DNA of 63,018 nucleotides, taken from assembly GCA_021295815.1 (NCBI GenBank), contig JAGWBQ010000020.1, forward strand, positions 1 to 63,018. Direction: 5' to 3'. Source of the stretch: Gemmatimonadota bacterium (lineage in GTDB: Bacteria > Gemmatimonadota > Gemmatimonadetes > Longimicrobiales > Gaopeijiaceae). The notes beneath the pieces were generated by a model that was not told the DNA's origin, searched no databases, and worked only from the letters and a program-made list of their open reading frames with translations. Shown here in pieces: positions 1 through 63,018 of this stretch (positions are counted from its first letter, which is position 1; every line of letters begins with the position of its first letter). Made by a program: the position numbers and the translations under genes.

Positions 1-216
1 TCGAGGGCGTCCGCAACGAATCCCCCACCGCTCCCGCTCGCCAAGGCCTCAGACTCAGGCTCGACTTCGTCTTCTGAGTCGCAGCCGACGCCGCGAGCGC
101 CACCCGCCATGCGTTCCGCCCCACCCAGGCTTCCGGCGACCTCCGCCTCGACCTCCGTCGTCGCCGGTCCGCCACAAGATCCAGTGATTCCGTAGGGCTA
201 TCTCTGGAACGCGACA
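1..216. other. Left edge; possible 3' end of an outer-membrane protein gene
   Basis: No gene can be assigned with confidence. In the third plus-strand frame the first 24 codons are open and end at a TGA at 75-77. The peptide finishes with the alternating pattern GLRLRLDFVF and a terminal Phe, the pattern expected at the C-terminus of an outer-membrane beta-barrel. Frame one is also open to 195, but it reads as low-complexity Ser/Pro/Ala. The rest is the downstream flank of the SRAP gene, which ends at 217 on the other strand. The barrel reading is inference from 24 residues only. Confidence 0.2.
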
Positions 217-942
217 CTAGAAAAATGATCCCTGTTCCTCCGCAGGGGGGCGGGTGTCCCAATCGGTGGGCTCCCTGATCGTTTCGCCGCACGGGTCCGC
301 GCAGGACGGATCGTCGAAACGCACGTTGTTGACTCGACGGCCCACGGGGACGAGCTCCAGCCGGTCGTCGGCCGAGGGGTGCAGGCACGTTCGGGCGACG
401 TCGTCGAAGCGGCCGGTGAGCCAATCCTCTTCGGTTCTCGCGTCGAGCACGACCGGCATCCGACCATGAAGGGGGCGCAGCAACCGGTTCGCGGCGGTGG
501 TCAGGATCACGCCCGACCTTGCGCTTCTCTCCGCCGAGGCGGGCGCAAGCAGCGCGGCCAGCGCCATGGGCCTACCGTCCCTGCGCCGAACAAGGTAGGC
601 GCGCTTCACGCCGGACTCATTGCGCCACTCGTAGAAGGCGTCCGCAAGCACCGCGCCCCGATCCGAGCGTACCAGGTCCCTGAAGAGCGGCCGCCTGGCT
701 ACGGTTTCCGAACGCGCGTTGATGACGAGCCTAGATGCCGGCCCATCCGGCCGGATACCCCAACTGACGAACTCCAGGGCGCGTCCACGCCTGCCTCCGC
801 CGCGAACGACGAGGATCGGCTCGGTCGGTGCGAGGTTGTAACGTGGGCGGGGAGGATCCGGGAGTTCGAGGCGCGGAGGAAGGGCGCCGAAGATCTCGGC
901 CAGATCCTCGGGGAGGCTCCAGAGAGCGATTCTGCCGCACAT
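217..942 (-). CDS. SOS response-associated peptidase (SRAP, YedK/HMCES type)
   Basis: Family members form a covalent thiazolidine link through Cys2 to abasic sites in single-stranded DNA and so protect them during replication. The start at 942 is chosen because it gives MCGRI, placing the obligatory Cys at residue 2 after Met removal; the open frame continues 40 codons further upstream without homology. Visible family motifs are YNLAP (35-39), the asparagine motif NARSET (75-80), the glutamate in DAFYEW (Glu105) and the histidine in HGRMPVV (His159). At 241 residues it has the normal family length. It is divergent from queD across a 460-base spacer. No LexA-type operator was recognised, so SOS control is not shown here. 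Confidence 0.93.
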   Translation of the reverse strand: MCGRIALWSLPEDLAEIFGALPPRLELPDPPRPRYNLAPTEPILVVRGGGRRGRALEFVSWGIRPDGPASRLVINARSETVARRPLFRDLVRSDRGAVLADAFYEWRNESGVKRAYLVRRRDGRPMALAALLAPASAERSARSGVILTTAANRLLRPLHGRMPVVLDARTEEDWLTGRFDDVARTCLHPSADDRLELVPVGRRVNNVRFDDPSCADPCGETIREPTDWDTRPPAEEQGSFF

Positions 943-1405
943 GCCCGATCTTACTTGGAGGGGACCTAGGCCGCCACCTACCGGCTCGATGGGGTTCCGG
1001 CCACGGTGGCCGGTCCCCGCCTCCTCTCCCCGGGGCACGGGGGCCGGGAGGCCTTCCGACATTACCCCTTGTCACCGGGCCTCCGTCCATGTACCTTCCG
1101 GTCGCGTGTGGGAAGGCCGTGTTTTGAGCCAACACTTGAGACTTCGGGACTGATCTCGCGGTGGACGTCAAGCCCCCGATGAGGGGACTTCGGAATCTGC
1201 GGGGATGTTGCAAAACTTACTCCCGGGCTTCAGACCAGCCCTTCCCATGCGCCGAGGGTCGGGCATTTTGCCGCATGGCGGGTGCTCGGCCCCGTTTTTT
1301 CTCCCGGCATTCCATTCGGCCCGTGGACAAAATTTCGCACGGAAAAGCGGCGCGGCGCATCGGCGGCTTGCGCGGAGTGTCCGTCACCGCCGGCCGCCCG
1401 TTGAC
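943..1405. promoter_or_regulatory. Divergent spacer between SRAP gene and queD, with a terminator-like element
   Basis: This 463-base stretch holds no supported gene; long open frames here are GC-driven. Two features stand out. CCCC and GGGG flank a five-base loop around 1182-1196. A GC-rich segment at 1271-1294 (including CCGC-ATG-GCGG and a possible CGGG/CCCG pairing) runs straight into six T residues at 1295-1300. The latter resembles a weak intrinsic terminator or attenuator in the queD leader. No preQ1 riboswitch consensus was recognised by eye. Confidence 0.25.
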
Positions 1406-1831
1406 GTGATTCCGCGAGTGCGGGTCACCCGCCGCCTTCACTTTTCGTCCGCGCACCGCCTGTTCAATCCGGATTGGTCCGACGAGCGGAACCGGGAGAT
1501 CTTCGGCGACTGCTCGAATCCGGCCTGGCACGGACACAACTACGACCTCGACTTGACGGTCGAGGGGCCGGTGGATCCGGAGACCGGATACGTCATCGAC
1601 CTCAAACTGCTCAAGGACATCGTCGAGCGTCGGGTGATCGCCCATGTGGACCATCGCAATTTGAACACGCAGGTCGATTGGCTGGAAGGCGTCAACCCCA
1701 CCACCGAGAATCTCGCCGTGGCGATTTGGGATCGGCTGGAAGGGACCCTGCCCGCAGGCGTCAACCTCTCTCGAATCGTCCTCCACGAGACCGAACGCAA
1801 CTCGGTCGAGTATGCCGGGCCGGGCCGTTGA
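1406..1831 (+). CDS. queD: 6-carboxy-5,6,7,8-tetrahydropterin synthase (QueD/PTPS family)
   Basis: QueD converts 7,8-dihydroneopterin triphosphate to 6-carboxytetrahydropterin on the route to queuosine and other 7-deazaguanines. The zinc ligands are visible in HFSSAHR (His17) and HGHNY (His42, His44). A candidate catalytic Cys36 sits six residues before the HGH motif, slightly more than in E. coli QueD. DHRNLN (His83), PTTENLA and HETERN (Glu130) complete the active site. The GTG at 1406 gives 141 residues, the usual size; the frame is open upstream to 1205 but that part lacks homology. A GTG at 1418 is an alternative. The stop overlaps the next start in a TTGA, coupling it to folE, which makes its substrate. 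A eukaryote-like 6-pyruvoyl-tetrahydropterin synthase role is less likely. Confidence 0.9.
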
Positions 1832-2409
1832 GCCCGTCCCCCGGGAGCCTCAGGGAAGCCTCGCTGGAAGAGATCTTCGTGGAAGTGCTCAGGCGGATCG
1901 GCGAGGACCCGACCCGGGAAGGGCTGCTGCTGACGCCCCAACGGATGGCCGAAGCGTACGCCTTTCTGACCAAGGGTTACGCCGAGGAACCGCAGGAGGC
2001 GGCCGGGTCGGGCGTCTTCGAGGCCGAGGGCGGCGGCATGGTGATCGTGCGCGACATAGAGCTCTACTCCCTCTGCGAGCACCATCTGCTCCCGTTCTAC
2101 GGCAGGGCCCACGTCGCGTACATACCCGACGGACGCATACTCGGGCTCTCCAAGCTCGCTCGCCTGGTCGAGGTCTTCGCGCGCCGCCTTCAAATACAGG
2201 AGCGTCTGACCGATCAGGTGGCCGACGCGATCCGCGACACGATCGCGCCCCGGGGCGTGGGCGTGGTGATCGAGGCTTCGCACCTGTGCATGATGATGCG
2301 GGGTGTGGAGAAACAGAATTCGGTTACCATCACCTCCGCCATGCGCGGCGTCTTCCTCGACGACGTTCGCACCCGCTCGGAGTTCGTCGAGCTGGTCAAG
2401 AAGCGCTGA
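1828..2409 (+). CDS. folE: GTP cyclohydrolase I (FolE)
   Basis: Converts GTP to 7,8-dihydroneopterin triphosphate, the entry metabolite for folate and for the QueD step encoded immediately upstream. Zinc-binding residues are in LCEHHLLPF (Cys83, His86) and SHLCMMMRG (Cys154), and the subunit-core motif [11 protein letters not shown] is intact. The TTG at 1828 is chosen because it overlaps the queD stop (TTGA) and gives 193 residues, a normal length. The open frame extends upstream to 1474, but that part is antisense-like shadow inside queD. Same strand and direct overlap suggest a two-gene translational unit. The Cys and His ligands place it in the zinc-dependent FolE1 class rather than FolE2. 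Confidence 0.95.
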
Positions 2410-2415
2410 TCGGAG

Positions 2416-3030
2416 GTGCATCCCTACCTCACCGACGTGCTCACCTGCCCTCGCTGCGGTCCGGACTTCGGCCTCGTGCTTCGGGCGGACGAGATGGCGG
2501 ACGGGCGGGTGCGCGCGGGGTCCATGGGATGCCCGAACTGCCGCGACGCCTTTCCTGTCGCCGCCGGATTCGCCGATCTGCGGGCGCCGCCCCGCCGCGA
2601 GCTCCTCGGTCCGACACCTCGCAAGCCGATGATCGACGCCGCGAACCTCCCGGCTCTGCTCGGCCTGGTCGACGGAACCGGCCGGATTGTCCTGGCGGGC
2701 GCTCCAGCGGTCCTGGGAGAGGAGATCGCGCAAGTGCTCCCGAACGCCGACGTGGTGGGGATCGACGACTCTCTCGGCGGCCGGCCCGAGTCGCGGCTCT
2801 GGAGCCGCATGGCGGCGCGCCCCGGCTTTCCCTTTCGCACCGGCGTAGCTCGCGGCTGCGTGGTGGATGCCCGGCTCGGAGATCGGATCCTTGAAGAAGC
2901 GGTGCGCGTCGCGATGCCGAGGTCCCGGATCGTGATCACCCATGCGGACGAGGCGGTCGCGGAGTGGATCGCTGAAAGCCCCGCGAAAACGCTCGTTTCC
3001 GGAGGTATCACCGTGGTGGCGACGGGGTAG
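2416..3030 (+). CDS. Trm112-like zinc-ribbon protein with degenerate C-terminal domain
   Basis: A 204-residue protein starting with GTG at 2416, with a GGAG just upstream and only a six-base gap after folE. The N-terminus looks like a Trm112/UPF0434-type zinc ribbon: LTCPRCG near residue 10, GCPNC near 38, then FPVAAGFADLR, where the family usually has YPI-x-DGIP. The rest (about 70-200) contains GRIVLAGAP and ADVVGIDDS, which resemble the first strands of a Rossmann or SAM-binding fold, but no complete methyltransferase motif set is visible. It may be a partner or a decayed methyltransferase. The function is unknown. Confidence 0.6.
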   Translation: MHPYLTDVLTCPRCGPDFGLVLRADEMADGRVRAGSMGCPNCRDAFPVAAGFADLRAPPRRELLGPTPRKPMIDAANLPALLGLVDGTGRIVLAGAPAVLGEEIAQVLPNADVVGIDDSLGGRPESRLWSRMAARPGFPFRTGVARGCVVDARLGDRILEEAVRVAMPRSRIVITHADEAVAEWIAESPAKTLVSGGITVVATG

Positions 3031-3181
3031 AAGGACGCCTGGTGCAGGACCGCACGCGGCGGGCTCCCTCAAGGGTGCGCATCGGTTATTCCGTCCGGGG
3101 CATCTTGGTGGTACGTTATCCTGCGTGCCATCGCTACCGAGGGCATCGCCGAGCACCGGGATCGGAGCTATAGGATCATCC

Positions 3182-3634
3182 ATGGCCATCTGGGGCAACA
3201 TCTTCAAGCGTCAGCGACGAACCTTGGAAAAGGTGGATTACCTGCAGGAGGGCGCCGACCTGCTCTCCAGCGGCAAGTTCAAGGAGGCGCTGACCTCGTT
3301 CAAGTTGGCCCTGCGAGACGCCCCCCGCGATGCCTGGATCCTCCAGCAGATCGCGATCTGCCATACCAGGATCGGCATGACGCACGAGGCCGAGAGGAAT
3401 TACCGGCTCGTCCTGGAAGCGGATCCCGACGCCCCCGGAGCTCATTACGGGCTGGCCTTTCTCCTGCTGCGAGAGCAGAAGGTGGAGGAGGCCGCTCAGC
3501 ACCTGGAGGCATTTCTGGCAAAGGCCCCGACCATACCGGAGGCTGCCGAACACGTCAACCACGCCGCGACGACCCTCGAAGGACTGAAGATCGAGCTGGC
3601 CCGGGGCGGGGCGGGCGAGGGAGGTCGGCGATGA
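3182..3634 (+). CDS. TPR-repeat protein
   Basis: A 150-residue protein starting MAIWGNIFKRQRR; the frame is open upstream but the basic Met start at 3182 fits best. Residues 20-125 form three tetratricopeptide-like helical pairs with A/G/Y periodicity: LQEGADLLSSGKFKEALTSF, then ICHTRIGMTHEAERNY, then AFLLLREQKVEEAAQHLEA. No signal peptide is visible, so a cytoplasmic scaffold or adaptor role is likely. Its stop overlaps the next start (ATGA at 3631), coupling it to the OsmC gene. The binding partner is unknown. Confidence 0.75.
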   Translation: MAIWGNIFKRQRRTLEKVDYLQEGADLLSSGKFKEALTSFKLALRDAPRDAWILQQIAICHTRIGMTHEAERNYRLVLEADPDAPGAHYGLAFLLLREQKVEEAAQHLEAFLAKAPTIPEAAEHVNHAATTLEGLKIELARGGAGEGGRR

Positions 3635-4062
3635 CGAAGTCCGATCTGAGAAGAGCTCGTCTGACCTGGTCCGGCGAGGGTCTGAGTTTCACAGGCGGCC
3701 CGGAGGGCGTTCCGGCCGTGACCATCGACGGTGACCGCGGCGACGGGCCCTCCCCGATGGACACCCTCCTCCTGGCGCTCGCGGGGTGCATGGCTATCGA
3801 CGTGCGCTACGTGCTGGAAAAATCGAGGGTCCCGCTCACGGCTCTCGAGGTGGAGATCAGGGGAAGGCATGCCGAAGATATTCCCCGTAAGTTCACTCAC
3901 ATCGAACTTCTCTACCTGGTCGACGGCCCCGAGGCCGAGCACCGGCCCAGGGTGGACCGGGCTATCGAGCTCTCCCGCGACAAGTACTGCTCGGTCCTGC
4001 ATTCCCTCGACCCGGCCATCGCTTTCAGCATCGAGGTCGAGGTCGGCGGGCACGATGGATGA
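3631..4062 (+). CDS. OsmC/Ohr-family peroxiredoxin-like protein
   Basis: OsmC-family proteins reduce organic hydroperoxides with two cysteines. Both are present: Cys53 in ALAGCMAIDV and Cys120 in DKYCSVLHSL. The preceding GPSPMDTLLLALAG segment is the family's conserved helix. At 143 residues it is full length. It overlaps the TPR gene upstream by four bases and the acyl-CoA ligase downstream by eight bases, so all three are probably translated together. It belongs to the broad YhfA-like OsmC group rather than to a recognisable OsmC or Ohr subtype. Confidence 0.88.
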   Translation: MTKSDLRRARLTWSGEGLSFTGGPEGVPAVTIDGDRGDGPSPMDTLLLALAGCMAIDVRYVLEKSRVPLTALEVEIRGRHAEDIPRKFTHIELLYLVDGPEAEHRPRVDRAIELSRDKYCSVLHSLDPAIAFSIEVEVGGHDG

Positions 4063-5992
4063 CGACCTGAAGGCATTTTCAACCCAGGGATCTCTGCCGG
4101 CGGACGCCACCCTCACCGGGTTCTTCGCCGAAGCCGTGGATCGCCATGGAGATGACAGGGCTCTCGAGTACGTCGATTCCTCCGGGACGCCGAGGGGATA
4201 CACGTACGCGCAGGTCTTCGAGCTGGTGCGCCGCATAGCCGATGCGCTCGCGAGAAGTGGAATCGAGCGCGGGGAACGGGTCGCGATCATCTCCGGCAAT
4301 CGTCCCGAGTGGGCCCTGGCGGATTACGGCTGCCTGGCGGCGGGGGCGGTGGTGGTACCGATCTACCCGACGCTTACCGCGCCGCAGGTCGCCTACGTGC
4401 TTCGCGATTCCGGGGCCCGACTCGTCATGGCGGAGAACGACGAGCAGGCCGAGAAGGCGGTCCGGGCGAACGAGGAACTCGACACGCCGGTCGAAGTGGT
4501 CCGTTTCGAGACTCGACCGCCCGGCGGCTCCTGTCCGCTGGGAATGGACCGGTTGGCCGGAGGGATGGACGGGCTGGCCGAACTGGGCCGGGTGGTGGAG
4601 CCCGACGGATCCGAAGCCCCGCCGCACGGGCCGGGTGGACAAGACGCCCCGGTTTCGTTGGGAGCGTTCATGGCCGAGGCAACCGACGAGGACGCCTCCG
4701 ACCCCGAGGCCTTCAGGGCCAAGCTTCTCACCGTCGCGCCGGACGATGTCGCCACCATCATCTACACGTCGGGGACCACCGGTGACCCCAAAGGCGTCGT
4801 GCTGAGCCATCACAACATCGCCTCGAACGTCCACGCGAGCGCCGAGGCCATCAGGCTGGGACCGGAGGACACCACCCTCTCCTTCCTGCCTCTCTCCCAT
4901 GTCTTCCAGCGAATGGTCGACTATCTCTGCTTCTGGAGGGGATGCAGGATCGCCTACCCGCGCGTGGTTCCCGACACGCTCATGGAGGACATGCGCATCC
5001 TCCGGCCCACCATGGTCGCCGCGGTTCCCAGGATTTACGAGCGGATACACGCCCAAGTGACCTCGGCGCGGGGCCTGAAGGGCCGATTGGTCGGCCGGGC
5101 CGTCAAGATCGCCGACCGGGTGGCGGAGCGCAGGCTGGCCGGCAAGGAGCCTTCCGCCCTCCTTCGCCGCGAGTACGGTCTGTACGACAGGATCGTCTTT
5201 TCCAAGGTGAAAGCGGCAGTTGGCGGCAGGGTGCGTTTCTTCGTAAGCGGAGGCGGGCCCCTGGCCCCGGAGCTGAACCGCTTCTTCTACTCCATCGGGC
5301 TCACCATACTCGAAGGATACGGCCTCACCGAGACCAGTCCGGTGACGAACGTCAACTCGGACGAGCACTTTCGCATCGGAAGCGTGGGCCGGCCCGTGGC
5401 GGGAACCGAGATCCGCATCGCGGACGACGGCGAGATCGAGATCCGGGGACCGCAGGTGATGCAGGGATACTTCAATCGTCCTGAGGCCACGGCGGCCGTG
5501 ATCGACGAGGACGGATGGTTCGCGACGGGCGACATCGGAAGGATCGACTCGGACGGATTTCTCCACATCACCGACCGCAAGAAGGACCTGATCGTCACCG
5601 CCGGTGGCAAGAACGTTGCTCCCCAGCCCGTCGAAAACCGGATCAAGCTGCATCCGCTGGTCGAGCAGGCGGTGATGATCGGCGACCGCCGGCCCTACTG
5701 CATCGTGCTGATCGTTCCCGACTTCGCGGCGCTGGGGGCCTGGGCGGCCGACAACGGGATCGACCGGCACGGCAGCGACCTGTCGAAGGATCCGGCCGTG
5801 GTCGCCCACATCGAGACTGCGGTGGCCGCGGCGTGCGACGGTCTGGCCTCCTTCGAAACGCCTCAGCGCGTCGCGTTGCTCCCCGGGGATCTCACCATCG
5901 ACAACGGGTACCTGACCCCGACCATGAAGGTCAAGCGCAACGTGGTCGCCGCGCGGATGTCGCGTGTCATCAACAACACCTATGCCGGATGA
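4055..5992 (+). CDS. Long-chain fatty-acid-CoA ligase (AMP-forming)
   Basis: Activates fatty acids to acyl-CoA through an acyl-adenylate. The ATG at 4055 gives 645 residues; the longer upstream frame is shadow of the OsmC gene. The P-loop-like motif IIYTSGTTGDPKG is near residue 235, GYGLTETSP near 425, the hinge region DGWFATGDIG near 487 and TDRKKDLIVTAGGKNV near 505. Lys and Asp adenylation residues are therefore intact. The long N-terminal and central architecture matches the FadD15/FAA1-like bacterial group. It overlaps cutA by ATGA at 5989. Substrate chain length cannot be read from the sequence. Confidence 0.92.
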   Translation: MDDDLKAFSTQGSLPADATLTGFFAEAVDRHGDDRALEYVDSSGTPRGYTYAQVFELVRRIADALARSGIERGERVAIISGNRPEWALADYGCLAAGAVVVPIYPTLTAPQVAYVLRDSGARLVMAENDEQAEKAVRANEELDTPVEVVRFETRPPGGSCPLGMDRLAGGMDGLAELGRVVEPDGSEAPPHGPGGQDAPVSLGAFMAEATDEDASDPEAFRAKLLTVAPDDVATIIYTSGTTGDPKGVVLSHHNIASNVHASAEAIRLGPEDTTLSFLPLSHVFQRMVDYLCFWRGCRIAYPRVVPDTLMEDMRILRPTMVAAVPRIYERIHAQVTSARGLKGRLVGRAVKIADRVAERRLAGKEPSALLRREYGLYDRIVFSKVKAAVGGRVRFFVSGGGPLAPELNRFFYSIGLTILEGYGLTETSPVTNVNSDEHFRIGSVGRPVAGTEIRIADDGEIEIRGPQVMQGYFNRPEATAAVIDEDGWFATGDIGRIDSDGFLHITDRKKDLIVTAGGKNVAPQPVENRIKLHPLVEQAVMIGDRRPYCIVLIVPDFAALGAWAADNGIDRHGSDLSKDPAVVAHIETAVAAACDGLASFETPQRVALLPGDLTIDNGYLTPTMKVKRNVVAARMSRVINNTYAG

Positions 5993-6303
5993 TCGCCCTG
6001 GTGCTGGTGACGGCGCCGGCGGCCGAAGCGGCCGGCCTGGCGAGCGTACTGGTGGAGGAAGGACTGATCGCCTGCGCCAACCTGAGTCCCGTTCGTTCGA
6101 TCTACCGGTGGAAGGGTGAACTGTGCGACGACGCCGAGACGTTGCTGGTGATGAAGACGACCGCCGAGCGACTCGATGACCTGGAATCCCGGGTCGGTGA
6201 GCTCCACTCCTACGATGTGCCGGAGTTCGTCGTCGTCCCTACGAGCGGCGGCAACGAAGACTACCTGCAATGGGTGCGGGGGGAGACGGCAAGTCCGGAC
6301 TGA
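5989..6303 (+). CDS. cutA: Divalent-cation tolerance protein CutA
   Basis: A small trimeric cytoplasmic protein of 104 residues, matching the family length of 100-115. Typical elements are the first strand IALVLVTAPA, the segment EEGLIACANLSPVRSIYRW (Cys plus the conserved YRWKGE), the EE/D-rich ETLLVMKTT strand, and the C-terminal YDVPEFVVVP motif. The ATG start lies in the stop of the acyl-CoA ligase (ATGA). CutA proteins are linked to copper tolerance in E. coli, but in most lineages their exact role is not settled, so only the family is asserted. Confidence 0.93.
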   Translation: MIALVLVTAPAAEAAGLASVLVEEGLIACANLSPVRSIYRWKGELCDDAETLLVMKTTAERLDDLESRVGELHSYDVPEFVVVPTSGGNEDYLQWVRGETASPD

Positions 6304-6497
6304 CGGGGTCCCGTTCCAGGAACCGGTAGCGAACCCACCCCTCTTTACCGCCGTACCAGCCTGAGCTCGAGGAGCAGCCCACGTGGCGCAAACCCCCTTC
6401 CAGCGGTATATTCCGGTCGCCTTGGAGTGAGACGGGCCGAGTCGCCCGGAACCCCGGGCTTTCGCCCACCACCTCCCACTCGCAACCCACTCCCGAC

Positions 6498-6650
6498 ATG
6501 CGCGAGCTTGTTCCCGGCGGCTACCTCTTCACCCACGGAGTCTTCTGGGCCGTAGTGGCCTTGGTAGCGGTCGGCACCAACGCCGTGCCGATCATTCTGG
6601 CGGTCGGGATCCTATTGCTCGCGTTCGAAACACTCTTCAAACAGGGGTGA
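6498..6650 (+). CDS. Small membrane protein, 50 aa
   Basis: A short ORF starting MRELVPGGYLFTHG, followed by a long hydrophobic stretch of alternating Ala/Val/Leu/Ile (roughly residues 15-42) and ending FETLFKQG. The hydrophobic stretch could form one long or two short membrane segments. Its TGA overlaps the GTG of the next gene (GTGA at 6647), which argues that it is a real translated gene. A GC-rich 194-base spacer separates it from cutA. No family was recognised. Confidence 0.55.
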   Translation: MRELVPGGYLFTHGVFWAVVALVAVGTNAVPIILAVGILLLAFETLFKQG

Positions 6651-7024
6651 GCTTCGGCATCCTCTCGGCCGGCGCCCAGGTCGTCCGTTCCGTTCAGGAG
6701 GCTGCGGATTCGCTGAACGCCGATTCGCTGGTTGCGGAGCTGACTTCGGATTCGGCTGCGGTGGAGCCGTTCTTCCAACTGCCCACCGGACCGGCGCTGT
6801 TCGTGCTGATCGCCGGAGGCGCCCTTTCTCTGCTCCTCGGGTTGTGGATCGGGCGTCCGACTCCAGGCGAACTGCGGGAGAACGCCGAGGAGATCATGTC
6901 GTCGGGCTACGGCCGCCGCAGGAAGGTCGCGCGAGCCTTCACCCCGATCGCCTGGCTCCAGCGCAACATCTCCGCGAGACGAGACCGGTCGGGAATCTCG
7001 ATCAAGCGTCCGGGGGAGGACTGA
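6647..7024 (+). CDS. Single-pass membrane protein of unknown function, 125 aa
   Basis: Starts with GTG overlapping the stop of the small membrane gene. Residues 1-45 are polar and alanine-rich (possibly extracytoplasmic), residues 48-68 form one transmembrane helix (PALFVLIAGGALSLLLGLWI), and the C-terminal third is strongly basic (YGRRRKVARAF, ISARRDR), predicting a cytoplasmic tail. The gene is followed after 84 bases by a convergent DUF445 gene. The tight pairing with the 50-aa membrane protein suggests the two act together. No domain was recognised. Confidence 0.6.
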   Translation: MSFGILSAGAQVVRSVQEAADSLNADSLVAELTSDSAAVEPFFQLPTGPALFVLIAGGALSLLLGLWIGRPTPGELRENAEEIMSSGYGRRRKVARAFTPIAWLQRNISARRDRSGISIKRPGED

Positions 7025-7108
7025 GGGGGCGGAGCTCATCCCCTCCGGTCACCCGCTCGGCGGAAAGCGTGCCCGGGCCGGCGACAGGCGGTACCCGAAC
7101 AGGCGCCG

Positions 7109-8668
7109 TCAGCCGAGCACCATCTCCACCAGGGCCAGCCCGCCACCGATCGCGCCTCCAAGAAGGAATCCGAGCCGGATGATGAGGCTGATCTCCCGTC
7201 GGCTCACCTGACGGATAAGCTGTTCCACCCGGGACATGGGGAAGTTCAGCACCTTGGCTTCGACGCGTCTGGAGATGTCGATCTGCCGCACCGCGCTCGG
7301 AATCTGCGTTTGCAGCCAATCCCACAACGGGTCGCCCAGGGCTTTCTCGATCCGTTCCGCACTGTCGGCCGGAAGCCACTCGGCCGGCAGGCCGACGGGT
7401 CGATCGACGAGGCCGCCCGCGATCTGGTGCACGGCCCGTTCGAGTTGCGTGCGGACTCCGTCCGACCGGGCGGTATCGACGATGAAACCGGCGATCTTCT
7501 CGGGGGGCACGTACTCCATCACCTCGCCCCAGGTCTTCCCACGCAGGTTGTCGACGCCCGCGAGCAGGCTGTCGTCGAGAAACTCCCGGGTCGCCGGGTT
7601 GCGAATCAGATCGACGAGCCAGACGCCGAGCGAATCCCGGGTCTTGGCGACGGCTTCGGGACCGACGACCTCGGCGATGGGTCTGCGAGCCAGGTCGGCG
7701 ATCCCGTCTCTGATCCGCCGCGAGATCACCTGCTGAACCGCCGAGTCGCGTAGGAGCTCGGTAAGTCGGTCGGCCCCTTCGATCCGGATGGCGCGCACGA
7801 CCTGGTGAACCGCGGTGTCGTTCACGAAAATCTTGGCCATGACCCGCTTGGGGAAGGCCTGCTCGCCCACGAAGCGCTGGATGACCTCGCTGATCGCGGA
7901 TTCGACGCGCTTGCGCACCGCACGGTCGTCGAGGAGCTCTCCCAGACGGCCCGCCGCTAGCGGCAGGTAGGCCGAAATGACCTCTTCGACGGGATGAATG
8001 AGGTCGGCGGGCAGGGCCTCCTCGAAGCTCGTCCCCTTCGCCACCAGACCTTGGCTCGCAGACTCCAGGCAGTGGCCCACGGCGGACTCGATCCCCTTGC
8101 CGGCCACCACGTCCTTGAAAATGGTTCCTGCGGTTTCCTGCAACGACTGGGTCCTGCCGGGGGTCAGAAATCGCCCCACCCGCACCGAACTGATCTCGGC
8201 CGATGCGGCCCGCGTGCGCTCCAGGGTATCCCGGGTGAAGCTCTCGGAGCCGATGTATTCCTCGAGCCCGGAGACCACGTTCGCCGCCACCTGTTCCAGC
8301 AGCCGCGCCAGATCTTCGGACACCGACTCCGGCACCAGTTCGCGGAGGGAGCCGTGTCGGGTGTTGAGGGCGTCGTCGATCACCTGGGCCAGTCCGGTGT
8401 CGAACGCTCGTCTGAATTCCGGCTCGCCGAAGGTGTCCGCGAGGTCGGCGGGCGTGAGCAGTCTGTTGCCGACCATCCCGCCCACGGCCTTTGCCAGACG
8501 AGGCTGCGACTTGGGGATCGCGCCCTGGAGGTGGCGCACGGTCCAGCGCCCGAAGAGTTTGGGCGGTCGGTAGGGGTGGAAGAGCATCCAGACGGCCAGC
8601 GTGTTGGTGATGCCGCCGGCCAGCGCCCCGAAACCAACCTTCAACAGGACCGCCAGCAGAGGCGTCAC
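7109..8668 (-). CDS. DUF445 family membrane-associated protein
   Basis: A 519-residue protein if translation starts with the GTG at 8668 (VTPLLAVLLKVG). The open frame continues to 8866, but that extension overlaps the lipoprotein gene and looks non-coding. The N-terminal helix contains the family hallmark GGITNTLAVWMLFHPY, followed by GAIPKSQPRLAKAVG; a second hydrophobic segment near the C-terminus is LGFLLGGAIGGGLALVEM. The long middle is amphipathic and helical. DUF445 (YheB/YjiN type) has no established biochemical role. The gene lies 34 bases after the lipoprotein stop, in apparent operon with it and the DUF1499 gene. Confidence 0.85.
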   Translation of the reverse strand: MTPLLAVLLKVGFGALAGGITNTLAVWMLFHPYRPPKLFGRWTVRHLQGAIPKSQPRLAKAVGGMVGNRLLTPADLADTFGEPEFRRAFDTGLAQVIDDALNTRHGSLRELVPESVSEDLARLLEQVAANVVSGLEEYIGSESFTRDTLERTRAASAEISSVRVGRFLTPGRTQSLQETAGTIFKDVVAGKGIESAVGHCLESASQGLVAKGTSFEEALPADLIHPVEEVISAYLPLAAGRLGELLDDRAVRKRVESAISEVIQRFVGEQAFPKRVMAKIFVNDTAVHQVVRAIRIEGADRLTELLRDSAVQQVISRRIRDGIADLARRPIAEVVGPEAVAKTRDSLGVWLVDLIRNPATREFLDDSLLAGVDNLRGKTWGEVMEYVPPEKIAGFIVDTARSDGVRTQLERAVHQIAGGLVDRPVGLPAEWLPADSAERIEKALGDPLWDWLQTQIPSAVRQIDISRRVEAKVLNFPMSRVEQLIRQVSRREISLIIRLGFLLGGAIGGGLALVEMVLG

Positions 8669-8702
8669 GAACGGTTGGGGGTTTCGAGTCGAGGCCTCGG
8701 GA

Positions 8703-9659
8703 TCATTCCCTTCCCTGTATGACCGCGCCCCGGGCGGGAGACGCGCCGCTCCCCGAATCCAGGGTTCCGGAAACGCCGAAGGCTGCGAGCCCCGGAGCTC
8801 CGGCCTCGTTCCGTTCCGGCACTGACGCCGCTCCGGTGAGGACCACGAGCTCGCCGTCGAGCGCACCGTTCTCCGAGGAGAAACGGATGGATTCCGTCTC
8901 GCCCTCCTCCGTTCGCGTGGCGATCACCCGGGCGGCGAGAGCCGGACCGGCGAACGGTTCCCCCTGGACGACGGCCCACACCTGACCGAGGGAGTCGGCC
9001 TCGGCTCTCGGGAGCTGAAGCACCGCCATGGTGCCGTCCTCGGTGGTCACGAAGAGCCAGTCGGCGGGACGTTCGGCCTCGCTGGGACGAGCCCTCGTGT
9101 GTTCGAGAATCACGCCGGGACGCGGGTCGGGCCCGACACCGCGAAACCGGGCCCGGAAGAGCCTGAAACGGGCACCCCCTCCGCTTCCCTCCGCCAGAAT
9201 GGCGAGCACCTCGAGCTCCATGGCGGTATCGGCCATCGCGATGATGCTTTCGGGTTCCCCGCCGCTCCCCACGATCAGGCGCAGCGCGTCCCAAGGCAGG
9301 AGGCGTCCCGCCGCCCTCGTGTAGGGCGTGGTCCAGCGTTGGTCGAGGATCGGAACCGGTTCGGAGCCTGAGAGGATCCAGGCCCGGGCCGACCTTTCCA
9401 CGTCCGCCCCCCGCGTCCGAGCCTCGATGAGCCAGGGCGATACCACGTCGCCCATGGGTTCCACGAAGACAAATGCCAGCTCGTGGATCGAGTCTGCGGC
9501 GGGTGCCGGGGGCGAGAGCTCGGGGCCGCCGCCGTTCGACTCGCCGCCGTTCCGCACCTGGTCGCAAGCGGCCAACAGGACGATGCAGAACGCCGCGGCC
9601 CAGCGCGGATGCGGCGTCGTTCGACCGCAGGCAGGCCTCATGCGCCAGGTCGGCCTCAT
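8703..9659 (-). CDS. Putative lipoprotein, unknown function
   Basis: A 318-residue protein with a basic N-terminus and hydrophobic stretch ending in the lipobox LLAAC; a downstream Met (MRPACGRT) could be the true start. The mature part is rich in Glu, Ala and beta-prone segments (VFVEPMGDVVSPW, DWLFVTTEDGTMAVLQL), and the C-terminus is Gly/Ser rich. No domain was recognised. The start overlaps the stop of the DUF1499-like gene (ATGA at 9656-9659) and the DUF445 gene follows closely, so the three probably form one envelope-related transcript. It is likely exported and lipid-anchored. Confidence 0.75.
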   Translation of the reverse strand: MRPTWRMRPACGRTTPHPRWAAAFCIVLLAACDQVRNGGESNGGGPELSPPAPAADSIHELAFVFVEPMGDVVSPWLIEARTRGADVERSARAWILSGSEPVPILDQRWTTPYTRAAGRLLPWDALRLIVGSGGEPESIIAMADTAMELEVLAILAEGSGGGARFRLFRARFRGVGPDPRPGVILEHTRARPSEAERPADWLFVTTEDGTMAVLQLPRAEADSLGQVWAVVQGEPFAGPALAARVIATRTEEGETESIRFSSENGALDGELVVLTGAASVPERNEAGAPGLAAFGVSGTLDSGSGASPARGAVIQGRE

Positions 9660-10195
9660 TTTTCAAGGGGCCGGACGACGCGGCCGGCCTCGGGCGCCGG
9701 GATGAGTATGAGGCCGGGAAGGGCTTCAACCGCGAGATCGAGACGACGAAGGAAACGGTTGACGTTGCCCCGGCCGAGGTACGACCTGCCGAAGAAGACC
9801 TTCCGCGCCTCGACCCGTATGTCGACCTGGGTCTGACCGCAGGCGTCGAGCCGGATCCGCACCCGAATCTTCTGCTTGCGTCCGCCTAGGAAGTACCGCC
9901 GCGAAATGTCGATGGCGCCCGCCTCGTCGTCCGCCCGGACCGCGGACCAGCCCCGCAGATCCGCGACCAGCGCCATCGCCGCCGTCCAGACATCGTCAAA
10001 GGGTATGGCGTACGTGCGCCCGCGAAGGCGGGGTCGGGGGTAGTCGGGGGCGGTCGATACGCGACGCGGTGCGGCGGGGCTTGCTCGGCCCAGGTCAGCC
10101 CCGGGGGCCTGCGTCCCGATCGCCCTTGTCCGGTTCGCTTTCTCCCCGGCCGGCGCCGACCCGCGCAGCCCGACCTCGCTCACGGCGAACGGCAT
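9656..10195 (-). CDS. DUF1499-like protein
   Basis: A 179-residue protein. Residues about 60-170 fit the DUF1499 pattern: YAIPFDDVWTAAMALV, then GW near 82, AGAIDISRRYF, RVRIRLDACG, and a closing GRGNVNRFLRRLDLAV segment. The family normally has S-R-x-G-x-D-L-G-x-N at that point; here it is RSYLGRGNVN, a divergent version. The first 50 residues are Arg/Ala/Pro rich with no clear signal peptide, so the true start could be further downstream. It heads the minus-strand operon with the lipoprotein and DUF445 genes. The function of DUF1499 is unknown. Confidence 0.65.
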   Translation of the reverse strand: MPFAVSEVGLRGSAPAGEKANRTRAIGTQAPGADLGRASPAAPRRVSTAPDYPRPRLRGRTYAIPFDDVWTAAMALVADLRGWSAVRADDEAGAIDISRRYFLGGRKQKIRVRIRLDACGQTQVDIRVEARKVFFGRSYLGRGNVNRFLRRLDLAVEALPGLILIPAPEAGRVVRPLEK

Positions 10196-10504
10196 TCCGA
10201 TCGAACGTGTGTCATGGGCGGTCCCTTTCGATGTCTCATGGTCGGTTCTTCGCGCGGTCCGCAGACAACTTACACCGCGGAGGCCGCACGGTACCGCCGC
10301 CGCGCGCGTCTGTCCAGCAGTCCGGGGCCCAGGCCGCCTGCGAAGTCCGACGGCCGCCCGCCCGGTGACAGCCGGCAGCCGCCTCCGTGACGGAAAACCG
10401 CCGCCTGCCCGGATTTACCGCTCCGTTACCGAAGCCCCCTAAGTCCGTTTACGTAGCCGCCCTATCCTTCCCGTACCGACACCGCAGCCTCATCCAAGGA
10501 ACAC
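10196..10504. promoter_or_regulatory. Divergent intergenic region upstream of the TonB receptor
   Basis: A 309-base spacer between the minus-strand DUF1499-like gene and the plus-strand TonB receptor, with no supported gene. Near the receptor it contains phased direct repeats (annotated separately) and an AAGGA at 10496-10500, the probable ribosome-binding site for the ATG at 10505. Confidence 0.6.
10414..10452 (+). promoter_or_regulatory. PHO-box-like 11-bp-phased direct repeats (candidate)
   Basis: TTACCG occurs at 10414-10419 and again at 10425-10430, exactly 11 bases apart, and TTTACG follows at 10447, in phase after two further 11-base steps. OmpR/PhoB-family regulators bind direct repeats with 11-base periodicity (E. 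coli PHO box, Bacillus PhoP box). The element sits 50-90 bases ahead of the TonB receptor, which heads the block containing phoB. The link to PhoB is inference; the half-site sequence is not the E. coli consensus. Confidence 0.35.
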
Positions 10505-13300
10505 ATGAAGCCAACCCACACGGTCCGGACCCTGCCCACCCTCCTCACCCTCTTCCTGGTCGCGTCGCCCGGCGCGGCGCAGGAGTCGGCAAGGATCATC
10601 GGTCGCGTTCTGCACGCGCAGACAGCCCAACCCATCGTCGGCGCGCAGGTCGCCGTCGACGGTGGCGCCTTGGGCGGGGCGCTCACGGATCTCGATGGAC
10701 GGTTCGTCACCCCCCCGGTACCTGTAGGCACGGTCACGGTAACCGTGAACATGATCGGTTACCACACCAAGACGGTCACAGATGTCGAGATCGCGGGAGA
10801 TCGTCCGACCGTTATCGATTTCACCATGACCGAAGCCACCCTCGAACTGGAGGGGATCACGATCTCCGCGCGGCGCGAACGAGGCAGCCAGGCCTTCCTG
10901 CTCGACGAGCGTCGAACCTCCGCCTTCCTGGTGGACGCCGTCGGTTCGACCGAGATCTCGCGCCGTCCGGATTCCGACGCCGCCGAGGTGGCCAGACGTC
11001 TAAGCGGCGTGACCGTTTCCGAAGGCAAATACGTCTTCGTGCGCGGCCTGGGCGAACGTTACTCCCAAACCACCCTGAACGGCTCGTCGCTGCCCTCGCC
11101 CGAGCCCGAACGCGAGGTCGTCCCGCTCGACCTCTTCCCCTCGGGCTTCCTGCAGAGCCTCCGGACTCAGAAATCGTATACGCCGGACCTGCCCGCCGAC
11201 TTCTCGGGCGGCTCGGTCAAGATCGAGACCAAGGACTTCCCGAGCGAGACCGTTCTCCGTTTCGGCGTGGGCTCCTCGGCCAACACCAACTCGCAGTTCA
11301 GGAGCGGCTATCTGAGCTACGCGGGCGGCGGTCGCGACTGGATCGGCATCGACGACGGCACCCGCTCGCAGCCCCAGGCTCTCGAAGAGGCTCTCGGTCC
11401 CATAGACAGCGGCGAGCGCCTGCCGGCCAACGCAGGCCAGATCATCACGCTGGGCGAGACGCTGCGGAGCTACGGACAGGGGTTCAACCCGTCCTCCGGC
11501 GCCACGCCGGTCAACCGCAGCCTCAACGCCTCGATCGGAGGGCGCACCGACCTCTTCGACGAGGGCGAACTCGGGTACTTCATCGCCGGCACCTACGGCG
11601 ACAACTACACGCTGCGCGAGAACGAGCAGGAGCGGAAGTGGCGGAGTTCGGGCTTCGATCCGCAGATTCCCGAAAACCTGCGCACGCCAAACGTGGACTA
11701 CAACTTCACCCGGGGCACGCGCAACGTCACCTGGGGCGGGATCGGCAATATCACGTTCAAGTTCAACCCCGAACAGAAGCTCTCCCTTCGCACCACCGCG
11801 TCGCTATCGGCCGACGACGAGGCGCGCAGCTACATCGGCGAGAACCAGGAGGACATAGGCGGCGTGGTTCGCTCCGAGCGGCTGCGCTTCGTATCGCGGC
11901 TCATGCTCTGGAGCCAGCTCTCCGGCGAGCACGCCATCGCGGGTTCGCGTCTCGAATGGAGGGCCACCGGCGCCCGGGCCACGCGCGACGAACCCCTCAT
12001 GCGCGAGGCGGTCTACCTTGAAGACGACGGCGAATTCTTCCTCCTGCCCATCGGCGAGTCCGGCCGCTACTTCTGGAGCGACATGTCGGATCGGGATGTC
12101 TCCTTCGCTCTCGACTGGCAGCTCCCCCTCGACTTCCTCGGGGATCGAGCCTCTCTCAAGATCGGCGGAGAGGGGCGCGAGCGCTCGCGCGACTTCGCCG
12201 CCCGGCGTCTGAACTGGAATTTCCTCGGTACCACCGTGACCGACCTCGACGCCGCACTTGCCAATGCGCGGATCGTCTCCAACGCCCGTCGTCGAGGCGA
12301 GTTCGCTCTGCGGGACATCGTCGAACCCGGCGATCTCTACGACGCCACCGACCGGCGCTTCGCCGGCTACGGCCTCCTCGACTTTTCGGCAGGCAGACTG
12401 CAGGCCGTCCTCGGCGCTCGCGTCGAGGCGTACGAGCTTGGGCTCCGCTCGCGCGGCGACACGCTTGCCGGCATCGATCAGCTCGACATCGCGCCCTCGG
12501 TCAACCTCGTCTTCGCCGCGCGCGACGACTTCAGAATCAGGGCGGCCGGAAGTCGCACCGTGGACCGTCCCGAATTCCGCGAGATGGCGCCCTTCCAGTT
12601 CACCGAGGCCACCTCCCTTCGCCAGCTCTTCGGCAACCCCGATCTCGTTCCCGCTTCCATCACGAGCGCCGACCTGCGCTTCGACTGGTTCCCCGGCCCG
12701 GGCGAGATGCTCTCGGTGGGCGGGTTCACGAAGCGGATGACCGACCCTGTCGAGCAGGTCTTCATCGCTGCCGCCTCCACGGCCTACTCCTTCCAGAACG
12801 CAAAGGACGCCACGGTCCTGGGCATCGAGATGGAGGGTCGGCTCCGGCTCGATCGAATCGCGGAAGCGCTCCTTCCCTACTCGGTCCAGGCCAACTATTC
12901 GCTCATCACCTCCGAGGTCGAGGTCAGGGAAGGCGCCGGCGGCTTCAACCCCACCAACCTCACCAGGCCTCTGGAGGGACAGGCGGCGTACGTCCTCAAT
13001 GCAGGCGTCAACTACGGCGACGGCCGTGTGGAGTGGGGACTTTTCCTCAACCGTTTCGGCGACCGGCTCACGGCGGCCGGCGGAGATGGCGTGCCCGATC
13101 TCTTCGAGAAGGCTCGCAGCCAGGTGGACGCCACCTTCGGCTTTCCCCTCCCGACCGGAGCCGCCGCCAAGTTCAAGGCCACCAACCTACTCGACGCCGG
13201 CTACCGATTCGAGCAGGAAGCGAACGGCATCGTCCAGGTGCAGAGACTCTATACGACCGGCCGCACCTTTTCGGTCGGGCTCTCGTGGGAGCTGCGCTGA
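10505..13300 (+). CDS. TonB-dependent outer-membrane receptor
   Basis: A 931-residue outer-membrane transporter. Residues 1-25 are a signal peptide (LLTLFLVASPGAAQE). Residues 27-115 form a carboxypeptidase-regulatory-like beta sandwich (GRVLHAQTAQPIVGAQVAV, LDGRFVTPPVPVGTVTV), then a plug domain (RRLSGVTVSEGKYVFVRGLG, about 165-290) and a large beta-barrel ending in the alternating strand TFSVGLSWELR. There is no N-terminal STN domain. A lipoprotein gene follows 46 bases downstream and a small lipoprotein after it, then phoB-phoR-pst, so phosphate or an organophosphate is a reasonable guess for the cargo. That guess is context only; the barrel sequence does not reveal the ligand. Confidence 0.93.
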   Translation: MKPTHTVRTLPTLLTLFLVASPGAAQESARIIGRVLHAQTAQPIVGAQVAVDGGALGGALTDLDGRFVTPPVPVGTVTVTVNMIGYHTKTVTDVEIAGDRPTVIDFTMTEATLELEGITISARRERGSQAFLLDERRTSAFLVDAVGSTEISRRPDSDAAEVARRLSGVTVSEGKYVFVRGLGERYSQTTLNGSSLPSPEPEREVVPLDLFPSGFLQSLRTQKSYTPDLPADFSGGSVKIETKDFPSETVLRFGVGSSANTNSQFRSGYLSYAGGGRDWIGIDDGTRSQPQALEEALGPIDSGERLPANAGQIITLGETLRSYGQGFNPSSGATPVNRSLNASIGGRTDLFDEGELGYFIAGTYGDNYTLRENEQERKWRSSGFDPQIPENLRTPNVDYNFTRGTRNVTWGGIGNITFKFNPEQKLSLRTTASLSADDEARSYIGENQEDIGGVVRSERLRFVSRLMLWSQLSGEHAIAGSRLEWRATGARATRDEPLMREAVYLEDDGEFFLLPIGESGRYFWSDMSDRDVSFALDWQLPLDFLGDRASLKIGGEGRERSRDFAARRLNWNFLGTTVTDLDAALANARIVSNARRRGEFALRDIVEPGDLYDATDRRFAGYGLLDFSAGRLQAVLGARVEAYELGLRSRGDTLAGIDQLDIAPSVNLVFAARDDFRIRAAGSRTVDRPEFREMAPFQFTEATSLRQLFGNPDLVPASITSADLRFDWFPGPGEMLSVGGFTKRMTDPVEQVFIAAASTAYSFQNAKDATVLGIEMEGRLRLDRIAEALLPYSVQANYSLITSEVEVREGAGGFNPTNLTRPLEGQAAYVLNAGVNYGDGRVEWGLFLNRFGDRLTAAGGDGVPDLFEKARSQVDATFGFPLPTGAAAKFKATNLLDAGYRFEQEANGIVQVQRLYTTGRTFSVGLSWELR

Positions 13301-13346
13301 CCCTGCTCCCCAACCCCAAACTCCCACATACGGAGAGAACTGAAGT

Positions 13347-15143
13347 ATGAGCATCCGCAACCAGGCTGTAGTTCTGACCGCAGCCGCCCTCCTCGCCACG
13401 AGCATCGGCGCCTGCGGCGACGATCCCGTCGAACCCCCGCCCACCCCGCAGCCGCCCGGGGCTCCCACCGGCGTGAGCATGCTTGTGAGCGGCAGGAGCA
13501 TAACGATAAGCTGGGGTGCAGGGGCCGACGCCACGAGCTATCGAGTCACGCTGGCGAGCCCCGGCGAGGTAACCCGCACCGAGAACACCACCGAGACCGC
13601 GGTCACCTTCGACGACCTGACCGCAGGCGCGACCTACACCGGCCAGGTTTTCTCGATCAACTCGGAGGGCGAGGCGGCGTCGGCCGCGGCCACCGCCTCC
13701 ATTCCCGAGGATCCACCCGCCTTTCAGGCGGTGGTCGACGACATCCTGGAAGACGCGCACTGGAGCGCGGACAAGGTCTGGATCCTGACCCGGCCCATCT
13801 TCGTCGGCAGGGACTGCGGCGCGGACGGCGACAAGGATGGCTGCGTGCACGCCACCCTCACCATCGACCCAGGCACGACCGTCGTGGGCAGGACCGACCT
13901 CTCGCAGGGAGTTCGCGGCGCCTACCTGGTCGTCAGCCGAGGCTCGAAGCTGATCGCCGACGCCACCGGCGAGAACCGTCGTCCGACGGCCGACGAGGTC
14001 ATCGTCTTCACCTCCGACAAGCCTCGCGGCGACCGCGATCGGGGCGACTGGGGCGGCCTCGTCATCAACGGCATGGCGCGGACGAACGCTGGTGACGAGG
14101 CCGAGGGCGAAGGCGACTCAGGCTTCTTCGGCGGAAACGACGACGAGGACGACTCGGGCATCCTGCGCGGCGTGCGCATCGAGTACGCCGGTGACGACGT
14201 AACCCCGTCCGACCAGCTGAACGGCCTGGCCCTCCAGGGCGTCGGCTCCGGCACCACTATCTCCTACGTCCAGATCCACTACAACGTGGACGACGGCATC
14301 GAGCCCTTCGGCGGTGCCGTCTCCGTCGACCACCTTGTGGTCACCGGCATCGGCGACGACTCGGTGGACGGCACCGACGGCTACCGCGGCTTCATGCAGT
14401 TCATCATCGGCCAGCAGCGAGGAGACAAGGCCGACAACGGCATGGAGCTCTCGAACAGCGGCTCCGAAAACCCGAACGCCTCGCCCCTTTCGACGGCGGT
14501 AATAGCCAACGCGACCATGATCGGCGCGGACGAGGATTTCCAGACCGGCGAGATCGGCGGCCCGAACGGCGACCGCGGCGTGCAGTTCCGCGAGGCTTCC
14601 CGCTATCGGGTCTACAACTCCATCTTCCGCGACTTCGGCGACGCCGGCTTCTGCGTGGAAGGCGGTCCGGCCGTGCTGGCGGCCAACTCCAGAGTCTCGG
14701 GGGTCGCCGATCCCTCGCAGACGATCTCCCTGGAGGGCTCCGTGGTCTGGAACAACGCCGGGGCGGCCGATTCGGACGAAAACTTCGAGGGCTGCGACGG
14801 CTACACAACGGCCCAAAACAAGGCCTTCTTCACGACCGACGGATTCAACAACCTCGTCGCCGATCCCATGCTTCGCGACGGCTACAACGACATCGGCACC
14901 ATGGCCTCGCCGCCCGACATCGTGGCGAGCGCCGCTCCGTCGGGCTACGCCGCCTTCGACCTGAGCACGGTCGAGTTCGACGGGATCAACCTTTTCGCTC
15001 CCGCCGACGGTCGGACCCTGGTGGCGACCGACTATCCGGGTGCGGTGGCGCCGGGCACGACTCTGGCCGACGCCTGGTACTACGGCTGGACGATCTGGTC
15101 CATCGACGGATCGGACTCTCGCGCCAACCACACCGGCAATTGA
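13347..15143 (+). CDS. Surface lipoprotein with FN3 domain and parallel beta-helix-like repeats
   Basis: A 598-residue exported protein. The signal peptide ends in the lipobox IGAC at Cys23. A Pro-rich linker leads into a fibronectin type III domain (about 35-122; GAPTGVSMLVSGRSITISW, ATYTGQVFSINSEGEA). The remainder is Gly/Asp rich with repeated turns such as GDWGGLVINGMA, GILRGVRIEYAGDD, TTISYVQIHYNVDDGIEPFG and HLVVTGIGDDSVDG, which resemble right-handed beta-helix rungs, plus Asp-rich loops (GGNDDEDDSG) that could bind calcium. It follows the TonB receptor by 46 bases and may be its surface partner, analogous to SusD-like or BtuG-like lipoproteins but unrelated in sequence. Confidence 0.85.
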   Translation: MSIRNQAVVLTAAALLATSIGACGDDPVEPPPTPQPPGAPTGVSMLVSGRSITISWGAGADATSYRVTLASPGEVTRTENTTETAVTFDDLTAGATYTGQVFSINSEGEAASAAATASIPEDPPAFQAVVDDILEDAHWSADKVWILTRPIFVGRDCGADGDKDGCVHATLTIDPGTTVVGRTDLSQGVRGAYLVVSRGSKLIADATGENRRPTADEVIVFTSDKPRGDRDRGDWGGLVINGMARTNAGDEAEGEGDSGFFGGNDDEDDSGILRGVRIEYAGDDVTPSDQLNGLALQGVGSGTTISYVQIHYNVDDGIEPFGGAVSVDHLVVTGIGDDSVDGTDGYRGFMQFIIGQQRGDKADNGMELSNSGSENPNASPLSTAVIANATMIGADEDFQTGEIGGPNGDRGVQFREASRYRVYNSIFRDFGDAGFCVEGGPAVLAANSRVSGVADPSQTISLEGSVVWNNAGAADSDENFEGCDGYTTAQNKAFFTTDGFNNLVADPMLRDGYNDIGTMASPPDIVASAAPSGYAAFDLSTVEFDGINLFAPADGRTLVATDYPGAVAPGTTLADAWYYGWTIWSIDGSDSRANHTGN

Positions 15144-15171
15144 AGAGACGGACACGTTGAGCACGGCCGAG

Positions 15172-15687
15172 ATGAAGATGCCGGTTGCGGCCGTTGCGAA
15201 AACAGCCGCCGTGCTCGTCGCGGCGGCTGGCGGCCTGGCGGGATGCGGGGGAGCCGGCGAAGTCAGCCTCGCCAATGCGCACGAAAGCGAGGTGGCCTTG
15301 GCTGCGGCGGTGTCGGCGGCTTTGGAAACAAGCGACCGGGGTGCGCTCCAGGGTCTCCTCGTGACTCGCGACGAGTACGAGCACGTGCTCTGGCCCGAGA
15401 TGCCGGACGGCGAGTACACGCCGTTCGATTTCGTGTGGGGGCTGAACGAGATCAACAGCGGCAAGGGCCTCCGCGACCTGCTCTACGACTTCGGCGGGCA
15501 GAGCCTCGAGATCGTGAGCGTCACCCTCCCGGACGAAACCGAGAGCTACGAGACCTTCACACTTCACAAGGGGGTCGAAGTCGTCGTTAGACGCACCGAC
15601 ACCGGGGAAGAGGGTATCTTGAGTTCGTTCGATGTTTTCGTCGAGCACGAGAGCGGCTGGAAGCTCCTCAATTACGACGAGCTCTGA
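15172..15687 (+). CDS. Small lipoprotein of unknown function
   Basis: A 171-residue protein starting MKMPVAAVAKTAA, with a hydrophobic signal and lipobox GLAGC; an in-frame TTG at 15157 is an alternative start. The mature protein has a helical N-terminal part (ALAAAVSAALETSDRGALQG), an acidic middle (YEHVLWPEMPDGEY) and a C-terminal mixed alpha/beta part ending in WKLLNYDEL, reminiscent of NTF2-like or DUF4878-type small periplasmic domains, but no family is certain. It is third in the receptor transcript and precedes the LeuA-like gene by 64 bases. A role as a periplasmic accessory to the receptor is inferred from position only. Confidence 0.7.
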   Translation: MKMPVAAVAKTAAVLVAAAGGLAGCGGAGEVSLANAHESEVALAAAVSAALETSDRGALQGLLVTRDEYEHVLWPEMPDGEYTPFDFVWGLNEINSGKGLRDLLYDFGGQSLEIVSVTLPDETESYETFTLHKGVEVVVRRTDTGEEGILSSFDVFVEHESGWKLLNYDEL

Positions 15688-15712
15688 GGGCACGGGTGTC
15701 TTCCGGCTCCTG

Positions 15713-15731
15713 AGGCGACCTCCTGTCGCCT
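15713..15731 (+). promoter_or_regulatory. Perfect 7-bp inverted repeat before the LeuA-like gene
   Basis: AGGCGAC (15713-15719) and GTCGCCT (15725-15731) flank a five-base loop CTCCT. The hairpin lies 26 bases after the small-lipoprotein stop and just before the GAGGAGG ribosome-binding site at 15741-15747. No T-run follows, so it is not a classical intrinsic terminator. It could partly separate receptor-gene from phoB-operon expression or stabilise the processed mRNA. Confidence 0.45.
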
Positions 15732-15751
15732 GCCAGCACAGAGGAGGCACG

Positions 15752-16990
15752 GTGAAGGAATCGGAGCTCATACACGACTGGAACGCGGTCGGAGCGGATT
15801 TCGACTGGGGCGGCCTCAAGGGAGTCCAGCTCAACGACGAGACTCTGCGCGACGGTCTCCAGAACCCGTCCGTCGTCGATCCCGCCATCGAAGACAAGAT
15901 CGAGCTTGTCCACCTCATGGACCGGCTCGGCATACAGTGCGCCGATGTCGGTCTTCCCGGAGCCGGGCCCCGCGCCATGGGTGCGGTCGAGGAGGTCTGC
16001 CGCGAGATAGCCGGGCAGCGGCTGGCCTTACGTCCGAACTGCGCCGCGCGCACGGTGGTCGAGGACGTCGTACCCATAGTCGAGATCTCTCAGCGGGTGG
16101 GGATGCCGGTCGAGGCGTGCATCTTCATCGGGACCTCGCCGATCCGGCAGTACGCCGAGGAGTGGACGCTCGACGACATCCTCCTCCGATCGGAGAATGC
16201 GGTCGCTTTCGCGGTCGGTAGGGGCCTTCCCGTGACAATGGTCACCGAGGACACCACTCGAACCCGCCCCGAGGACCTGAAGGCGATCTACCGCTCGGCG
16301 ATCTCCTGGGGGGTGACGCGCATCTGCCTTTCCGACACCGTGGGTCACGCGACCCCGGCCGGTGCGCGGGCGCTCGTCCATTTCGCGCTCAGGGAGATCG
16401 TCGCGCCATCCGGAGCGGAAGTGGGCGTGGACTGGCACGGCCATCGCGATCGGGGCTTCGGGGTCGTCAACGCTCTCGCCGCGATGACCGCCGGGGCCAC
16501 CAGGCTGCATGGCACCGCCTTGGGCATCGGCGAGCGCTGCGGCAACACGGAGATGGATCTCCTTCTCGTCAACCTCAAGCTCGTGGGAATCCACGACGCC
16601 GACCTCACGGTGCTTCCCGAATACTGCAAGCTCGCCGCCCGGGCCTGCCAGGTGCCGCTCGTCCACTCCTATCCGGTCGTTGGGCGCGACGCGTTCCGCA
16701 CGGCGACCGGCGTTCACGCGGCGGCCATCGTCAAGGCCGAGGTCAAGGGCGACTCCTGGCTCGCCGACCGCATCTACTCCGGCGTGCCCGCCTCCATGGT
16801 GGGGCGCGAGCAACGCATCGACATCGGTCCCATGTCGGGCATGTCCAACGTGCGCCACTGGTTGCGCGCCCACGGCTACGACGCCGGCGACGACGCCCTC
16901 TGCGAGCGTATTTTCCGCGCCGCCAAGAGAACCGATCATACGCTCACCGAGGAGGAGATCGGCACGGTGGCGGCAGCGCACTACGAATGA
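15752..16990 (+). CDS. LeuA-like (isopropylmalate/homocitrate synthase family) enzyme
   Basis: A DRE-TIM metallolyase superfamily protein of 412 residues. The GTG at 15752 is preceded by a strong GAGGAGG; the frame is open further upstream. The N-terminal metal/substrate motif is LNDETLRDGLQNP, where LeuA normally has DTTLRDGEQ; the Leu-Gln-Asn variant recalls HMG-CoA lyases. The metal-binding HxH is in VDWHGHRDRGFG, and GIGERCGNTEMDLLL plus GVHAAAIVKAE follow the synthase pattern. No C-terminal LeuA dimer/regulatory domain is present, so feedback control by leucine is unlikely. Its stop overlaps the phoB start (ATGA). The acceptor 2-oxo acid is unknown. Confidence 0.8.
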   Translation: MKESELIHDWNAVGADFDWGGLKGVQLNDETLRDGLQNPSVVDPAIEDKIELVHLMDRLGIQCADVGLPGAGPRAMGAVEEVCREIAGQRLALRPNCAARTVVEDVVPIVEISQRVGMPVEACIFIGTSPIRQYAEEWTLDDILLRSENAVAFAVGRGLPVTMVTEDTTRTRPEDLKAIYRSAISWGVTRICLSDTVGHATPAGARALVHFALREIVAPSGAEVGVDWHGHRDRGFGVVNALAAMTAGATRLHGTALGIGERCGNTEMDLLLVNLKLVGIHDADLTVLPEYCKLAARACQVPLVHSYPVVGRDAFRTATGVHAAAIVKAEVKGDSWLADRIYSGVPASMVGREQRIDIGPMSGMSNVRHWLRAHGYDAGDDALCERIFRAAKRTDHTLTEEEIGTVAAAHYE

Positions 16991-17733
16991 GCGTCGAGGA
17001 TCGCGGGAAAAGCAAGCGCCACTACCGGATCCTGGTGGTGGAAGACGATCCGGCCATCGCCGCCCTCGTCGCCTACCAGCTTACCAAGGAGGGCTTCCGG
17101 GTCGAGACCGCGGTCGACGGCGGCCAGGCTATCAGCTCCTGCAACCGCGCGCCCCCCGACCTCGTGGTCCTCGATCGCATGCTCCCGAAGATCGGCGGCG
17201 ACGAAGTGCTCCGCCAACTGCGCTCCGAGGCGCGGTCGATCCCGGTGCTCATGCTGACGGCCAGGCGTGAGCAGGAGGACAGGGTGGAAGGGCTGGAGAT
17301 GGGTGCCGACGACTATCTGACCAAGCCCTTCTCGCCGAGAGAGCTCGTGCTGCGGGTGAGGGCCATCCTGCGCAGGGTGTCCGAGTCCGGAAGAGGCGCC
17401 TGCGGACCGGTCCTGAGGGCGGGCGGCATCGTCCTCGATCTCGGCTCCTTCGATACCGACGTGGACGGAGAGCCCATCGCTCTGACCCCGACCGAATTCC
17501 GTCTTCTCCAAGCCCTGATGGAGCGACCCGGGCACACCCAGTCGCGGCGGCTCCTGCTCGAAAAGGCCTGGGGCTACTCGAGCGAGATCTCCTTCAGAAT
17601 GCAGACCCGGACCGTCGACATGCACGTCAGGCGGCTGCGCACCAAGCTGGGACCTGCCGGCGAGCAGATACAGACCGTCCGCGGCTTCGGCTACCGATTC
17701 GGGTCTTCGGTCGCGCACGGATCGAGGCGGTGA
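16987..17733 (+). CDS. phoB: PhoB-type response regulator (OmpR family)
   Basis: A 248-residue cytoplasmic transcription factor. The receiver domain (about 13-130) has the acidic pocket VVEDDP, the phospho-acceptor Asp in LVVLDRMLPK, Thr in MLTARRE and the Lys in TKPFSPREL. The C-terminal winged helix (about 150-240) has LTPTEFRLLQALMERPG and VDMHVRRLRTKLG, ending GFGYRF. The ATG start lies in the LeuA-like stop, and phoR follows after 57 bases. Immediate linkage to phoR and pst identifies it as the phosphate-starvation regulator rather than another OmpR homologue. Confidence 0.92.
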   Translation: MSVEDRGKSKRHYRILVVEDDPAIAALVAYQLTKEGFRVETAVDGGQAISSCNRAPPDLVVLDRMLPKIGGDEVLRQLRSEARSIPVLMLTARREQEDRVEGLEMGADDYLTKPFSPRELVLRVRAILRRVSESGRGACGPVLRAGGIVLDLGSFDTDVDGEPIALTPTEFRLLQALMERPGHTQSRRLLLEKAWGYSSEISFRMQTRTVDMHVRRLRTKLGPAGEQIQTVRGFGYRFGSSVAHGSRR

Positions 17734-17790
17734 CGCGGCGGTCGTGGAAACTCCGGTGTTCACGTCAGATCGTCCGCAGGCCGCCGACTG

Positions 17791-19590
17791 ATGCGCATTC
17801 GCCTTCAGCACACGCTCTTCACGGCGTTCGTGGTCCTGTGCGTGACGATCACGACCATCGCCGTCGCGCTCATGGAGTCGGGTTTTCAGCGCGAGCTGCG
17901 CGACGTGTACCGGGAACGGATCACCTCACAGCTCGAAAGGATCGCGGAACAGGTGCGCCTCGCTGAGGGCGCGGATCCGGCCACGCTGGCGAGCGATCTC
18001 CGGGGCGCCTTGGAGGACCGGGTGACGATCATAGACTCGGCCGGGTTCGTGCTCGGTGACTCGAACGTGCCGAGCGGTCAGTTGGGCGGCGTCGAGAATC
18101 ACCGGGGAAGACCCGAGGTGCGTGACGCGCTTGCGGCATCGGCGGCGGTCGCCTTCCACGAACGCCCCAGCGCCACCCTAGAGGGTCGGGATTTCCTCTA
18201 CGCGGCCAGAATGTCCGTGCTCGACGGCGAGCCCGTCGTGGTCAGGGTGGCGACGCCTCTGGAGAATATCGACCGGGTGATGGGCAGGATCAGACTGGTG
18301 ATGGTCTGGGCGTGCGTGATCACCGTATTCCTCCTCGCCCTGCCCGTGGCCATTCTGGGTGGCCGACTGGCGGACCGCCTGGTTCTCCTGGTCGACCGTC
18401 TGAAGGGAGCGGCCGACGGCACGGCGACCCCGCACCGTCGCAGCCGGATCGTCGAGATCGAGTCGCTCCACGAGGGCGTCGACCGGGCGGCGCTCCAGGT
18501 ACGGGCGGGACTGGAAGCCCTCGAGCGGGATCGTCGGCAGGCGGAGGATCTGATCGAAACGGCCACGGAGGGCTTCGTTATGCTTTCGCCCGAGGCTCGC
18601 GTGATCCGCAGCAACGAGGTGGCGCGCGGCATTCTGGGCATTCCGGAAGGCGCGGAATCCGACGGGGGGATCCCCTTCGCGGGCGTGGTCAGGCATCCCG
18701 CCCTCCGGGCTGCGGTCAAGAGGGTGCTGAGAGGGACTTCGGCGGACGGGCCGGGCGTCGTTCCAAGGGAATCCGTCGAACTGACCGACAACGGCTCCAC
18801 CGTCGCGGTATCGGTGAGGGGGCTGGCCGGCGGCGGCGTGGTTCTCACGTTCATCGACATCTCCGAGATCCGCCGCATGGAAAAGGTGCGGCGCGACTTC
18901 GTCGCCAACGCTTCGCACGAACTGCGCACACCCATCACCGTGATCGTGGGTCTCGTCGAAACCCTCGTCGAGGACGAACCGCCGAAGGAGCTGCGCACTC
19001 AATTCCTGGGCTACATCGCCGAGAACGCCGAGCGACTGGAAAGCCTGATCGAGGATCTTCTCGATCTTTCGCGCCTCGAGGGCGGAGGTTGGGTGGCGGA
19101 CCGCGAAGAAGTGGAGGTCATGAAGGCGGCGCGGGAGGCCTGGGGGCTGGTTAGCCCGCGCTGGGAAGACAAGCGCATCTCGTGCGACTTCAGCGGAGAC
19201 GCCATAGCGCTCTGCGACCCGGCGGCGCTGGTGAACGTCTTCCGCAACCTGCTCGACAACTCGAGCCGCCACGTCGACGAGGACGGCAGGATCACCGTGC
19301 AGGTGGCGGGGGAGCTCGACGACGAGGGCCGCGTTATCGTCGAGGTGACCGATGACGGCGAGGGCATCCCCTCGAACCTGATCGGCAGAGTCTTCGAGCG
19401 CTTCTTCCGGGCCGACCACTCGCGGGCACGGGAGCGGGGCGGGACGGGGCTCGGGCTCGCGATCGTGCGCCACATCGTCCAGGCCATGGGCGGGGTCGTC
19501 GGCGCCGAGAGCACGCTCGGAGAGGGAACCACCATTCGATTCACCTTGCCGGCTTGGAGGCCGAATTACGGAGATGATGAGACGACTTAG
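17791..19590 (+). CDS. phoR: PhoR sensor histidine kinase
   Basis: A 599-residue membrane kinase: TM1 at about 8-30 (LFTAFVVLCVTITTIAVALM), a periplasmic or extracytoplasmic segment to about 165, TM2 (VMVWACVITVFLLALPVAIL), a HAMP-like linker, a PAS domain (about 255-365; TEGFVMLSPEARVIRSNEVA), the phospho-His motif NASHELRTPITV, then an ATPase domain with DNSSRH (N box), DDGEGIP (G1) and GGTGLGLAIV (G2). It overlaps pstS by 17 bases. The extracytoplasmic region is longer than in E. coli PhoR, so direct ligand sensing in addition to PstB/PhoU control is possible. Confidence 0.93.
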   Translation: MRIRLQHTLFTAFVVLCVTITTIAVALMESGFQRELRDVYRERITSQLERIAEQVRLAEGADPATLASDLRGALEDRVTIIDSAGFVLGDSNVPSGQLGGVENHRGRPEVRDALAASAAVAFHERPSATLEGRDFLYAARMSVLDGEPVVVRVATPLENIDRVMGRIRLVMVWACVITVFLLALPVAILGGRLADRLVLLVDRLKGAADGTATPHRRSRIVEIESLHEGVDRAALQVRAGLEALERDRRQAEDLIETATEGFVMLSPEARVIRSNEVARGILGIPEGAESDGGIPFAGVVRHPALRAAVKRVLRGTSADGPGVVPRESVELTDNGSTVAVSVRGLAGGGVVLTFIDISEIRRMEKVRRDFVANASHELRTPITVIVGLVETLVEDEPPKELRTQFLGYIAENAERLESLIEDLLDLSRLEGGGWVADREEVEVMKAAREAWGLVSPRWEDKRISCDFSGDAIALCDPAALVNVFRNLLDNSSRHVDEDGRITVQVAGELDDEGRVIVEVTDDGEGIPSNLIGRVFERFFRADHSRARERGGTGLGLAIVRHIVQAMGGVVGAESTLGEGTTIRFTLPAWRPNYGDDETT

Positions 19591-20587
19591 CGGCCCGTGG
19601 CGTAACTCGCACGAGCATGGAGAGCGGCGCAGCGGCCGTGCGCGGCCTAGTCCACGGGCGGTTGGTGCAACGACCCTTTGGGCGGGGGCGGTTGTTGCCG
19701 CCGGCTGCTGGGGCCGGGACGCCGGAAGGGTGATCATCGACGGCTCCTCGACGGTGTTCCCGGTGGCCGAGGCCGCAGCCGAGGAGTATCAGCTCGCCCA
19801 TCCGGGGGTGCCTGTCACCGTGGGAGTCTCGGGCACGGGAGGCGGCTTCAGGCGCTTCTGCGCCGGAGAAACCGATCTCGCCACCGCCTCGCGGGAGATC
19901 ACCGAAGGCGAGAAGCACGATTGCGAGCTCGCCGGGGTGGAGTGGATCGAGCTCTCAGTCGCCTGGGACGGCCTCTCGGTGGTCGTCAATCCCTTGAACG
20001 ACTTCGTCTCCTGCCTCACGACAGACGAACTCAGGAGGGTCTGGCGACCGGGATCGGCGGTTCGGCTCTGGCGAGACATCCGGCCCGAGTGGCCTGCGGA
20101 AGAGATCAGGCTATACGGTCCCGGCACCGATTCCGGCACCTTCGACTACTTCACCGAGACCATCAACGGCGAGAGCGGGGCTTCCCGCCCCGACTTCCAG
20201 GCCAGCGAGGACGACAACATACTGGTGCAGGGCATCACCGGCGACCGCTATTCGCTGGGCTACCTCGGCTACGGCTACTACACCGAAAATTCCACGCGCC
20301 TGCGACTGGTGGCCGTGGACGGCGGGAACGGGTGCGTGGAGCCCAACCCCGAGACCGTGCGCGGCGGAAGCTACGCGCCGCTCTCGCGACCGCTTTACAT
20401 CTACGCCAAGAAGGCCGCGCTCCAGCGTCCCGAGGTGGCTCGCTTCACCGATTTTCTGCTGAGCAACGGAGAGGCTATCCTCGACTTCACCGGCTACGAG
20501 GCGCTGACCACCGAGCAGTACGCGGCGGAGAGGCTCAAGGTGGAGTCGGTTCTGGGCGCCGTTCCGGCGCCGGACGGACTTCGGTGA
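19574..20587 (+). CDS. pstS: Phosphate ABC transporter substrate-binding lipoprotein PstS
   Basis: A 337-residue periplasmic phosphate-binding protein. The N-terminus is long and Arg-rich (about 30 residues) before a hydrophobic segment ending in the lipobox VVAAGC, so the protein is probably lipid-anchored; a shorter start is possible. Phosphate-binding segments are visible: [41 protein letters not shown] and [12 protein letters not shown], matching the S-T-x-F, G-S-G-x-G and S-G-T-x-D loops of PstS. It overlaps phoR upstream and pstC downstream (GTGA at 20584). Confidence 0.93.
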
Positions 20588-21537
20588 AGGGGAGCGTCCG
20601 GGACCTGCCCGGCGCGAACAGGGCGACGGAGCTGGCGGGCATCTTCGCTCCCCGGCAGTCACGCTCGTTCAAGGAGCGGCTGATCGGCGCCACGCTGATG
20701 TGCTGCGCGCTCGCGTCCGCCCTGGTGACCGTCGGGGTCGTGGTCGTTCTGCTGAGCGAGTCGATCAACTTCTTCCGGCAGGTGCCGCTCGTCGACTACC
20801 TCACCGATACCCGGTGGGAGCCGATGTTCCAGGACAAACGTTTCGGGGTTTTGCCGCTCCTGTCGGGCTCCTTCATGGTGGCCGCAGGGGCGGCGGTCGT
20901 GGCTCTCCCGCTCGGCCTGCTGGCGGCCATCTACCTAAGCGAGTACGCCCACGAGCGCACCCGCAAGATCGTCAAGCCCGTCTTGGAGATTCTGGCCGGC
21001 ATTCCCACGGTCGTCTACGGCTACTTCGCTCTCACCTTCGTGACGCCCGCGTTGCGCGGCGTCTTCCCCCAGACCGACATCTTCAACGCCGCCTCCGCCT
21101 CCATCGTGGTGGGGATCATGATCCTGCCCACGGTCTCGTCCCTTTCCGAGGATGCGCTGCGGGCGGTGCCGACGGCGTTGCGCGAGGGGGCCTACGGCCT
21201 GGGAGCCACACGTCTGGAGGTGGCTCTGCGCGTGGCCGTGCCCGCCGCCCTCTCCGGCATCACGGCATCGTTCATCCTCGCGATCTCGAGGGCGATCGGG
21301 GAGACGATGGCGGTGACCATCGCGGCCGGCAATCTCCCCAACCTGACCGTCGATCCTCTCGAATCGATCCAGACCATGACCGCATACATGGTCCAGGTCT
21401 CTCGCGGCGACACGCCGCAGGGGACGGTGGTCTACCAGACCCTCTTCGCGGTGGGAATGACTCTTTTCCTCATTACGTTGGCCATGAACGTTCTTTCGCA
21501 GAAGGTCATGCGCCACTTCCGGGAGGAGTACCAATGA
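20584..21537 (+). CDS. pstC: Phosphate ABC transporter permease PstC
   Basis: A 317-residue inner-membrane permease with six predicted TM helices. The GTG at 20584 overlaps the pstS stop; the much longer open frame upstream is shadow. Family motifs are [29 protein letters not shown], the [15 protein letters not shown] helix, and the EAA loop [20 protein letters not shown] that docks onto PstB. The last helix ends [10 protein letters not shown], and the stop overlaps the pstA start (ATGA). Confidence 0.95.
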
Positions 21538-22472
21538 ACGGCAGGGCGACGGGCGCCGCCGCGGAGGTGGACGGCGGTCGGACCACACCTTCCGACGAAG
21601 CGGCCAAGCCGGTCGAGCCTCTGGTGAATCGCGGAAGGGGGCGGGTCTCCGGGACGCTGTTCCGTATCGCGGCCGTCCTCGCCACCTTCGTCGGGATAGG
21701 GGCGCTCGGGGTCCTGCTCTTCGACGTGATCGTCGACGGCGCGGGCCGGCTCGACTGGGGGTTCATCACGAACTTCGCGTCGCGTTTTCCCGAAAGAGCC
21801 GGGATAAGGGCGGCGCTCGCCGGCTCCACCTGGATTCTAGTCCTCACCGCGCTCTTCGCCTTTCCCTTAGGCGTCGCGAGCTCCATCTACCTGGAGGAGT
21901 ACGCGCCCGACAATTGGGTCAGGCGGCTGATTCAGACCAACATCACCAATCTGGCCGGCGTTCCTTCGATCGTCTACGGCGTGCTCGGCCTGGCGCTCTT
22001 CGTCCGCTTCTTCGCCCTCGAGCGTTCGGTGCTGGCGGGAGCGCTCACCTTGGCGCTGCTCGTCATGCCCGTCATCATTCTGAGCTCGCAGGAAGCGATC
22101 CGAGCGGTGCCCGGCACTATCCGGGAGGCCGCCTACGGGCTGGGAGCGACCAGATGGCAGGTGGTGAGCCGTCAGGTCCTGCCCATGGCCTTGCCAGGAA
22201 TCCTCACCGGCACCATCCTCTCGCTCTCCCGGGCGGTCGGCGAGACCGCACCGCTGATCATCGTAGGCGGAGTCGGCTTCATCGCCTTCACCCCTTCCGG
22301 GCCGCTCTCCTCGTTCACGGTGCTGCCCATCCAGATATTCGGCTGGATTTCACGGCCGCAGGAGGAGTTCCGAGAGATCGCCGCCGCCGGCATCATCGTT
22401 CTTCTCGCCCTGCTGCTCACCATAAACGGAGCGGCGATCATTCTTCGCAACCGATACCAGACCCAACGCTGA
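21534..22472 (+). CDS. pstA: Phosphate ABC transporter permease PstA
   Basis: A 312-residue permease partner of PstC. The ATG at 21534 overlaps the pstC stop. After a polar N-terminus of about 40 residues come six TM helices with [34 protein letters not shown], the EAA loop [20 protein letters not shown] and [14 protein letters not shown], all standard PstA features. The gene ends four bases before pstB. Nothing is unusual in length or residues. Confidence 0.95.
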
Positions 22473-22476
22473 CACC

Positions 22477-23259
22477 ATGGCAATCACCCACGAGATCGAG
22501 TTCGGCGACGGATCTCCCGCACTTGCGGCCGAGGGGCTCTCGGTCCACTACGGATCGACCCAGGCAGTGAAGGATGTGGCTCTCGCGGTGCCGGCCCGCA
22601 AGGTCACCGCCCTGATCGGCCCCTCCGGCTGCGGCAAGAGCACGCTGCTGCGCTGCTTCAACCGCATGAACGAGCTCGTGCCCGGGGCTCGCGTCAGCGG
22701 TCGGGTCACCTTCTTCGGACAGGACATCTACGGCAAGGGCGCCGATCCGGTCGAGGTGCGCAGGCGGATCGGCATGGTCTTCCAGAAACCCAATCCCTTC
22801 CCCAAGTCCATTTACGACAACGTGGCCTTCGGAGCCCGGGTAAACGGCTTCAAGGGAGACTTCGACGTCCTGGTCGAGGCCTCTCTCCGGCAGTGCGCGC
22901 TCTGGGACGAGGTCCAGGACAGACTCGACGACTCGGCCTACGGACTCTCCGGCGGGCAGCAGCAGAGGCTGTGCATAGCGCGGACTCTCGCGGTCAAACC
23001 GGACGTGGTGCTCATGGACGAGCCGGCCTCGGCGCTCGATCCGATCGCGACTCAGCGAATCGAGGAGCTGATCCGCGAGCTGAAGAAGGAGTACACCATC
23101 GTTATCGTCACGCACAACATGCAGCAGGCGGCTCGGGTTTCGGACTACACCGCCTATCTCTACCTGGGAGAGCTCGTCGAGTACGGACCCACCGAGGCTA
23201 TCTTCACCAATCCTCGTGACAAGAACACCGAGGCGTACCTGACCGGGAGGTTCGGCTGA
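22477..23259 (+). CDS. pstB: Phosphate ABC transporter ATPase PstB
   Basis: A 260-residue ATPase that energises phosphate import. Walker A is GPSGCGKST (about 49-57), the Q loop is in [17 protein letters not shown], the signature is LSGGQQQR, Walker B is [13 protein letters not shown] and the H-loop His is in [14 protein letters not shown]. The PNPFPKSI segment is specific to PstB. It starts four bases after pstA and its stop overlaps the phoU start (TGATG at 23257-23261). Confidence 0.96.
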
Positions 23260-24008
23260 TGATGGACGGCGCTGGAACAACGGATTCCGAGAACACGGCG
23301 GTTCGCAGGCACTTTCACGACGAACTCGACCAGCTCCAGGTGCGGCTCATGGCGATGGCGGGTCTCGTCGAACAGCTCGTGGTAAAGGCGACCAGAGCCG
23401 TGCTCGAACTTGACATCGAGCTCGGTGAGCAGGTCGGGGTCGAGGACGACGCGGTCGACGAACTCGAGCTGGAACTCGACGACCGGGTGGTGCGATTGCT
23501 CGCCCTCCATCAGCCGATGGCGGTCGACCTGCGGCAGATCGTTGCGACGAGCAAGGTGGTCAACGACCTGGAGCGCATGGGAGACCACGCGGTCAACGTA
23601 GGCAGGGCCGCAACCCACCTGGCGCGCCGGACGCCGCTGCCCGAGGTGCGTGAAATCGAGGAGATGGTCGCCATCGTACGCGAGATGGTTTCGGACGCGC
23701 TGGCAGCATATGTTTCGAGGAACGTGGTTACCGCGCGCATGGTGTGCATCACCGATAGAAAGGTGAACGACCTGCGCAATTCTCTTCAACGCATCCTCAT
23801 CTCCTACATGCTCGAGAACCCCAAGAGCATCAGCGCCGCCCTCGAAATGCTCTTCGTATCGCAGAATCTGGAACGCATCGCCGACCTCGCGACCAATATC
23901 AGCGAGGACGTGGTGTTTCTGGTGGAAGGCCGCTCGATCAAGCACGGAGCCGATCATGCCGAGGGCGACGACGAGGGTCACGGTTCAGGCGCCAGCGCGG
24001 CTTCTTGA
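23259..24008 (+). CDS. phoU: Phosphate signalling regulator PhoU
   Basis: A 249-residue all-helical negative regulator that links PstB to PhoR. Two PhoU repeats are visible, with metal-cluster motifs around DDAVDELELELDDRV and LERMGDHAVNVGR in the first, and DRKVNDLRNSLQRI and LERIADLATNISEDV in the second; the E/D-R-x-G/A-D-H/L pattern binds metal clusters in the family. The C-terminus adds a short His/Gly/acid tail. The stop overlaps a TTG start for the TRAP small permease, so phosphate control may extend to the TRAP genes. Confidence 0.94.
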   Translation: MMDGAGTTDSENTAVRRHFHDELDQLQVRLMAMAGLVEQLVVKATRAVLELDIELGEQVGVEDDAVDELELELDDRVVRLLALHQPMAVDLRQIVATSKVVNDLERMGDHAVNVGRAATHLARRTPLPEVREIEEMVAIVREMVSDALAAYVSRNVVTARMVCITDRKVNDLRNSLQRILISYMLENPKSISAALEMLFVSQNLERIADLATNISEDVVFLVEGRSIKHGADHAEGDDEGHGSGASAAS

Positions 24009-24628
24009 AGGCCGTCATCCGCCGGATCGTCCGCCGGCTCGGCCCCGTCGGCCGTTTCGTCGACAAGCTCAACGACGGCATCGGCCGCGTCATCCGCTGG
24101 CTGGCCCTCGCGATGGTGCTGATCGGGGCGGGCACGGCCGTGGTCCGCTTCGCCTCGGGTCAATGGGGCTTTTCCATCAACCTGACGCCGCCCACCGAGA
24201 TCCAGTGGTATCTCTTCAGCATCATCTTCCTGCTGGGCGCGGCGTACGGACTGCGCCACGACGTCCATGTGCGGGTGGACGTTCTATACGAACGACTGAG
24301 CGCCAGGACGCGCGCGGGCATCGACTTTGTGGGAGGGGCGCTCTTCCTGTTGCCTTTCTGCGCGGCCATGCTCTACTTCTCCTGGAGACCGGTCTGGAGT
24401 TCCTGGAAGATCCGCGAGGTCTCTCCGGACCCGGGCGGACTCTCGCGCTGGCCTATCAAGGCGCTCATCCTGCTGTCGTTCATGCTTCTCGCCGCCCAGG
24501 GCATCCGGCAGATCGTCAAGCACGGGGCCGTTCTCTTCGGGACGGCGCCGGAAGAGGATGAGGACGGAGCCGACGAAGCAGGTGCAGGCGCGGCCGACCA
24601 CGGCGTTCCCATGGAACCGGTCCGATGA
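24005..24628 (+). CDS. TRAP transporter small permease (DctQ family)
   Basis: A 207-residue membrane protein with four predicted TM helices: WLALAMVLIGAGTAVVRF, EIQWYLFSIIFLLGAAYGLR, FVGGALFLLPFCAAMLYF and ALILLSFMLLAAQGI. The family motif around the second helix is intact (TEIQWYLF, then LRHDVHVRVDVLY, where DctQ has xHxRVD). It starts with TTG inside the phoU stop and overlaps the large permease by ATGA. The charged C-terminus (EEDEDGADEAG) is extra. It should form a QM membrane unit with the next gene; no binding protein gene lies nearby. Confidence 0.9.
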   Translation: MKAVIRRIVRRLGPVGRFVDKLNDGIGRVIRWLALAMVLIGAGTAVVRFASGQWGFSINLTPPTEIQWYLFSIIFLLGAAYGLRHDVHVRVDVLYERLSARTRAGIDFVGGALFLLPFCAAMLYFSWRPVWSSWKIREVSPDPGGLSRWPIKALILLSFMLLAAQGIRQIVKHGAVLFGTAPEEDEDGADEAGAGAADHGVPMEPVR

Positions 24629-25980
24629 ACTTCTGGGGACCCGCGATGTTCGTCGCGGTCCTGCTGATGATCTTCAGCGGCTATCCGGTGGCGTTCGCAC
24701 TGGGCGGCACCGCGCTGATCTTCGCGCTGTTGGCCTCGCTCTTCGGCGTATTCGACCTCGGACTTCTCTTCGCCCTCCCCGAGCGCACCTTCGGAACCAT
24801 GTCCAACCAGGTTCTGCTGGCAGTGCCTTTCTTCATCTTCATGGGGACGGTGCTCCAGAAGAGCAAGCTCGCGGAAGAGCTGCTGGAGACGATCGGCGTC
24901 CTCTTCGGACGCTTCCGGGGCGGGCTCGCCATCGGTGTGGTCGTCGTGGGCGCGCTCATGGCGGCGGCGACCGGCATCGTAGGAGCCAGCGTGACGGCGA
25001 TGGGGCTGATCTCGCTTCCCGTGATGCTCCGGAACGGTTACGACAAGAAACTCTCGCTCGGCGTGATCGCGGCCTCGGGCACGCTCGGACAGGTCATACC
25101 GCCTTCGATCGTCCTGATCGTCCTCGCCGACCAGATGGACGTAAGCGTGGGCGATCTCTTCCGGGCCGCGCTGGTGCCCGGGCTGATCCTGACGGCGGGT
25201 TACGGTCTTTACGCGGGAATCCTCGCCGCCGTCCGTCCCAAGGTGGCGCCGGCGCTGCCGGCCGAGATGCGGGCGTCGGGCGGCAGGCTCGCGCGTCGGG
25301 TCGCCAGCTCTCTCTTTCCGCCTCTCGCGCTCATCGTGGTGGTGCTGGGTAGCATATTCTGGGGGGTCGCCACTCCGACCGAGGCGGGCGCGATGGGTGC
25401 CGTGGGTGCGATGGCGCTTGCGGCCGCGACCCGGCTGCGCTGGCGGAAGGGCGGCTCCGGCGCAGGCGGCGGATTCCCGCTAACCGTAACCGGAGAGTGG
25501 AAGCGCGAACTCAGCGAGTCGCTGGAGTCGGCGACGAGACTCACCATAATGGTCGTGTTCCTTCTCATAGGCTCGACCGCCTTCGCGCTCGTATTCCGAG
25601 GGCTCGACGGCGACATCTGGATCGAGGGAGCCCTCACCGGCATTCCGGGAGGCGCACTCGGATTCCTGATCATCGTGAACGTCGCCGTCTTCCTGCTCGG
25701 CTTCTTCATCGACTTCTTCGAGATCGCTTTCATAATCGTGCCGCTGATCGCCCCGGCCGCCCTCGTCCTCGGCGTCGATCTCACCGTTCTCGGGATAGTA
25801 CTTGCGGTCAACCTCCAGACCTCCTTCCTTACGCCTCCTTTCGGGTTCTCCCTCTTTTACCTTCGCGGCGTGACTCCGGCCAGCATCCCGACCACTACGA
25901 TTTACCGGGGCGTGATCCCCTTCATCCTCATCCAGCTTGCGGTGCTCGCGTACCTGACCTGGAGAGCGGTGCCCGCCTAA
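24625..25980 (+). CDS. TRAP transporter large permease (DctM family)
   Basis: A 451-residue, about twelve-helix symporter subunit that drives Na+- or H+-coupled uptake of (typically) organic acids. Diagnostic segments are IFSGYPVAFALGGTALIFAL, VPFFIFMGTVLQKSKLAEEL, GASVTAMGLISLPVMLRNGY, SGTLGQVIPPSIVLIVLADQ and, near the end, TSFLTPPFGFSLFYLRGV. A 35-residue polar insertion (about 275-310) sits between helices. The TAATG overlap couples it to the DNA glycosylase gene. The required DctP solute receptor is missing from the window, so the substrate is unknown; phoU coupling hints at a phosphorylated or phosphate-regulated substrate. Confidence 0.92.
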   Translation: MNFWGPAMFVAVLLMIFSGYPVAFALGGTALIFALLASLFGVFDLGLLFALPERTFGTMSNQVLLAVPFFIFMGTVLQKSKLAEELLETIGVLFGRFRGGLAIGVVVVGALMAAATGIVGASVTAMGLISLPVMLRNGYDKKLSLGVIAASGTLGQVIPPSIVLIVLADQMDVSVGDLFRAALVPGLILTAGYGLYAGILAAVRPKVAPALPAEMRASGGRLARRVASSLFPPLALIVVVLGSIFWGVATPTEAGAMGAVGAMALAAATRLRWRKGGSGAGGGFPLTVTGEWKRELSESLESATRLTIMVVFLLIGSTAFALVFRGLDGDIWIEGALTGIPGGALGFLIIVNVAVFLLGFFIDFFEIAFIIVPLIAPAALVLGVDLTVLGIVLAVNLQTSFLTPPFGFSLFYLRGVTPASIPTTTIYRGVIPFILIQLAVLAYLTWRAVPA

Positions 25981-26600
25981 TGGCGACCTTGCCGAAGCAG
26001 GAGTGGTTGATGGGCAGACGACGCCTTCTTCGCGATCCGGATTTCCGACCCTGGGTGGTCAAGGCGGGGCCGATCCGCATTCCCCGGTTCAACGGCACTC
26101 CCTTCGAGTATCTGGTGAGGTCGATCTGTCATCAGCAGTTGGCGGGGAAGGCGGCGAGCACCATCCACGGACGTCTCGTCGACCTGATGGAAGAGGTCGC
26201 CCCCAAACCGATGCTCGACCAGTCCGACGAGGCCTTGCGCGGCGTCGGACTCTCCCGCGGCAAGATTGCCGCCGTCAGAGATCTTTCGTCGAAGATTCTG
26301 ACCGGAGAAGTCGGGGTCGACGATCTCGACGACCAATCGGACGAGGAGATCGCGCGCCGCCTCCTCAGAGTCAGGGGCATCGGCGACTGGACCGCTCACA
26401 TGTACCTGATGTTCAAGCTCCGTCGTCCGGACATCTGGCCGACGACCGACCTGGGGGTTCGGTCGGGTTTCCGGAAGATCCATGACCTGCCGGAGCTGCC
26501 TGTTCCCAAGGAGCTTGCCGACCTGGGCGAGCCCCACAGGCCGTGGCGGAGCGCTGTCGCCTGGTATTGCTACCGGGCGTTGGAGATCGAGTTGGACTGA
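25980..26600 (+). CDS. DNA-3-methyladenine glycosylase II-like (HhH-GPD)
   Basis: A 206-residue base-excision repair glycosylase. The ATG at 25980 overlaps the DctM stop. Key features are FEYLVRSICHQQLAGKAAST (helix of the AlkA/MAG fold), GLSRGKIAAVRDLS, the helix-hairpin-helix LLRVRGIGDWTAHMYLMF, and the catalytic Asp in WPTTDLGVRSGF. The PHRPWRSAVAWYCYRALE tail matches bacterial AlkA-type enzymes. The N-terminal AlkA domain is absent, as in short family members. No Fe-S cluster cysteines are seen, which excludes the Nth/MutY type. Confidence 0.9.
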   Translation: MATLPKQEWLMGRRRLLRDPDFRPWVVKAGPIRIPRFNGTPFEYLVRSICHQQLAGKAASTIHGRLVDLMEEVAPKPMLDQSDEALRGVGLSRGKIAAVRDLSSKILTGEVGVDDLDDQSDEEIARRLLRVRGIGDWTAHMYLMFKLRRPDIWPTTDLGVRSGFRKIHDLPELPVPKELADLGEPHRPWRSAVAWYCYRALEIELD

Positions 26601-26693
26601 GGGCGCCGCCCACGTGTCCGAGGCGCTCCGGCGGAAGTCACGATCGCCCTCGCGGCGCTGTCTCGGCGCGGCGACTCGGGATTGGAAAGTCGT

Positions 26694-27920
26694 TCAGCTG
26701 TCGCGCACGAGCGGCAACATAACGACGAACGGAACACCAAGTTCGTCACGCTCTAGGCCGAGAAGGTAGTCCGCGCCGATCTCGAAGACCCTCAGGCCCC
26801 TCGGAACCGCGAGTTCGCCAAGCCACACTCCCCGCTCGTCGAAGACGTACCATGAGGAGCCCTGCTGCCAAGGTGGCCGGTAGCGCTCGGCCCAGAGGTT
26901 GCCTAGGGCGTCGATCAGCAAGCGTGCGTATGCAGGCATCCGGTCCGAAAACGGCGTCTCTCCCAGATAGCGATTCCAGCTAGCAGGATTGATCCCCTGT
27001 GGCGGCTCGGAACGGGCCTCGCGATAGCGACCCCGGTCCCGGCTGGTCACCCGGAGGTCCGAAGTCGGCCAGCGAGTCACGCCCGTCAGTTCACCGTCGC
27101 CACTCCAGCGTTCGATGCTCCCCCCGGTGGGATCTCCCGTATAGATATGCTCTCCATGCGCCGCGTAGGGGTTTAGCCCCAGAGACAGAGGAAGATACGG
27201 AAACGACGGGAGGCCGGGGATGTCGTGTCCCCAGCGATCCGACTCCTTCACGAAACCGATGTTGTTAATGAACCGGCCGTCGCGCGAATACCGGTCGAGC
27301 CGCCAAGTACTCCCTTCGATGATGCCGAGGGTAAACGCGAGCCCGCCGCTTGGTGCGCTGAGGATCAGGAGCGTTCCGTCGGAGAGCTGGCTCTGCGCCG
27401 CCGGGCTCCCCGCCCCTTCAGCCACTTCGATCCGCGTGTCTTCGAGGACCTCGCCACTGCGCCCAAAAACCGAAATCCGTTTCTGCAGGTTGCAGAAGCC
27501 GAAAATGGTGTCGCCGCTTACCCACATCTCCGTCAGAAAACGGAACTCGCCGGGTCCTTCTCCGGTCCCGCCCAGATTGCGCACGAATTTCCCACCGCTG
27601 TCGAAGAGCCGGAGTTCATTCGTGCCGCCCTCCAGCACGACGACCGTCCCGTCGTCCATGCGCGACGCGCTGCGGATCTGCTCAAACATGTGGTTCGGAT
27701 CGCCTGCAACCTTACCGATCCTCAGAATTGGCCGGGTCCCAATTCGCCATTCCGCTCCCCCCGACCACGCCGGGCCGCTGCTCACGACGACGGGCACGCC
27801 TGCGCTGTCGCGGATGGCGAAGGAAGCCTGGGCGACGAGCTCACGGTTGCCTGAACCGGTGGCGACCATCACCAAGAGAGAACCCGTGATGGAAAACAGA
27901 ATGGAGTACGTCGGTCTCAT
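26694..27920 (-). CDS. Secreted 6-bladed beta-propeller protein
   Basis: A 408-residue exported protein. The start at 27920 (MRPTYSILFSITGSLLVM) gives a signal peptide; the open frame is 52 codons longer but that part is unlike coding sequence. NHL-like propeller blades are visible: DDGTVVVLEGGTNELRLFDS, then GKFVRNLGGTGEGPGEFRF (the typical G-x-G-E-G-P-G-E-F blade signature), NLQKRISVFGRSGEVLEDT, WRLDRYSRDGRFINNIGF and WYVFDERGVWLGELAVP. Such proteins are numerous in Gemmatimonadota and have no assigned role. It is convergent with the glycosylase gene. Confidence 0.85.
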   Translation of the reverse strand: MRPTYSILFSITGSLLVMVATGSGNRELVAQASFAIRDSAGVPVVVSSGPAWSGGAEWRIGTRPILRIGKVAGDPNHMFEQIRSASRMDDGTVVVLEGGTNELRLFDSGGKFVRNLGGTGEGPGEFRFLTEMWVSGDTIFGFCNLQKRISVFGRSGEVLEDTRIEVAEGAGSPAAQSQLSDGTLLILSAPSGGLAFTLGIIEGSTWRLDRYSRDGRFINNIGFVKESDRWGHDIPGLPSFPYLPLSLGLNPYAAHGEHIYTGDPTGGSIERWSGDGELTGVTRWPTSDLRVTSRDRGRYREARSEPPQGINPASWNRYLGETPFSDRMPAYARLLIDALGNLWAERYRPPWQQGSSWYVFDERGVWLGELAVPRGLRVFEIGADYLLGLERDELGVPFVVMLPLVRDS

Positions 27921-28281
27921 AGTTAGTGTCCTCACGAAAGGGATCGGCCTCGCGACAACCTTAAGACGCGGCGGATGGCCCGAGGGTTGCGAAGAAGGGC
28001 GACCGCTGGGCGGCGCTGGAGCCGGTCCGCCAAGGGGTGCCAACGGCTGGCTTCTCCAGCGCCACGGGTATCTCATCCCTGCCCGGGCCTGCGAGAAGTT
28101 CAGCCGAAAGGCGGCCTGATGTTTAAGCCGTCCATTTGTCGAGAAAACCGGAACCGGTACACCCGCAGTTGTCTATTAGGGCGAGGGCACGATCTCACAC
28201 GGGGATCGCCCGAACCGCGGAGTTGCCCGGGTCGCGACCGGGCTCCAAGATCAAGGAGAGATCAAATGAAACCGCATCACG

Positions 28282-28470
28282 ATGAAACTGGCGCCCATCG
28301 CAGCCGCCTTGGCCTTGGCCCTGGCCGTGCTGTTGACACCGTCCCAAGTAGATGCAGCGGAAGTGCCGTCACCTTCGCTCGTCGCACCGAGCGCGATCAA
28401 AGCTGAGGCGGTCCTGCGATCGTCTTTCCTGTCTCGGATTTCGAGATGGAATGCACGGGAGACCATGTGA
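28282..28470 (+). CDS. Small secreted peptide ORF, possibly frameshifted
   Basis: A 62-residue ORF with a clear signal peptide: MKLAPIAAALALALAVLLTP, then a probable cleavage after SQVDA, then AEVPSPSLVAPSAIKAEA. The last 20 codons look random, while another frame from about 28416 to the TAG at 28500-28502 reads VSDFEMECTGDHVKTESFK and looks more protein-like. A single frameshift near 28410-28420 would join both into a protein of about 72 residues. A GGAGAG lies 20 bases before this ATG but closer to an out-of-frame ATG at 28266. It may be a decayed or misread gene. Confidence 0.35.
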   Translation: MKLAPIAAALALALAVLLTPSQVDAAEVPSPSLVAPSAIKAEAVLRSSFLSRISRWNARETM

Positions 28471-28502
28471 AGACCGAGAGCTTCAAGTTGGGGGCCAATT
28501 AG

Positions 28503-29421
28503 GTCTTACACCGGAATCCCGGAGGTCGTCGACAGCCCTTGTAGGGTAGAGTGACGCTCCTTCTAGACCCACAAGCTCGCGGCAATTGGGTGGCGGGGAT
28601 GGTCGTGCAACAGCAGGCAGGTCCGACACCGAAACCGCCGGGGGCGATGCTTTGAATTCCCGCCACTTGATGGCGATCATCCCGCGATTCGCGCACGGTG
28701 GAACCCGTCGTGCACCAACGGCAAGAAACGCTGGCGGTGAGGGCGTCGGTAAAGACGGCGAAGGTGGCGGCGTCGGGCGAGTCGGTTACTCGGGTGGCTA
28801 TCTTCCCGGTTTCCCCGCATTTCGCTCCTACGATGGGTATCTCGCCCCAGTGCCGACACCGCAGGCTATGCGCGTCAAGTACCCTTGACGGCTGCCCGGG
28901 TTCGCCGTCCACACCTACGGAGCTTCCTTCCCCGCCCCTCCAGACTGGGCCATCAACAGCGCTCTGGCGAGGGGTGCTCCGCCCCCCTTCGATCCCCCCG
29001 GAAAAACCCCCGCTCCGGCAGCGTTCGTGGTTAGGGCGTTCGCCTGCTTTCGCCTGGCCGACGTCCAATCGGCCAGGCACTCCCGACGACCACCGGTCGA
29101 GGCCGTCGCTCTTCGTGGGCGAGTCTCCGTCGTGACCGGCGGTCGGCGTGGCCGGCGCTGCCACCGCTGCGGCGCCGGTCCGCCCGGCCTCCGGGACGGG
29201 ACTCTGCTCGTCCCTCCAGCCGGGGTCGAGCCCCTTCCCAACCCGACACACAGCCCGATTGTCCGCGACGGACGCCCCCAAGGCTGACGGGTGCCAGCTG
29301 CCTTCCCGGACTCCTGGAAACTGGACACCTGGAAACTGGACATGGCCATCCCCGACAATCGGTACCATATTCCTGTCGCGGCCTGTTGAGACAGTTCGCA
29401 GCCCACCGTTTGGAGCGATCG
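28503..29421. other. Poorly coding 0.9-kb spacer
   Basis: No recognisable gene. The minus strand is open in one frame from 29647 to 28499, but the translation is low complexity with no domain, signal peptide or supported start, and it runs antisense through the lipoprotein gene at 29422. Codon use in every frame is unlike the neighbouring real genes. A perfect 15-bp tandem repeat lies at 29314-29343. The stretch may be degenerate accessory DNA. Confidence 0.5.
29314..29343. repeat. Perfect 15-bp tandem duplication
   Basis: CCTGGAAACTGGACA is present twice without spacer (29314-29328 and 29329-29343). It lies about 80 bases ahead of the lipoprotein ATG at 29422, so it could affect that gene's promoter, or be a simple slippage product. 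Confidence 0.85.
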
Positions 29422-29910
29422 ATGACATCAGGATCCCCCGGTTCCCGGCTTTGCGCCGCGAAGGGCGCGGCCTTGATCGCGCTTCTGGTCGGTATGCTCG
29501 CCGCGCCCGGCTGTCGCGAATCGGCGCTCGGGCCGGATGTCCCCGAAGACGACGTGGTGGTCGCCGACGGCCGCGACTGGGGAGACGACCCCTACGTGGT
29601 GAACGCGGCCGCCGTCGAGGGACACCAACTGACCATCGAAGTCTCATTCGGCGGCGGCTGCCGCCGGCACGACTTCACCCTGGTGATCTCGAAATCGTTC
29701 AGGGAGTCGGATCCCGTGCAGCTCCCTGCCGTGCTCGCCCACGATGCGAACGGCGACACATGCCAGGCATATCCGACCGAGTCCCGCGTCTTCGACCTCG
29801 CTCTCGTCAGGAACCGCTACCGGCAGTTCTACGGACCCGGTCCGGGCAAGATCGTGCTGCGAATCGCGGGCGTGCCCGGTGACGATCTCGTGTACGAATT
29901 TGACGAATAG
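29422..29910 (+). CDS. Putative lipoprotein, 162 aa
   Basis: The start at 29422 (MTSGSPGSR) follows a GGAG by six bases; an in-frame ATG lies 12 codons upstream. A hydrophobic signal (ALIALLVGMLAAPGC) ends in a lipobox-like APGC. The mature part includes an acidic segment (DVPEDDVVVADGRDWGDDPY), two cysteines in the body (GGGCRRHDFTLVISK, DTCQAYPTES) that may form a disulfide, and a C-terminal GKIVLRIAGVPGDDLVYEF strand pair. The pattern suggests a small secreted beta-sandwich domain. No family was recognised. It is convergent with the BlaI-type operon. Confidence 0.7.
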   Translation: MTSGSPGSRLCAAKGAALIALLVGMLAAPGCRESALGPDVPEDDVVVADGRDWGDDPYVVNAAAVEGHQLTIEVSFGGGCRRHDFTLVISKSFRESDPVQLPAVLAHDANGDTCQAYPTESRVFDLALVRNRYRQFYGPGPGKIVLRIAGVPGDDLVYEFDE

Positions 29911-30181
29911 GGTCGGCGGATCCCACCTCGCAGACAGGGGGACGCACTCCGTGCTCGCAAAAAACCGAGGTGCCGTCGCCGGGGGCGGGGTGAGGTTGGG
30001 GATCGACGAAACTGCCCTTGGAGAGGGTGGGAGATCGACCCGGTTGCACTTGTCTCACGTCCCTCCACACCCGCAACTTCGTCCGCCGCCGTCCAATTCG
30101 ATCCGATGGAATCCGGCACATGTTTGCATATCGTAAGTGGTACACGGTTGGTTGTGACAGATCATAACCCGCTGGCATATA

Positions 30182-30476
30182 TCAGCTTACGGTATTCGCG
30201 TATAGTTCTGTAAGAACTTTACGCAACTTCTTGCCTTGATCGACCCGCACGTCCGCGACCGCCGTCGTCGTCGTGTTGGTCACGGACCCGTAGAACCGCT
30301 GGTCGCCGGATCGTACGAGATCGACAGGTCGACGCCCCTGCGGCTGTCGGTGGCGGTTTCGTCGAGATTCCAACGCTCGCCACCTTCCCCCGGTTCGGTC
30401 GAACCGGTCGTGCAGGCGGCGAGGAAGGCCACGAAGGCCGGATCGCCGCACGGACAGCAGGTGTCATTCCTGTCAT
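30182..30476 (-). pseudogene. Frame-disrupted FxLYD-like lipoprotein gene (paralogue of 32105-33010)
   Basis: An ATG at 30476 overlaps the BlaR1-type stop (ATGA), but the reading frame is broken twice. The first frame gives MTGMTPAVRAAIRP. A second frame carries the end of a lipoprotein signal, FVAFLAACTTGSTEP, and then WNLDETATDSRRGVDLSISY. A third frame carries FYGSVTNTTTTAVADVRVD and ends KVLTELYANTVS. The last part matches the neighbouring lipoprotein's VFVGSVTNTTPRVLPQVRVE, so this is a related gene. Two frameshifts could be real decay or sequencing error. It is the fourth gene of the operon. Confidence 0.7.
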
Positions 30477-31669
30477 CGGTTTTCTCCTTGCGCAGTAGTG
30501 GATGTCTGGGCCTCCGGGGCAGGCGACGCGGAGTAGCGCTCCCGGCGCTCGCGGACCAAATGCGCCTGCGGTTGCTCGTGTTCGGGCGGCCGAGCGACTT
30601 CGGGTGTGTGCCGACTCTCGTGGGACCGGTCCGCACCGGGAGCCACCGCCGGAGCGAACGCCAAGGCGAGGAAGAGAAGGCCCGTTGCGCTCGCGTGTTG
30701 CCAGCGGCGCGATGGCGCCTGGAGCGAACGACGGTCGTTCAACAGACGCCGAACGCGGAGCTCCAATTGCGAGCGCCGTCCACCGATGCCGGGGACGGGG
30801 CTGTGGCGGTCGCTCCGCATCACCCAGCGGGCCACCTCCGCCAGACAGCTCGCCATGGCGAAACGGTCCTCGCACTGACTGGCCGCCCAGTCGTCGCACA
30901 GCTCTTCGGCGGCCAGGCGAACCTCGCGCACGGCCAGCCGAAAGAGCGGCTGGAAGAAGAGGACCGCCTGGAGGATATTCAGCACGGCCAACCGGATCGG
31001 GTCGCGGCGGAGATGGTGGGCGACCTCGTGGCCGAGGAGCGCGCGGAGCTCGTCTTCGTCCAATTCATGAAGTGCGCGCACGGGCACGCAGATCTCGCGA
31101 CGGTTGCCAACGCCCAACGCAACCGGCGAGCCCAGGTTGTGGCTCTCCGTGAGACGCGGCAGCGGGTCCAGGGCCGCCTTGCCGCAGATCGACGCCAGCG
31201 CCTCCGAGACTCGCGGATCGACGACCGGCCCGCGGTCGGCAAGCCGCCGTCTCAAGTTCTCCAATCGGAGAGTGTGGGAGGCGAGAGACCCCAAGGCGAA
31301 CACAACCCACACGGTGCCGGCCCAGGCCAACCAGCCTGGAGCGACCGCGGTTTCCCCGTCGTGGGCATCCTCGCCGCGGGCTTCCGCATCCTCGGGGTAA
31401 GCGGAAACCGCCCTGTCCTCATGGCCCGGCTCCCGCCCGACCTCGTGTTCCCCGCCCACGATGAACGCGGACACCGGAAGACGCCAGACCGCCGAGTCCG
31501 ACGAGGTCAGCGAGTGGACGGTCGGCGTGATCAGGCTGGCGGCGAGCGCCGTGTACCAGATGGTTTCCCGGAGACGCGCCGGCGTCCTGGGAAAGAGTCG
31601 CAGGCCGAGCCACGCGCCGCCGCACCACAGGGTGCTGTGGACGAGAAATGTCAGGAGCCACACCGTCAT
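30473..31669 (-). CDS. BlaR1/MecR1-type M56 membrane metallopeptidase
   Basis: A 398-residue integral membrane protein. Predicted TM helices lie at about 3-22 (LLTFLVHSTLWCGGAWLGL), 34-55 (IWYTALAASLITPTVHSL), 105-125 (GTVWVVFALGSLASHTL) and 325-345 (TGLLFLALAFAPAVAPG). The zinc protease motif HEVAHH is in LLGHEVAHHLRRDP. Unlike staphylococcal BlaR1, no penicillin-binding sensor domain follows the last helix; there is only a His/Pro/Glu-rich tail of about 50 residues (HESRHTPEVARPPEHEQPQ). It overlaps the BlaI-type repressor (ATGA at 31666). It presumably inactivates that repressor on an unknown signal. Confidence 0.88.
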   Translation of the reverse strand: MTVWLLTFLVHSTLWCGGAWLGLRLFPRTPARLRETIWYTALAASLITPTVHSLTSSDSAVWRLPVSAFIVGGEHEVGREPGHEDRAVSAYPEDAEARGEDAHDGETAVAPGWLAWAGTVWVVFALGSLASHTLRLENLRRRLADRGPVVDPRVSEALASICGKAALDPLPRLTESHNLGSPVALGVGNRREICVPVRALHELDEDELRALLGHEVAHHLRRDPIRLAVLNILQAVLFFQPLFRLAVREVRLAAEELCDDWAASQCEDRFAMASCLAEVARWVMRSDRHSPVPGIGGRRSQLELRVRRLLNDRRSLQAPSRRWQHASATGLLFLALAFAPAVAPGADRSHESRHTPEVARPPEHEQPQAHLVRERRERYSASPAPEAQTSTTAQGENR

Positions 31670-32052
31670 TTTCCGGCCTCATTCCGCTTCGTCTCCACGA
31701 TCTCCTTCAGGCTCGCCAGATCGTCCGGTTGGATCTCCCCGGACTCGGCCAGGTGGTTGACCAGGGCCGTGCTGTCCCCGCCGAACAGGCGCTGCACGAG
31801 GGCGTCCACCATCCCCGCGCGGACGTCGGTCTCCGCGATCGCAGGCCGGTAGATGAACTGCCGTCCGTTCGTTCGGTGCTCCACGCACCCGTGCCCCTCC
31901 AGCTTGCGCAGCATCGTCTTGATCGTGGTAACGGCGAGACCTCGTTCCTCGAGAAGCGCCCGGTGAACCTCGATCGCCGGGGCTTCGCCACGCTCCCAGA
32001 GCACGCGCATGATCGCGAGCTGAAGGTCGCCAAGCTGTCGTTTCCGTCTCAT
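31666..32052 (-). CDS. BlaI/MecI/CopY-family transcriptional repressor
   Basis: A 128-residue winged-helix repressor. The start at 32052 (MRRKRQLGDLQLAIMRVLW) follows the family pattern L-G-x-L-E-x-x-x-M-x-x-L-W; the frame is open far upstream but without homology. The recognition region TTIKTMLRKLEGHGCVEHR is typical of the family, and the C-terminal dimer helices (VQRLFGGDSTALVNHLAES) are present. It lies 52 bases after the E/G/H-rich lipoprotein and overlaps the M56 peptidase gene. It likely binds the two ACTA-N6-TAGT sites at 33071-33100, repressing the whole operon including itself. Confidence 0.92.
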   Translation of the reverse strand: MRRKRQLGDLQLAIMRVLWERGEAPAIEVHRALLEERGLAVTTIKTMLRKLEGHGCVEHRTNGRQFIYRPAIAETDVRAGMVDALVQRLFGGDSTALVNHLAESGEIQPDDLASLKEIVETKRNEAGK

Positions 32053-32104
32053 CGTCTTTCCGCGGTCGAGCCGGGCTCTGGCCCGGGCGGTCGCTGTCCG
32101 GGAT

Positions 32105-33010
32105 TCATTCGCGATCGTCCCGCCCGGACCTCGCCGCCAGATCGACGGCGAACGCCTGCATCTCGCCGCGCAGGATCTGAAGCTGGTTGTAGACCGGCCG
32201 GAAGGCCGCTCCGCCCGGGCGCGAATCCTCTCCCCCGCCGTGTTCGCCTGCCTTTTCGCCGCGTCCTTCGCCGCCGTGTTCTCCGGCGCCCTCGCCGCTC
32301 TCCTCGCCGCCGCCACCGCCGTGGCCTTCCTCGACGCCGGTTTCCGGGTGGCTGACCCAGGCGCCGAACTCGTTCCCGAAGGCGCCAAGTTCGACAGCCA
32401 CCGTCTGCCCGGGAGCGACATCGACGCGCCTCGTCGGACCGAGCTCCGTGCCGTTGTCCAGGTGGACCTCGACGCGCACCTGCGGAAGGACCCGGGGGGT
32501 CGTGTTCGTTACCGAGCCGACAAAGACCTGCGTCCGCGGGTCGAACTCCAGGACCAGGCGTGCTCCGTTCACGAAGAGACGGTTCTGCTTCGTCATCTTC
32601 GGAACGTAGGCGCCTTCCTCCTCGCCTTCCTCCCCCTCGGCTCTCTCCTCTCCGCCTCCCTCCCCGCTATGACCATGTTCGTCGCCGCCGCGCTCCTCAC
32701 CGCCCTCGCGACCGACGTGCTCGCCTTCGCCTTCGCCGCCTGCCCGGCTCTCCGCCCGGCCTGCCTGCGGCGCGGCCATATGGATTCCGAGTCCCGCCTC
32801 GACCCGTAGTTGACGCAGGTCGGCGCGGGCCTGCATCACCAGGTCGTGGAGTTGGTCCGCGTCCGGGCTATCCGCTACCGGTGGTTGCTCCCGCACCTCC
32901 TGCACCGGCTCCTGCGCGTCGGACGCGAGAGCCCTTTCGCCGTCCTGGCACGCGACGATCCCGAACCCGGCGACCCCGAGCGTCATCAGGTACATCTTCG
33001 TGATCTTCAT
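32105..33010 (-). CDS. E/G/H-rich lipoprotein with FxLYD-like domain
   Basis: A 301-residue exported protein. The start at 33010 (MKITKMYLMTLGVAG) follows a strong GGAGGAAAT; the lipobox is GIVAC. It has a helical segment (about 30-65, DADQLHDLVMQARADLRQLR), a low-complexity Glu/Gly/His/Arg tract (about 80-125, HVGREGGEERGGDEHGHSG), a beta domain LVLEFDPRTQVFVGSVTNTT resembling FxLYD, a second E/G/H tract (about 220-255) and a C-terminal helix (FRPVYNQLQILRGEMQAF). The acidic/His tracts could bind metal ions. It is first in the BlaI-type operon. The function is unknown. Confidence 0.8.
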   Translation of the reverse strand: MKITKMYLMTLGVAGFGIVACQDGERALASDAQEPVQEVREQPPVADSPDADQLHDLVMQARADLRQLRVEAGLGIHMAAPQAGRAESRAGGEGEGEHVGREGGEERGGDEHGHSGEGGGEERAEGEEGEEEGAYVPKMTKQNRLFVNGARLVLEFDPRTQVFVGSVTNTTPRVLPQVRVEVHLDNGTELGPTRRVDVAPGQTVAVELGAFGNEFGAWVSHPETGVEEGHGGGGGEESGEGAGEHGGEGRGEKAGEHGGGEDSRPGGAAFRPVYNQLQILRGEMQAFAVDLAARSGRDDRE

Positions 33011-33070
33011 CCTCGATTTCCTCCTGGAGCTGGGCAGCGCTCGGGGCGTCATCTCGCACCCCGCGCAACG

Positions 33071-33100
33071 ACTACCGCACTAGTTGACTACCGTCCTAGT
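33071..33100 (-). promoter_or_regulatory. Two tandem BlaI/MecI-type operators
   Basis: ACTACCGCACTAGT at 33071-33084 and ACTACCGTCCTAGT at 33087-33100, 16 bases apart. Each has the form ACTA-N6-TAGT, exactly the half-site spacing of the MecI/BlaI operator (ACTACATATGTAGT type). They lie 60-90 bases ahead of the lipoprotein start on the minus strand, where the promoter should be; a TTGGAC candidate -35 overlaps the distal copy. The geometry is seen directly; binding by the operon's own BlaI-type repressor is inference. Confidence 0.75.
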
Positions 33101-33181
33101 CCAACGGATCGCGAAGGTTCCGCACGGAGAGGAAAAGACGGTGCGGTAACCGGTCGGGACCCTCCCCGGCGCACGCCACCT

Positions 33182-35428
33182 TCACTCCGACCGCAACACC
33201 ACCAGAGCATCCGCGGCAACGGCACGGTCAGGTAGAGCGAAGAGCGGGTTTATCTCGGCTTCGAGCAGGTCCTCCCTCGCGGCTAGGGATGCGGCCAGCC
33301 CCTGCGCCGCGCGGATGATCGCGGTTTCGTCGGCGGCCGGCCCTCCGCGATAACCCTTCAGGACCCGCGACACTCTCAAGGAACGGATCATGGCTCGGAG
33401 GTCCTCTTCTTCAAGGGGAAGAAGGCGGTGGACAACGTCGCCCAGCGCCTCGGCCCGGCGACCGCCTGCCCCGAGGGTCAGCACCGGGCCCACCTCCTCG
33501 TCCCTGCGCACGCCGATCAGCAGCTCGGCCACCGGCGAGGCGAGCATCCGGGCAACGAGCACCTCTTCGATCTCCGGCCGATCCGACAACTTGCGCTCGG
33601 AGGTGGGAGGGCGCCGGGCCAAATGGGCGCCGGCGTCCGCCACGATTCGCTTGAACGCCCTCTCGGCCTCGGCAGGCGATCCGATGTCCGTAACCACCGC
33701 GCCCGCCTCGGTCTTGTGCGGAAGGTGCGCCGACACGGCCTTGAGCACGACCGGACAACCCAGCTCGGCGAGAGCGGAGGGAAGCTCCCCCGCGCTTCGG
33801 CAGACGACCCTGCGCGGGAATACCAACCCGAAGCCGGAGAGCAGGTCGGCCGCCTCGGGCTCGGTCAGGATCCGCCGCTCCGACCGAACGGCACCCCCAT
33901 GCGACGGCCGAGGCCTCGAGCGCCGTCCGCCAGCCATCGCCGCGTCGAGAGGCTGCCAGGGCGGTCGCGCGAGCGCCTCTCCTCGCCTCCAGAGTTCGGC
34001 CGCGGCACGGACCGCGACCTCCAGCGACTCCACCACCGGCACCCCTGCGCCGGCGAAGGTGCGCAGCGGCGGCGTGTCGTTCCTCGCGTACGTGGAATGC
34101 ACCACCACCGGCAGCCGGCTGCGACCCGCCGTCTCCACCATGACCCGCGCGGCTCGATCCTCCGCGTCCGCGAGCTCCGACGAGAAGCGGAGGGAGTAAC
34201 CGCCGAAGAGCCCGATCACGAGGAGGACGCCCACACCGGGATCCTCGGCCAACACTCTCACGGTCCGCGCGAAGGCCTCGGGATCGGTATCAGCCGCTCC
34301 GGCGACGTCCACGGGGTTTCCCACGGCCGCCGCCGGGCCCAGCTCTCGTCTTAGCGCCAGCCTGGTGCTTTCGAGAAGGCTGGCCTGCGGAACTCCCAGC
34401 TCGCTGAGCAGGTCGGCGGCGAGGGTCGCCTGCCCGCCTCCGTCCGTGAGCACGAGCACTCCGGGCGCGTCGTCGGGGGCGCGTCCGCCCGAGCCGTCGT
34501 TTCCCCCCCTCCCGCCGTTCGGCCGGCCCGCGAGAGCGGTAAGGACGGGGACGATCTCGTCGGTTCGATCGATCAGAGTCACGCCCGCCTGCTCCAGTCC
34601 GGTGCGGAGAAGCTCGTGACTTCCGCCCAGGCTCCCGGTGTGCGAGATCGCAGCCTTCCTGCCCTCGCGCGAGCGTCCGCCCAGAATGGCGACCACCGGC
34701 TTTCGCCGCGACACCCGGGCGGCCACCCGAATGAACTTCCGGGCGTCGCCCAAGCCTTCGGCGTGGACCAGGATCGCCTCGGTCGCCGGGTCGTGGGCGA
34801 GGTAATCCAGGCACTCGGCGAATCCAACGTCGAGCCGATTGCCGAGCCCGACGCAGATCGAGATCCCTTCGCCGCCTCCGGCGCATAGAGTGTTGGCTAT
34901 TTCGAGCGCGATATTGCCCGACTGAACCAGGAGGGCCATCCGCCCGGGAGCCGGCTTGCTCCACCCGATCAGATTCAATCCCGTATGCGCGTTCAGGATG
35001 CCCGAGGTGTTCGGGCCGACGATGCGGACCCCGAACCGGCGCGCCTCCTCGAGCGTGGCCCGAGCCAGCCTCTCGCCCTCCTCGCCCGATTCCCCGAATC
35101 CCACCGCCAGCACGACCGCGCCGGCGATCCCGCGGCGCCCGCACTCCGCGACCACCTCCGGAACGGCTTCGGCAGGTCTGCACACGAGGGCGAGATCGGG
35201 GGCCTCGGGGAGCGACTCTATCGAGGTGTGGACTCGGTGACCGCGGAGAACTCCACCCCGCGGGTTGACCGGATAGACCGAGCCCGCGTAGCCCCCCTCG
35301 CGCAGAGCGACCAGAACGCGGTTGCCCCGCTTTCGATGGTCGGTGGATGCCCCGACGACCGCGACGGAGCGCGGCTGGAAGATGGGTGCCAGCGGGTGGG
35401 GTCCCGCCTCGCAGCCGGGTTCGGACAA
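33182..35428 (-). CDS. Acyl/acetate-CoA ligase (ADP-forming), fused alpha-beta
   Basis: A 748-residue cytoplasmic enzyme interconverting acyl-CoA + ADP + Pi and acid + ATP + CoA. Domain order: CoA-binding Rossmann domain (about 12-145; SVAVVGASTDHRKRGNRVL, RIVGPNTSGILN), succinyl-CoA-ligase-like domains (about 150-480; LLVQSGNIALEIANTL, ISHTGSLGGSHELL) and an ATP-grasp domain (about 525-745; EPEAADLLSGFGLVFP, CPVVLKAVSAHLPHKTEAGA). No GNAT domain, so it is not a Pat-type acetyltransferase. It starts eight bases after the enoyl-CoA hydratase stop, suggesting a joint role in acyl-CoA metabolism. Confidence 0.88.
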   Translation of the reverse strand: MSEPGCEAGPHPLAPIFQPRSVAVVGASTDHRKRGNRVLVALREGGYAGSVYPVNPRGGVLRGHRVHTSIESLPEAPDLALVCRPAEAVPEVVAECGRRGIAGAVVLAVGFGESGEEGERLARATLEEARRFGVRIVGPNTSGILNAHTGLNLIGWSKPAPGRMALLVQSGNIALEIANTLCAGGGEGISICVGLGNRLDVGFAECLDYLAHDPATEAILVHAEGLGDARKFIRVAARVSRRKPVVAILGGRSREGRKAAISHTGSLGGSHELLRTGLEQAGVTLIDRTDEIVPVLTALAGRPNGGRGGNDGSGGRAPDDAPGVLVLTDGGGQATLAADLLSELGVPQASLLESTRLALRRELGPAAAVGNPVDVAGAADTDPEAFARTVRVLAEDPGVGVLLVIGLFGGYSLRFSSELADAEDRAARVMVETAGRSRLPVVVHSTYARNDTPPLRTFAGAGVPVVESLEVAVRAAAELWRRGEALARPPWQPLDAAMAGGRRSRPRPSHGGAVRSERRILTEPEAADLLSGFGLVFPRRVVCRSAGELPSALAELGCPVVLKAVSAHLPHKTEAGAVVTDIGSPAEAERAFKRIVADAGAHLARRPPTSERKLSDRPEIEEVLVARMLASPVAELLIGVRRDEEVGPVLTLGAGGRRAEALGDVVHRLLPLEEEDLRAMIRSLRVSRVLKGYRGGPAADETAIIRAAQGLAASLAAREDLLEAEINPLFALPDRAVAADALVVLRSE

Positions 35429-35436
35429 CCTCGGTC

Positions 35437-36252
35437 TTACTTCCCCGTGAAGTCGGGCGGCCTGCCTTCCCGAAACGCCTTCAGTCCCTCCTGCCAGTCC
35501 TTCGTGCCGAAGAGCTCGTCCAAGGCTTCGGCCTCGTCCTCAAGCGCCTCCAGCCGGTGGGGGCCTCCGGCCGGACCGACTAGCTCCTTGGCTCGGGCGA
35601 AGGAGAGCGGCGCTACGGCAGCGAGTCGGTTCGCGAGCTCCAAAGCGCAATCCTCGACCTGTTCCACCGGCACGGCCCGGTATGCCAGCCCCATCTCGAA
35701 GGCGTCCTTGCCCGAGAAGAACTCACCCAGATACATGATCTCCCGAGCCTTCGCCACTCCCACCCGTTCGGCGAGCGTGTACACCGCGCCGCCACCCACG
35801 AAGGTGCCGAGCACCAGCTCGGGCAGCCGCAGCTTGGCGTCTTCGGCCACCACCATGAAATCCGCCGAGAGCGCGAGCTCGAGACCGGCCCCGACCGCCG
35901 GACCGTTGACTGCGGCGATTATCGGGATCCGACACACCTGAAGCAGGTAGTTGGTGCGCTGAGCGAGATCGATGTACTGCGCGCGCGCCGGACCGACGGG
36001 CGGCCCCTGTTCGGAGTGCGCCTTGAGGTCGGCGCCGGCGCAAAAAGCTCGCCCCTCGCCGGTCAGCACGATACACCTCACCTCGAGGTCCGTGACGGCC
36101 TGTTCCACGGCGCGTTCGAGCGTCTCGTAGAGTTCGGTGTTGACCGCGTTGAGTCTGGACGGTCGGTTGAGGCGGAGGACAAGCACCCGGCCCACGTAAT
36201 CGTGAATGATCGCTCGCCGATGGAATTGGATCACCTGGGAGTGGCTCATCAC
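35437..36252 (-). CDS. Enoyl-CoA hydratase/isomerase family protein
   Basis: A 271-residue crotonase-fold enzyme. The CoA-binding and oxyanion-hole segments are RAFCAGADLKAH and NGPAVGAGLELALSAD. The first catalytic Glu region, usually in a G-x-x-P-E loop, appears as GLELALS; the second position is in LPELVLGTFVGGGAVYTLAE, where Glu is displaced relative to hydratases, so isomerase or other crotonase chemistry is possible. The C-terminus RKFREGRPPDFTGK-like end (AFREGRPPDFTGK) is standard. It is the first gene of a pair with the ADP-forming ligase. Either of two adjacent Met codons may be the start. Confidence 0.88.
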   Translation of the reverse strand: MMSHSQVIQFHRRAIIHDYVGRVLVLRLNRPSRLNAVNTELYETLERAVEQAVTDLEVRCIVLTGEGRAFCAGADLKAHSEQGPPVGPARAQYIDLAQRTNYLLQVCRIPIIAAVNGPAVGAGLELALSADFMVVAEDAKLRLPELVLGTFVGGGAVYTLAERVGVAKAREIMYLGEFFSGKDAFEMGLAYRAVPVEQVEDCALELANRLAAVAPLSFARAKELVGPAGGPHRLEALEDEAEALDELFGTKDWQEGLKAFREGRPPDFTGK

Positions 36253-36269
36253 TCCTCCGAATGCTAGGT

Positions 36270-36455
36270 TTACTTCAGATAACCGTATTTGGCGAGGAGC
36301 TCCCTGACTTTGCCCTCGCGTTCGGCAAGCTCGGTCTTGGCGATCACTCGGGCGATCCGGATCCGGTCATCCTCGCTAACCCGCTCCAGCACAACTATCG
36401 GTGCCCCGTACCGGAGCAATATGCGCTTGGCTTCTACGGCGACCGAGGTGTTCAC
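36270..36455 (-). CDS. Small protein of unknown function, 61 aa
   Basis: Starts with GTG at 36455 preceded by TTGGAGC. The sequence begins MNTSVAVEAKRILLRYGAP, has a short strand (IVVLERVS), and is otherwise helical and charged (DDRIRIARVIAKTELAEREG, VRELLAKYGYLK). It reads as a well-formed small cytoplasmic protein with good codon use. It is divergent from the DtxR-family gene across a very short AT-rich spacer and lies just ahead of the enoyl-CoA hydratase gene. No family was recognised; an antitoxin-like or regulator role is not supported. Confidence 0.6.
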   Translation of the reverse strand: MNTSVAVEAKRILLRYGAPIVVLERVSEDDRIRIARVIAKTELAEREGKVRELLAKYGYLK

Positions 36456-36462
36456 GCTCCAA

Positions 36463-36477
36463 TATATAGTGAATATA
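36463..36477. promoter_or_regulatory. AT-rich palindrome between small gene and DtxR-family gene
   Basis: TATAT (36463-36467) and ATATA (36473-36477) flank AGTGA, in a sharp AT-rich dip within GC-rich DNA. It sits in the divergent spacer and covers the GTG at 36469, one of the candidate starts of the regulator. It may contain the -10 elements of both promoters, or an autoregulatory site. It does not match the IdeR/DtxR or MntR consensus by eye. Confidence 0.4.
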
Positions 36478-36933
36478 CGAGGCTCAGGTCAAGGCGAGAC
36501 CGGCGTCGGCCTGTCACCGTCCGTGGAAGATTACCTCAAGGTCATCCACGCGCTCCAGGAGACCAGGCGCGATTCAGCCGCCGGCGTGCCCACCAGCTCC
36601 ATCGCCGATGAGCTCGACGTGCAACCGGCGTCGGTGACCGGCATGGTCAAGAAGCTGGCGGAATCCGGGCTGCTCAGACACGCTCCCTACCGCGGCGTTC
36701 GCCTGACCGAGCGGGGTCGAAGCGAGGCCCTGCGCGTCCTCCGCCGGCACCGGATCCTCGAGACCTACCTGTGCGAGCGGCTGGGCTACGATCACGCCAG
36801 TGTTCACCCCGAGGCCTGCCGACTCGAGCACGCCGCCTCCGAGGAGCTCATCGAAAGAATGTCCCTCGCGCTCGGAACGCCGAGCCACGACCCGCACGGC
36901 ACTCCCATTCCGAGGGTGCAGAACGAGGAGTGA
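36469..36933 (+). CDS. DtxR/MntR-family metal-dependent regulator
   Basis: A winged-helix repressor of up to 154 residues. The N-terminal helix SVEDYLKVIHALQETRR, recognition region VPTSSIADELDVQPASVTGM and wing LLRHAPYRGVRLTERG match the family. The dimer/metal domain includes RHRILETYLCERLGYD, CRLEHAASEELIERM and HDPHGTPIP, giving the Cys/Glu/His ligands expected for Fe or Mn sensing. No SH3 domain is present, as in MntR. The start is uncertain: GTG 36469 gives an extra 14-18 residues, CTG 36511 matches family N-termini best, GTG 36523 is also in frame. Regulated genes are not obvious nearby. Confidence 0.85.
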   Translation: MNIRGSGQGETGVGLSPSVEDYLKVIHALQETRRDSAAGVPTSSIADELDVQPASVTGMVKKLAESGLLRHAPYRGVRLTERGRSEALRVLRRHRILETYLCERLGYDHASVHPEACRLEHAASEELIERMSLALGTPSHDPHGTPIPRVQNEE

Positions 36934-37025
36934 GGCCGCACCGGGTCTCATATCCCCTGTGACCCGGCATCTCGCCTGATGACCTGAACTTGCGCAACGA
37001 CCATCGGTTGGTCAGTATAGGAAGT

Positions 37026-37046
37026 GACGGTTCGATTCGGACCGTC
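37026..37046 (+). terminator. Hairpin between DtxR-family gene and sensor gene
   Basis: GACGGT (37026-37031) and ACCGTC (37041-37046) form a perfect six-base stem with a nine-base loop. A second inverted repeat, GACCA/TGGTC, is at 36999-37013. They lie between the regulator stop and the sensor start. No T-run follows, so a terminator is only one possibility; an operator ahead of the sensor gene is another. Confidence 0.3.
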
Positions 37047-37077
37047 GTCGGCCAGCCCTTGAAAACCGGAGGTGACG

Positions 37078-37983
37078 GTGAAAGGTCGAATGCTAGCGGT
37101 GGCGCTGGTGGGATTCCTTCCGGCTCTCGTGCTCTTCCTTTTCGTGACGGCGAAGCAGCGCGAGTTCCGGATCGCGGAGCACGAAAACGAACTTCGGAGC
37201 TTCGCTCGAGTATCGGCGGTGGAGTACGGCCGATTACTTCACCAGGGGGAAGCCTTGCTCGGGGTTCTATCCGAGTTCCCGGAAGTGACCGAGGAAGGCT
37301 CCGCGTGTTCGAGGCGGCTCGCAGCGGTGATGAGGCACCTCGAGCACTTCACCACGGTGTCTCTAATCGGGCTGGACGGCTATCTCATGTGCGGAGCGCT
37401 TGGGGACGGCACCCTCTACATCGGTGACCGCGCCTACTTCCGGAGAGCGCTGGCCACCAACCGCTTCAGCATGGGCGAGTACGCCGTCGGCCGCATAACC
37501 GGGAAACCGATCGTGGGCTTGGCCATTCCGATCAACACGGAAGACGGAGTGGATGTCGAGTCGGTGCTCTCCATGTCTCTCGACCTCGACGCCGTAGGCA
37601 ACGAGGCTTCGTCGATGAACATTCCGGTCGCGACCACTTTCACCGTCCTCGACGGCGCCGGCAACGTGATGGTCAGAGTCCGGGATGCGGCCGGATTCGC
37701 CGCGGACACCGTCGGCAGCGTGGCCCCTGACGAGTTCATGGCCATGATCACCGGTGTGGCCGGCACCGTCTACGGCACGGACCTGGACGGGGTGGAACGC
37801 GCAATGGCCGTCGAACCTCTGCGCGGCACAGGCGCGGGCATTCTCGGCTACCTGGTGGTGGGCGGCGCCACCGACGTGCTCGACGAGGCCGACGACCTCG
37901 CGCGAACCGAGCTCCTCATCCTCCTCGCCGGTCTTCTTTTCCTCGGCGCGGTGACCTACGGGCTGTCCCGAAAGCTCACCTGA
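37078..37983 (+). CDS. Membrane-bound dCache-like sensor module without output domain
   Basis: A 301-residue protein (GTG at 37078, five bases after GGAGG; GTG at 37072 also possible). TM1 is at about 5-24 (MLAVALVGFLPALVLFLFV) and TM2 near the C-terminus (ELLILLAGLLFLGAVTYGL). Between them lies an extracytoplasmic double-Cache/CHASE-like domain: FARVSAVEYGRLLHQGEALL, TVSLIGLDGYLMCG, RAYFRRALATNRFSMGEYAV, GKPIVGLAIPI and FTVLDGAGNVMVRV. The protein ends seven residues after TM2, where a histidine kinase, GGDEF or methyl-accepting domain would normally begin. Either it signals through a partner or the output was lost. Confidence 0.78.
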   Translation: MKGRMLAVALVGFLPALVLFLFVTAKQREFRIAEHENELRSFARVSAVEYGRLLHQGEALLGVLSEFPEVTEEGSACSRRLAAVMRHLEHFTTVSLIGLDGYLMCGALGDGTLYIGDRAYFRRALATNRFSMGEYAVGRITGKPIVGLAIPINTEDGVDVESVLSMSLDLDAVGNEASSMNIPVATTFTVLDGAGNVMVRVRDAAGFAADTVGSVAPDEFMAMITGVAGTVYGTDLDGVERAMAVEPLRGTGAGILGYLVVGGATDVLDEADDLARTELLILLAGLLFLGAVTYGLSRKLT

Positions 37984-38031
37984 CGCCGGAACGCGAACGC
38001 GGGTCCTCCCGGGCCGCATTCGGACCGGCCG

Positions 38032-38880
38032 TCACGCCGCGCCGACGGCCCGGGTCTCAGCCTCGTCTTCGTCGTCCTGTCCGTCGGTCGATCCGGCCTC
38101 GGAGGTGGCGATGGACGCCTTGAGCGCCTCCATGAGGTCGATGATCTTCGTGGTCTCCCTCGGCTTCGCCGTCGTTACGATCCGCTCGCCTTCGACCTTG
38201 GCCTGAATCAGCCCGAGCGTCTTCTCGCGAACTTCGTCGCGGAACTGGCTTGGATCGAACGCGTCCGCCGAACCCTGCGCGATCAGTTGCTCCGCAAGGG
38301 CGAGTTCCGTATCCGACACCTCGCCTTCGTCGATTTCCAGGACTTCGACCGGGCGCACCTCGTCGGCATAGTAGAGCTGCTCCATGACGAGCGCCTGCGC
38401 ATCCCGGTGCGGACGGATGGCGACGATGTGCTGCTTGCCGCGAGCCGCCTGCTTGGCGATCGCCACCCGGCCGGTTCTTCTCAGGGCCTCGGCCAGGAGT
38501 CGGTACGGACGGGCGCCGCCCTCTCCCGGGCCGAGGAAGTAGGCGCGGCTGCTGTAGAGCCGATCCACCGAGTCGGCCGGCACGAACGACACGATCTCGA
38601 TCTCCGGCCGCATGGGCGTCTCGACCACCTCCAGCTCCTCCTTGGTGAAGGTGACGAAGCGATCCTTGTCGAACTCGTATCCTTTCACGATCTCGCTGCG
38701 CGGCACCACGGCACCGTCGGCGGGGTCGATGTACTGTTGCCGAACGCGTACGCCGCGTTCCTTCCATATCATATTAAACGAGACTCGACGGGAGGACTCG
38801 GCGGTCGAGTAGATCTTGATCGGCAGCGAAACCAGGCCGAAAGCGATCAGCGAGGTGCCGATGGGGCGAACGGAAGGCAT
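38032..38880 (-). CDS. ku: Non-homologous end-joining protein Ku
   Basis: A 282-residue DNA-end-binding homodimer subunit. The N-terminus SVRPIGTSLIAFGLVSLPIK and SFNMIWKERG, the region KGYEFDKDRFVTFTKEEL, the segment YSSRAYFLGP and the dimer/arm motif HIVAIRPHRDAQALVMEQLYYADEV (shown here in parts) are typical of bacterial Ku. The C-terminal extension is short and acidic (DGQDDEDEAETR) rather than the Lys-rich tail seen in mycobacterial Ku. It is divergent from the TipAS-like and ligD genes, only 35 bases away, forming one NHEJ locus. Confidence 0.95.
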   Translation of the reverse strand: MPSVRPIGTSLIAFGLVSLPIKIYSTAESSRRVSFNMIWKERGVRVRQQYIDPADGAVVPRSEIVKGYEFDKDRFVTFTKEELEVVETPMRPEIEIVSFVPADSVDRLYSSRAYFLGPGEGGARPYRLLAEALRRTGRVAIAKQAARGKQHIVAIRPHRDAQALVMEQLYYADEVRPVEVLEIDEGEVSDTELALAEQLIAQGSADAFDPSQFRDEVREKTLGLIQAKVEGERIVTTAKPRETTKIIDLMEALKASIATSEAGSTDGQDDEDEAETRAVGAA

Positions 38881-38915
38881 AATCGGAATGGTTGCGGGGG
38901 GGCGATATTCCTGAC

Positions 38916-39242
38916 ATGAAGCTAACCAGGACGAACCTCGACGGAGCTCGCGGCGATGCGACGGAGGTGGCCTCGGCTCTCGCCGAAATCGTGGCGGATT
39001 TCGCCGAACTGATGGAAGCCGGAGCGAGGTCGGACGCCGAGAAGGCCGCCGAGCTGGCCGAGCGGTCGCGGCTCCTGCTCGACACCGTCTTCCCCTGTTC
39101 GCCGCACACCCATGTCAGGATCGCCGAGATGTACGAGACCGATCCGCGCTTTCTGGGCCGCTTCGAGGGCAGGGCCGACGGGCTGGCGTCGTTCATCGCG
39201 GACGCGATCCGGGCCAACCGCGAGGTGTCGGAACGCGAGTGA
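38916..39242 (+). CDS. TipAS-like small protein coupled to ligD
   Basis: A 108-residue helical protein (start ATG 38916; an in-frame start at 38892 is possible). The C-terminal half resembles the end of the TipAS domain of TipA/MerR-type regulators: AEMYETDPRFLGRF followed by GLASFIADAIRAN, corresponding to the family's Y-x-x-D-P-R-F and G-L-x-x-F-x-x-x-A-I pattern. The DNA-binding domain is absent. Its stop overlaps the ligD GTG (GTGA at 39239), and it shares the divergent promoter region with ku. That placement suggests an accessory role in end joining, which is inference. Confidence 0.65.
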   Translation: MKLTRTNLDGARGDATEVASALAEIVADFAELMEAGARSDAEKAAELAERSRLLLDTVFPCSPHTHVRIAEMYETDPRFLGRFEGRADGLASFIADAIRANREVSERE

Positions 39243-41707
39243 CCGCGGACGCTCTCGCCGAATACCGCGCCAAGCGGACCGCGGCCCGCACGCCGGAGCC
39301 GTTCGGCGGGCAGGTGGTCGCCGGAGGCAGCGTCTTCGTGGCCCAGTTGCACGCGGCCACCGCCCTGCACTGGGATCTCCGGCTCGAACACGAGGGCGTC
39401 CTCCTCTCGTGGGCTGTGCCCAAGGGGCCGTCGCCTAATCAGGCCGACAAGAGGCTCGCCCTTCGCACCGAGGACCATCCGCTCGAATACGCCGAGTTCG
39501 AAGGCCTGATACCGGAAGGCGAGTACGGCGCGGGGCCGATGATCGTCTGGGACAGGGGGTTCTGGACGCCCGAGGGCTCTGTCGCGGACGGGCTCGACCA
39601 GGGCAAGCTTCTCTTCGCGCTGCACGGTCACAAGCTTCACGGCATGTGGACGCTGGTGAAGACCAGGCAGGCCCCCAACTCCTGGCTTCTCATCAAGGAA
39701 CGCGACGAACACCTGCGCCCGGACGGAGGCACCGACGACTACCCGGAAGACTCCATCTACTCCGGGCTGAGGGTAGGGGAGCTGGCCCACGCGGAGCGGA
39801 AGGCGAACGAGATCGCGGCCGAGGCGACGAAGGCCGGAGCGCGGCCGGGGGCGGTCCGAGCCGGGAGGAAGCCTCCGATGCTCGCGTTCGCGGACGCTCC
39901 TTTTAGCGGAGACGGATGGATCTTCGAGGTCAAGTACGACGGCTATCGTCTAGTCGCCGAGCGCACGGGCGGCGAGCCGTACCTGCGCTCCAGAACCGGT
40001 GCCGACATCACCCGCACCTTCCCGGAGATCGCTCGTGCCGTGCGCGGACTTCCCTACTCCCTGACGCTCGACGGCGAGGTGGTGGTGAACGGCGCCGACG
40101 GCCTGCCCTCGTTCGCCGCGATACAGCGGCGCGGGAAGGTGACGAACGCGACCGACGCCCTCATCGCCGGCACCGAGTCGCCCGCCCTCTACTACGCCTT
40201 CGACCTGCTCTCCTTCGAAGGACTCGACCTGAGACCGCTTCCGCTCGTCGAGCGCAAACGACTCCTCAAGGCTCTGCTCCCCAGCGTGGGGCCGGTGCGC
40301 TATGTGGATCACATCGAGCGCGAGGGCGAAGCCATGTTCGCGCATGCCGAAGCGATGGGGTTGGAAGGAATCGTGGGAAAACGGTCCGGCTCGGCCTACC
40401 GGTCGGGACGTTCCCGGGCCTGGGTCAAGGTTCGGGTGAGCCGCGTCGGCCACTTCGTGATCGTAGGCTGGACCGACCCCGGCGGCAGCCGGACGGGCTT
40501 CGGCGCCCTTCATCTGGCTGGCGTGGAGGACGAGAAATACGTGTATCGGGGCAGCGTGGGCAGCGGCTTCTCCGAGGCCGCGCTCCGCGAAATCTCGGAG
40601 GCCCTTCGAAGCATCGGAGTCGCGGCGACACCGTGCAGCGAGGGGGACCCGCCTGCGGGCAAGTCGCACCACTGGGTCGAACCGTCGCTCGGCGCGGAGG
40701 TCGAATTTCGAGAGCTGAGTCCAGCGGGGCACCTGCGTCTCCCCGTGTTCAAACGGCTTCTGACCGACAGGGAGGTCGGCGCACCGGCGGGCCTGGAGCC
40801 CAATGCGGTGGCCGAAGAACGCATCGTGCCCTTCACCAACCTGGACAAGGTGTTCTGGCCGGAGGAGGGCTACACGAAGGGCGACCTTGTCGAGTACCAC
40901 CGGCGGATAGCCCCGTGGATGCTTCCGTATCTGCGCCGGCGTCCGCTGGTGATGACCAGGTATCCCGACGGTATCACCGGCAAATCCTTCTACCAGAAGG
41001 ACGCTCCCAAGTATGCGCCGACCTGGTTCAGGAGGCTGAAGGTCTGGAGCGACAGCTCGGGACGGGAGCTTTCTTACTTCGTCGCCGACGACCTCGACTC
41101 ACTGCTTTACGTGATCAACCTGGGCACCATCCCGCTCCACGTCTGGTCGAGCCGGGTGGGAACGCTTCCGAATCCCGACTGGTGCGTACTAGACCTCGAC
41201 CCCAAGGGCGCACCCTTCGCGGACGTGGTCGTCGTCGCCGGCGCAATTCGCGAGCTCTGCGACGACATCGGCCTACCGGTTTTCGTCAAGACCAGCGGAT
41301 CCACCGGCATCCACGTTCTCATCCCGCTCGCGCCCGGCATGACTTACGAGCAGTCGCGCTTCCTGGGCGAGCTTCTGGCCAAGCTCGTGGTGGCCGACCT
41401 GCCCGAGCTGGCCACAGTGGAGCGCGCTCTCGACCGACGCGAAGGGAAGGTTTACGTGGACTTCCTGCAGAACCGACGCGGGAGCCTGATAGCCGCGCCT
41501 TTTACCGTGCGGCCGCTGCCCGGGGCTCCGGTGTCGGCTCCGCTCCGGTGGGACGAGGTCGTGCCGGGGTTGGCCATGAAGGATCACGACATGGCCTCGG
41601 TGGTGGAGCGGATGGAAGCGGACGGCGATCCGCTCGCGCCCGTGCTGACCGCGATCCCGGATATCGCCGACGCCCTCGGGAAACTGGAGAAGCGGTTGAG
41701 CGGATAG
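39239..41707 (+). CDS. ligD: Multifunctional NHEJ DNA ligase LigD (PE-ligase-polymerase)
   Basis: An 822-residue enzyme that trims, fills and seals ends held by Ku. Domain order is 3'-phosphoesterase (about 10-165; LHWDLRLEHEGVLLSWAVPK), ATP-dependent ligase (about 215-515; nucleotidyl Lys in FEVKYDGYRLVAE, LTLDGEVVV, AWVKVRVSR), then primase-like polymerase (about 530-815; NLDKVFWPEEGYTKGDLVEY, PLVMTRYPDGITGKSFYQK, CVLDLDPKG with the metal-binding Asp pair, VKTSGSTGIHVLIPL). This matches the Pseudomonas aeruginosa order, not the mycobacterial Pol-PE-Lig order. All three active sites look intact. Confidence 0.96.
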   Translation: MTADALAEYRAKRTAARTPEPFGGQVVAGGSVFVAQLHAATALHWDLRLEHEGVLLSWAVPKGPSPNQADKRLALRTEDHPLEYAEFEGLIPEGEYGAGPMIVWDRGFWTPEGSVADGLDQGKLLFALHGHKLHGMWTLVKTRQAPNSWLLIKERDEHLRPDGGTDDYPEDSIYSGLRVGELAHAERKANEIAAEATKAGARPGAVRAGRKPPMLAFADAPFSGDGWIFEVKYDGYRLVAERTGGEPYLRSRTGADITRTFPEIARAVRGLPYSLTLDGEVVVNGADGLPSFAAIQRRGKVTNATDALIAGTESPALYYAFDLLSFEGLDLRPLPLVERKRLLKALLPSVGPVRYVDHIEREGEAMFAHAEAMGLEGIVGKRSGSAYRSGRSRAWVKVRVSRVGHFVIVGWTDPGGSRTGFGALHLAGVEDEKYVYRGSVGSGFSEAALREISEALRSIGVAATPCSEGDPPAGKSHHWVEPSLGAEVEFRELSPAGHLRLPVFKRLLTDREVGAPAGLEPNAVAEERIVPFTNLDKVFWPEEGYTKGDLVEYHRRIAPWMLPYLRRRPLVMTRYPDGITGKSFYQKDAPKYAPTWFRRLKVWSDSSGRELSYFVADDLDSLLYVINLGTIPLHVWSSRVGTLPNPDWCVLDLDPKGAPFADVVVVAGAIRELCDDIGLPVFVKTSGSTGIHVLIPLAPGMTYEQSRFLGELLAKLVVADLPELATVERALDRREGKVYVDFLQNRRGSLIAAPFTVRPLPGAPVSAPLRWDEVVPGLAMKDHDMASVVERMEADGDPLAPVLTAIPDIADALGKLEKRLSG

Positions 41708-41746
41708 CGCGATTTCGCCCTGTTCCGTCCGGTCTCCCCGGAACGT

Positions 41747-43276
41747 CTATTCGTCCTTGAGCAGCTTGCGCACGAAGGGCGAAGCGAGCAGCGCGACGAT
41801 CCCTACTCCGCCGACCACCCAGGTGATGGAGCGGAAGAGACCGGCGAAGCCTACCTCCTCGACGCCTTGGCCGGCGACCAGACCCGCGAAGAGGTTGCCC
41901 AGAGCCGCCCCCACGAACCAGATGCCCATCATCTGGCCGACTCGGCTCACCGGGGCGAGCCGGGTGACTGCGGAGAGGCCGATGGGCGAGATGCAAAGCT
42001 CGCCTACCGTGTGCAGGAAGTACATCACCACGAGCCAGGCAGGGCTTGCCAGCCCGTCGTCGCCCGCATTGGCCGCGCCCCAGGCGATCACCAGGTAGCC
42101 GAGGGCCAGTCCGAGAAGGCCCATCGCCGCCTTGAGCGGAATCGACGGATTCGCGTTCATTTTCTGGAGTGCGACCCAGATGCTGCCGAAGACCGGGGCG
42201 AGGATGATGATGAAGAGCGCGTTCACAGACTGGAACCACGAGGCCGGGATTTCGGACCCCATGAACGGCACCCATTCGGCGAGGCTTCTGTCGGTCGAGT
42301 CGCGGGCGAAGAGGTTGAGCGAACTGCCCGCCTGCTCGAATCCGGACCAGAAGACGGCCACGAGCAGGAAGAGCCAGAAGATCACTACCGTGCCCTTGAT
42401 CTCGCGCACGGTGTGGCCTGCCAGGAACCAGACGTAGAGGAAGTAGAGGCCGACCAGAACGATCACGCCGTATCCGAGCCAGAGGGCGACCTCTTCGATG
42501 GAGACGGCGACGGTTCCGTTCGAGACGAGCCAGCCGAGGAGAACCACGAGCGCGACGACTCCGCCGAAGATGGTGAAGAACCGCCTTTCCTTCGCCTTGA
42601 TCGCGACCCGAGGCTCCTCGGTCTTCAGAAGACCGGCGTCACCCAAGCGGCTCTCGGTCAGACGGTACTGGATGAGCCCCAGGAGCATGCCCACTCCTGC
42701 GGCCCCGAATCCCCAGTGCCAGTTGTAGTTCTCGGCCAGACCACCGGTGACGAGCGGCCCGAGGAAGGCGCCGAGGTTGATCCCCATGTAGAAGATGGAG
42801 AACCCGGCGTCGCGCCGGGCGTCCGCCGAGGCCGGGTAGAGCTCTCCGACCACCGTGCTCACGTTGGGCTTGAGCAGCCCGGTGCCCATAATGACGAATA
42901 CCAGCCCGAGAAAGAAGGTGAAGTTTGTCGGGACGGCCATGGTGAAGTGGCCGAGGGTGATTATGCAGCCGCCGACGAAGACCGCCTTGCGCTGCCCCCA
43001 GAGATTGTCGGCCACCCAGCCGCCCGGCAGCCCCATGATGTAGACGAGGGCCGTGTAGAGACCGTAAATGGCTCCTGCGGTTACCGTCGTGAGCCCCAGA
43101 CCAGCGTGCGGCGAACCGTCGGCGAGAGTCGCGGTGGTCGCTTCCGTCATGAAGAGAATGAGGAGCGCCCGCATCCCGTAGTACGAGAAGCGTTCCCACA
43201 TCTCGGTGAAGAAAAGCGTGGCCAGTCCGGCCGGATGCCCGAAGAAGGTCCGGCCGTTGAGGTCGCTGTTGGTCAT
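41747..43276 (-). CDS. POT/PTR family proton-coupled peptide transporter
   Basis: A 509-residue MFS transporter with about 12-14 TM helices. The start at 43276 (MTNSDLNGRTFFGHPAG) is chosen over the 30-codon upstream extension, which lacks homology. The first helix carries the family signature FFTEMWERFSYYGMRALLIL (E-x-x-E-R-F-x-Y-Y-G). GLYTALVYIMGLPGGWVADN and FSIFYMGINLGAFLGPLVTG (the PTR2 FYxxINxG motif) are also present, and GELCISPIGLSAVTRLAP near the C-terminus. It imports di- or tripeptides with protons; the precise substrate is unknown. It is convergent with ligD. Confidence 0.93.
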   Translation of the reverse strand: MTNSDLNGRTFFGHPAGLATLFFTEMWERFSYYGMRALLILFMTEATTATLADGSPHAGLGLTTVTAGAIYGLYTALVYIMGLPGGWVADNLWGQRKAVFVGGCIITLGHFTMAVPTNFTFFLGLVFVIMGTGLLKPNVSTVVGELYPASADARRDAGFSIFYMGINLGAFLGPLVTGGLAENYNWHWGFGAAGVGMLLGLIQYRLTESRLGDAGLLKTEEPRVAIKAKERRFFTIFGGVVALVVLLGWLVSNGTVAVSIEEVALWLGYGVIVLVGLYFLYVWFLAGHTVREIKGTVVIFWLFLLVAVFWSGFEQAGSSLNLFARDSTDRSLAEWVPFMGSEIPASWFQSVNALFIIILAPVFGSIWVALQKMNANPSIPLKAAMGLLGLALGYLVIAWGAANAGDDGLASPAWLVVMYFLHTVGELCISPIGLSAVTRLAPVSRVGQMMGIWFVGAALGNLFAGLVAGQGVEEVGFAGLFRSITWVVGGVGIVALLASPFVRKLLKDE

Positions 43277-43472
43277 CTTGGATCCGGGGAACGTGCGTGG
43301 ACGACGGCTGGACGTGAATATCTCCAGCGGGTCCGGCAACCTACGAAAGCACGTCGTCCGCCGCAACCAATGCCACGTCCCGGAACGCGATCACGCCCCG
43401 CCCCGCAACCTGTGTCTCCGACGACAGGTCCGGTTCGCCCCGGCCCGGACGGATTCTCGCCCGCGCGGCCCC

Positions 43473-44255
43473 TCAACCGGTCGCGGTGGAGTGAACCGCG
43501 AAGCGCGCTCCCTGCGCATCCGCGCAGACCGCGACCATGTCGCCGTCGGGTACCTCCATCGGACCTTCGACGACCTTGCCGCCCAACTCCCCGACTCGCG
43601 CCGCCGCAGCCCTTGCGTCTTCCACTCGGAAGTAGTTGAGCCACATGCAGGCCGGCATCTCGGGGGGGCGGGCGAACATGCCGCCGAGCTCCTTCTCGCC
43701 CCGCTTGAACATCATGTAGGGCCCCACCCCCTCGATCTCGAAGTCGGAGCTCCGCTCCCACCCGCACATCTCGGAGTAGAAGCTCCACGCCTCGTCGACG
43801 TCTTCGGTCGCGAGCTCGTGCCATGAGACCTCGCCGATCCTCGGTTCTTGGTCGTGGCCTGGCGCTTCGTCCGCTGGCTGATAGGCCGCGAAGCATCCCC
43901 CGCTCGCCGGATCGCTCACGATGGCGATGCGTCCGACGCCGTCGATGTCGATCCGGTTGAGGACGCCGCCCCCGAGCCCCTCGGCCTTGGCCGTGAAGGC
44001 GTCGACGTCCGGTGTGGAGACATACATGAGCCAGTGCGGCGGCACCTCCCTGGGAATGCTCGGCGGCATCTCCATCATCCCGCCGATGGGCGTGCCGCCG
44101 TTCATCCAGGACGTATAGGGATGTTCGCCCGCCTGGAAGTCGTGGGCGCCCCAGCCGAAGAGCTCGGTATAGAAGGTGAGCGCGCTCTCGGCATCGGTGG
44201 TCAGCAGTTCGTACCAGCAGGGTCGTCCGGTCGGGATCGTGCGGTTCTCCATCAT
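43473..44255 (-). CDS. Two-domain VOC (glyoxalase-like) family protein
   Basis: A 260-residue cytoplasmic protein made of two vicinal-oxygen-chelate repeats (about 8-125 and 140-258). Each starts with the pattern W-x-E-L-x-T-x-D-x-x-x-A-x-x-F-Y: CWYELLTTDAESALTFYTEL and VSWHELATEDVDEAWSFYSE. Both end in a G-x-R/D strand (IAIVSDPASGGCFAAY, MVAVCADAQGARFAVH). The group resembles CFP-30B/27 kDa antigen-type proteins from actinobacteria and others. The metal ligands are not clear, so catalysis is uncertain. An isolated gene between the transporter and the DUF1684 gene. Confidence 0.88.
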   Translation of the reverse strand: MMENRTIPTGRPCWYELLTTDAESALTFYTELFGWGAHDFQAGEHPYTSWMNGGTPIGGMMEMPPSIPREVPPHWLMYVSTPDVDAFTAKAEGLGGGVLNRIDIDGVGRIAIVSDPASGGCFAAYQPADEAPGHDQEPRIGEVSWHELATEDVDEAWSFYSEMCGWERSSDFEIEGVGPYMMFKRGEKELGGMFARPPEMPACMWLNYFRVEDARAAAARVGELGGKVVEGPMEVPDGDMVAVCADAQGARFAVHSTATG

Positions 44256-44343
44256 TCGTCTCCCTTTGTGATTTTTTCGAGGGCCTCCCCGATAATTTCG
44301 CCGAGCCGAGACGGCGTCCGGGTCGCGGTTTGGCCGCGAGCCG

Positions 44344-45285
44344 TCAGTAGGTGGAATCGGTCGGTCGCTGTTCGCCGGCCGTGACCGCGAGCGCGAGGCG
44401 GTTTTCTCGTGGCGGCAAGCTGCAGACGGAGAACTGCGTAAAGACGCAGGGAGGGTTGTAGGTGCGGTTGAAGTCGATGGTGGTGAAGCCGGTCGAGTCC
44501 GCGAACGGCACCCTGAGATAGCGACCGCCCTGATAGGTGTTCACCACTGCGGTCGAGTCCCACAGGCTGACGAAGAAGCTCGAACTGGTGGGGGAGGCGA
44601 AAGCGACTAGCCGGTGCTCGCGGCCGGCCGCCCTGAATGCGAGCTCGCCGGGAGATTCGTTCTCGACCTGTCCGTCGGTCACGTCGTCCAGCTCGAAAAT
44701 GCGCGGCTCCGGGTAGGGCTCGAAGCGCGCCGTGACGCGCCAGTCCTGGGTGACCGGGTAGTACGGCGGTAGCGTGAAGCTCCCGATCTGCGGGTGTTCC
44801 TCGTCCCAGACCCGCAGCCAGAGCCGCTCCGTGCCCCGTTCGGAGTGAATGCGCATGCCAAGCGAGCCGAGACGGAGCAGCGTGGGATTCTCGCTCCGAT
44901 CGTGAGCAAGCTCCAAAACGGTTTCGACCGGAGTGCCGTCCTCGGACGCGAAGCCCTCGTTGGGCTCCAGCGTTATCGCGCCGTCTTCCATGCGGATGGT
45001 CCCTGCCAGCTCCGGAACGTCGTTCGCCGCCAGAAGGATGGAGACCTCGTCGCCGGCGCCGACCGTATTCGCGCCTTCGCGGAGCTCCCAGAGGCCAATC
45101 CAGATCACCGGCCCGCTCGGCGGCACGGTCTGTCTGCTTTCCCGATAGGCGTGCCATTCGGCGTGCGAGGCCGCGAACTCCTCCTCGGAAACGGGTGGCG
45201 GCTCCGGCCAGGGCTCCGGAGCGCAGGCCGACGAGAGTGCGGAGATTACGACAAATGCGAAAATGCGGCGGTTGAACGACGTCAT
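44344..45285 (-). CDS. DUF1684 family lipoprotein
   Basis: A 313-residue exported protein with signal FAFVVISALSSAC (lipobox SSAC). The frame is open far upstream, but the start at 45285 gives the signal peptide directly. DUF1684 hallmarks are the N-terminal FAASHAEWHAYRESR and SGPVIWIGLWELREG regions, DSTGFTTIDFNRTYNPPC and CSLPPRENRLALAV near the C-terminus, where the N-P-P-C and P-P-x-E-N-R-L motifs are strictly conserved in the family. The function is unknown. It lies 155 bases after the efflux adaptor gene and could share its transcript. Confidence 0.92.
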   Translation of the reverse strand: MTSFNRRIFAFVVISALSSACAPEPWPEPPPVSEEEFAASHAEWHAYRESRQTVPPSGPVIWIGLWELREGANTVGAGDEVSILLAANDVPELAGTIRMEDGAITLEPNEGFASEDGTPVETVLELAHDRSENPTLLRLGSLGMRIHSERGTERLWLRVWDEEHPQIGSFTLPPYYPVTQDWRVTARFEPYPEPRIFELDDVTDGQVENESPGELAFRAAGREHRLVAFASPTSSSFFVSLWDSTAVVNTYQGGRYLRVPFADSTGFTTIDFNRTYNPPCVFTQFSVCSLPPRENRLALAVTAGEQRPTDSTY

Positions 45286-45440
45286 GGTAGGCTTGGGAAC
45301 GGTTAGGTCTCTGAACGGCTCGCGCGACGAGCAAGCCCTTGCGGGCGTGCTTATACTGCGGTACGGGAGAGGTATTTCCTCCCGCGACTTCCCTCCCGGA
45401 AGATGCGGGTTCGGTGGACTGGGCGCCAGCCCGGGGCGCC

Positions 45441-46667
45441 TTACCCGGGCCCGTCCAGGTTCGACCGGACCACCATGCCCTCGGTCGCGAACTGGATGCC
45501 GCTCAGCACCACTGCCTGTCCGTCCTCCAGAGCTCCGGTGACGTACACGAGTCGGTCGGTACGCTGCAGGATGTTCACCGGAACAATGGTGACCGACGAG
45601 TCCGGGCGAAGCGCCCAGACTTCGTTCCCGGTCCGAAGCGCCGCGCGCGGAACGGTGAAGTACCGCCCCGGGGCGGTCCCGTCGATGAGCACCTCCACGA
45701 ACTGACCGACCAGAAGGGGCGGACCTCTCCGCCCGTCGTCGACCTCCGAGCCGTCCTCGTCGGCAGTCGCGCGACCGCCCGCGAACGGGTCGGGAATGCG
45801 GACCACCACGTCGATGGTGCGGGTCTGCACGTCTACGGCGGCCTCGGCGCGATCCAAGTAGCCGGACCACGAGTAGGAAGCGCCTCCGTACTCCGAGAAC
45901 ACCCTGGCCTGGACGCTCCGGTCGCCGTCGCCGGCTTCCAGCGTCCACAGGTCCGGGATGAGGGCCGCGTCGGCGTCCGACAGGGGAACGACCACCTCCA
46001 CGGCGTCGTCGGCGTAGAGCCGGCCCACGCTTTGACCGGCGGCCACGAACTGCCCGGGGTCCACCATGTCGGTCCGCACAACGCCGCTGAAGGGAGCGCG
46101 CACCTCGGTCCGCGAGAGCGCCAGCTCGGCGTCGGCCAGCGTCGCGCTGTCGCGCGCCAGCGCGGCCCGGGCGGCCTCCAACTGCGGCTGCTTGAGCGTA
46201 AGCGGGCTCGCCTCTCCCGGTGGGTCGCCCGCCCGGCGGCGGACGAACCCCTCGTATTCGGCGCGGGCGATGCGGGCCTCCTCCTCCGCCTGCAGGAGCG
46301 CGACCTGCTGCGCGGCGACATTCGCGCGGGCCTGTTGCACCCGGTTCAGATAGTCCGCGTCGTCGATGCGGAAGAGCGTCTGTCCCTCGCTGACCTTCCC
46401 GCCGCTCTGAAACGTCGGGGCGACCGACGCGACCTGGCCGCTGACCTGCGCGATGACGTCGATCTCGGCCCTCGGACGCACGGTCCCCGCGCTATTGACG
46501 GGAATCGCGCCGCTCACTTCGTTGGCCTCGGCGGTCGTGACGAACGGAACCCGCGAGGGAGGCTCGCGCACCGGTGGGGCGGGACGCAGCACGACCATGA
46601 GGGTCGCTAGGACTGCGGCGCCCCCAAGGATACCGACGACGGTCAATCGATTGCGGAGCCGGCTCAC
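45441..46667 (-). CDS. RND-type efflux periplasmic adaptor subunit
   Basis: A 408-residue membrane-fusion protein. It has an N-terminal membrane anchor (LTVVGILGGAAVLATLMVVL), a lipoyl half-motif IDVIAQVSGQVASVAP, a long coiled-coil hairpin (about 105-190; VQQARANVAAQQVALLQAEE, LEAARAALARDSATLADAEL), the second lipoyl half RTEVRAPFSGVVRTDMVDPG, then beta-barrel and membrane-proximal domains. It overlaps the outer-membrane component gene (ATGA at 46664-46667). No inner-membrane RND pump gene lies between or after the two, so the pump must be encoded elsewhere or not needed. Confidence 0.92.
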   Translation of the reverse strand: MSRLRNRLTVVGILGGAAVLATLMVVLRPAPPVREPPSRVPFVTTAEANEVSGAIPVNSAGTVRPRAEIDVIAQVSGQVASVAPTFQSGGKVSEGQTLFRIDDADYLNRVQQARANVAAQQVALLQAEEEARIARAEYEGFVRRRAGDPPGEASPLTLKQPQLEAARAALARDSATLADAELALSRTEVRAPFSGVVRTDMVDPGQFVAAGQSVGRLYADDAVEVVVPLSDADAALIPDLWTLEAGDGDRSVQARVFSEYGGASYSWSGYLDRAEAAVDVQTRTIDVVVRIPDPFAGGRATADEDGSEVDDGRRGPPLLVGQFVEVLIDGTAPGRYFTVPRAALRTGNEVWALRPDSSVTIVPVNILQRTDRLVYVTGALEDGQAVVLSGIQFATEGMVVRSNLDGPG

Positions 46668-48199
46668 CTGGATTGTCCTCCGGTTCGCGGGCCCGACCCT
46701 TCGGATAGGGTGGCAGTCAGCATGCGCCGGCCTTCCGAGTCGGGCGGTTCGGTCCAGTCGCCGCCCAACGAACGGTGTAGCGCCAGGCGCGCCAGAGCCA
46801 GGTCGCGACGCGCACCCGCGAGCGTCGACTCGACGCCGAGGAGCGCTCGCACGGCGTCAAGATAGTCGATGTAGCCTCCCACACCGGCTGCGTAGCGGCG
46901 CGACTGGAGCTCGACCGACGCGAAAGCCTCGTCCCTCTGCGAGACCAGAAAGTCGTGGCGAAGCCCTTGGTTGCCGAGCGCTGCCAGCGCCGCTTCCACC
47001 TCGTGCACCGCGGTAACCACCGTGCGACCGTAGGCGGCCGCCAACTGATCGAACCGGGCCTGCGCCAGATCGATGTTGCTGCGAATGCGGCCGCCCTGGA
47101 AAATGGGAGCTGTGAGGTTGCCGAGCAGGTTGCTGAACCACTGATCGACCTTGAAGAGCCCGTCGGCCTCGGAGGACTGCACCCCGATGGTTCCGGACAG
47201 GGAAAGGGAGGGAAGCAGCTCGGCCCGGCGCGCTCCGATGCTGAAACGGGCGGCCTCCAGCCGCAGACCCGCCGAGCGCACGTCCGGCCTCTGCGCAAGC
47301 AGGTCCGCAGGTACTCCTGCGGCCACGGGATCGTCCGACGGTATCGGGGCCAGCGAATCGGGAAGGATCGCGTCGAGCTTGTCGCGAAATCCGCCCAGCA
47401 GGACGGCCATGCGCCCCTCGGCGTCGACCGACCGGCTCTCCAGTTGAGGAAGCGCGGCCTGGGTGTTCCGAAGCTCCTGGCGGAGCTGGTAGAGCTCGAA
47501 GGAAGTGATCAGCCCTCGGTCGTAGCGGGTCTCCGAGAGCTCCATCCGTTCCAGGAGAACGTCGACGGTCTCGCGAGCGAGGGCCTCGCGCCGGCGCAGG
47601 TCGGCGATCTCGAAGTAGGTCGCGATGGTCTCGGCCAGCACCCCGATGCGGGCCGCGTGGTAATCGGACTCCGATGCCAGGTACTCGTGCCCGGCGGCCA
47701 GTCGGTCGTTGCGGGCGCGTCCCCAGAAATCCAGTTCGTATGCGAAGTCGATGCCCAGCGACCAGGTTCGGATTCCGAGGCGGTCGGGAAGAGCGTTGCC
47801 GAACAGGCTGTCGCCCACGATGTCACGGAACTGCTGACCGACCCCGACGTTGGAGGGGCTGTCCTGATCGCTGGCAGTCGCCCCCGCCTGCACGGAGGGA
47901 AGAAGGGCCGCGCGCGCGATCCCCGCCTGAGCCCTGGCCTGCCGCACCCTGGCGACGGCCTCCGCGAGGTCGAAGTTGGCGACCAGCACCGAGTCGATGA
48001 CGGTGTTGAGCGCCGGGTCCTGGAAGGCCGTCCACCACTCCCTGGCTTCGTAGACGTCCGCCTCTTCCGCCCTCTCGAAACTCTCGGGAAGCTCGGCCAC
48101 CGGCTCCGGCACCGAGGGCGCCGGCGCAAGTGTGCACGATGCGGCCAGGAGCAGGAAGGATCCCGCACCAGGGAGCGCAAGCCCCTGCCGAGAATTCAT
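46664..48199 (-). CDS. TolC/NodT-family outer-membrane efflux lipoprotein
   Basis: A 511-residue protein. The start at 48199 (MNSRQGLALPGAGSFLLLA) gives a signal peptide with lipobox LAASC; the longer frame upstream is unlikely. The family pattern is clear: WWTAFQDPALNTVIDSVLVA, the helical repeat DLAEAVARVRQARAQAGIAR AALLPS (in two parts), a mid-protein FAYELDFWGRARND motif, SETRYDRGLITSFELYQLRQ, and in the second repeat PDVRSAGLRLEAARFSIGAR and YAAGVGGYIDYLDAVRALLG. It forms the outer-membrane channel for the adaptor encoded by the overlapping gene. Confidence 0.94.
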   Translation of the reverse strand: MNSRQGLALPGAGSFLLLAASCTLAPAPSVPEPVAELPESFERAEEADVYEAREWWTAFQDPALNTVIDSVLVANFDLAEAVARVRQARAQAGIARAALLPSVQAGATASDQDSPSNVGVGQQFRDIVGDSLFGNALPDRLGIRTWSLGIDFAYELDFWGRARNDRLAAGHEYLASESDYHAARIGVLAETIATYFEIADLRRREALARETVDVLLERMELSETRYDRGLITSFELYQLRQELRNTQAALPQLESRSVDAEGRMAVLLGGFRDKLDAILPDSLAPIPSDDPVAAGVPADLLAQRPDVRSAGLRLEAARFSIGARRAELLPSLSLSGTIGVQSSEADGLFKVDQWFSNLLGNLTAPIFQGGRIRSNIDLAQARFDQLAAAYGRTVVTAVHEVEAALAALGNQGLRHDFLVSQRDEAFASVELQSRRYAAGVGGYIDYLDAVRALLGVESTLAGARRDLALARLALHRSLGGDWTEPPDSEGRRMLTATLSEGSGPRTGGQSR

Positions 48200-48458
48200 G
48201 GTCGCCTCACCTGATTTCGTGTGCGGAAGCGGTCCGAAGAAGTACTCCGAATCTAGGTAGCGGACGGCGATGAGGCAAGCTGCCAAGAGTGGCTTGTTCG
48301 GGCGTTACCGGAGCCTGGCACCTGATCGCCGGCGGAGGGTCTGCCGCGTGTCCCTCCCCGCTCCCTGACACATTTCCCCCGGTTCGGCGGTAGGATTGAG
48401 GCTGCGCCCGGCGTCCCTCGGCAGACGCGACCAGTACCGACACGAGCCCGACCATCTC

Positions 48459-48677
48459 ATGGAAAACATCCGCGCCTTCTTCGACTACCTGCTGGAGAAC
48501 CCGGTTTTCCTCGTTCCTCTGCTCATCCTGGGCGCCGTTCTCGTCTACGGCATCCTCAAGAGACTCTTCAAGGTCGTCGCCATCGTCGTCATCGCGGCCG
48601 GCCTATACTACCTCCTGATGGAGTATTTCGGACCCGGTGCGCCCGATCTCGGTCTGGACCCGGCTATATTTTGCTGA
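48459..48677 (+). CDS. Small two-helix membrane protein, 72 aa
   Basis: Starts MENIRAFFDYLLENP; the frame is open 21 codons upstream but without a better start. Two hydrophobic segments follow: VFLVPLLILGAVLVYGIL and VVAIVVIAAGLYYLLMEYF, separated by a basic KRLFK loop, and the C-terminus is short and acidic. No ribosome-binding site stands out before 48459. It is divergent from the efflux operon across 259 bases, with the glycosyltransferase gene 108 bases downstream. No family was recognised. Confidence 0.6.
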   Translation: MENIRAFFDYLLENPVFLVPLLILGAVLVYGILKRLFKVVAIVVIAAGLYYLLMEYFGPGAPDLGLDPAIFC

Positions 48678-48785
48678 CCTGGCCCAAGCCGGATCGCGGA
48701 CATGACCGGGCGGTCTTGATGAACACCCTCCACCAAGGCTCGACTCTCCGGTCTTTCTTGAGCCCTCGACCATGAAGGTGGCAAC

Positions 48786-49934
48786 GTGAGAGTGGCGCTC
48801 TTCACCGACACGTATCCATCCGACCTGAACGGGGTAGCGATGACGCTCGGCAAGCTTGTGGCTCACGGCAGGTCCCGAGGGCACGAATTCGCTCTGGTGA
48901 CGCCGAAGGTCTCGGAAGAGCCGTGCGCGAACGCCGCCGTCCACCTTCGGAACCCGAGTTGTCCGGTCCCCTTCTATCCCGATCTCAACCTGGCCTGGGC
49001 CATGGGGGGGCAGGTTCGTAAGGTCATGACCGCCTTCAACCCGGACGTGGTGCACGTGGCCACCGAGGCGACGGTCGGCATCGCGGGCAGGCTTTGGGCC
49101 GAGCGCAAGCACGTACCGCTCGTCACCTCCTACCACACCAACTTCGTGGAGTATCTGACTCACTACGGCATGGGGATCTTCGCCACCTCGCTCTGGCGCT
49201 ATCTGCGCTGGTTCCACGATCTGGCGGAGGTGACCTACTGCCCGAGCTCGGATACCTTGGCCGATCTGCGTCAGCACGGCATGCACGATCGCTTGAAGGT
49301 GTGGTCGCGCGGCGTCGACACCGACCGCTTCGATCCGGGGCGTCGGAGCATGGAGGTGCGAGAGCGGCTGGCGCCCGGGGCGGAATACGTCATGGGGTAC
49401 GTCGGCAGACTGGCCGGTGAGAAGCGCGTCGAGGTTCTTCTCGAAGCGTTCAGGGTCGTGCGGGAGCGTTACGGCGACCGGGTCGCGCTCGTGGTCGTGG
49501 GCGACGGCCCCCGTGCGGCTGCTCTGAGGGCCGAGGCCCCGGAGGGCGCGCACTTCACCGGATACCTGCGCGGTGACGCTCTCGCCGAAGCATACGCCTC
49601 CTTCGATCTCTTCACCTTCCCATCCGATACCGAGACCTTCGGCAACGTCGTGCTCGAGGCCCTGGCATCGGGCGTTCCGGCCGTGGTCGCCAACAGGGGT
49701 GGCGTGCGCGAGACCGTCATTCCGGGTCGAACCGGGATCCGGGTTCCGCCTCTGGACGCGGACGCCTTCGCCGAAGCGTGCATTCGGCTGCTCGCCAACG
49801 ACATGGAGCGGCGCACCTTGGCGCGAGGGGCTCGGGAGGAGGCCCTGAGCCGGAGCTGGAGCGCCGTCCTCGACGGGGTTCTCGACGGATACCGGTCGCA
49901 GTTGCCCGACAGATTCCGGGAAATCCGGGCGTGA
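48786..49934 (+). CDS. Family-4 glycosyltransferase (mannosyltransferase-like)
   Basis: A 382-residue GT-B enzyme starting with GTG. The N-terminal domain begins RVALFTDTYPSDLNGVAMTL and includes PDVVHVATEATVGIAGRLWA and PLVTSYHTNFVEYL, typical of PimB/MgtA-like glycosyltransferases. The C-terminal domain has YVMGYVGRLAGEKRVEVLLE and the nucleotide-sugar site FPSDTETFGNVVLEALASG with the E-x7-E motif. It probably glycosylates a lipid in the membrane. It is followed by, and overlaps (GTGA), a PAP2-type phosphatase, which suggests work on a phospholipid or polyprenyl-phosphate pathway. Confidence 0.9.
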   Translation: MRVALFTDTYPSDLNGVAMTLGKLVAHGRSRGHEFALVTPKVSEEPCANAAVHLRNPSCPVPFYPDLNLAWAMGGQVRKVMTAFNPDVVHVATEATVGIAGRLWAERKHVPLVTSYHTNFVEYLTHYGMGIFATSLWRYLRWFHDLAEVTYCPSSDTLADLRQHGMHDRLKVWSRGVDTDRFDPGRRSMEVRERLAPGAEYVMGYVGRLAGEKRVEVLLEAFRVVRERYGDRVALVVVGDGPRAAALRAEAPEGAHFTGYLRGDALAEAYASFDLFTFPSDTETFGNVVLEALASGVPAVVANRGGVRETVIPGRTGIRVPPLDADAFAEACIRLLANDMERRTLARGAREEALSRSWSAVLDGVLDGYRSQLPDRFREIRA

Positions 49935-50464
49935 ACGCCATCAAGCTCGCGCTGGGCAGCTACGACGAGCGCATCCTGATCGCGTTTCTGACCCGTCGGC
50001 GCCACACCGCCGACATTTTCATGCGCCTCGTCACCAAACTCGGCAACGCGGCGGTCATCATTCCGATCACCCTCTCGACCGCCTTCGGTCTGGTACCGGG
50101 ACCGTCGGAGCTGGCGACGGCCGGGCGGCTGGCCGCGTGGAGCCTCGCGATCTCCCATCTTCTGGCGCAGATCCTCAAGCGGATGGTCGGAAGGAAGCGT
50201 CCGGATCTGCCCGCCGGACTCGATCGGCTCATCGTGCCGGAGGACCGGTTCTCGTTCCCGTCCGGACACGCGACGGCCGGACTCTCGGTGGCGCTTCCGG
50301 TGATGCTGGTACTGTCCTGGCCGATAGCGGCCGTCGTTCTCGGGGTCGGTGTTCTGATCGGGATCAGCCGCTGCTACCTTGGGGTTCACTACCCAGGCGA
50401 CGTGCTGGTCGGATGGGCGCTCGCCACCTGCACGGTATTTTCCGTTCAGGGCGTTCTGCTCTGA
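49931..50464 (+). CDS. PAP2-superfamily membrane phosphatase
   Basis: A 177-residue protein with about five TM helices. The GTG at 49931 overlaps the glycosyltransferase stop. All three catalytic motifs are present: KRMVGRKRPD (K-x6-R-P), FSFPSGHATAG (P-S-G-H) and SRCYLGVHYPGDVLVG (S-R-x5-H-x3-D). It likely dephosphorylates a lipid phosphate such as phosphatidylglycerophosphate, phosphatidate or undecaprenyl diphosphate. Pairing with a GT4 enzyme hints at glycolipid synthesis. Confidence 0.9.
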   Translation: MNAIKLALGSYDERILIAFLTRRRHTADIFMRLVTKLGNAAVIIPITLSTAFGLVPGPSELATAGRLAAWSLAISHLLAQILKRMVGRKRPDLPAGLDRLIVPEDRFSFPSGHATAGLSVALPVMLVLSWPIAAVVLGVGVLIGISRCYLGVHYPGDVLVGWALATCTVFSVQGVLL

Positions 50465-50481
50465 CCCTTCCGCGCTCTCAG

Positions 50482-52467
50482 CTACGCCTCGGGCAGCGCC
50501 AGCGCGACGAGCTCCGCGCTGACCCCCCTTCCTCCGACCGAGAGCACGACGTACTGTCTCCCGCCGGCCATGTAGGTCATGGGCACGCCCGTCTGCGGGG
50601 CAGGCAAATCGATCTCGGCCACGGTCTCGCCTGTCGCCTTGTCGAGCGCCCTGAGGATCGGCGCCCCCCCGGCTCCTTCTCCGGCGAAGAGCAGCGAGCC
50701 GGTAACCAGCAGCCCCGAGCGCGAAGGCTTCCCGGTTCTGGGCAGGTCGGAAAGCTCCACCCCCAGGGTTTCCGCCACCCGCGCCGGCGTGTCGCCGTTG
50801 GCGACGGTCCACGAGACGCGACCGCTCGTCAGGTCTATGGCGGTGATCCGGCCCCACGGAGGCTTCACGATAGGGATGCCCCGGGCGACCTGACCGGATC
50901 TGGCACGGTGGACGTAGGCCATGTCGCTGGCGTCGCCCGCCTCCTCCAGAGCTAGGATGAAGGCGTTGGTCTGAGATCCGACGTAGAACATGCCGGTCCC
51001 GGGGTCGAAGGCGGCGCCCTCCCAGTTGGCGCCTCCCGTCGAGTAAGGCAGCGAGAGAGTTCCCTGGGTTCCGTCCGGCGCCTCCGCGAGCGAGGGCGGC
51101 GTGTAGAGCGGGCCCATGCGGAAGCGTGCCGCCACTTCACGGGCTCGTTCGCGGATCTCGGGCGTGAGATCGATGAGGAAATCCTCTTGGAACCCTTGCC
51201 GGTCGAAGGGCTCCGGCAGGGTCGGGAAGGGCTGGGTGGGAGAAGTCCGCTCGCCGGGAACGTCGCTCTGCGGTACCGCTCGCTCCTGGATCGGCCACAC
51301 CGGTTCGCCGGTTTCGCGGTCGAAGACGAATGTGAAACCCTGTTTGGTGATCTGGGCGACCACCCGCCTGAAGACGCCTTCGATCTCGAGGTCGGCGAGG
51401 AGGGGCGCGGCCGGGTTGTCGTAGTCCCAGATGTCGTGGCGTACCGTCTGGAAGTGCCAGACCCGCTCGCCGGTCCGGGCGTCGAGGCAGACCAGGCTGG
51501 TCGAGAAGAGGTTGTCGCCCTGGCGATGTCCGCCGTAGTAGTCTCCCGTGCCGGCCTCGGTCGGCAGATAGACGTAGCCAGTCTCAGGGTCGTAGGTGAT
51601 CGGCGCCCAGACCGCGGCGTTGCCGGAGTACTCGGCCGATCCGCCCTCCCAGCTCTCGTGTCCGAACTCGCCTGCCTCGGGGATGGTGCGGAAGGTCCAG
51701 AGGAGCTCGCCGGTCCGGGCGTCGAATCCGCGTACGTCGCCGGGAGTGTTGCGCATCGAAGGAGGCCTGAAGCCCACGTGGTGAGCCGATCCCACCACGA
51801 CGACATCGCCCGCGACGGTCGGGGGCGAGGTGGCTCCGATGGTGCCGACCATGGGGACGCCTTCGCGGCCGCGATGGTTCTCCATGAGATCGACGACGCC
51901 GTTCTCGCCGAATTCCCGGATCGGCCTGCCGTTCGACGCGTCCAGAGCGACCAGCCGGTAACCGGGCGTCACCGCCAGTATGCGCGCATCGCCCGCTTCC
52001 GAACGCCAGAACGAGACGCCCCGACCGGGGTTGCGCCTGGGAGCCGCGGCGAGTCGCTCTCCCTCGTCCATGGTCCAGGTCCAGAGAGTCTCGCCGCTGG
52101 TGGGGTCGATGGCCACCACCGCTCTCCGAAGCCCGGCGGTGGCATATAGCGCTCCGTCCACCGCGATCGGAACGGTCTGGCTGGCTATGAAGGGGTTGGG
52201 GCCGAAGTTGCGCGCCGTCCATCTCCACGCGATCTCCAGACTTCCCGCGTTCGAGGCGTCGATCTGCGCGAGAGACGAGTACCGGGTGTGACCGTGATCG
52301 CCCCCGTAGGTGTGCCACTCGCCCGACGGCGCACCGTCCTGGCCTGGCGCGGCCGCAGCCGTCGGGGCCGCGAGCGCGAGCGCGAGGCCGAGAACGATCA
52401 GGAAAGCGGCGACCGACGGCCACTTCCCCAGGGGCCCGCGCAAAGGCGGGCGAGGCGACCGGTCCAC
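50482..52467 (-). CDS. PQQ-dependent (quinoprotein) dehydrogenase, glucose-dehydrogenase type
   Basis: A 661-residue periplasmic eight-bladed propeller enzyme. The GTG at 52467 follows the cupin stop by 17 bases; the signal segment is VAAFLIVLGLALALAAPTAA. Propeller features include WHTYGGDHGHTRYSSLAQID, then SLEIAWRWTARN, GYRLVALDASNGRPIREFG, FDARTGELLWTFRTIP, CLDARTGERVWHFQTVRHD (W-docking repeats) and TFVFDRETGEPVWPI. The five TM helices of membrane-bound Gcd are missing, and there is no cytochrome c domain. No PQQ synthesis genes are nearby, so the cofactor must be made elsewhere or imported. Confidence 0.9.
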   Translation of the reverse strand: MDRSPRPPLRGPLGKWPSVAAFLIVLGLALALAAPTAAAAPGQDGAPSGEWHTYGGDHGHTRYSSLAQIDASNAGSLEIAWRWTARNFGPNPFIASQTVPIAVDGALYATAGLRRAVVAIDPTSGETLWTWTMDEGERLAAAPRRNPGRGVSFWRSEAGDARILAVTPGYRLVALDASNGRPIREFGENGVVDLMENHRGREGVPMVGTIGATSPPTVAGDVVVVGSAHHVGFRPPSMRNTPGDVRGFDARTGELLWTFRTIPEAGEFGHESWEGGSAEYSGNAAVWAPITYDPETGYVYLPTEAGTGDYYGGHRQGDNLFSTSLVCLDARTGERVWHFQTVRHDIWDYDNPAAPLLADLEIEGVFRRVVAQITKQGFTFVFDRETGEPVWPIQERAVPQSDVPGERTSPTQPFPTLPEPFDRQGFQEDFLIDLTPEIRERAREVAARFRMGPLYTPPSLAEAPDGTQGTLSLPYSTGGANWEGAAFDPGTGMFYVGSQTNAFILALEEAGDASDMAYVHRARSGQVARGIPIVKPPWGRITAIDLTSGRVSWTVANGDTPARVAETLGVELSDLPRTGKPSRSGLLVTGSLLFAGEGAGGAPILRALDKATGETVAEIDLPAPQTGVPMTYMAGGRQYVVLSVGGRGVSAELVALALPEA

Positions 52468-52484
52468 CGGCAAGGCCGTTGGCC

Positions 52485-52862
52485 TCACTCTTCGGTGATG
52501 CGGATACGGTCCTCGCGGTTCGGGACCACGCATATGAATTCGAAGGGCTCGTCGGCATCGGCCCGATAGTCGTGTTCCACGCCCGCAGGAACGTAGACGG
52601 CGTCTCCCGCGCTGACGCGATGGACCTCATGGCCGATCCGCATGCGGGCGCTCCCGCGCAGCACGTACTGTTCGTGCTCGACCTCGTTGGTATGAAGCGG
52701 CATGCCGCCTCCCGGCTCCATGACGAAGCGACGCAGGCAGAAGTTGGGCGCTTCGCCAGGTCCGACCAGAACCTGCATCGACGTGCCCTCGCCCGCCGCG
52801 ACCTCGTTCGCCGGTACCGATCCGGCCGGCCGCACCGGCCCTGTCTCCTCGATCTCGCTCAT
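52485..52862 (-). CDS. Cupin-domain protein
   Basis: A 125-residue single-domain cupin. Both cupin motifs are visible: PLHTNEVEHEQYVLRGSARM (G-x5-H-x-H-x3,4-E type, with His and Glu ligands) and DAVYVPAGVEHDYRADADEP (G-D-x-x-x-x-P-x-G-x-x-H). It binds a metal ion and may be a dioxygenase, isomerase or non-enzymatic protein; nothing in the sequence decides. It lies just ahead of the quinoprotein dehydrogenase gene on the same strand and is probably co-transcribed. Confidence 0.9.
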   Translation of the reverse strand: MSEIEETGPVRPAGSVPANEVAAGEGTSMQVLVGPGEAPNFCLRRFVMEPGGGMPLHTNEVEHEQYVLRGSARMRIGHEVHRVSAGDAVYVPAGVEHDYRADADEPFEFICVVPNREDRIRITEE

Positions 52863-52906
52863 TTCTTCTCGTTCCGAGGGGGTGTGCGCTCGGCTCCATC
52901 GCGTCC

Positions 52907-53317
52907 CTACCCGTTCTCGGCGTAAATCCCCACCTGGAGCGACGGTGCGAGCGTGTACTCAAACTTGAGACGATTTTCGCCTTCCACAACCACCGTCGTG
53001 GTCCGCTGCCTGGTCTTGGGGTGATCCCGACCTCGGTCGTTCTCGATGACGGCGACCTCGTCGGGCCCGAGCCCGTCGGTGATCCGGTCGAGCTCGGCCA
53101 GCAGAAGCTCGAGCAGCTCGGCCTCGGCCTCGTCCTGAACGTCGCCCTCGGCGCTGGGCGCGAGCTCATGAAGCGTACGCCGTTCATAGCCGTCCGCGAA
53201 GTCGGCCGCGCCGATGCGAGCCGTGCCGGTGGAGCGGAATCCGACCTCGGTCAGAGCACGGGCGTTGAACTCCGGAACGACGCTCCTGTATGAGTTTCCG
53301 TACCTGCGTAGAATCAT
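52907..53317 (-). CDS. Hypothetical protein, 136 aa
   Basis: Starts MILRRYGNSYRSVVPEFNAR and has no signal peptide or TM segment. The N-terminal part contains the strand ALTEVGFRSTGTARIG; a central acidic helix (QDEAEAELLELLLAELDRI) and a final beta pair (TTTVVVEGENRLKFEYTLAP) follow. Codon use is like that of real neighbours. The fold is probably alpha/beta, but no family was recognised. It is divergent from the tyrosine phosphatase gene, with a tandem-repeat spacer between them, and precedes the cupin gene on the same strand by 44 bases. Confidence 0.65.
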   Translation of the reverse strand: MILRRYGNSYRSVVPEFNARALTEVGFRSTGTARIGAADFADGYERRTLHELAPSAEGDVQDEAEAELLELLLAELDRITDGLGPDEVAVIENDRGRDHPKTRQRTTTVVVEGENRLKFEYTLAPSLQVGIYAENG

Positions 53318-53328
53318 CTGCGGTGCCG

Positions 53329-53372
53329 TCTTCGGTGCGTTAGGGTTCTATCTTCGGTGCGTTAGGGTTCTA
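53329..53372. repeat. Perfect 22-bp tandem duplication in a divergent promoter region
   Basis: The 22-base unit starting TCTTCGGTGCG and ending TAGGGTTCTA occurs twice without spacer (53329-53350, 53351-53372). It is in the 109-base spacer between the divergent hypothetical gene (start 53317) and the phosphatase gene (ATG 53427). A TAAAT follows at 53371-53375. Each unit is two helical turns long, so a regulator could bind both copies on one face of the DNA. Confidence 0.85.
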
Positions 53373-53426
53373 AATTGTCTCACGAGCGGGAACGAGCCTC
53401 CCGGTCTTCCTCCACCCCAGCATTCG

Positions 53427-53915
53427 ATGTCGCCAGCGAATCCGAAACGCTTGAGAACCTCCGTCCTCTTCGTCTGTCTGGGCAACATATGCAGATCGCC
53501 CCTGGCCGAGGGGATCTTCGTCGGCCTTGTGAAAGACGCTGGTCTCGAAGAGGTCTTCACCATCGATTCCGCCGGAACAGGGTCCTGGCACGTCGGTTCT
53601 CCGCCCGACGCCCGCTCCGTGCAGGTCGCCGCTCAACACGGATTGACCTTGGAGTGCGCTGCGCGGCAGGTGTCTCCGAGCGACTTCCAGGACTTCGACC
53701 ACATCGTGGCCATGGATCGCAGCAACCTGCGCGACCTGGAGGGGATGGCTCAGCTCGATGGTTCGAAGGCCGAGCTCTCGCTCCTGCGTTCGCGCGATCC
53801 GATGGGCGGTTTCGACGTGCCCGATCCATACTATGGAGGGGCCAACGGCTTCGAGCGCGTCTACCGCATGATCGAACGCTGTTGCCAAGAGCTCCTTCTC
53901 GACCTGCGCGGCTGA
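53427..53915 (+). CDS. Low-molecular-weight protein-tyrosine phosphatase
   Basis: A 162-residue phosphatase. The active-site loop CLGNICRSPLAEG (C-x5-R-S) is near residue 17, and the catalytic Asp is in DVPDPYYGG near the C-terminus, in the D-P-Y-Y form. The start at 53427 (MSPANPKRLRTSVLF) is chosen over the long upstream frame, which crosses the tandem repeats. Bacterial members usually act on tyrosine kinases of exopolysaccharide systems or on other phosphotyrosine proteins; neither partner is in the window. Confidence 0.93.
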   Translation: MSPANPKRLRTSVLFVCLGNICRSPLAEGIFVGLVKDAGLEEVFTIDSAGTGSWHVGSPPDARSVQVAAQHGLTLECAARQVSPSDFQDFDHIVAMDRSNLRDLEGMAQLDGSKAELSLLRSRDPMGGFDVPDPYYGGANGFERVYRMIERCCQELLLDLRG

Positions 53916-54032
53916 AACGGCCGGATCTCCGCCGTTCGACTCGCCGACCGTGACGGACGAGAGGGTCGCCGTCCGCGGCGTCCGGCGCGGATGCGGCGTC
54001 GCACTGCCGTGGGAGGTTTCGTCCACGGGCAG

Positions 54033-55214
54033 CTAAGCCCTGCCGACCATGCGGGCCATCCGCCGTATCGCCTCCTCGATGACGGAGTCCGCGGCGGCGA
54101 AGCTCATCCGCGACCAGCGATCATCGCCGAAGGCGGCACCGGGCACGAGAGCCACCCCTTCCTCGGAAAGCAGTTGGCGGCACCACTCGGTGGAGCTCTC
54201 GACGCCCAGCGCGTTCGAGCGGAAGTACAGGTAGAAGGCGCCCTTCGGGTAGACGAAACGCACTTCCGGCAGCAGCTCCTCGAAGAGCCCGACGACGAGA
54301 TCCCGCCGGCGCTCGAAGGCGACTCCCATCTCGGTGATCGACGCGTCCGCGGCAGCGGGGTCTCCATACGCCCTCAGAGCGGCCATCTGGGTCGGCGTCG
54401 AAATGTTTGAAGTCATCTGGCTCTGGAGCGAAATCATCTTCTTCGCCAAATCGTTCGCTGAGAAGGAGTAGCCGATCCTCCACCCGGTCATGGCGAAGCA
54501 CTTGGAGGCGCCGTCGACGAGCACGAAGTCTGGCAACGAGCCTTCCGGCAGGTCCAGAAGACCCGGGGCGTCGCCGGGGCCGTCGTGGTGGATGCGGCGG
54601 TAGATCTCGTCCGAGATCAGCCATGCCCCTCGTTCTCTCGCCCAAGCGGCGATTTCCGTCAGTTCGGACAGGGAATAAACCGCACCCGTCGGGTTGCTCG
54701 GCGAGTTGAGGATGAGCCCCTTGACGTTCTCGAAAGCGACTCGCTCCAGCTCGGTGGAAGTGACCTTGAAGTCGTTCTCCTCCCGACCGAAGACGACCTT
54801 GGGTTCGGCGCGGGCCAGCGTGACGAGATCCGGATAGGTCGTCCAGTAGGGCGCCGCCACGACAACCTCGTCGCCCGGACCGAAGAGCGAGAAGATGGCG
54901 TTGAAGAGGGCCTGCTTGGCGCCCGCCGTCACCACGAGACCGTTCCAGTCGAGCTCGCGCCCCGCCTGTGCGCTCAGCCTCGCGGTGATCGCCTGCCGCA
55001 GTTCGGGGAGTCCGGCGGGCGGCGTGTAACGTGTGCGTCCGTCCCTGATGCCCCGGATCCCTCCTGCCGAGATGAACTCCGGAGTGCGAAAGTCGGGCTC
55101 GCCGGCGCTCAGATTCAGAATGTCTCGACCCTCCGCCTTGAGCTGTTTGGCGAGGGTGCTGACCGCGATGGTCGCGGAAGGTTGGAGGTCCTTGATGTTC
55201 GACGAGAACTTCAC
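54033..55214 (-). CDS. Aspartate-type aminotransferase (class I/II, PLP)
   Basis: A 393-residue PLP enzyme. The GTG at 55214 (VKFSSNIKDLQPSATIAV) gives the usual length; the open frame is 48 codons longer without homology. The family motifs are LSAGEPDFRTPEFI, YTPPAGLPELRQAI, GAKQALFNAIFSLFGPGDEV, NSPSNPTGAVYS, WLISDEIYRRI and the PLP Lys in DGASKCFAMTGWRIGY. It resembles bacterial AspB/1-beta subgroup aminotransferases that use aspartate, sometimes also prephenate. It is divergent from the beta-propeller gene at 55475. Confidence 0.92.
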   Translation of the reverse strand: MKFSSNIKDLQPSATIAVSTLAKQLKAEGRDILNLSAGEPDFRTPEFISAGGIRGIRDGRTRYTPPAGLPELRQAITARLSAQAGRELDWNGLVVTAGAKQALFNAIFSLFGPGDEVVVAAPYWTTYPDLVTLARAEPKVVFGREENDFKVTSTELERVAFENVKGLILNSPSNPTGAVYSLSELTEIAAWARERGAWLISDEIYRRIHHDGPGDAPGLLDLPEGSLPDFVLVDGASKCFAMTGWRIGYSFSANDLAKKMISLQSQMTSNISTPTQMAALRAYGDPAAADASITEMGVAFERRRDLVVGLFEELLPEVRFVYPKGAFYLYFRSNALGVESSTEWCRQLLSEEGVALVPGAAFGDDRWSRMSFAAADSVIEEAIRRMARMVGRA

Positions 55215-55474
55215 GATGGGTCGCTGGGAAAGGTTGGAGTTCGGTGACGTCCAAGATAGCGTCTCCCGACCGGGGCTGGACAGACGCTGCCGACTGCGGG
55301 GTGAGCGTCCCGACGTGCCCCCCGAGCTGGAACGTCGGTCGGCTCGAAACGGTAGCAACCCTCTGGTTGAAGGGAGGGTCGGGCAACCGAAACACGCCCG
55401 AGTCGATCAAACCGTCGGACTCGACCGATTCCGGAATTCCTTTCCGTGAAACCAGCCTCCCACCGCCATCGCCA

Positions 55475-56803
55475 ATGAAAAGCACCGGTTTTGCCACACC
55501 GACGGCCGTCCTTCTTGCGTTCCTGGCCGTACACCCCGCGCTCCCCGCCCAGGAGATCGTTGAAGTCACGGACCGCGACCGACGGATCGACCCCGCGTTC
55601 GAGGAGGTCTACCGAGTCGGCGTCCTCGACGGCGAGGCCTGGGAGATGTTCGCCTCAGTGGGCCAGGTCGCCTTCGACGCGAAGGGCGACCTGTACATTT
55701 TCGACGGGACGACCGGTCCGGCGATTGGCGGGGGGATGCTTCTGACGCGTTCCGGTGCGGTCAGGGTCCTCGTGTTCGACGCGGCGGGGCGATTCGTAAC
55801 GGAATTCGGATCTTCGGGTCAGGGTCCCGGCGAGTTCAACCAGCCGATGGGCTTCGCGGTGTTGCGGGACGGCACCGTGGTCGTGAGCGATGTCGGCCAT
55901 CGCGCCTACCAGCTCTTCAACGCCTCCGGCGAGTTTCTGCGTATGGTCCGGGCGGGCGAAGGGCCAGATGCCGTGGCGATTCCGGCCCATGACATTCAGC
56001 CGGATCCGCGCGGCGGAGCGGTCTTTGCCGGCGGGAGCGGGGCCTCCATCACCATGAGCGCGGGCGGCGCGGTGGATCCGCCCACCTCCTGACCGATCCT
56101 GCGGGTCGGACTCGACGCCGAGGCCGCGCGCGCCGATACGGTGGCGGAGGGATGGCTGCCGCAACAAACCGACCTTGAAGATCTCGCGACGGGCCCGATG
56201 CCCGCCCAGCTTCGCGACGCGCTTCGCGGCATGGCCATGCCCACCGTGTTCGAGCCCCGGTTACTCGTCGGCGTTCTTTCCGATGGCGGCATCGTTCACT
56301 CGGACTCGTCGGCGTACGCGTTGAAGATCACACCGCCGGGTGCGCGCGATGTCGCGCGCATCATACGGCGGCCCTTCGATCCCGAGCCCGTGACCGAGGC
56401 GGTCCGGGAGGCGCACGAGGAGAGGATGGCAGCCGCAAGGCGCGCACTCGGCGGAAGCGGACCAAGACGCCTCATGCTGGTCGGGGCCGCCGAAGGGAAC
56501 AATCCTGGGCCGGAGGCCATGTTCGACTTGGAGGACCGCTACTACCACGAGATTCCCGTGCTGCGCGGCCTGGCAACCACGTGGGAGGGCCGCATTTGGG
56601 TGCAGCGCGGTGGCGAAGAACCGGATAGCGACGGCCCCATCGACGTCCTGACGGCGGAAGGAGCGTACGTCGGCACCTATGCGACCGGCGCGACCGAGAT
56701 GCCTGACGCCTTCGGTCCCGACGGATTGGTGGCGTTCATCGAGCTGGACGAGCTCGAAGTCGCCAGCGTGGTTGTCAGGAGGCTGCCGGTGGAAGTCCGG
56801 TGA
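55475..56803 (+). pseudogene. 6-bladed beta-propeller gene interrupted by an in-frame TGA
   Basis: The frame starts at ATG 55475 with a signal peptide (TAVLLAFLAVHPALPAQ) and propeller blades such as GRFVTEFGSSGQGPGEFNQP and DVGHRAYQLFNASGEFLRM. It stops at TGA 56090-56092 after VDPPTS, then continues in the same frame ([15 protein letters not shown]) through to 56803 with further blades and the closing segment [16 protein letters not shown]. The neighbouring intact propeller protein ends in [16 protein letters not shown], proving that both halves belong together. The stop probably arose from CGA or TGG by one base change. Either half could still be translated. Confidence 0.8.
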
Positions 56804-56880
56804 GGTTGGTGGAGCAAGATGGGACTCCTTCCTATCCCGATCCACACGGGGAACGGGAATTCCCGCCCGGCTCAGCGCCT

Positions 56881-57292
56881 CAACCCGCGCCTTGCTGCGG
56901 ACCGCCTGGAAGCTGGGGGCGAAGGACGGCAAGTCGAGGATCGAGCAGTTCGCGCCTGGATGGAGAAGCAGCATCCGGATGCAGCGGGAAGCCTGCGCGA
57001 AGGGCTCGGCGAGATGTTCACCGTCAGCGAGATCGGATTGACCCCAGCACTCCGGCGGTGCCTGGGCACGACCGACCTGCTCGACAACGTCCACTCGGGA
57101 ATGCGCCGCCGCACAGGCCGGGTGACCCGGTGGAGAGACGGGTCCATGGCGGTGCGCTGGGCGGCGGCCGCGTTCCTGGAAGCCGAGAAGAGCCACCGCA
57201 GGATCATGGGCTACAAGGACCTCCGGATACTCGAGGCGCACCTGGACGAGCTCGCCACTCCCCAGGTTGACGGTAAGGAGATTGCCGCGTAG
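56881..57292 (+). mobile_element. IS256-family transposase remnant (C-terminal part), copy 1
   Basis: The frame ending at TAG 57290-57292 encodes the last third of a mutator/IS256-type transposase: WMEKQHPDAAGSLREGLGEM, IGLTPALRRCLGTTDLLDNV, GRVTRWRDGSMAVRWAAAAF and SHRRIMGYKDLRIL. The N-terminal two thirds, including the first two catalytic Asp residues, are missing, so it cannot move. It abuts the end of the broken propeller gene. It matches copy 2 at 59550-60457 closely over its whole length, in the same orientation, and is the better preserved of the two in this part. Confidence 0.88.
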
Positions 57293-57482
57293 CTTTGAAT
57301 CGACCGAGAGCCACCGCAACCTCCAACCACGGTTGGGACCTCAGCGATATCTAGTGCCCCGAAGGCACACCTTCCTGAGCTTGTCACCAAGTACCGGGAC
57401 CGGTTGCTCAGTCATCCTACTCGTAACCTCCTCGCAGTGCGTGGTCGAGGTTGCAGCGGTCACGCCAGCGACGGAGCCGAAG

Positions 57483-58880
57483 ATGAGAAAATCCATGACA
57501 CGTATGCTGAGGATGACGGCCACCGTAGTCGCGGTGCTGGCCGTGTCGTCGGCCCCCGGCGCCCTGACCACGCCGAAGGCGGCGGCCCAGGAAGTCCCGT
57601 GCGACGCGACGTGCGTGCACGTCCCCGATCCGCCGGTGCTCGCTTGTATGATGGGCTGCGGTGACCCTGCGCCCGATTCTCAGGAGGCCACCTTGGATGG
57701 TCCGGATGTTCCTCTGGTCGCGCTGACGGAGGAGCTCTTCCTCCTTGGGGGGGCTTCGGAAGAGGAATGGCAAGCCTTCACGGAGATCTCCGAGGTTCAC
57801 TTCGACCACGATGGCAACTTAGTTATTCTCGACCGGCGACAGAACCGGGTTGTCGTCGTGGGTTCGGATGGAGAGTTTCGCCGCCATATATCACGAACTG
57901 GACAGGGACCGGGAGAGTTGCGTATGGCCATCGGGGTCGGCGTCCTTCACGACAACCGGATCGTCGTGCGCGATGTCGGCCACAATGCCCTATTCCTGTT
58001 CGGAGCCGACGGCAACTTCCTGGAGCAGCATGTCGCGATTCGCGAGCCTTCCACGAGGATGCAGTCCCAGTCCGTCATCGGTTCATCCCAAACCCTTCCC
58101 GCGTTGCTCGGCAGTTTCCCCGACGGCCGATTGCTTACGGCTCGCCGGCGGGGGGCTAGGGCCCTGGACATCCACACGATTGGCCGGGGCAGCCGGGAAG
58201 TCTATCGGGCGTATACTCCTCCCCCGTCCGAAGCTGCTGGAAGTGAGAGCGTCTCGATGATCCGGATAGGCGAGATGGAAGTGCAGCTGCCCGGCGGAAT
58301 CCTGCCCCGACGAACGGTATTCGGTCCCCCTCTGTTGGCAGCGGTTCTGGCCGACGGGGAGATAGCTGTCGTTGATTCCGTAGGGTACCAGGTCAAGATA
58401 GTGCGGCCGGACGACGGCTCAGTACGTACTGTACTGGAAAGGCCTATCAACCCCTTCCCGGTGACGGCAGAGATGCAGGAGGCGGCAAGGGAGCGTGAGA
58501 GTGGTGGAGGGGGCGCACAGGTGATCGCCACGGGGCCCGGCATATCGGGCGCAGCGGGACGGGAACTGGAATCGGCGATCGCACAGTCTCTGGTCCCAGA
58601 GATGGACTTCGGCTCTGAGGTGCCCGTCATCAGCGAGATGGGCGTCGACCACGGGAACCGGATCTGGATTGTGCGATCGGGCGAGGACGGCGTATCGCCG
58701 GGTCCAGTGGATGTCCTCACTCCGTCCGGCGGCTACCTGGGCACGCTGTCTGAGGATTTCTTCCAGATGCCGGACGCGTTTGGGCCTGACGGCATGATGG
58801 CGTACATCGAGCTGGGCGAGTTCGATGTGCCCGTCCTTAGAGTCCTTAGGCTTGTGAGTCTCACGGTCGCCGGGGGTTGA
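57483..58880 (+). CDS. Secreted 6-bladed beta-propeller protein
   Basis: A 465-residue exported protein. The start at 57483 (MRKSMTRMLRMTATVVAVLA) gives a signal peptide ending near AAAQE; upstream open frame runs into the IS remnant. A Cys-rich segment (CDATCVHVPDPPVLACMMGC) follows the signal. Propeller blades include DHDGNLVILDRRQNRVVVVG, the G-x-G-P-G-E signature in RTGQGPGELRMAI, VRDVGHNALFLFGADGNFLE and NRIWIVRSGEDGVSPGPVDV. It is a paralogue of the broken gene at 55475-56803. It is bracketed by two IS256-family remnants in direct orientation. The function is unknown. Confidence 0.82.
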   Translation: MRKSMTRMLRMTATVVAVLAVSSAPGALTTPKAAAQEVPCDATCVHVPDPPVLACMMGCGDPAPDSQEATLDGPDVPLVALTEELFLLGGASEEEWQAFTEISEVHFDHDGNLVILDRRQNRVVVVGSDGEFRRHISRTGQGPGELRMAIGVGVLHDNRIVVRDVGHNALFLFGADGNFLEQHVAIREPSTRMQSQSVIGSSQTLPALLGSFPDGRLLTARRRGARALDIHTIGRGSREVYRAYTPPPSEAAGSESVSMIRIGEMEVQLPGGILPRRTVFGPPLLAAVLADGEIAVVDSVGYQVKIVRPDDGSVRTVLERPINPFPVTAEMQEAARERESGGGGAQVIATGPGISGAAGRELESAIAQSLVPEMDFGSEVPVISEMGVDHGNRIWIVRSGEDGVSPGPVDVLTPSGGYLGTLSEDFFQMPDAFGPDGMMAYIELGEFDVPVLRVLRLVSLTVAGG

Positions 58881-59308
58881 CAGATAACTGCTCGGGTGGT
58901 CCGAGATGATCGCGCCACTGTCCGGAACAACGCGGTCGAACATGCTCCCATCGGTACTGCAATACCCGGGGTCGTTCCGTGGCTGATCCGCAACGGGCGA
59001 ACCAGTGCCAGCGATCCATCTCGGCTCTACAAGCGTCCGAGTCTAGCCATTTGGTGCCGTTCTCCCGCCATTTCCGCAAAAAGGTAAGGAAATGTGATCC
59101 GGGGGCAAGAACGGCAGACCGTGCAGTCCCAATTGAACTTAAGGAAGCCCTGCTTTGCGGACGGTTGGGTTTTTGGGGTTGATGGTGTCTGATATGGTTT
59201 CTTTTCTCTCCCCTCCAACAGTGGAGAGGGGTAACGAGCGAGCCCGACGAAGCGAGCAGGCCTGAGAAGCCGGAGAGCTTAGGCCACCCCCGGCCCTGCC
59301 GGTTCGCT
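58881..59308. other. Non-coding spacer downstream of the propeller gene
   Basis: 428 bases with no supported gene; base composition falls below that of the neighbours in places (around 59060-59210). CTCTCC and GGAGAG around 59207-59230 could pair as a hairpin, without a T-run. It borders an IS3-like fragment and may be insertion-sequence end sequence plus debris. Confidence 0.5.
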
Positions 59309-59422
59309 TCAGGCAGCATGGTCGAATTTCTCGAAGTCCGCCGGTGATTCGTAGCCGAGCGCCGAGCGGAGCCGGCGAAGGACGGCCGCGAACATCCGCT
59401 CCCTTTGGTCAACGTCTTCGCG
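59309..59422 (-). mobile_element. IS3-like transposase (OrfB) C-terminal fragment
   Basis: The minus-strand frame ending at 59309 gives RRLRSALGYESPADFEKF, matching the C-terminus of IS3-family integrase-core transposases (R-x-H-S-x-L-G-Y-x-S-P-x-x-F-E). Only about 25-30 residues are recognisable; the conserved HS pair before LGY is RS here. The fragment directly abuts the IS256-family remnant on the other strand, so one element may have landed in the other. Confidence 0.55.
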
Positions 59423-59549
59423 CTGGCCGGAGGTGCGCTGGATCACATCATCGACGTGGTCGGGCGCGCGGCGATCTGAGGTGCTGTGGATATCGGCGCC
59501 GCCGGGGTCGCGGGAGAGAAGCAGCCAGGTAAGGAGCGGGCGGGCGGGG

Positions 59550-60457
59550 GCGCGGCGTACCACGGGCGGCAGCGGGGCCGGGCGTACTTGTCGGACCGGG
59601 CCGTCCGGGTCGAGAGGCCCCGGCTGCGCAGCTCGGGCGAGGGCGAGCTTGCGATCCCGGCATAGGAGGCGCTCAGACGGCGGTCGGGACTCGGGGAGCG
59701 GTGTTGCTATCCGGCTTGAGCACGCGGTCCGATCGGGGAGATGGCCGAGACGGCGGGCGAACGTCTCAAGAAGCTGGCGGAACGGCAGCTGGACGACCGG
59801 GACTATCCGATCGTCTACGTCGACGGCATCCGGTTCTGCGGCCACCACATCCTCGCGGCGCTCGGTGTGGACGCCGAAAGCCACAAGCGGATCCTGGATC
59901 CCGGAAGGGCGAGACTGTTCGTCCTCGACGGGTCCAAGGCGCTGAGCAAGGCGGTCGGCCAGGTCTTCGGGAGCTCGTGCCTTGTCGAGCGCTGCCGGAA
60001 CCACAAGATGCGCAATGTGACCGGCCATCTGCCCAAGGCGCTCCACGACCCAGGCCCGCGCCGTGCTGCAGGCCGCCCGGAAGCTGGGCGCGAAGGACGG
60101 CAGATCGAGCAGTTCGCGCCTGGATGGAGAAGCAGCGTCCGGACGCAGGGGAAGCCTGCGCGAGGGGCTCCAAGAGATGATCGCCGGCAGCGAGATCGGA
60201 CTGACCTCGGCACTCCGGCGGTGCCTGGGGCACGGCCGACCTCATCGACGACGTCCACTGGGGAAGGCGCCGCCGCACAGGCCGGGTGACCCGGTGGAGA
60301 GACCGGGTCCATGGCGGTGCGCTGAGCGGCTGCTGCGTTCCTGGACGCCGAGAAGGGCTACCCGCAGGATCATGGGCTACAGGGACCTCCGGATACTCAA
60401 GGCGTACCTGGACGAGCTCACCACTCCCCCCGTTGACGGTAGGAGGTTGCCGCGTAG
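59550..60457 (+). mobile_element. Decayed IS256-family transposase remnant, copy 2
   Basis: Transposase-like segments occur in several frames: AYLSDRAVRVERPRLRSSGE followed by a TAG, then ERQLDDRDYPIVYVDGIRFC, ALGVDAESHKRIL, LFVLDGSKALSKAV and CRNHKMRNVTGHLPKAL, and after more frameshifts the C-terminal part parallel to copy 1. A segment between KRIL and RARLFVLDG is missing compared with full-length family members. At least one stop and several frameshifts make it inactive. It aligns with copy 1 (56881-57292) from about 60048 on, in the same orientation. Confidence 0.85.
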
Positions 60458-60811
60458 GCGGAAAACCAAATGCTGAATCACGGCAGGAGATCACGTAAGT
60501 CAAACTGGGACTGCACGATCTGCCACTCTTGCCATTGAACCACTCCGGTCCGATCGGATCGGGAAAACGGGAAAACCGGCGTCAAACGGCGGGACTCCCA
60601 AGCATGGTTCAATACCTTTGGCCGGACCGTATTGCGAGTCGGCGTTCGAGAAATGCGTTTCCCGGGAAGGCCGACTCGGTGGACGGGATCACGCCATTCA
60701 CGCAAGTCGAGCAGGAGCGCCTCAAGTTTCCACCGCCATGACGCCCGTCCAGACGACGAGATTCACCTTGTCCTCCTCGATGGGATCGAGCGGCGCGGGC
60801 GGCTTCTATGG
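60458..60811. other. Spacer after IS256 remnant
   Basis: 354 bases without a supported gene. Short open frames exist on both strands but show no motif, signal or ribosome-binding site. GGGAAAACGGGAAAACCGG around 60561-60580 is a small internal direct repeat (CGGGAAAA twice). Probably insertion-related debris. Confidence 0.45.
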
Positions 60812-61222
60812 CTATAGCCCGAGTTCGTTCACGACATCGGCGATCCTGCGCGTCAATTCTCCGGGGACGACCCGGTCGGGCGCGAACACCTCCCGGAGCC
60901 GCCGCTCCTGGCGGATACCACACGGTGCTTCGACGGCGTCCGCAACCCGGTCCCTTCCTCGACGGATAACCCGGAGGCGGTGTGTTATGAGGACATGGTC
61001 GGCAGCCGCCCTGAAGAGGGGACGGATGCCGGGCTGGAGCGTGGCCGTATCCGCGGCGCGCATCCATTCGTCGCACATGTCGCGGCGGGCGCGCCCCCAA
61101 ACACCGAAAGCTCCGTCCGCGAACCCCTCCAGCAGCGCGCGCTCGGTGTGTTCGGTGCATGAGAGGTTTCCGAGGCAGGTCAGGGTATCGCGCTCGATCT
61201 CCGCGTTCGGCACCACGGGCAC
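60812..61222 (-). CDS. Hypothetical protein, 136 aa (uncertain)
   Basis: The frame starts MPVVPNAEIERDTLTCLGNL and contains Ala/Glu/Arg-rich helical segments (TERALLEGFADGAFGVWGRA, RDMCDEWMRAADTATL) and ends TRRIADVVNELGL. It lies 33 bases downstream of the lipoprotein gene on the same strand, so it could be the next gene of that transcript. However, the opposite strand is also open for its whole length and no family was recognised. Translation on this strand looks more protein-like than on the other. Confidence 0.35.
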   Translation of the reverse strand: MPVVPNAEIERDTLTCLGNLSCTEHTERALLEGFADGAFGVWGRARRDMCDEWMRAADTATLQPGIRPLFRAAADHVLITHRLRVIRRGRDRVADAVEAPCGIRQERRLREVFAPDRVVPGELTRRIADVVNELGL

Positions 61223-61255
61223 GAACTGAAACTCATTCCGGCTGGAACGACCGCA

Positions 61256-62344
61256 TCAGTTCGGCGTCGTTGAATTTCGATCCGTCGCGTGGCCGGGAAG
61301 GTACGCCACTCCTAGGGTAAGCACCCCGACCTCGCGCCTCCACAGAACCTCGCCCGTGTCGATACGGATCGCTGCCACACCGCCGGGCTCGGCTACCCGA
61401 CCCTCCCAGGTCACATAGGCGATCTCGCCAACGGGGTCGAGCGCGACTCCGTGCGGAAAATCCGCATCGGCCAGTTCGACGCGTCGCACTTCCGCCAGGG
61501 TCGCAGAGTTGAGCACCGACATCGAGCCGTCCAGTCGGTTGGCCACCACCAACACCCTTCCGCTCGCCGAGCCCGCGATCTGAGCCGGACCCTGCCCGAC
61601 CTCGACCGCGCCGTCGGGGTCACCCGTCCGAGAGAAAGCCCGCACCTCACTGGTTCGGGCCATGGTCACATAGAAGTGGCTGCCATCCGGACTCCACGCC
61701 ACGTTCATCGGCTGATAACGCGGCGCGCCGGCCGGGCCGCGCACTGGTCCGACGGAAAAGCGTGTGAGCGTATGGCCTGAGGCCACGTCCATCAGCGCGA
61801 TCTCGTCGGACAGGGAACAGGTGACGGCAACTCGCTCCCCGCGCGGGTCGACCGCGGCGTGGTGCGGAGCGGGGCAGACCACGGGAAGGGCTGCCACGGT
61901 AAGGTCGTCTACGTCCACGACCGCCACTCGGCTCTCCTCACCAAGCCCACCTCGCCAGTAGTCGGGAATGAAGGCTCGGCTGCCGTCAGGAGTGAGTTCC
62001 ACTCGCGCCGCGCCGGGCATGTCGAGGGAGAGACGTCCAACCAGCCGGTCGCCGTGGGTCTCGTACTTCCAGAGCGTAGGGTGGCCGTGCGCAAGGGTCG
62101 CGTACCAGTGGCGGCCGTCGGGAGACACGGTCACGCCGTGGGGTTCGTCGGTCTCGGCGCGTCGACGGTCGATCGAGATTGTGTGGAGGATCGTTCCGTC
62201 GCGCGCATCTAGCACATGGACCTCGTCCGTGAAGCCCGAGGTGACGTACAGGCGGGGGGCCTCCCTATGGGGGGAGACGTTCGGCGAGCCGCCGCAGGTG
62301 GTGGCCAACAGTGCCGCAGCGACAGCGGCGAGCCGGTACAGCAT
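61256..62344 (-). CDS. YVTN-type beta-propeller lipoprotein
   Basis: A 362-residue exported protein. The start at 62344 (MLYRLAAVAAALLATTC) gives a lipobox LATTC directly; the frame is 17 codons longer upstream. Seven-bladed YVTN/cytochrome-cd1-like repeats are visible: RLYVTSGFTDEVHVLDARDG, PHGVTVSPDGRHWYATLAHG, DLTVAALPVVCPAPHHAAVD, ERVAVTCSLSDEIALMDVAS, NVAWSPDGSHFYVTMARTSE and VLVVANRLDGSMSVLNSATL. It may be a surface or periplasmic scaffold or enzyme; no catalytic site is recognisable. It lies 48 bases after the LVIVD-repeat gene, on the same strand. Confidence 0.85.
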   Translation of the reverse strand: MLYRLAAVAAALLATTCGGSPNVSPHREAPRLYVTSGFTDEVHVLDARDGTILHTISIDRRRAETDEPHGVTVSPDGRHWYATLAHGHPTLWKYETHGDRLVGRLSLDMPGAARVELTPDGSRAFIPDYWRGGLGEESRVAVVDVDDLTVAALPVVCPAPHHAAVDPRGERVAVTCSLSDEIALMDVASGHTLTRFSVGPVRGPAGAPRYQPMNVAWSPDGSHFYVTMARTSEVRAFSRTGDPDGAVEVGQGPAQIAGSASGRVLVVANRLDGSMSVLNSATLAEVRRVELADADFPHGVALDPVGEIAYVTWEGRVAEPGGVAAIRIDTGEVLWRREVGVLTLGVAYLPGHATDRNSTTPN

Positions 62345-62391
62345 CTGGTTTGTGCTGGCTCCGGGCAGAGTCGTTCGTCCGCAACATCGCC

Positions 62392-63018
62392 TCAACGGCC
62401 AGGCTCCAGGACGATCAATCCATGGTTCATGTCCGATACGTACAACTTGCCGTTGCCATGCAGCTGGGGTGCCCAGGCGCAGGTCGCATTGCGGTCCGGG
62501 AAGCAGATTGCCCGTTCCTCCGCGTACCGGATGAAGGCGGTTTCGCGTCCCTGCAGCTCAAGCTGGCCCATCAGCTCTCCCGTGACATCTAGCATGCGCA
62601 CGCCCTGTTCGTACCAGGCAAGATAGAGCGTGCCCGTCTCCTCATCCAGCCAGTAGTTGTGCGACGTGGCTCCTGGCACCTCGTAGGTTGCAACTATGCT
62701 GGGCCGGGAGATGTCGCTCAGATCCACGACGCGCATGATCCCGGGCGGGTCGCCGGTAAAGGCGAACTGCTCTTGACCCACGAAGGCGTAGCCAGCCTCA
62801 GGCCACCACCAGACGTTGTGGGTCTCTCCGCCAAGATCCGCCAGGCGGGTCACTTCCACGGGACGGGTGGGTGATCCCCCGGCCATCCCCTTGCCCACGT
62901 CCAGGATGATCAAGCCCGCATCCCAGTGCGACAGGAAGACCAGCCCGTCGCGCACGTAGACATCGTGCAGGAAGCTGTCCCCGCCGAAAAAGCTGGCCGC
63001 AACCTGCGGGGAAGCGGG
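62392..63018 (-). CDS. LVIVD-repeat propeller protein (partial, runs off the right edge)
   Basis: The frame is open to the window edge (208 residues seen), so the N-terminus is missing; an internal GTG at 62955 is not the start, because the residues before it (GGDSFLHDVYV) already fit the family. Repeats include HDVYVRDGLVFLSHWDAGLI, GETHNVWWWPEAGYAFVGQE, GIMRVVDLSDISRPSIVATY and HNYWLDEETGTLYLAWYEQG, typical of LVIVD/choice-of-anchor propellers with D-I-S-x-P blades. The C-terminus ends LYVSDMNHGLIVLEPGR. It is probably exported and co-transcribed with the YVTN-type lipoprotein. Confidence 0.85.
   Translation of the reverse strand, partial: PASPQVAASFFGGDSFLHDVYVRDGLVFLSHWDAGLIILDVGKGMAGGSPTRPVEVTRLADLGGETHNVWWWPEAGYAFVGQEQFAFTGDPPGIMRVVDLSDISRPSIVATYEVPGATSHNYWLDEETGTLYLAWYEQGVRMLDVTGELMGQLELQGRETAFIRYAEERAICFPDRNATCAWAPQLHGNGKLYVSDMNHGLIVLEPGR

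Follow-up and report, generated by a model that had tools for sequence, protein, structure and literature searches.

The window (the whole stretch of 63,018 nucleotides that was analysed) carries four genes on its minus strand, in the order lipoA, BlaI-type repressor, M56 protease and a decayed lipoB. A tandem operator, here called O1, lies upstream of lipoA. The features are listed below in the direction of transcription.

33070-33101, minus strand: O1 tandem operator, two adjacent 16-bp dyads, starting 91 nt before the lipoA ATG
33010-32105, minus strand: lipoA, 301 aa, exported protein; alternative upstream start at 33052
32053-32104, minus strand: gap between lipoA and blaI; the O2 cluster of most relatives is absent here
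32052-31666, minus strand: BlaI-type repressor, 128 aa (PF03965, 9.9e-30, profile positions 1-114 of 115)
31669-30473, minus strand: M56 membrane protease, 398 aa, with a BlaR1-like core (PF05569, 1e-12, over the cut-off)
about 30476-30240, minus strand: lipoB, read as a pseudogene; remnants of the lipobox, TEPGE and SVTNTT across three frames

The sequence has ATGA overlaps between the BlaI and M56 genes and between M56 and lipoB, where the lipoB ATG lies on the M56 stop codon, as expected for a single transcript. No Rfam element was found in the operon region, and a sigma-70 scan of the region, which is uninformative for this phylum, found no promoter. A DtxR/MntR-type metal-dependent repressor (PF02742, PF01325; 36421-36933, plus strand) is encoded some 3.4 kb upstream of the operon. 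A putative lipoprotein with a GGGCRRHDFTLV motif, which has no Pfam or NCBIfam match, is convergent with the operon (29422-29910, plus strand).

The exported proteins LipoA and LipoB

The structure predicted for LipoA consists of a leader, a helix (residues 49-71), a tract containing Glu, Gly and His, a β-sandwich (142-223), a second such tract and a final helix (268-300). The helices and the β-sandwich are modelled with high confidence, and the tracts are disordered. The FxLYD-like domain contains the SVTNTT motif. LipoA resembles FxLYD proteins (NF038353) in its predicted β-sandwich and in weak matches to the model: 28 of the 29 aligned LipoA and LipoB members match it, at best with 1.4e-4, and LipoA of the window scores 15.1 bits against a curated cut-off of 23. 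It differs from them in adding the two helices and the low-complexity tracts. The helices are present in operon-linked LipoA only, being absent from the aligned stand-alone paralogs and from LipoB. A PDB sequence search with LipoA found no relative, and a fold search with its model returned generic β-sandwich matches only, none at E values up to 0.001. Two strands carry invariant alternating residues, R179/E181/H183 and H221/E223, which could form a shared ligand site. No Cys/Met-rich sites were found.

The original prediction described LipoA as a lipoprotein rich in Glu, Gly and His. The tracts are indeed mainly Glu and Gly, but the His content is modest (3.6% of mature LipoA, compared with 1.8% for the proteins of the window; 1.6-4.2% across orthologs, the lowest value being found in one), and His is concentrated instead in the tail of M56. 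The lipoprotein assignment is not supported by the comparison with orthologs. Only LipoA of the window and four close orthologs have a Cys, most orthologs have none, and a plausible lipobox (IVAC) is present in the window alone. LipoA is therefore best termed an exported protein, because the lipobox Cys is not conserved.

Stand-alone exported relatives (L060, L068, L071, L072) have GEHGEGGEHGEG-type tracts and the same FxLYD-like domain, and occur in varied neighbourhoods without BlaI/M56 of the operon type. Two further stand-alone relatives (L062, L067) do have a BlaI/M56 pair within a few kb. They were not counted as operon cases, because BlaI/M56 pairs abound in these genomes and the two in question are of another type.

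In the relatives, intact LipoB is a lipoprotein of 127-148 aa that has a lipobox and a single FxLYD-like domain. The lipobox is conserved in the aligned intact operon copies (LAAC or similar, then Cys), and is broken in the window. One piece of lipoB in the window is 59% identical to intact relatives (E 4e-13). The window copy aligns over the first ~240 nt with several frame-disrupting indels, after which homology stops and the 3′ part is lost. The predicted gene order and the SVTNTT motif shared by both proteins are therefore confirmed, but the second gene as found in the window is, judged by its sequence, a pseudogene rather than an expressed second lipoprotein. Sequencing error is unlikely to be the whole cause of the breaks, given the several indels and the 3′ loss.

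The repressor and the protease

The repressor has a full-length winged-helix domain of the BlaI/MecI type, with PDB matches to BlaI and MecI. Its alignment with S. aureus BlaI is free of gaps across the cleavage segment, which is LVLNF in S. aureus and LVNHL here, and S. aureus MecI was likewise aligned through this region. S. aureus BlaI is cleaved at N101/F102, and N99-H100-L101 of the present BlaI are invariant in the ortholog alignment. The cleavage region thus appears to be intact and equivalent to the segment cleaved in S. aureus BlaI, and cleavage by M56 is predicted. The window genome has two further BlaI genes (L073, L074) at 25-27% identity, and L074 is also accompanied by an M56-like gene.

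The copper repressors CopY/TcrY belong to the same superfamily, and BlaI of the window scores 71.8 bits against the CopY_TcrY model, far under the cut-off of 121.95. CopY binds KACANNTGTA, and its response is to metal rather than to a protease (PMC7253601). Unlike CopY, the present repressor has no C-terminal Cys-X-Cys metal motif, which was not found anywhere in the BlaI ortholog alignment; the operon contains no copper ATPase, and its operator is not KACANNTGTA.

M56 is a multi-helix membrane protein with a zinc site formed by HEVAH (214-218) and a distal Glu, E255; H214, E215, H218 and E255 are invariant in 21 orthologs. The assignment draws on PF05569, on this conservation and on a profile match to BlaR1 (8exp, 5e-5) that covers the protease core only. 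The second His and the distal Glu are 37 residues apart, the same spacing as between H205 and E242 of S. aureus BlaR1, which we take to be the remaining zinc ligands of that protein. The BlaR1 structural report names His201 and Glu202 as zinc-site residues (PMC9834060).

The original prediction that M56 lacks a penicillin sensor is borne out: Pfam and NCBIfam profiles gave no transpeptidase or penicillin-sensor match, and the protein ends ~53 aa past its last predicted membrane helix. The BlaR1 protease is controlled by the sensor together with an extracellular loop (PMC9834060). Here, by homology, only the corresponding loop and a tail would face the periplasm. The predicted model of M56 is poor (mean pLDDT 56), so its topology rests on BlaR1 homology, and a fold search from the model is meaningless. 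Both of these parts, the TM2-TM3 loop (51-112) and the tail (346-398), are rich in His and Glu. In the tail, His accounts for 9.9% and Glu for 16.7% of the residues; the corresponding values for the cytosolic part are 3.8% and 7.0%. The tail is of low complexity and varies from 25 to 66 aa among orthologs, its only near-invariant positions being H350 (21/21), E357 (20/21), E363 (19/21) and H364 (20/21); the loop retains E74 and H103. The composition of the putatively periplasmic tail suggests metal or pH (proton) sensing.

The system thus resembles BlaR1-BlaI and MecR1-MecI of S. aureus (PMC9834060) in the aligned cleavage region, the zinc-ligand spacing and, by homology, a loop and a C-terminal segment that lie outside the membrane. 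It differs in having no penicillin-binding sensor, β-lactamase or PBP2a gene, in its operator sequence and in its output of exported proteins. A rival explanation is a response to β-lactams or cell-wall damage, in which M56 would detect wall stress by an indirect route, such as peptidoglycan fragments, and LipoA and LipoB would protect the envelope. The ancestry of BlaI and M56 and the export of both LipoA and LipoB fit such a response, and a peptidoglycan fragment triggers the BlaI system of B. licheniformis (PMC3305447). We consider it unlikely, given the missing penicillin-binding sensor, a tail of 25-66 low-complexity residues, and operon genes that at the loci examined are LipoA, BlaI, M56 and LipoB, with no β-lactamase or PBP among them.

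Distribution and the operator

Full-length LipoA was found in 24 of the 395 Gemmatimonadota genomes surveyed, at 25 loci, all from two families. A further 27 genomes have relatives that are weaker or partial. The combination is therefore not unique to this genome, which would have told against the original prediction. BlaI of the window is 77-86% identical to its orthologs in 24 other genomes; this group (at least 77% identity) comprises 25 genomes, and the next-nearest BlaI has at most 52%. The ortholog is present in all 24 genomes with full-length LipoA, and the sole extra genome, G138, lacks lipoA. BlaI and M56 adjoin lipoA at 24 of the 25 loci, the exception being G152, where the pair is on another contig. 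An intact LipoB is encoded next to the operon at 19 loci, in two of which (L049, L055) it sits between lipoA and blaI; five loci lack it, and it is broken only in the window. Searches found no LipoA relatives on plasmids, and no conserved metal-related neighbour gene was seen travelling with the operon. It is concluded that the arrangement of exported protein, BlaI and M56 is a real, conserved variant of BlaI/M56 systems.

Upstream of every full-length lipoA is a 32-bp pair of inverted repeats with the consensus GACTA-N6-TAGTC-AACTA-N6-TAGTC. In the window this operator, O1, reads GACTAGGACGGTAGTC-AACTAGTGCGGTAGTC and contains four ACTA-type half-sites, and shuffling gives an expectation of 0 matches in the window. 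It is found at 25/25 lipoA loci with at most two mismatches. Majority-base conservation is 0.87 inside O1 but only 0.50 in the sequence immediately downstream; further upstream it is 0.46. We scanned 24 genomes for the pattern, allowing one mismatch and using the reversed pattern as a control. It was found in 23 of them, always before lipoA, with two matches in the genome that has two lipoA copies; the one scanned genome without it is the genome without lipoA. There was no match away from lipoA in the 24 genomes, in a scan tied to the 16-bp spacing that would overlook single dyads, or sites spaced like O2, at other places, and the control gave zero matches. A match in G398 is regarded as chance, since it has three mismatches and lies at the end of an apparent carboxypeptidase gene.

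Most relatives have a second, less regular cluster of half-sites, O2, with a 15-bp spacing, 44-62 nt before blaI. In G152 the operon is naturally split, with operator, lipoA and lipoB on one contig (L044, G152:C36) and O2, blaI, M56 and lipoB on another (L088, G152:C78). The lipoA of this genome retains a perfect O1, and BlaI would have to act there in trans. G347 has two diverged operon copies (L053, L054), each with its own operator and only one with lipoB. In G138 the BlaI-M56 ortholog pair (L087, G138:C171) has a partial O2, and lipoA was not found in the genome.

An inverted-repeat operator upstream of the regulator's own operon is characteristic of BlaI/MecI systems, and O1, conserved at every locus and exclusive to the operon, is a good candidate for one. 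A close precedent exists in C. thermocellum, where BlaI_1845 (Clo1313_1845) was shown by DAP-seq and EMSA to use the half-site GACTAT, four copies of which form two inverted pairs in front of the BlaI_1845 operon; its regulon is a single operon with BlaR1 and two hypothetical genes (PMC8457756). O1 shares this design of four half-sites in two inverted pairs upstream of a single operon. Because O1 is conserved, operon-exclusive and matches the C. thermocellum operator, BlaI very probably regulates its own operon, the output of which would be LipoA and LipoB. O1 and its fit to the C. thermocellum operator are the strongest evidence for BlaI control of these proteins. The suggestion that the exported FxLYD-like proteins are the regulated output is thus upheld by an operator found only before lipoA and by the co-occurrence with BlaI in 24/24 genomes.

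The comparison points to a GACTA four-half-site design common to Clostridia and Gemmatimonadota, and O1 provides an exactly defined operator with which BlaI targets can be sought in this little-studied phylum. The two operons differ in phylum and in content: one of the C. thermocellum hypothetical genes is described as peptidoglycan-related (PMC8457756), and here the partners are FxLYD-like exported proteins. The module, predicted to be distinct, is distinct as a variant but not as a principle, since C. thermocellum already provides a BlaI/BlaR1 regulon that consists of one operon and includes hypothetical genes (PMC8457756).

A further rival explanation would see BlaI and M56 as no more than ordinary local regulators within a hitch-hiking gene cluster, and would assign LipoA no conserved role in physiology. 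This would be in keeping with the patchy distribution (24/395 genomes in two families) and with the loss of LipoB and O2 in the window. We regard it as very improbable, because the operator is retained at all 25 loci, the split one included, and pN/pS indicates purifying selection on all three intact genes. For lipoA, pN/pS against relatives is 0.31-0.37, with purifying selection as in the relatives. Values for the other two are raised in the window lineage, to 0.22-0.29 from 0.08 for BlaI and to 0.40-0.46 from 0.28 for M56. Together with the loss of LipoB and O2, this means that the system may be weakening in the window lineage. The window genome is also small (2.47 Mb, mostly ~4 Mb in operon-bearing relatives), and it looks as if the system is being trimmed there.

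A proposed dedicated switch and its possible cue

We propose, with a probability of about 0.74 for the regulatory circuit exclusive of its cue, that the operon encodes a self-regulated BlaI/M56 switch dedicated to itself. The proposal draws on what can be read from the sequences, namely gene order, co-occurrence, the conservation and exclusivity of the operator, and the intact protease and cleavage regions; from these we infer DNA binding by BlaI, its cleavage and the direction of control. Without signal, BlaI dimers on the two dyads of O1 would repress lipoA-blaI-M56-lipoB. A periplasmic cue would reach M56 through the acidic, His-rich TM2-TM3 loop and the C-terminal tail, in place of a penicillin-binding domain, and the cytosolic zinc site would then cut BlaI in the LVNHL region. 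Repression would be lifted, and LipoA, with LipoB where intact, would be made and exported. Whereas switches of this type usually induce penicillin resistance, the present one appears to control one or two small exported proteins via one conserved site per operon.

LipoA or LipoB might themselves provide the input, as a sensor or feedback ligand that contacts periplasmic M56 and holds it off until titrated, in the manner of CpxP-type feedback. The position of lipoA as first gene and its strict co-occurrence with the BlaI/M56 pair speak for such a role, and the two confident helices confined to operon-linked LipoA would suit a partner-specific contact. G138, however, retains BlaI-M56 without lipoA, and the domain also has stand-alone relatives that lack a BlaI/M56 partner of the operon type, so that we find a ligand role possible but rather doubtful.

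For the dedicated switch, the somewhat favoured cue is acidity or a divalent metal, and LipoA might then serve for binding or buffering in the envelope; this is offered as a tentative suggestion. A more specific version, which we hold to be doubtful, is that M56 directly senses divalent metal or periplasmic acidity via the short disordered His/Glu tail and the loop, which would replace a folded sensor, and that the answer is an exported FxLYD-like binding protein. If true, direct sensing by tail and loop would constitute a class of M56 receptors without a sensor domain. By analogy, BlaI-paired M56 proteases are commonly taken for antibiotic sensors. Given the conserved partner set, the dedicated operator and the lack of a penicillin sensor, the signal of M56 and its output both become testable questions in this operon.
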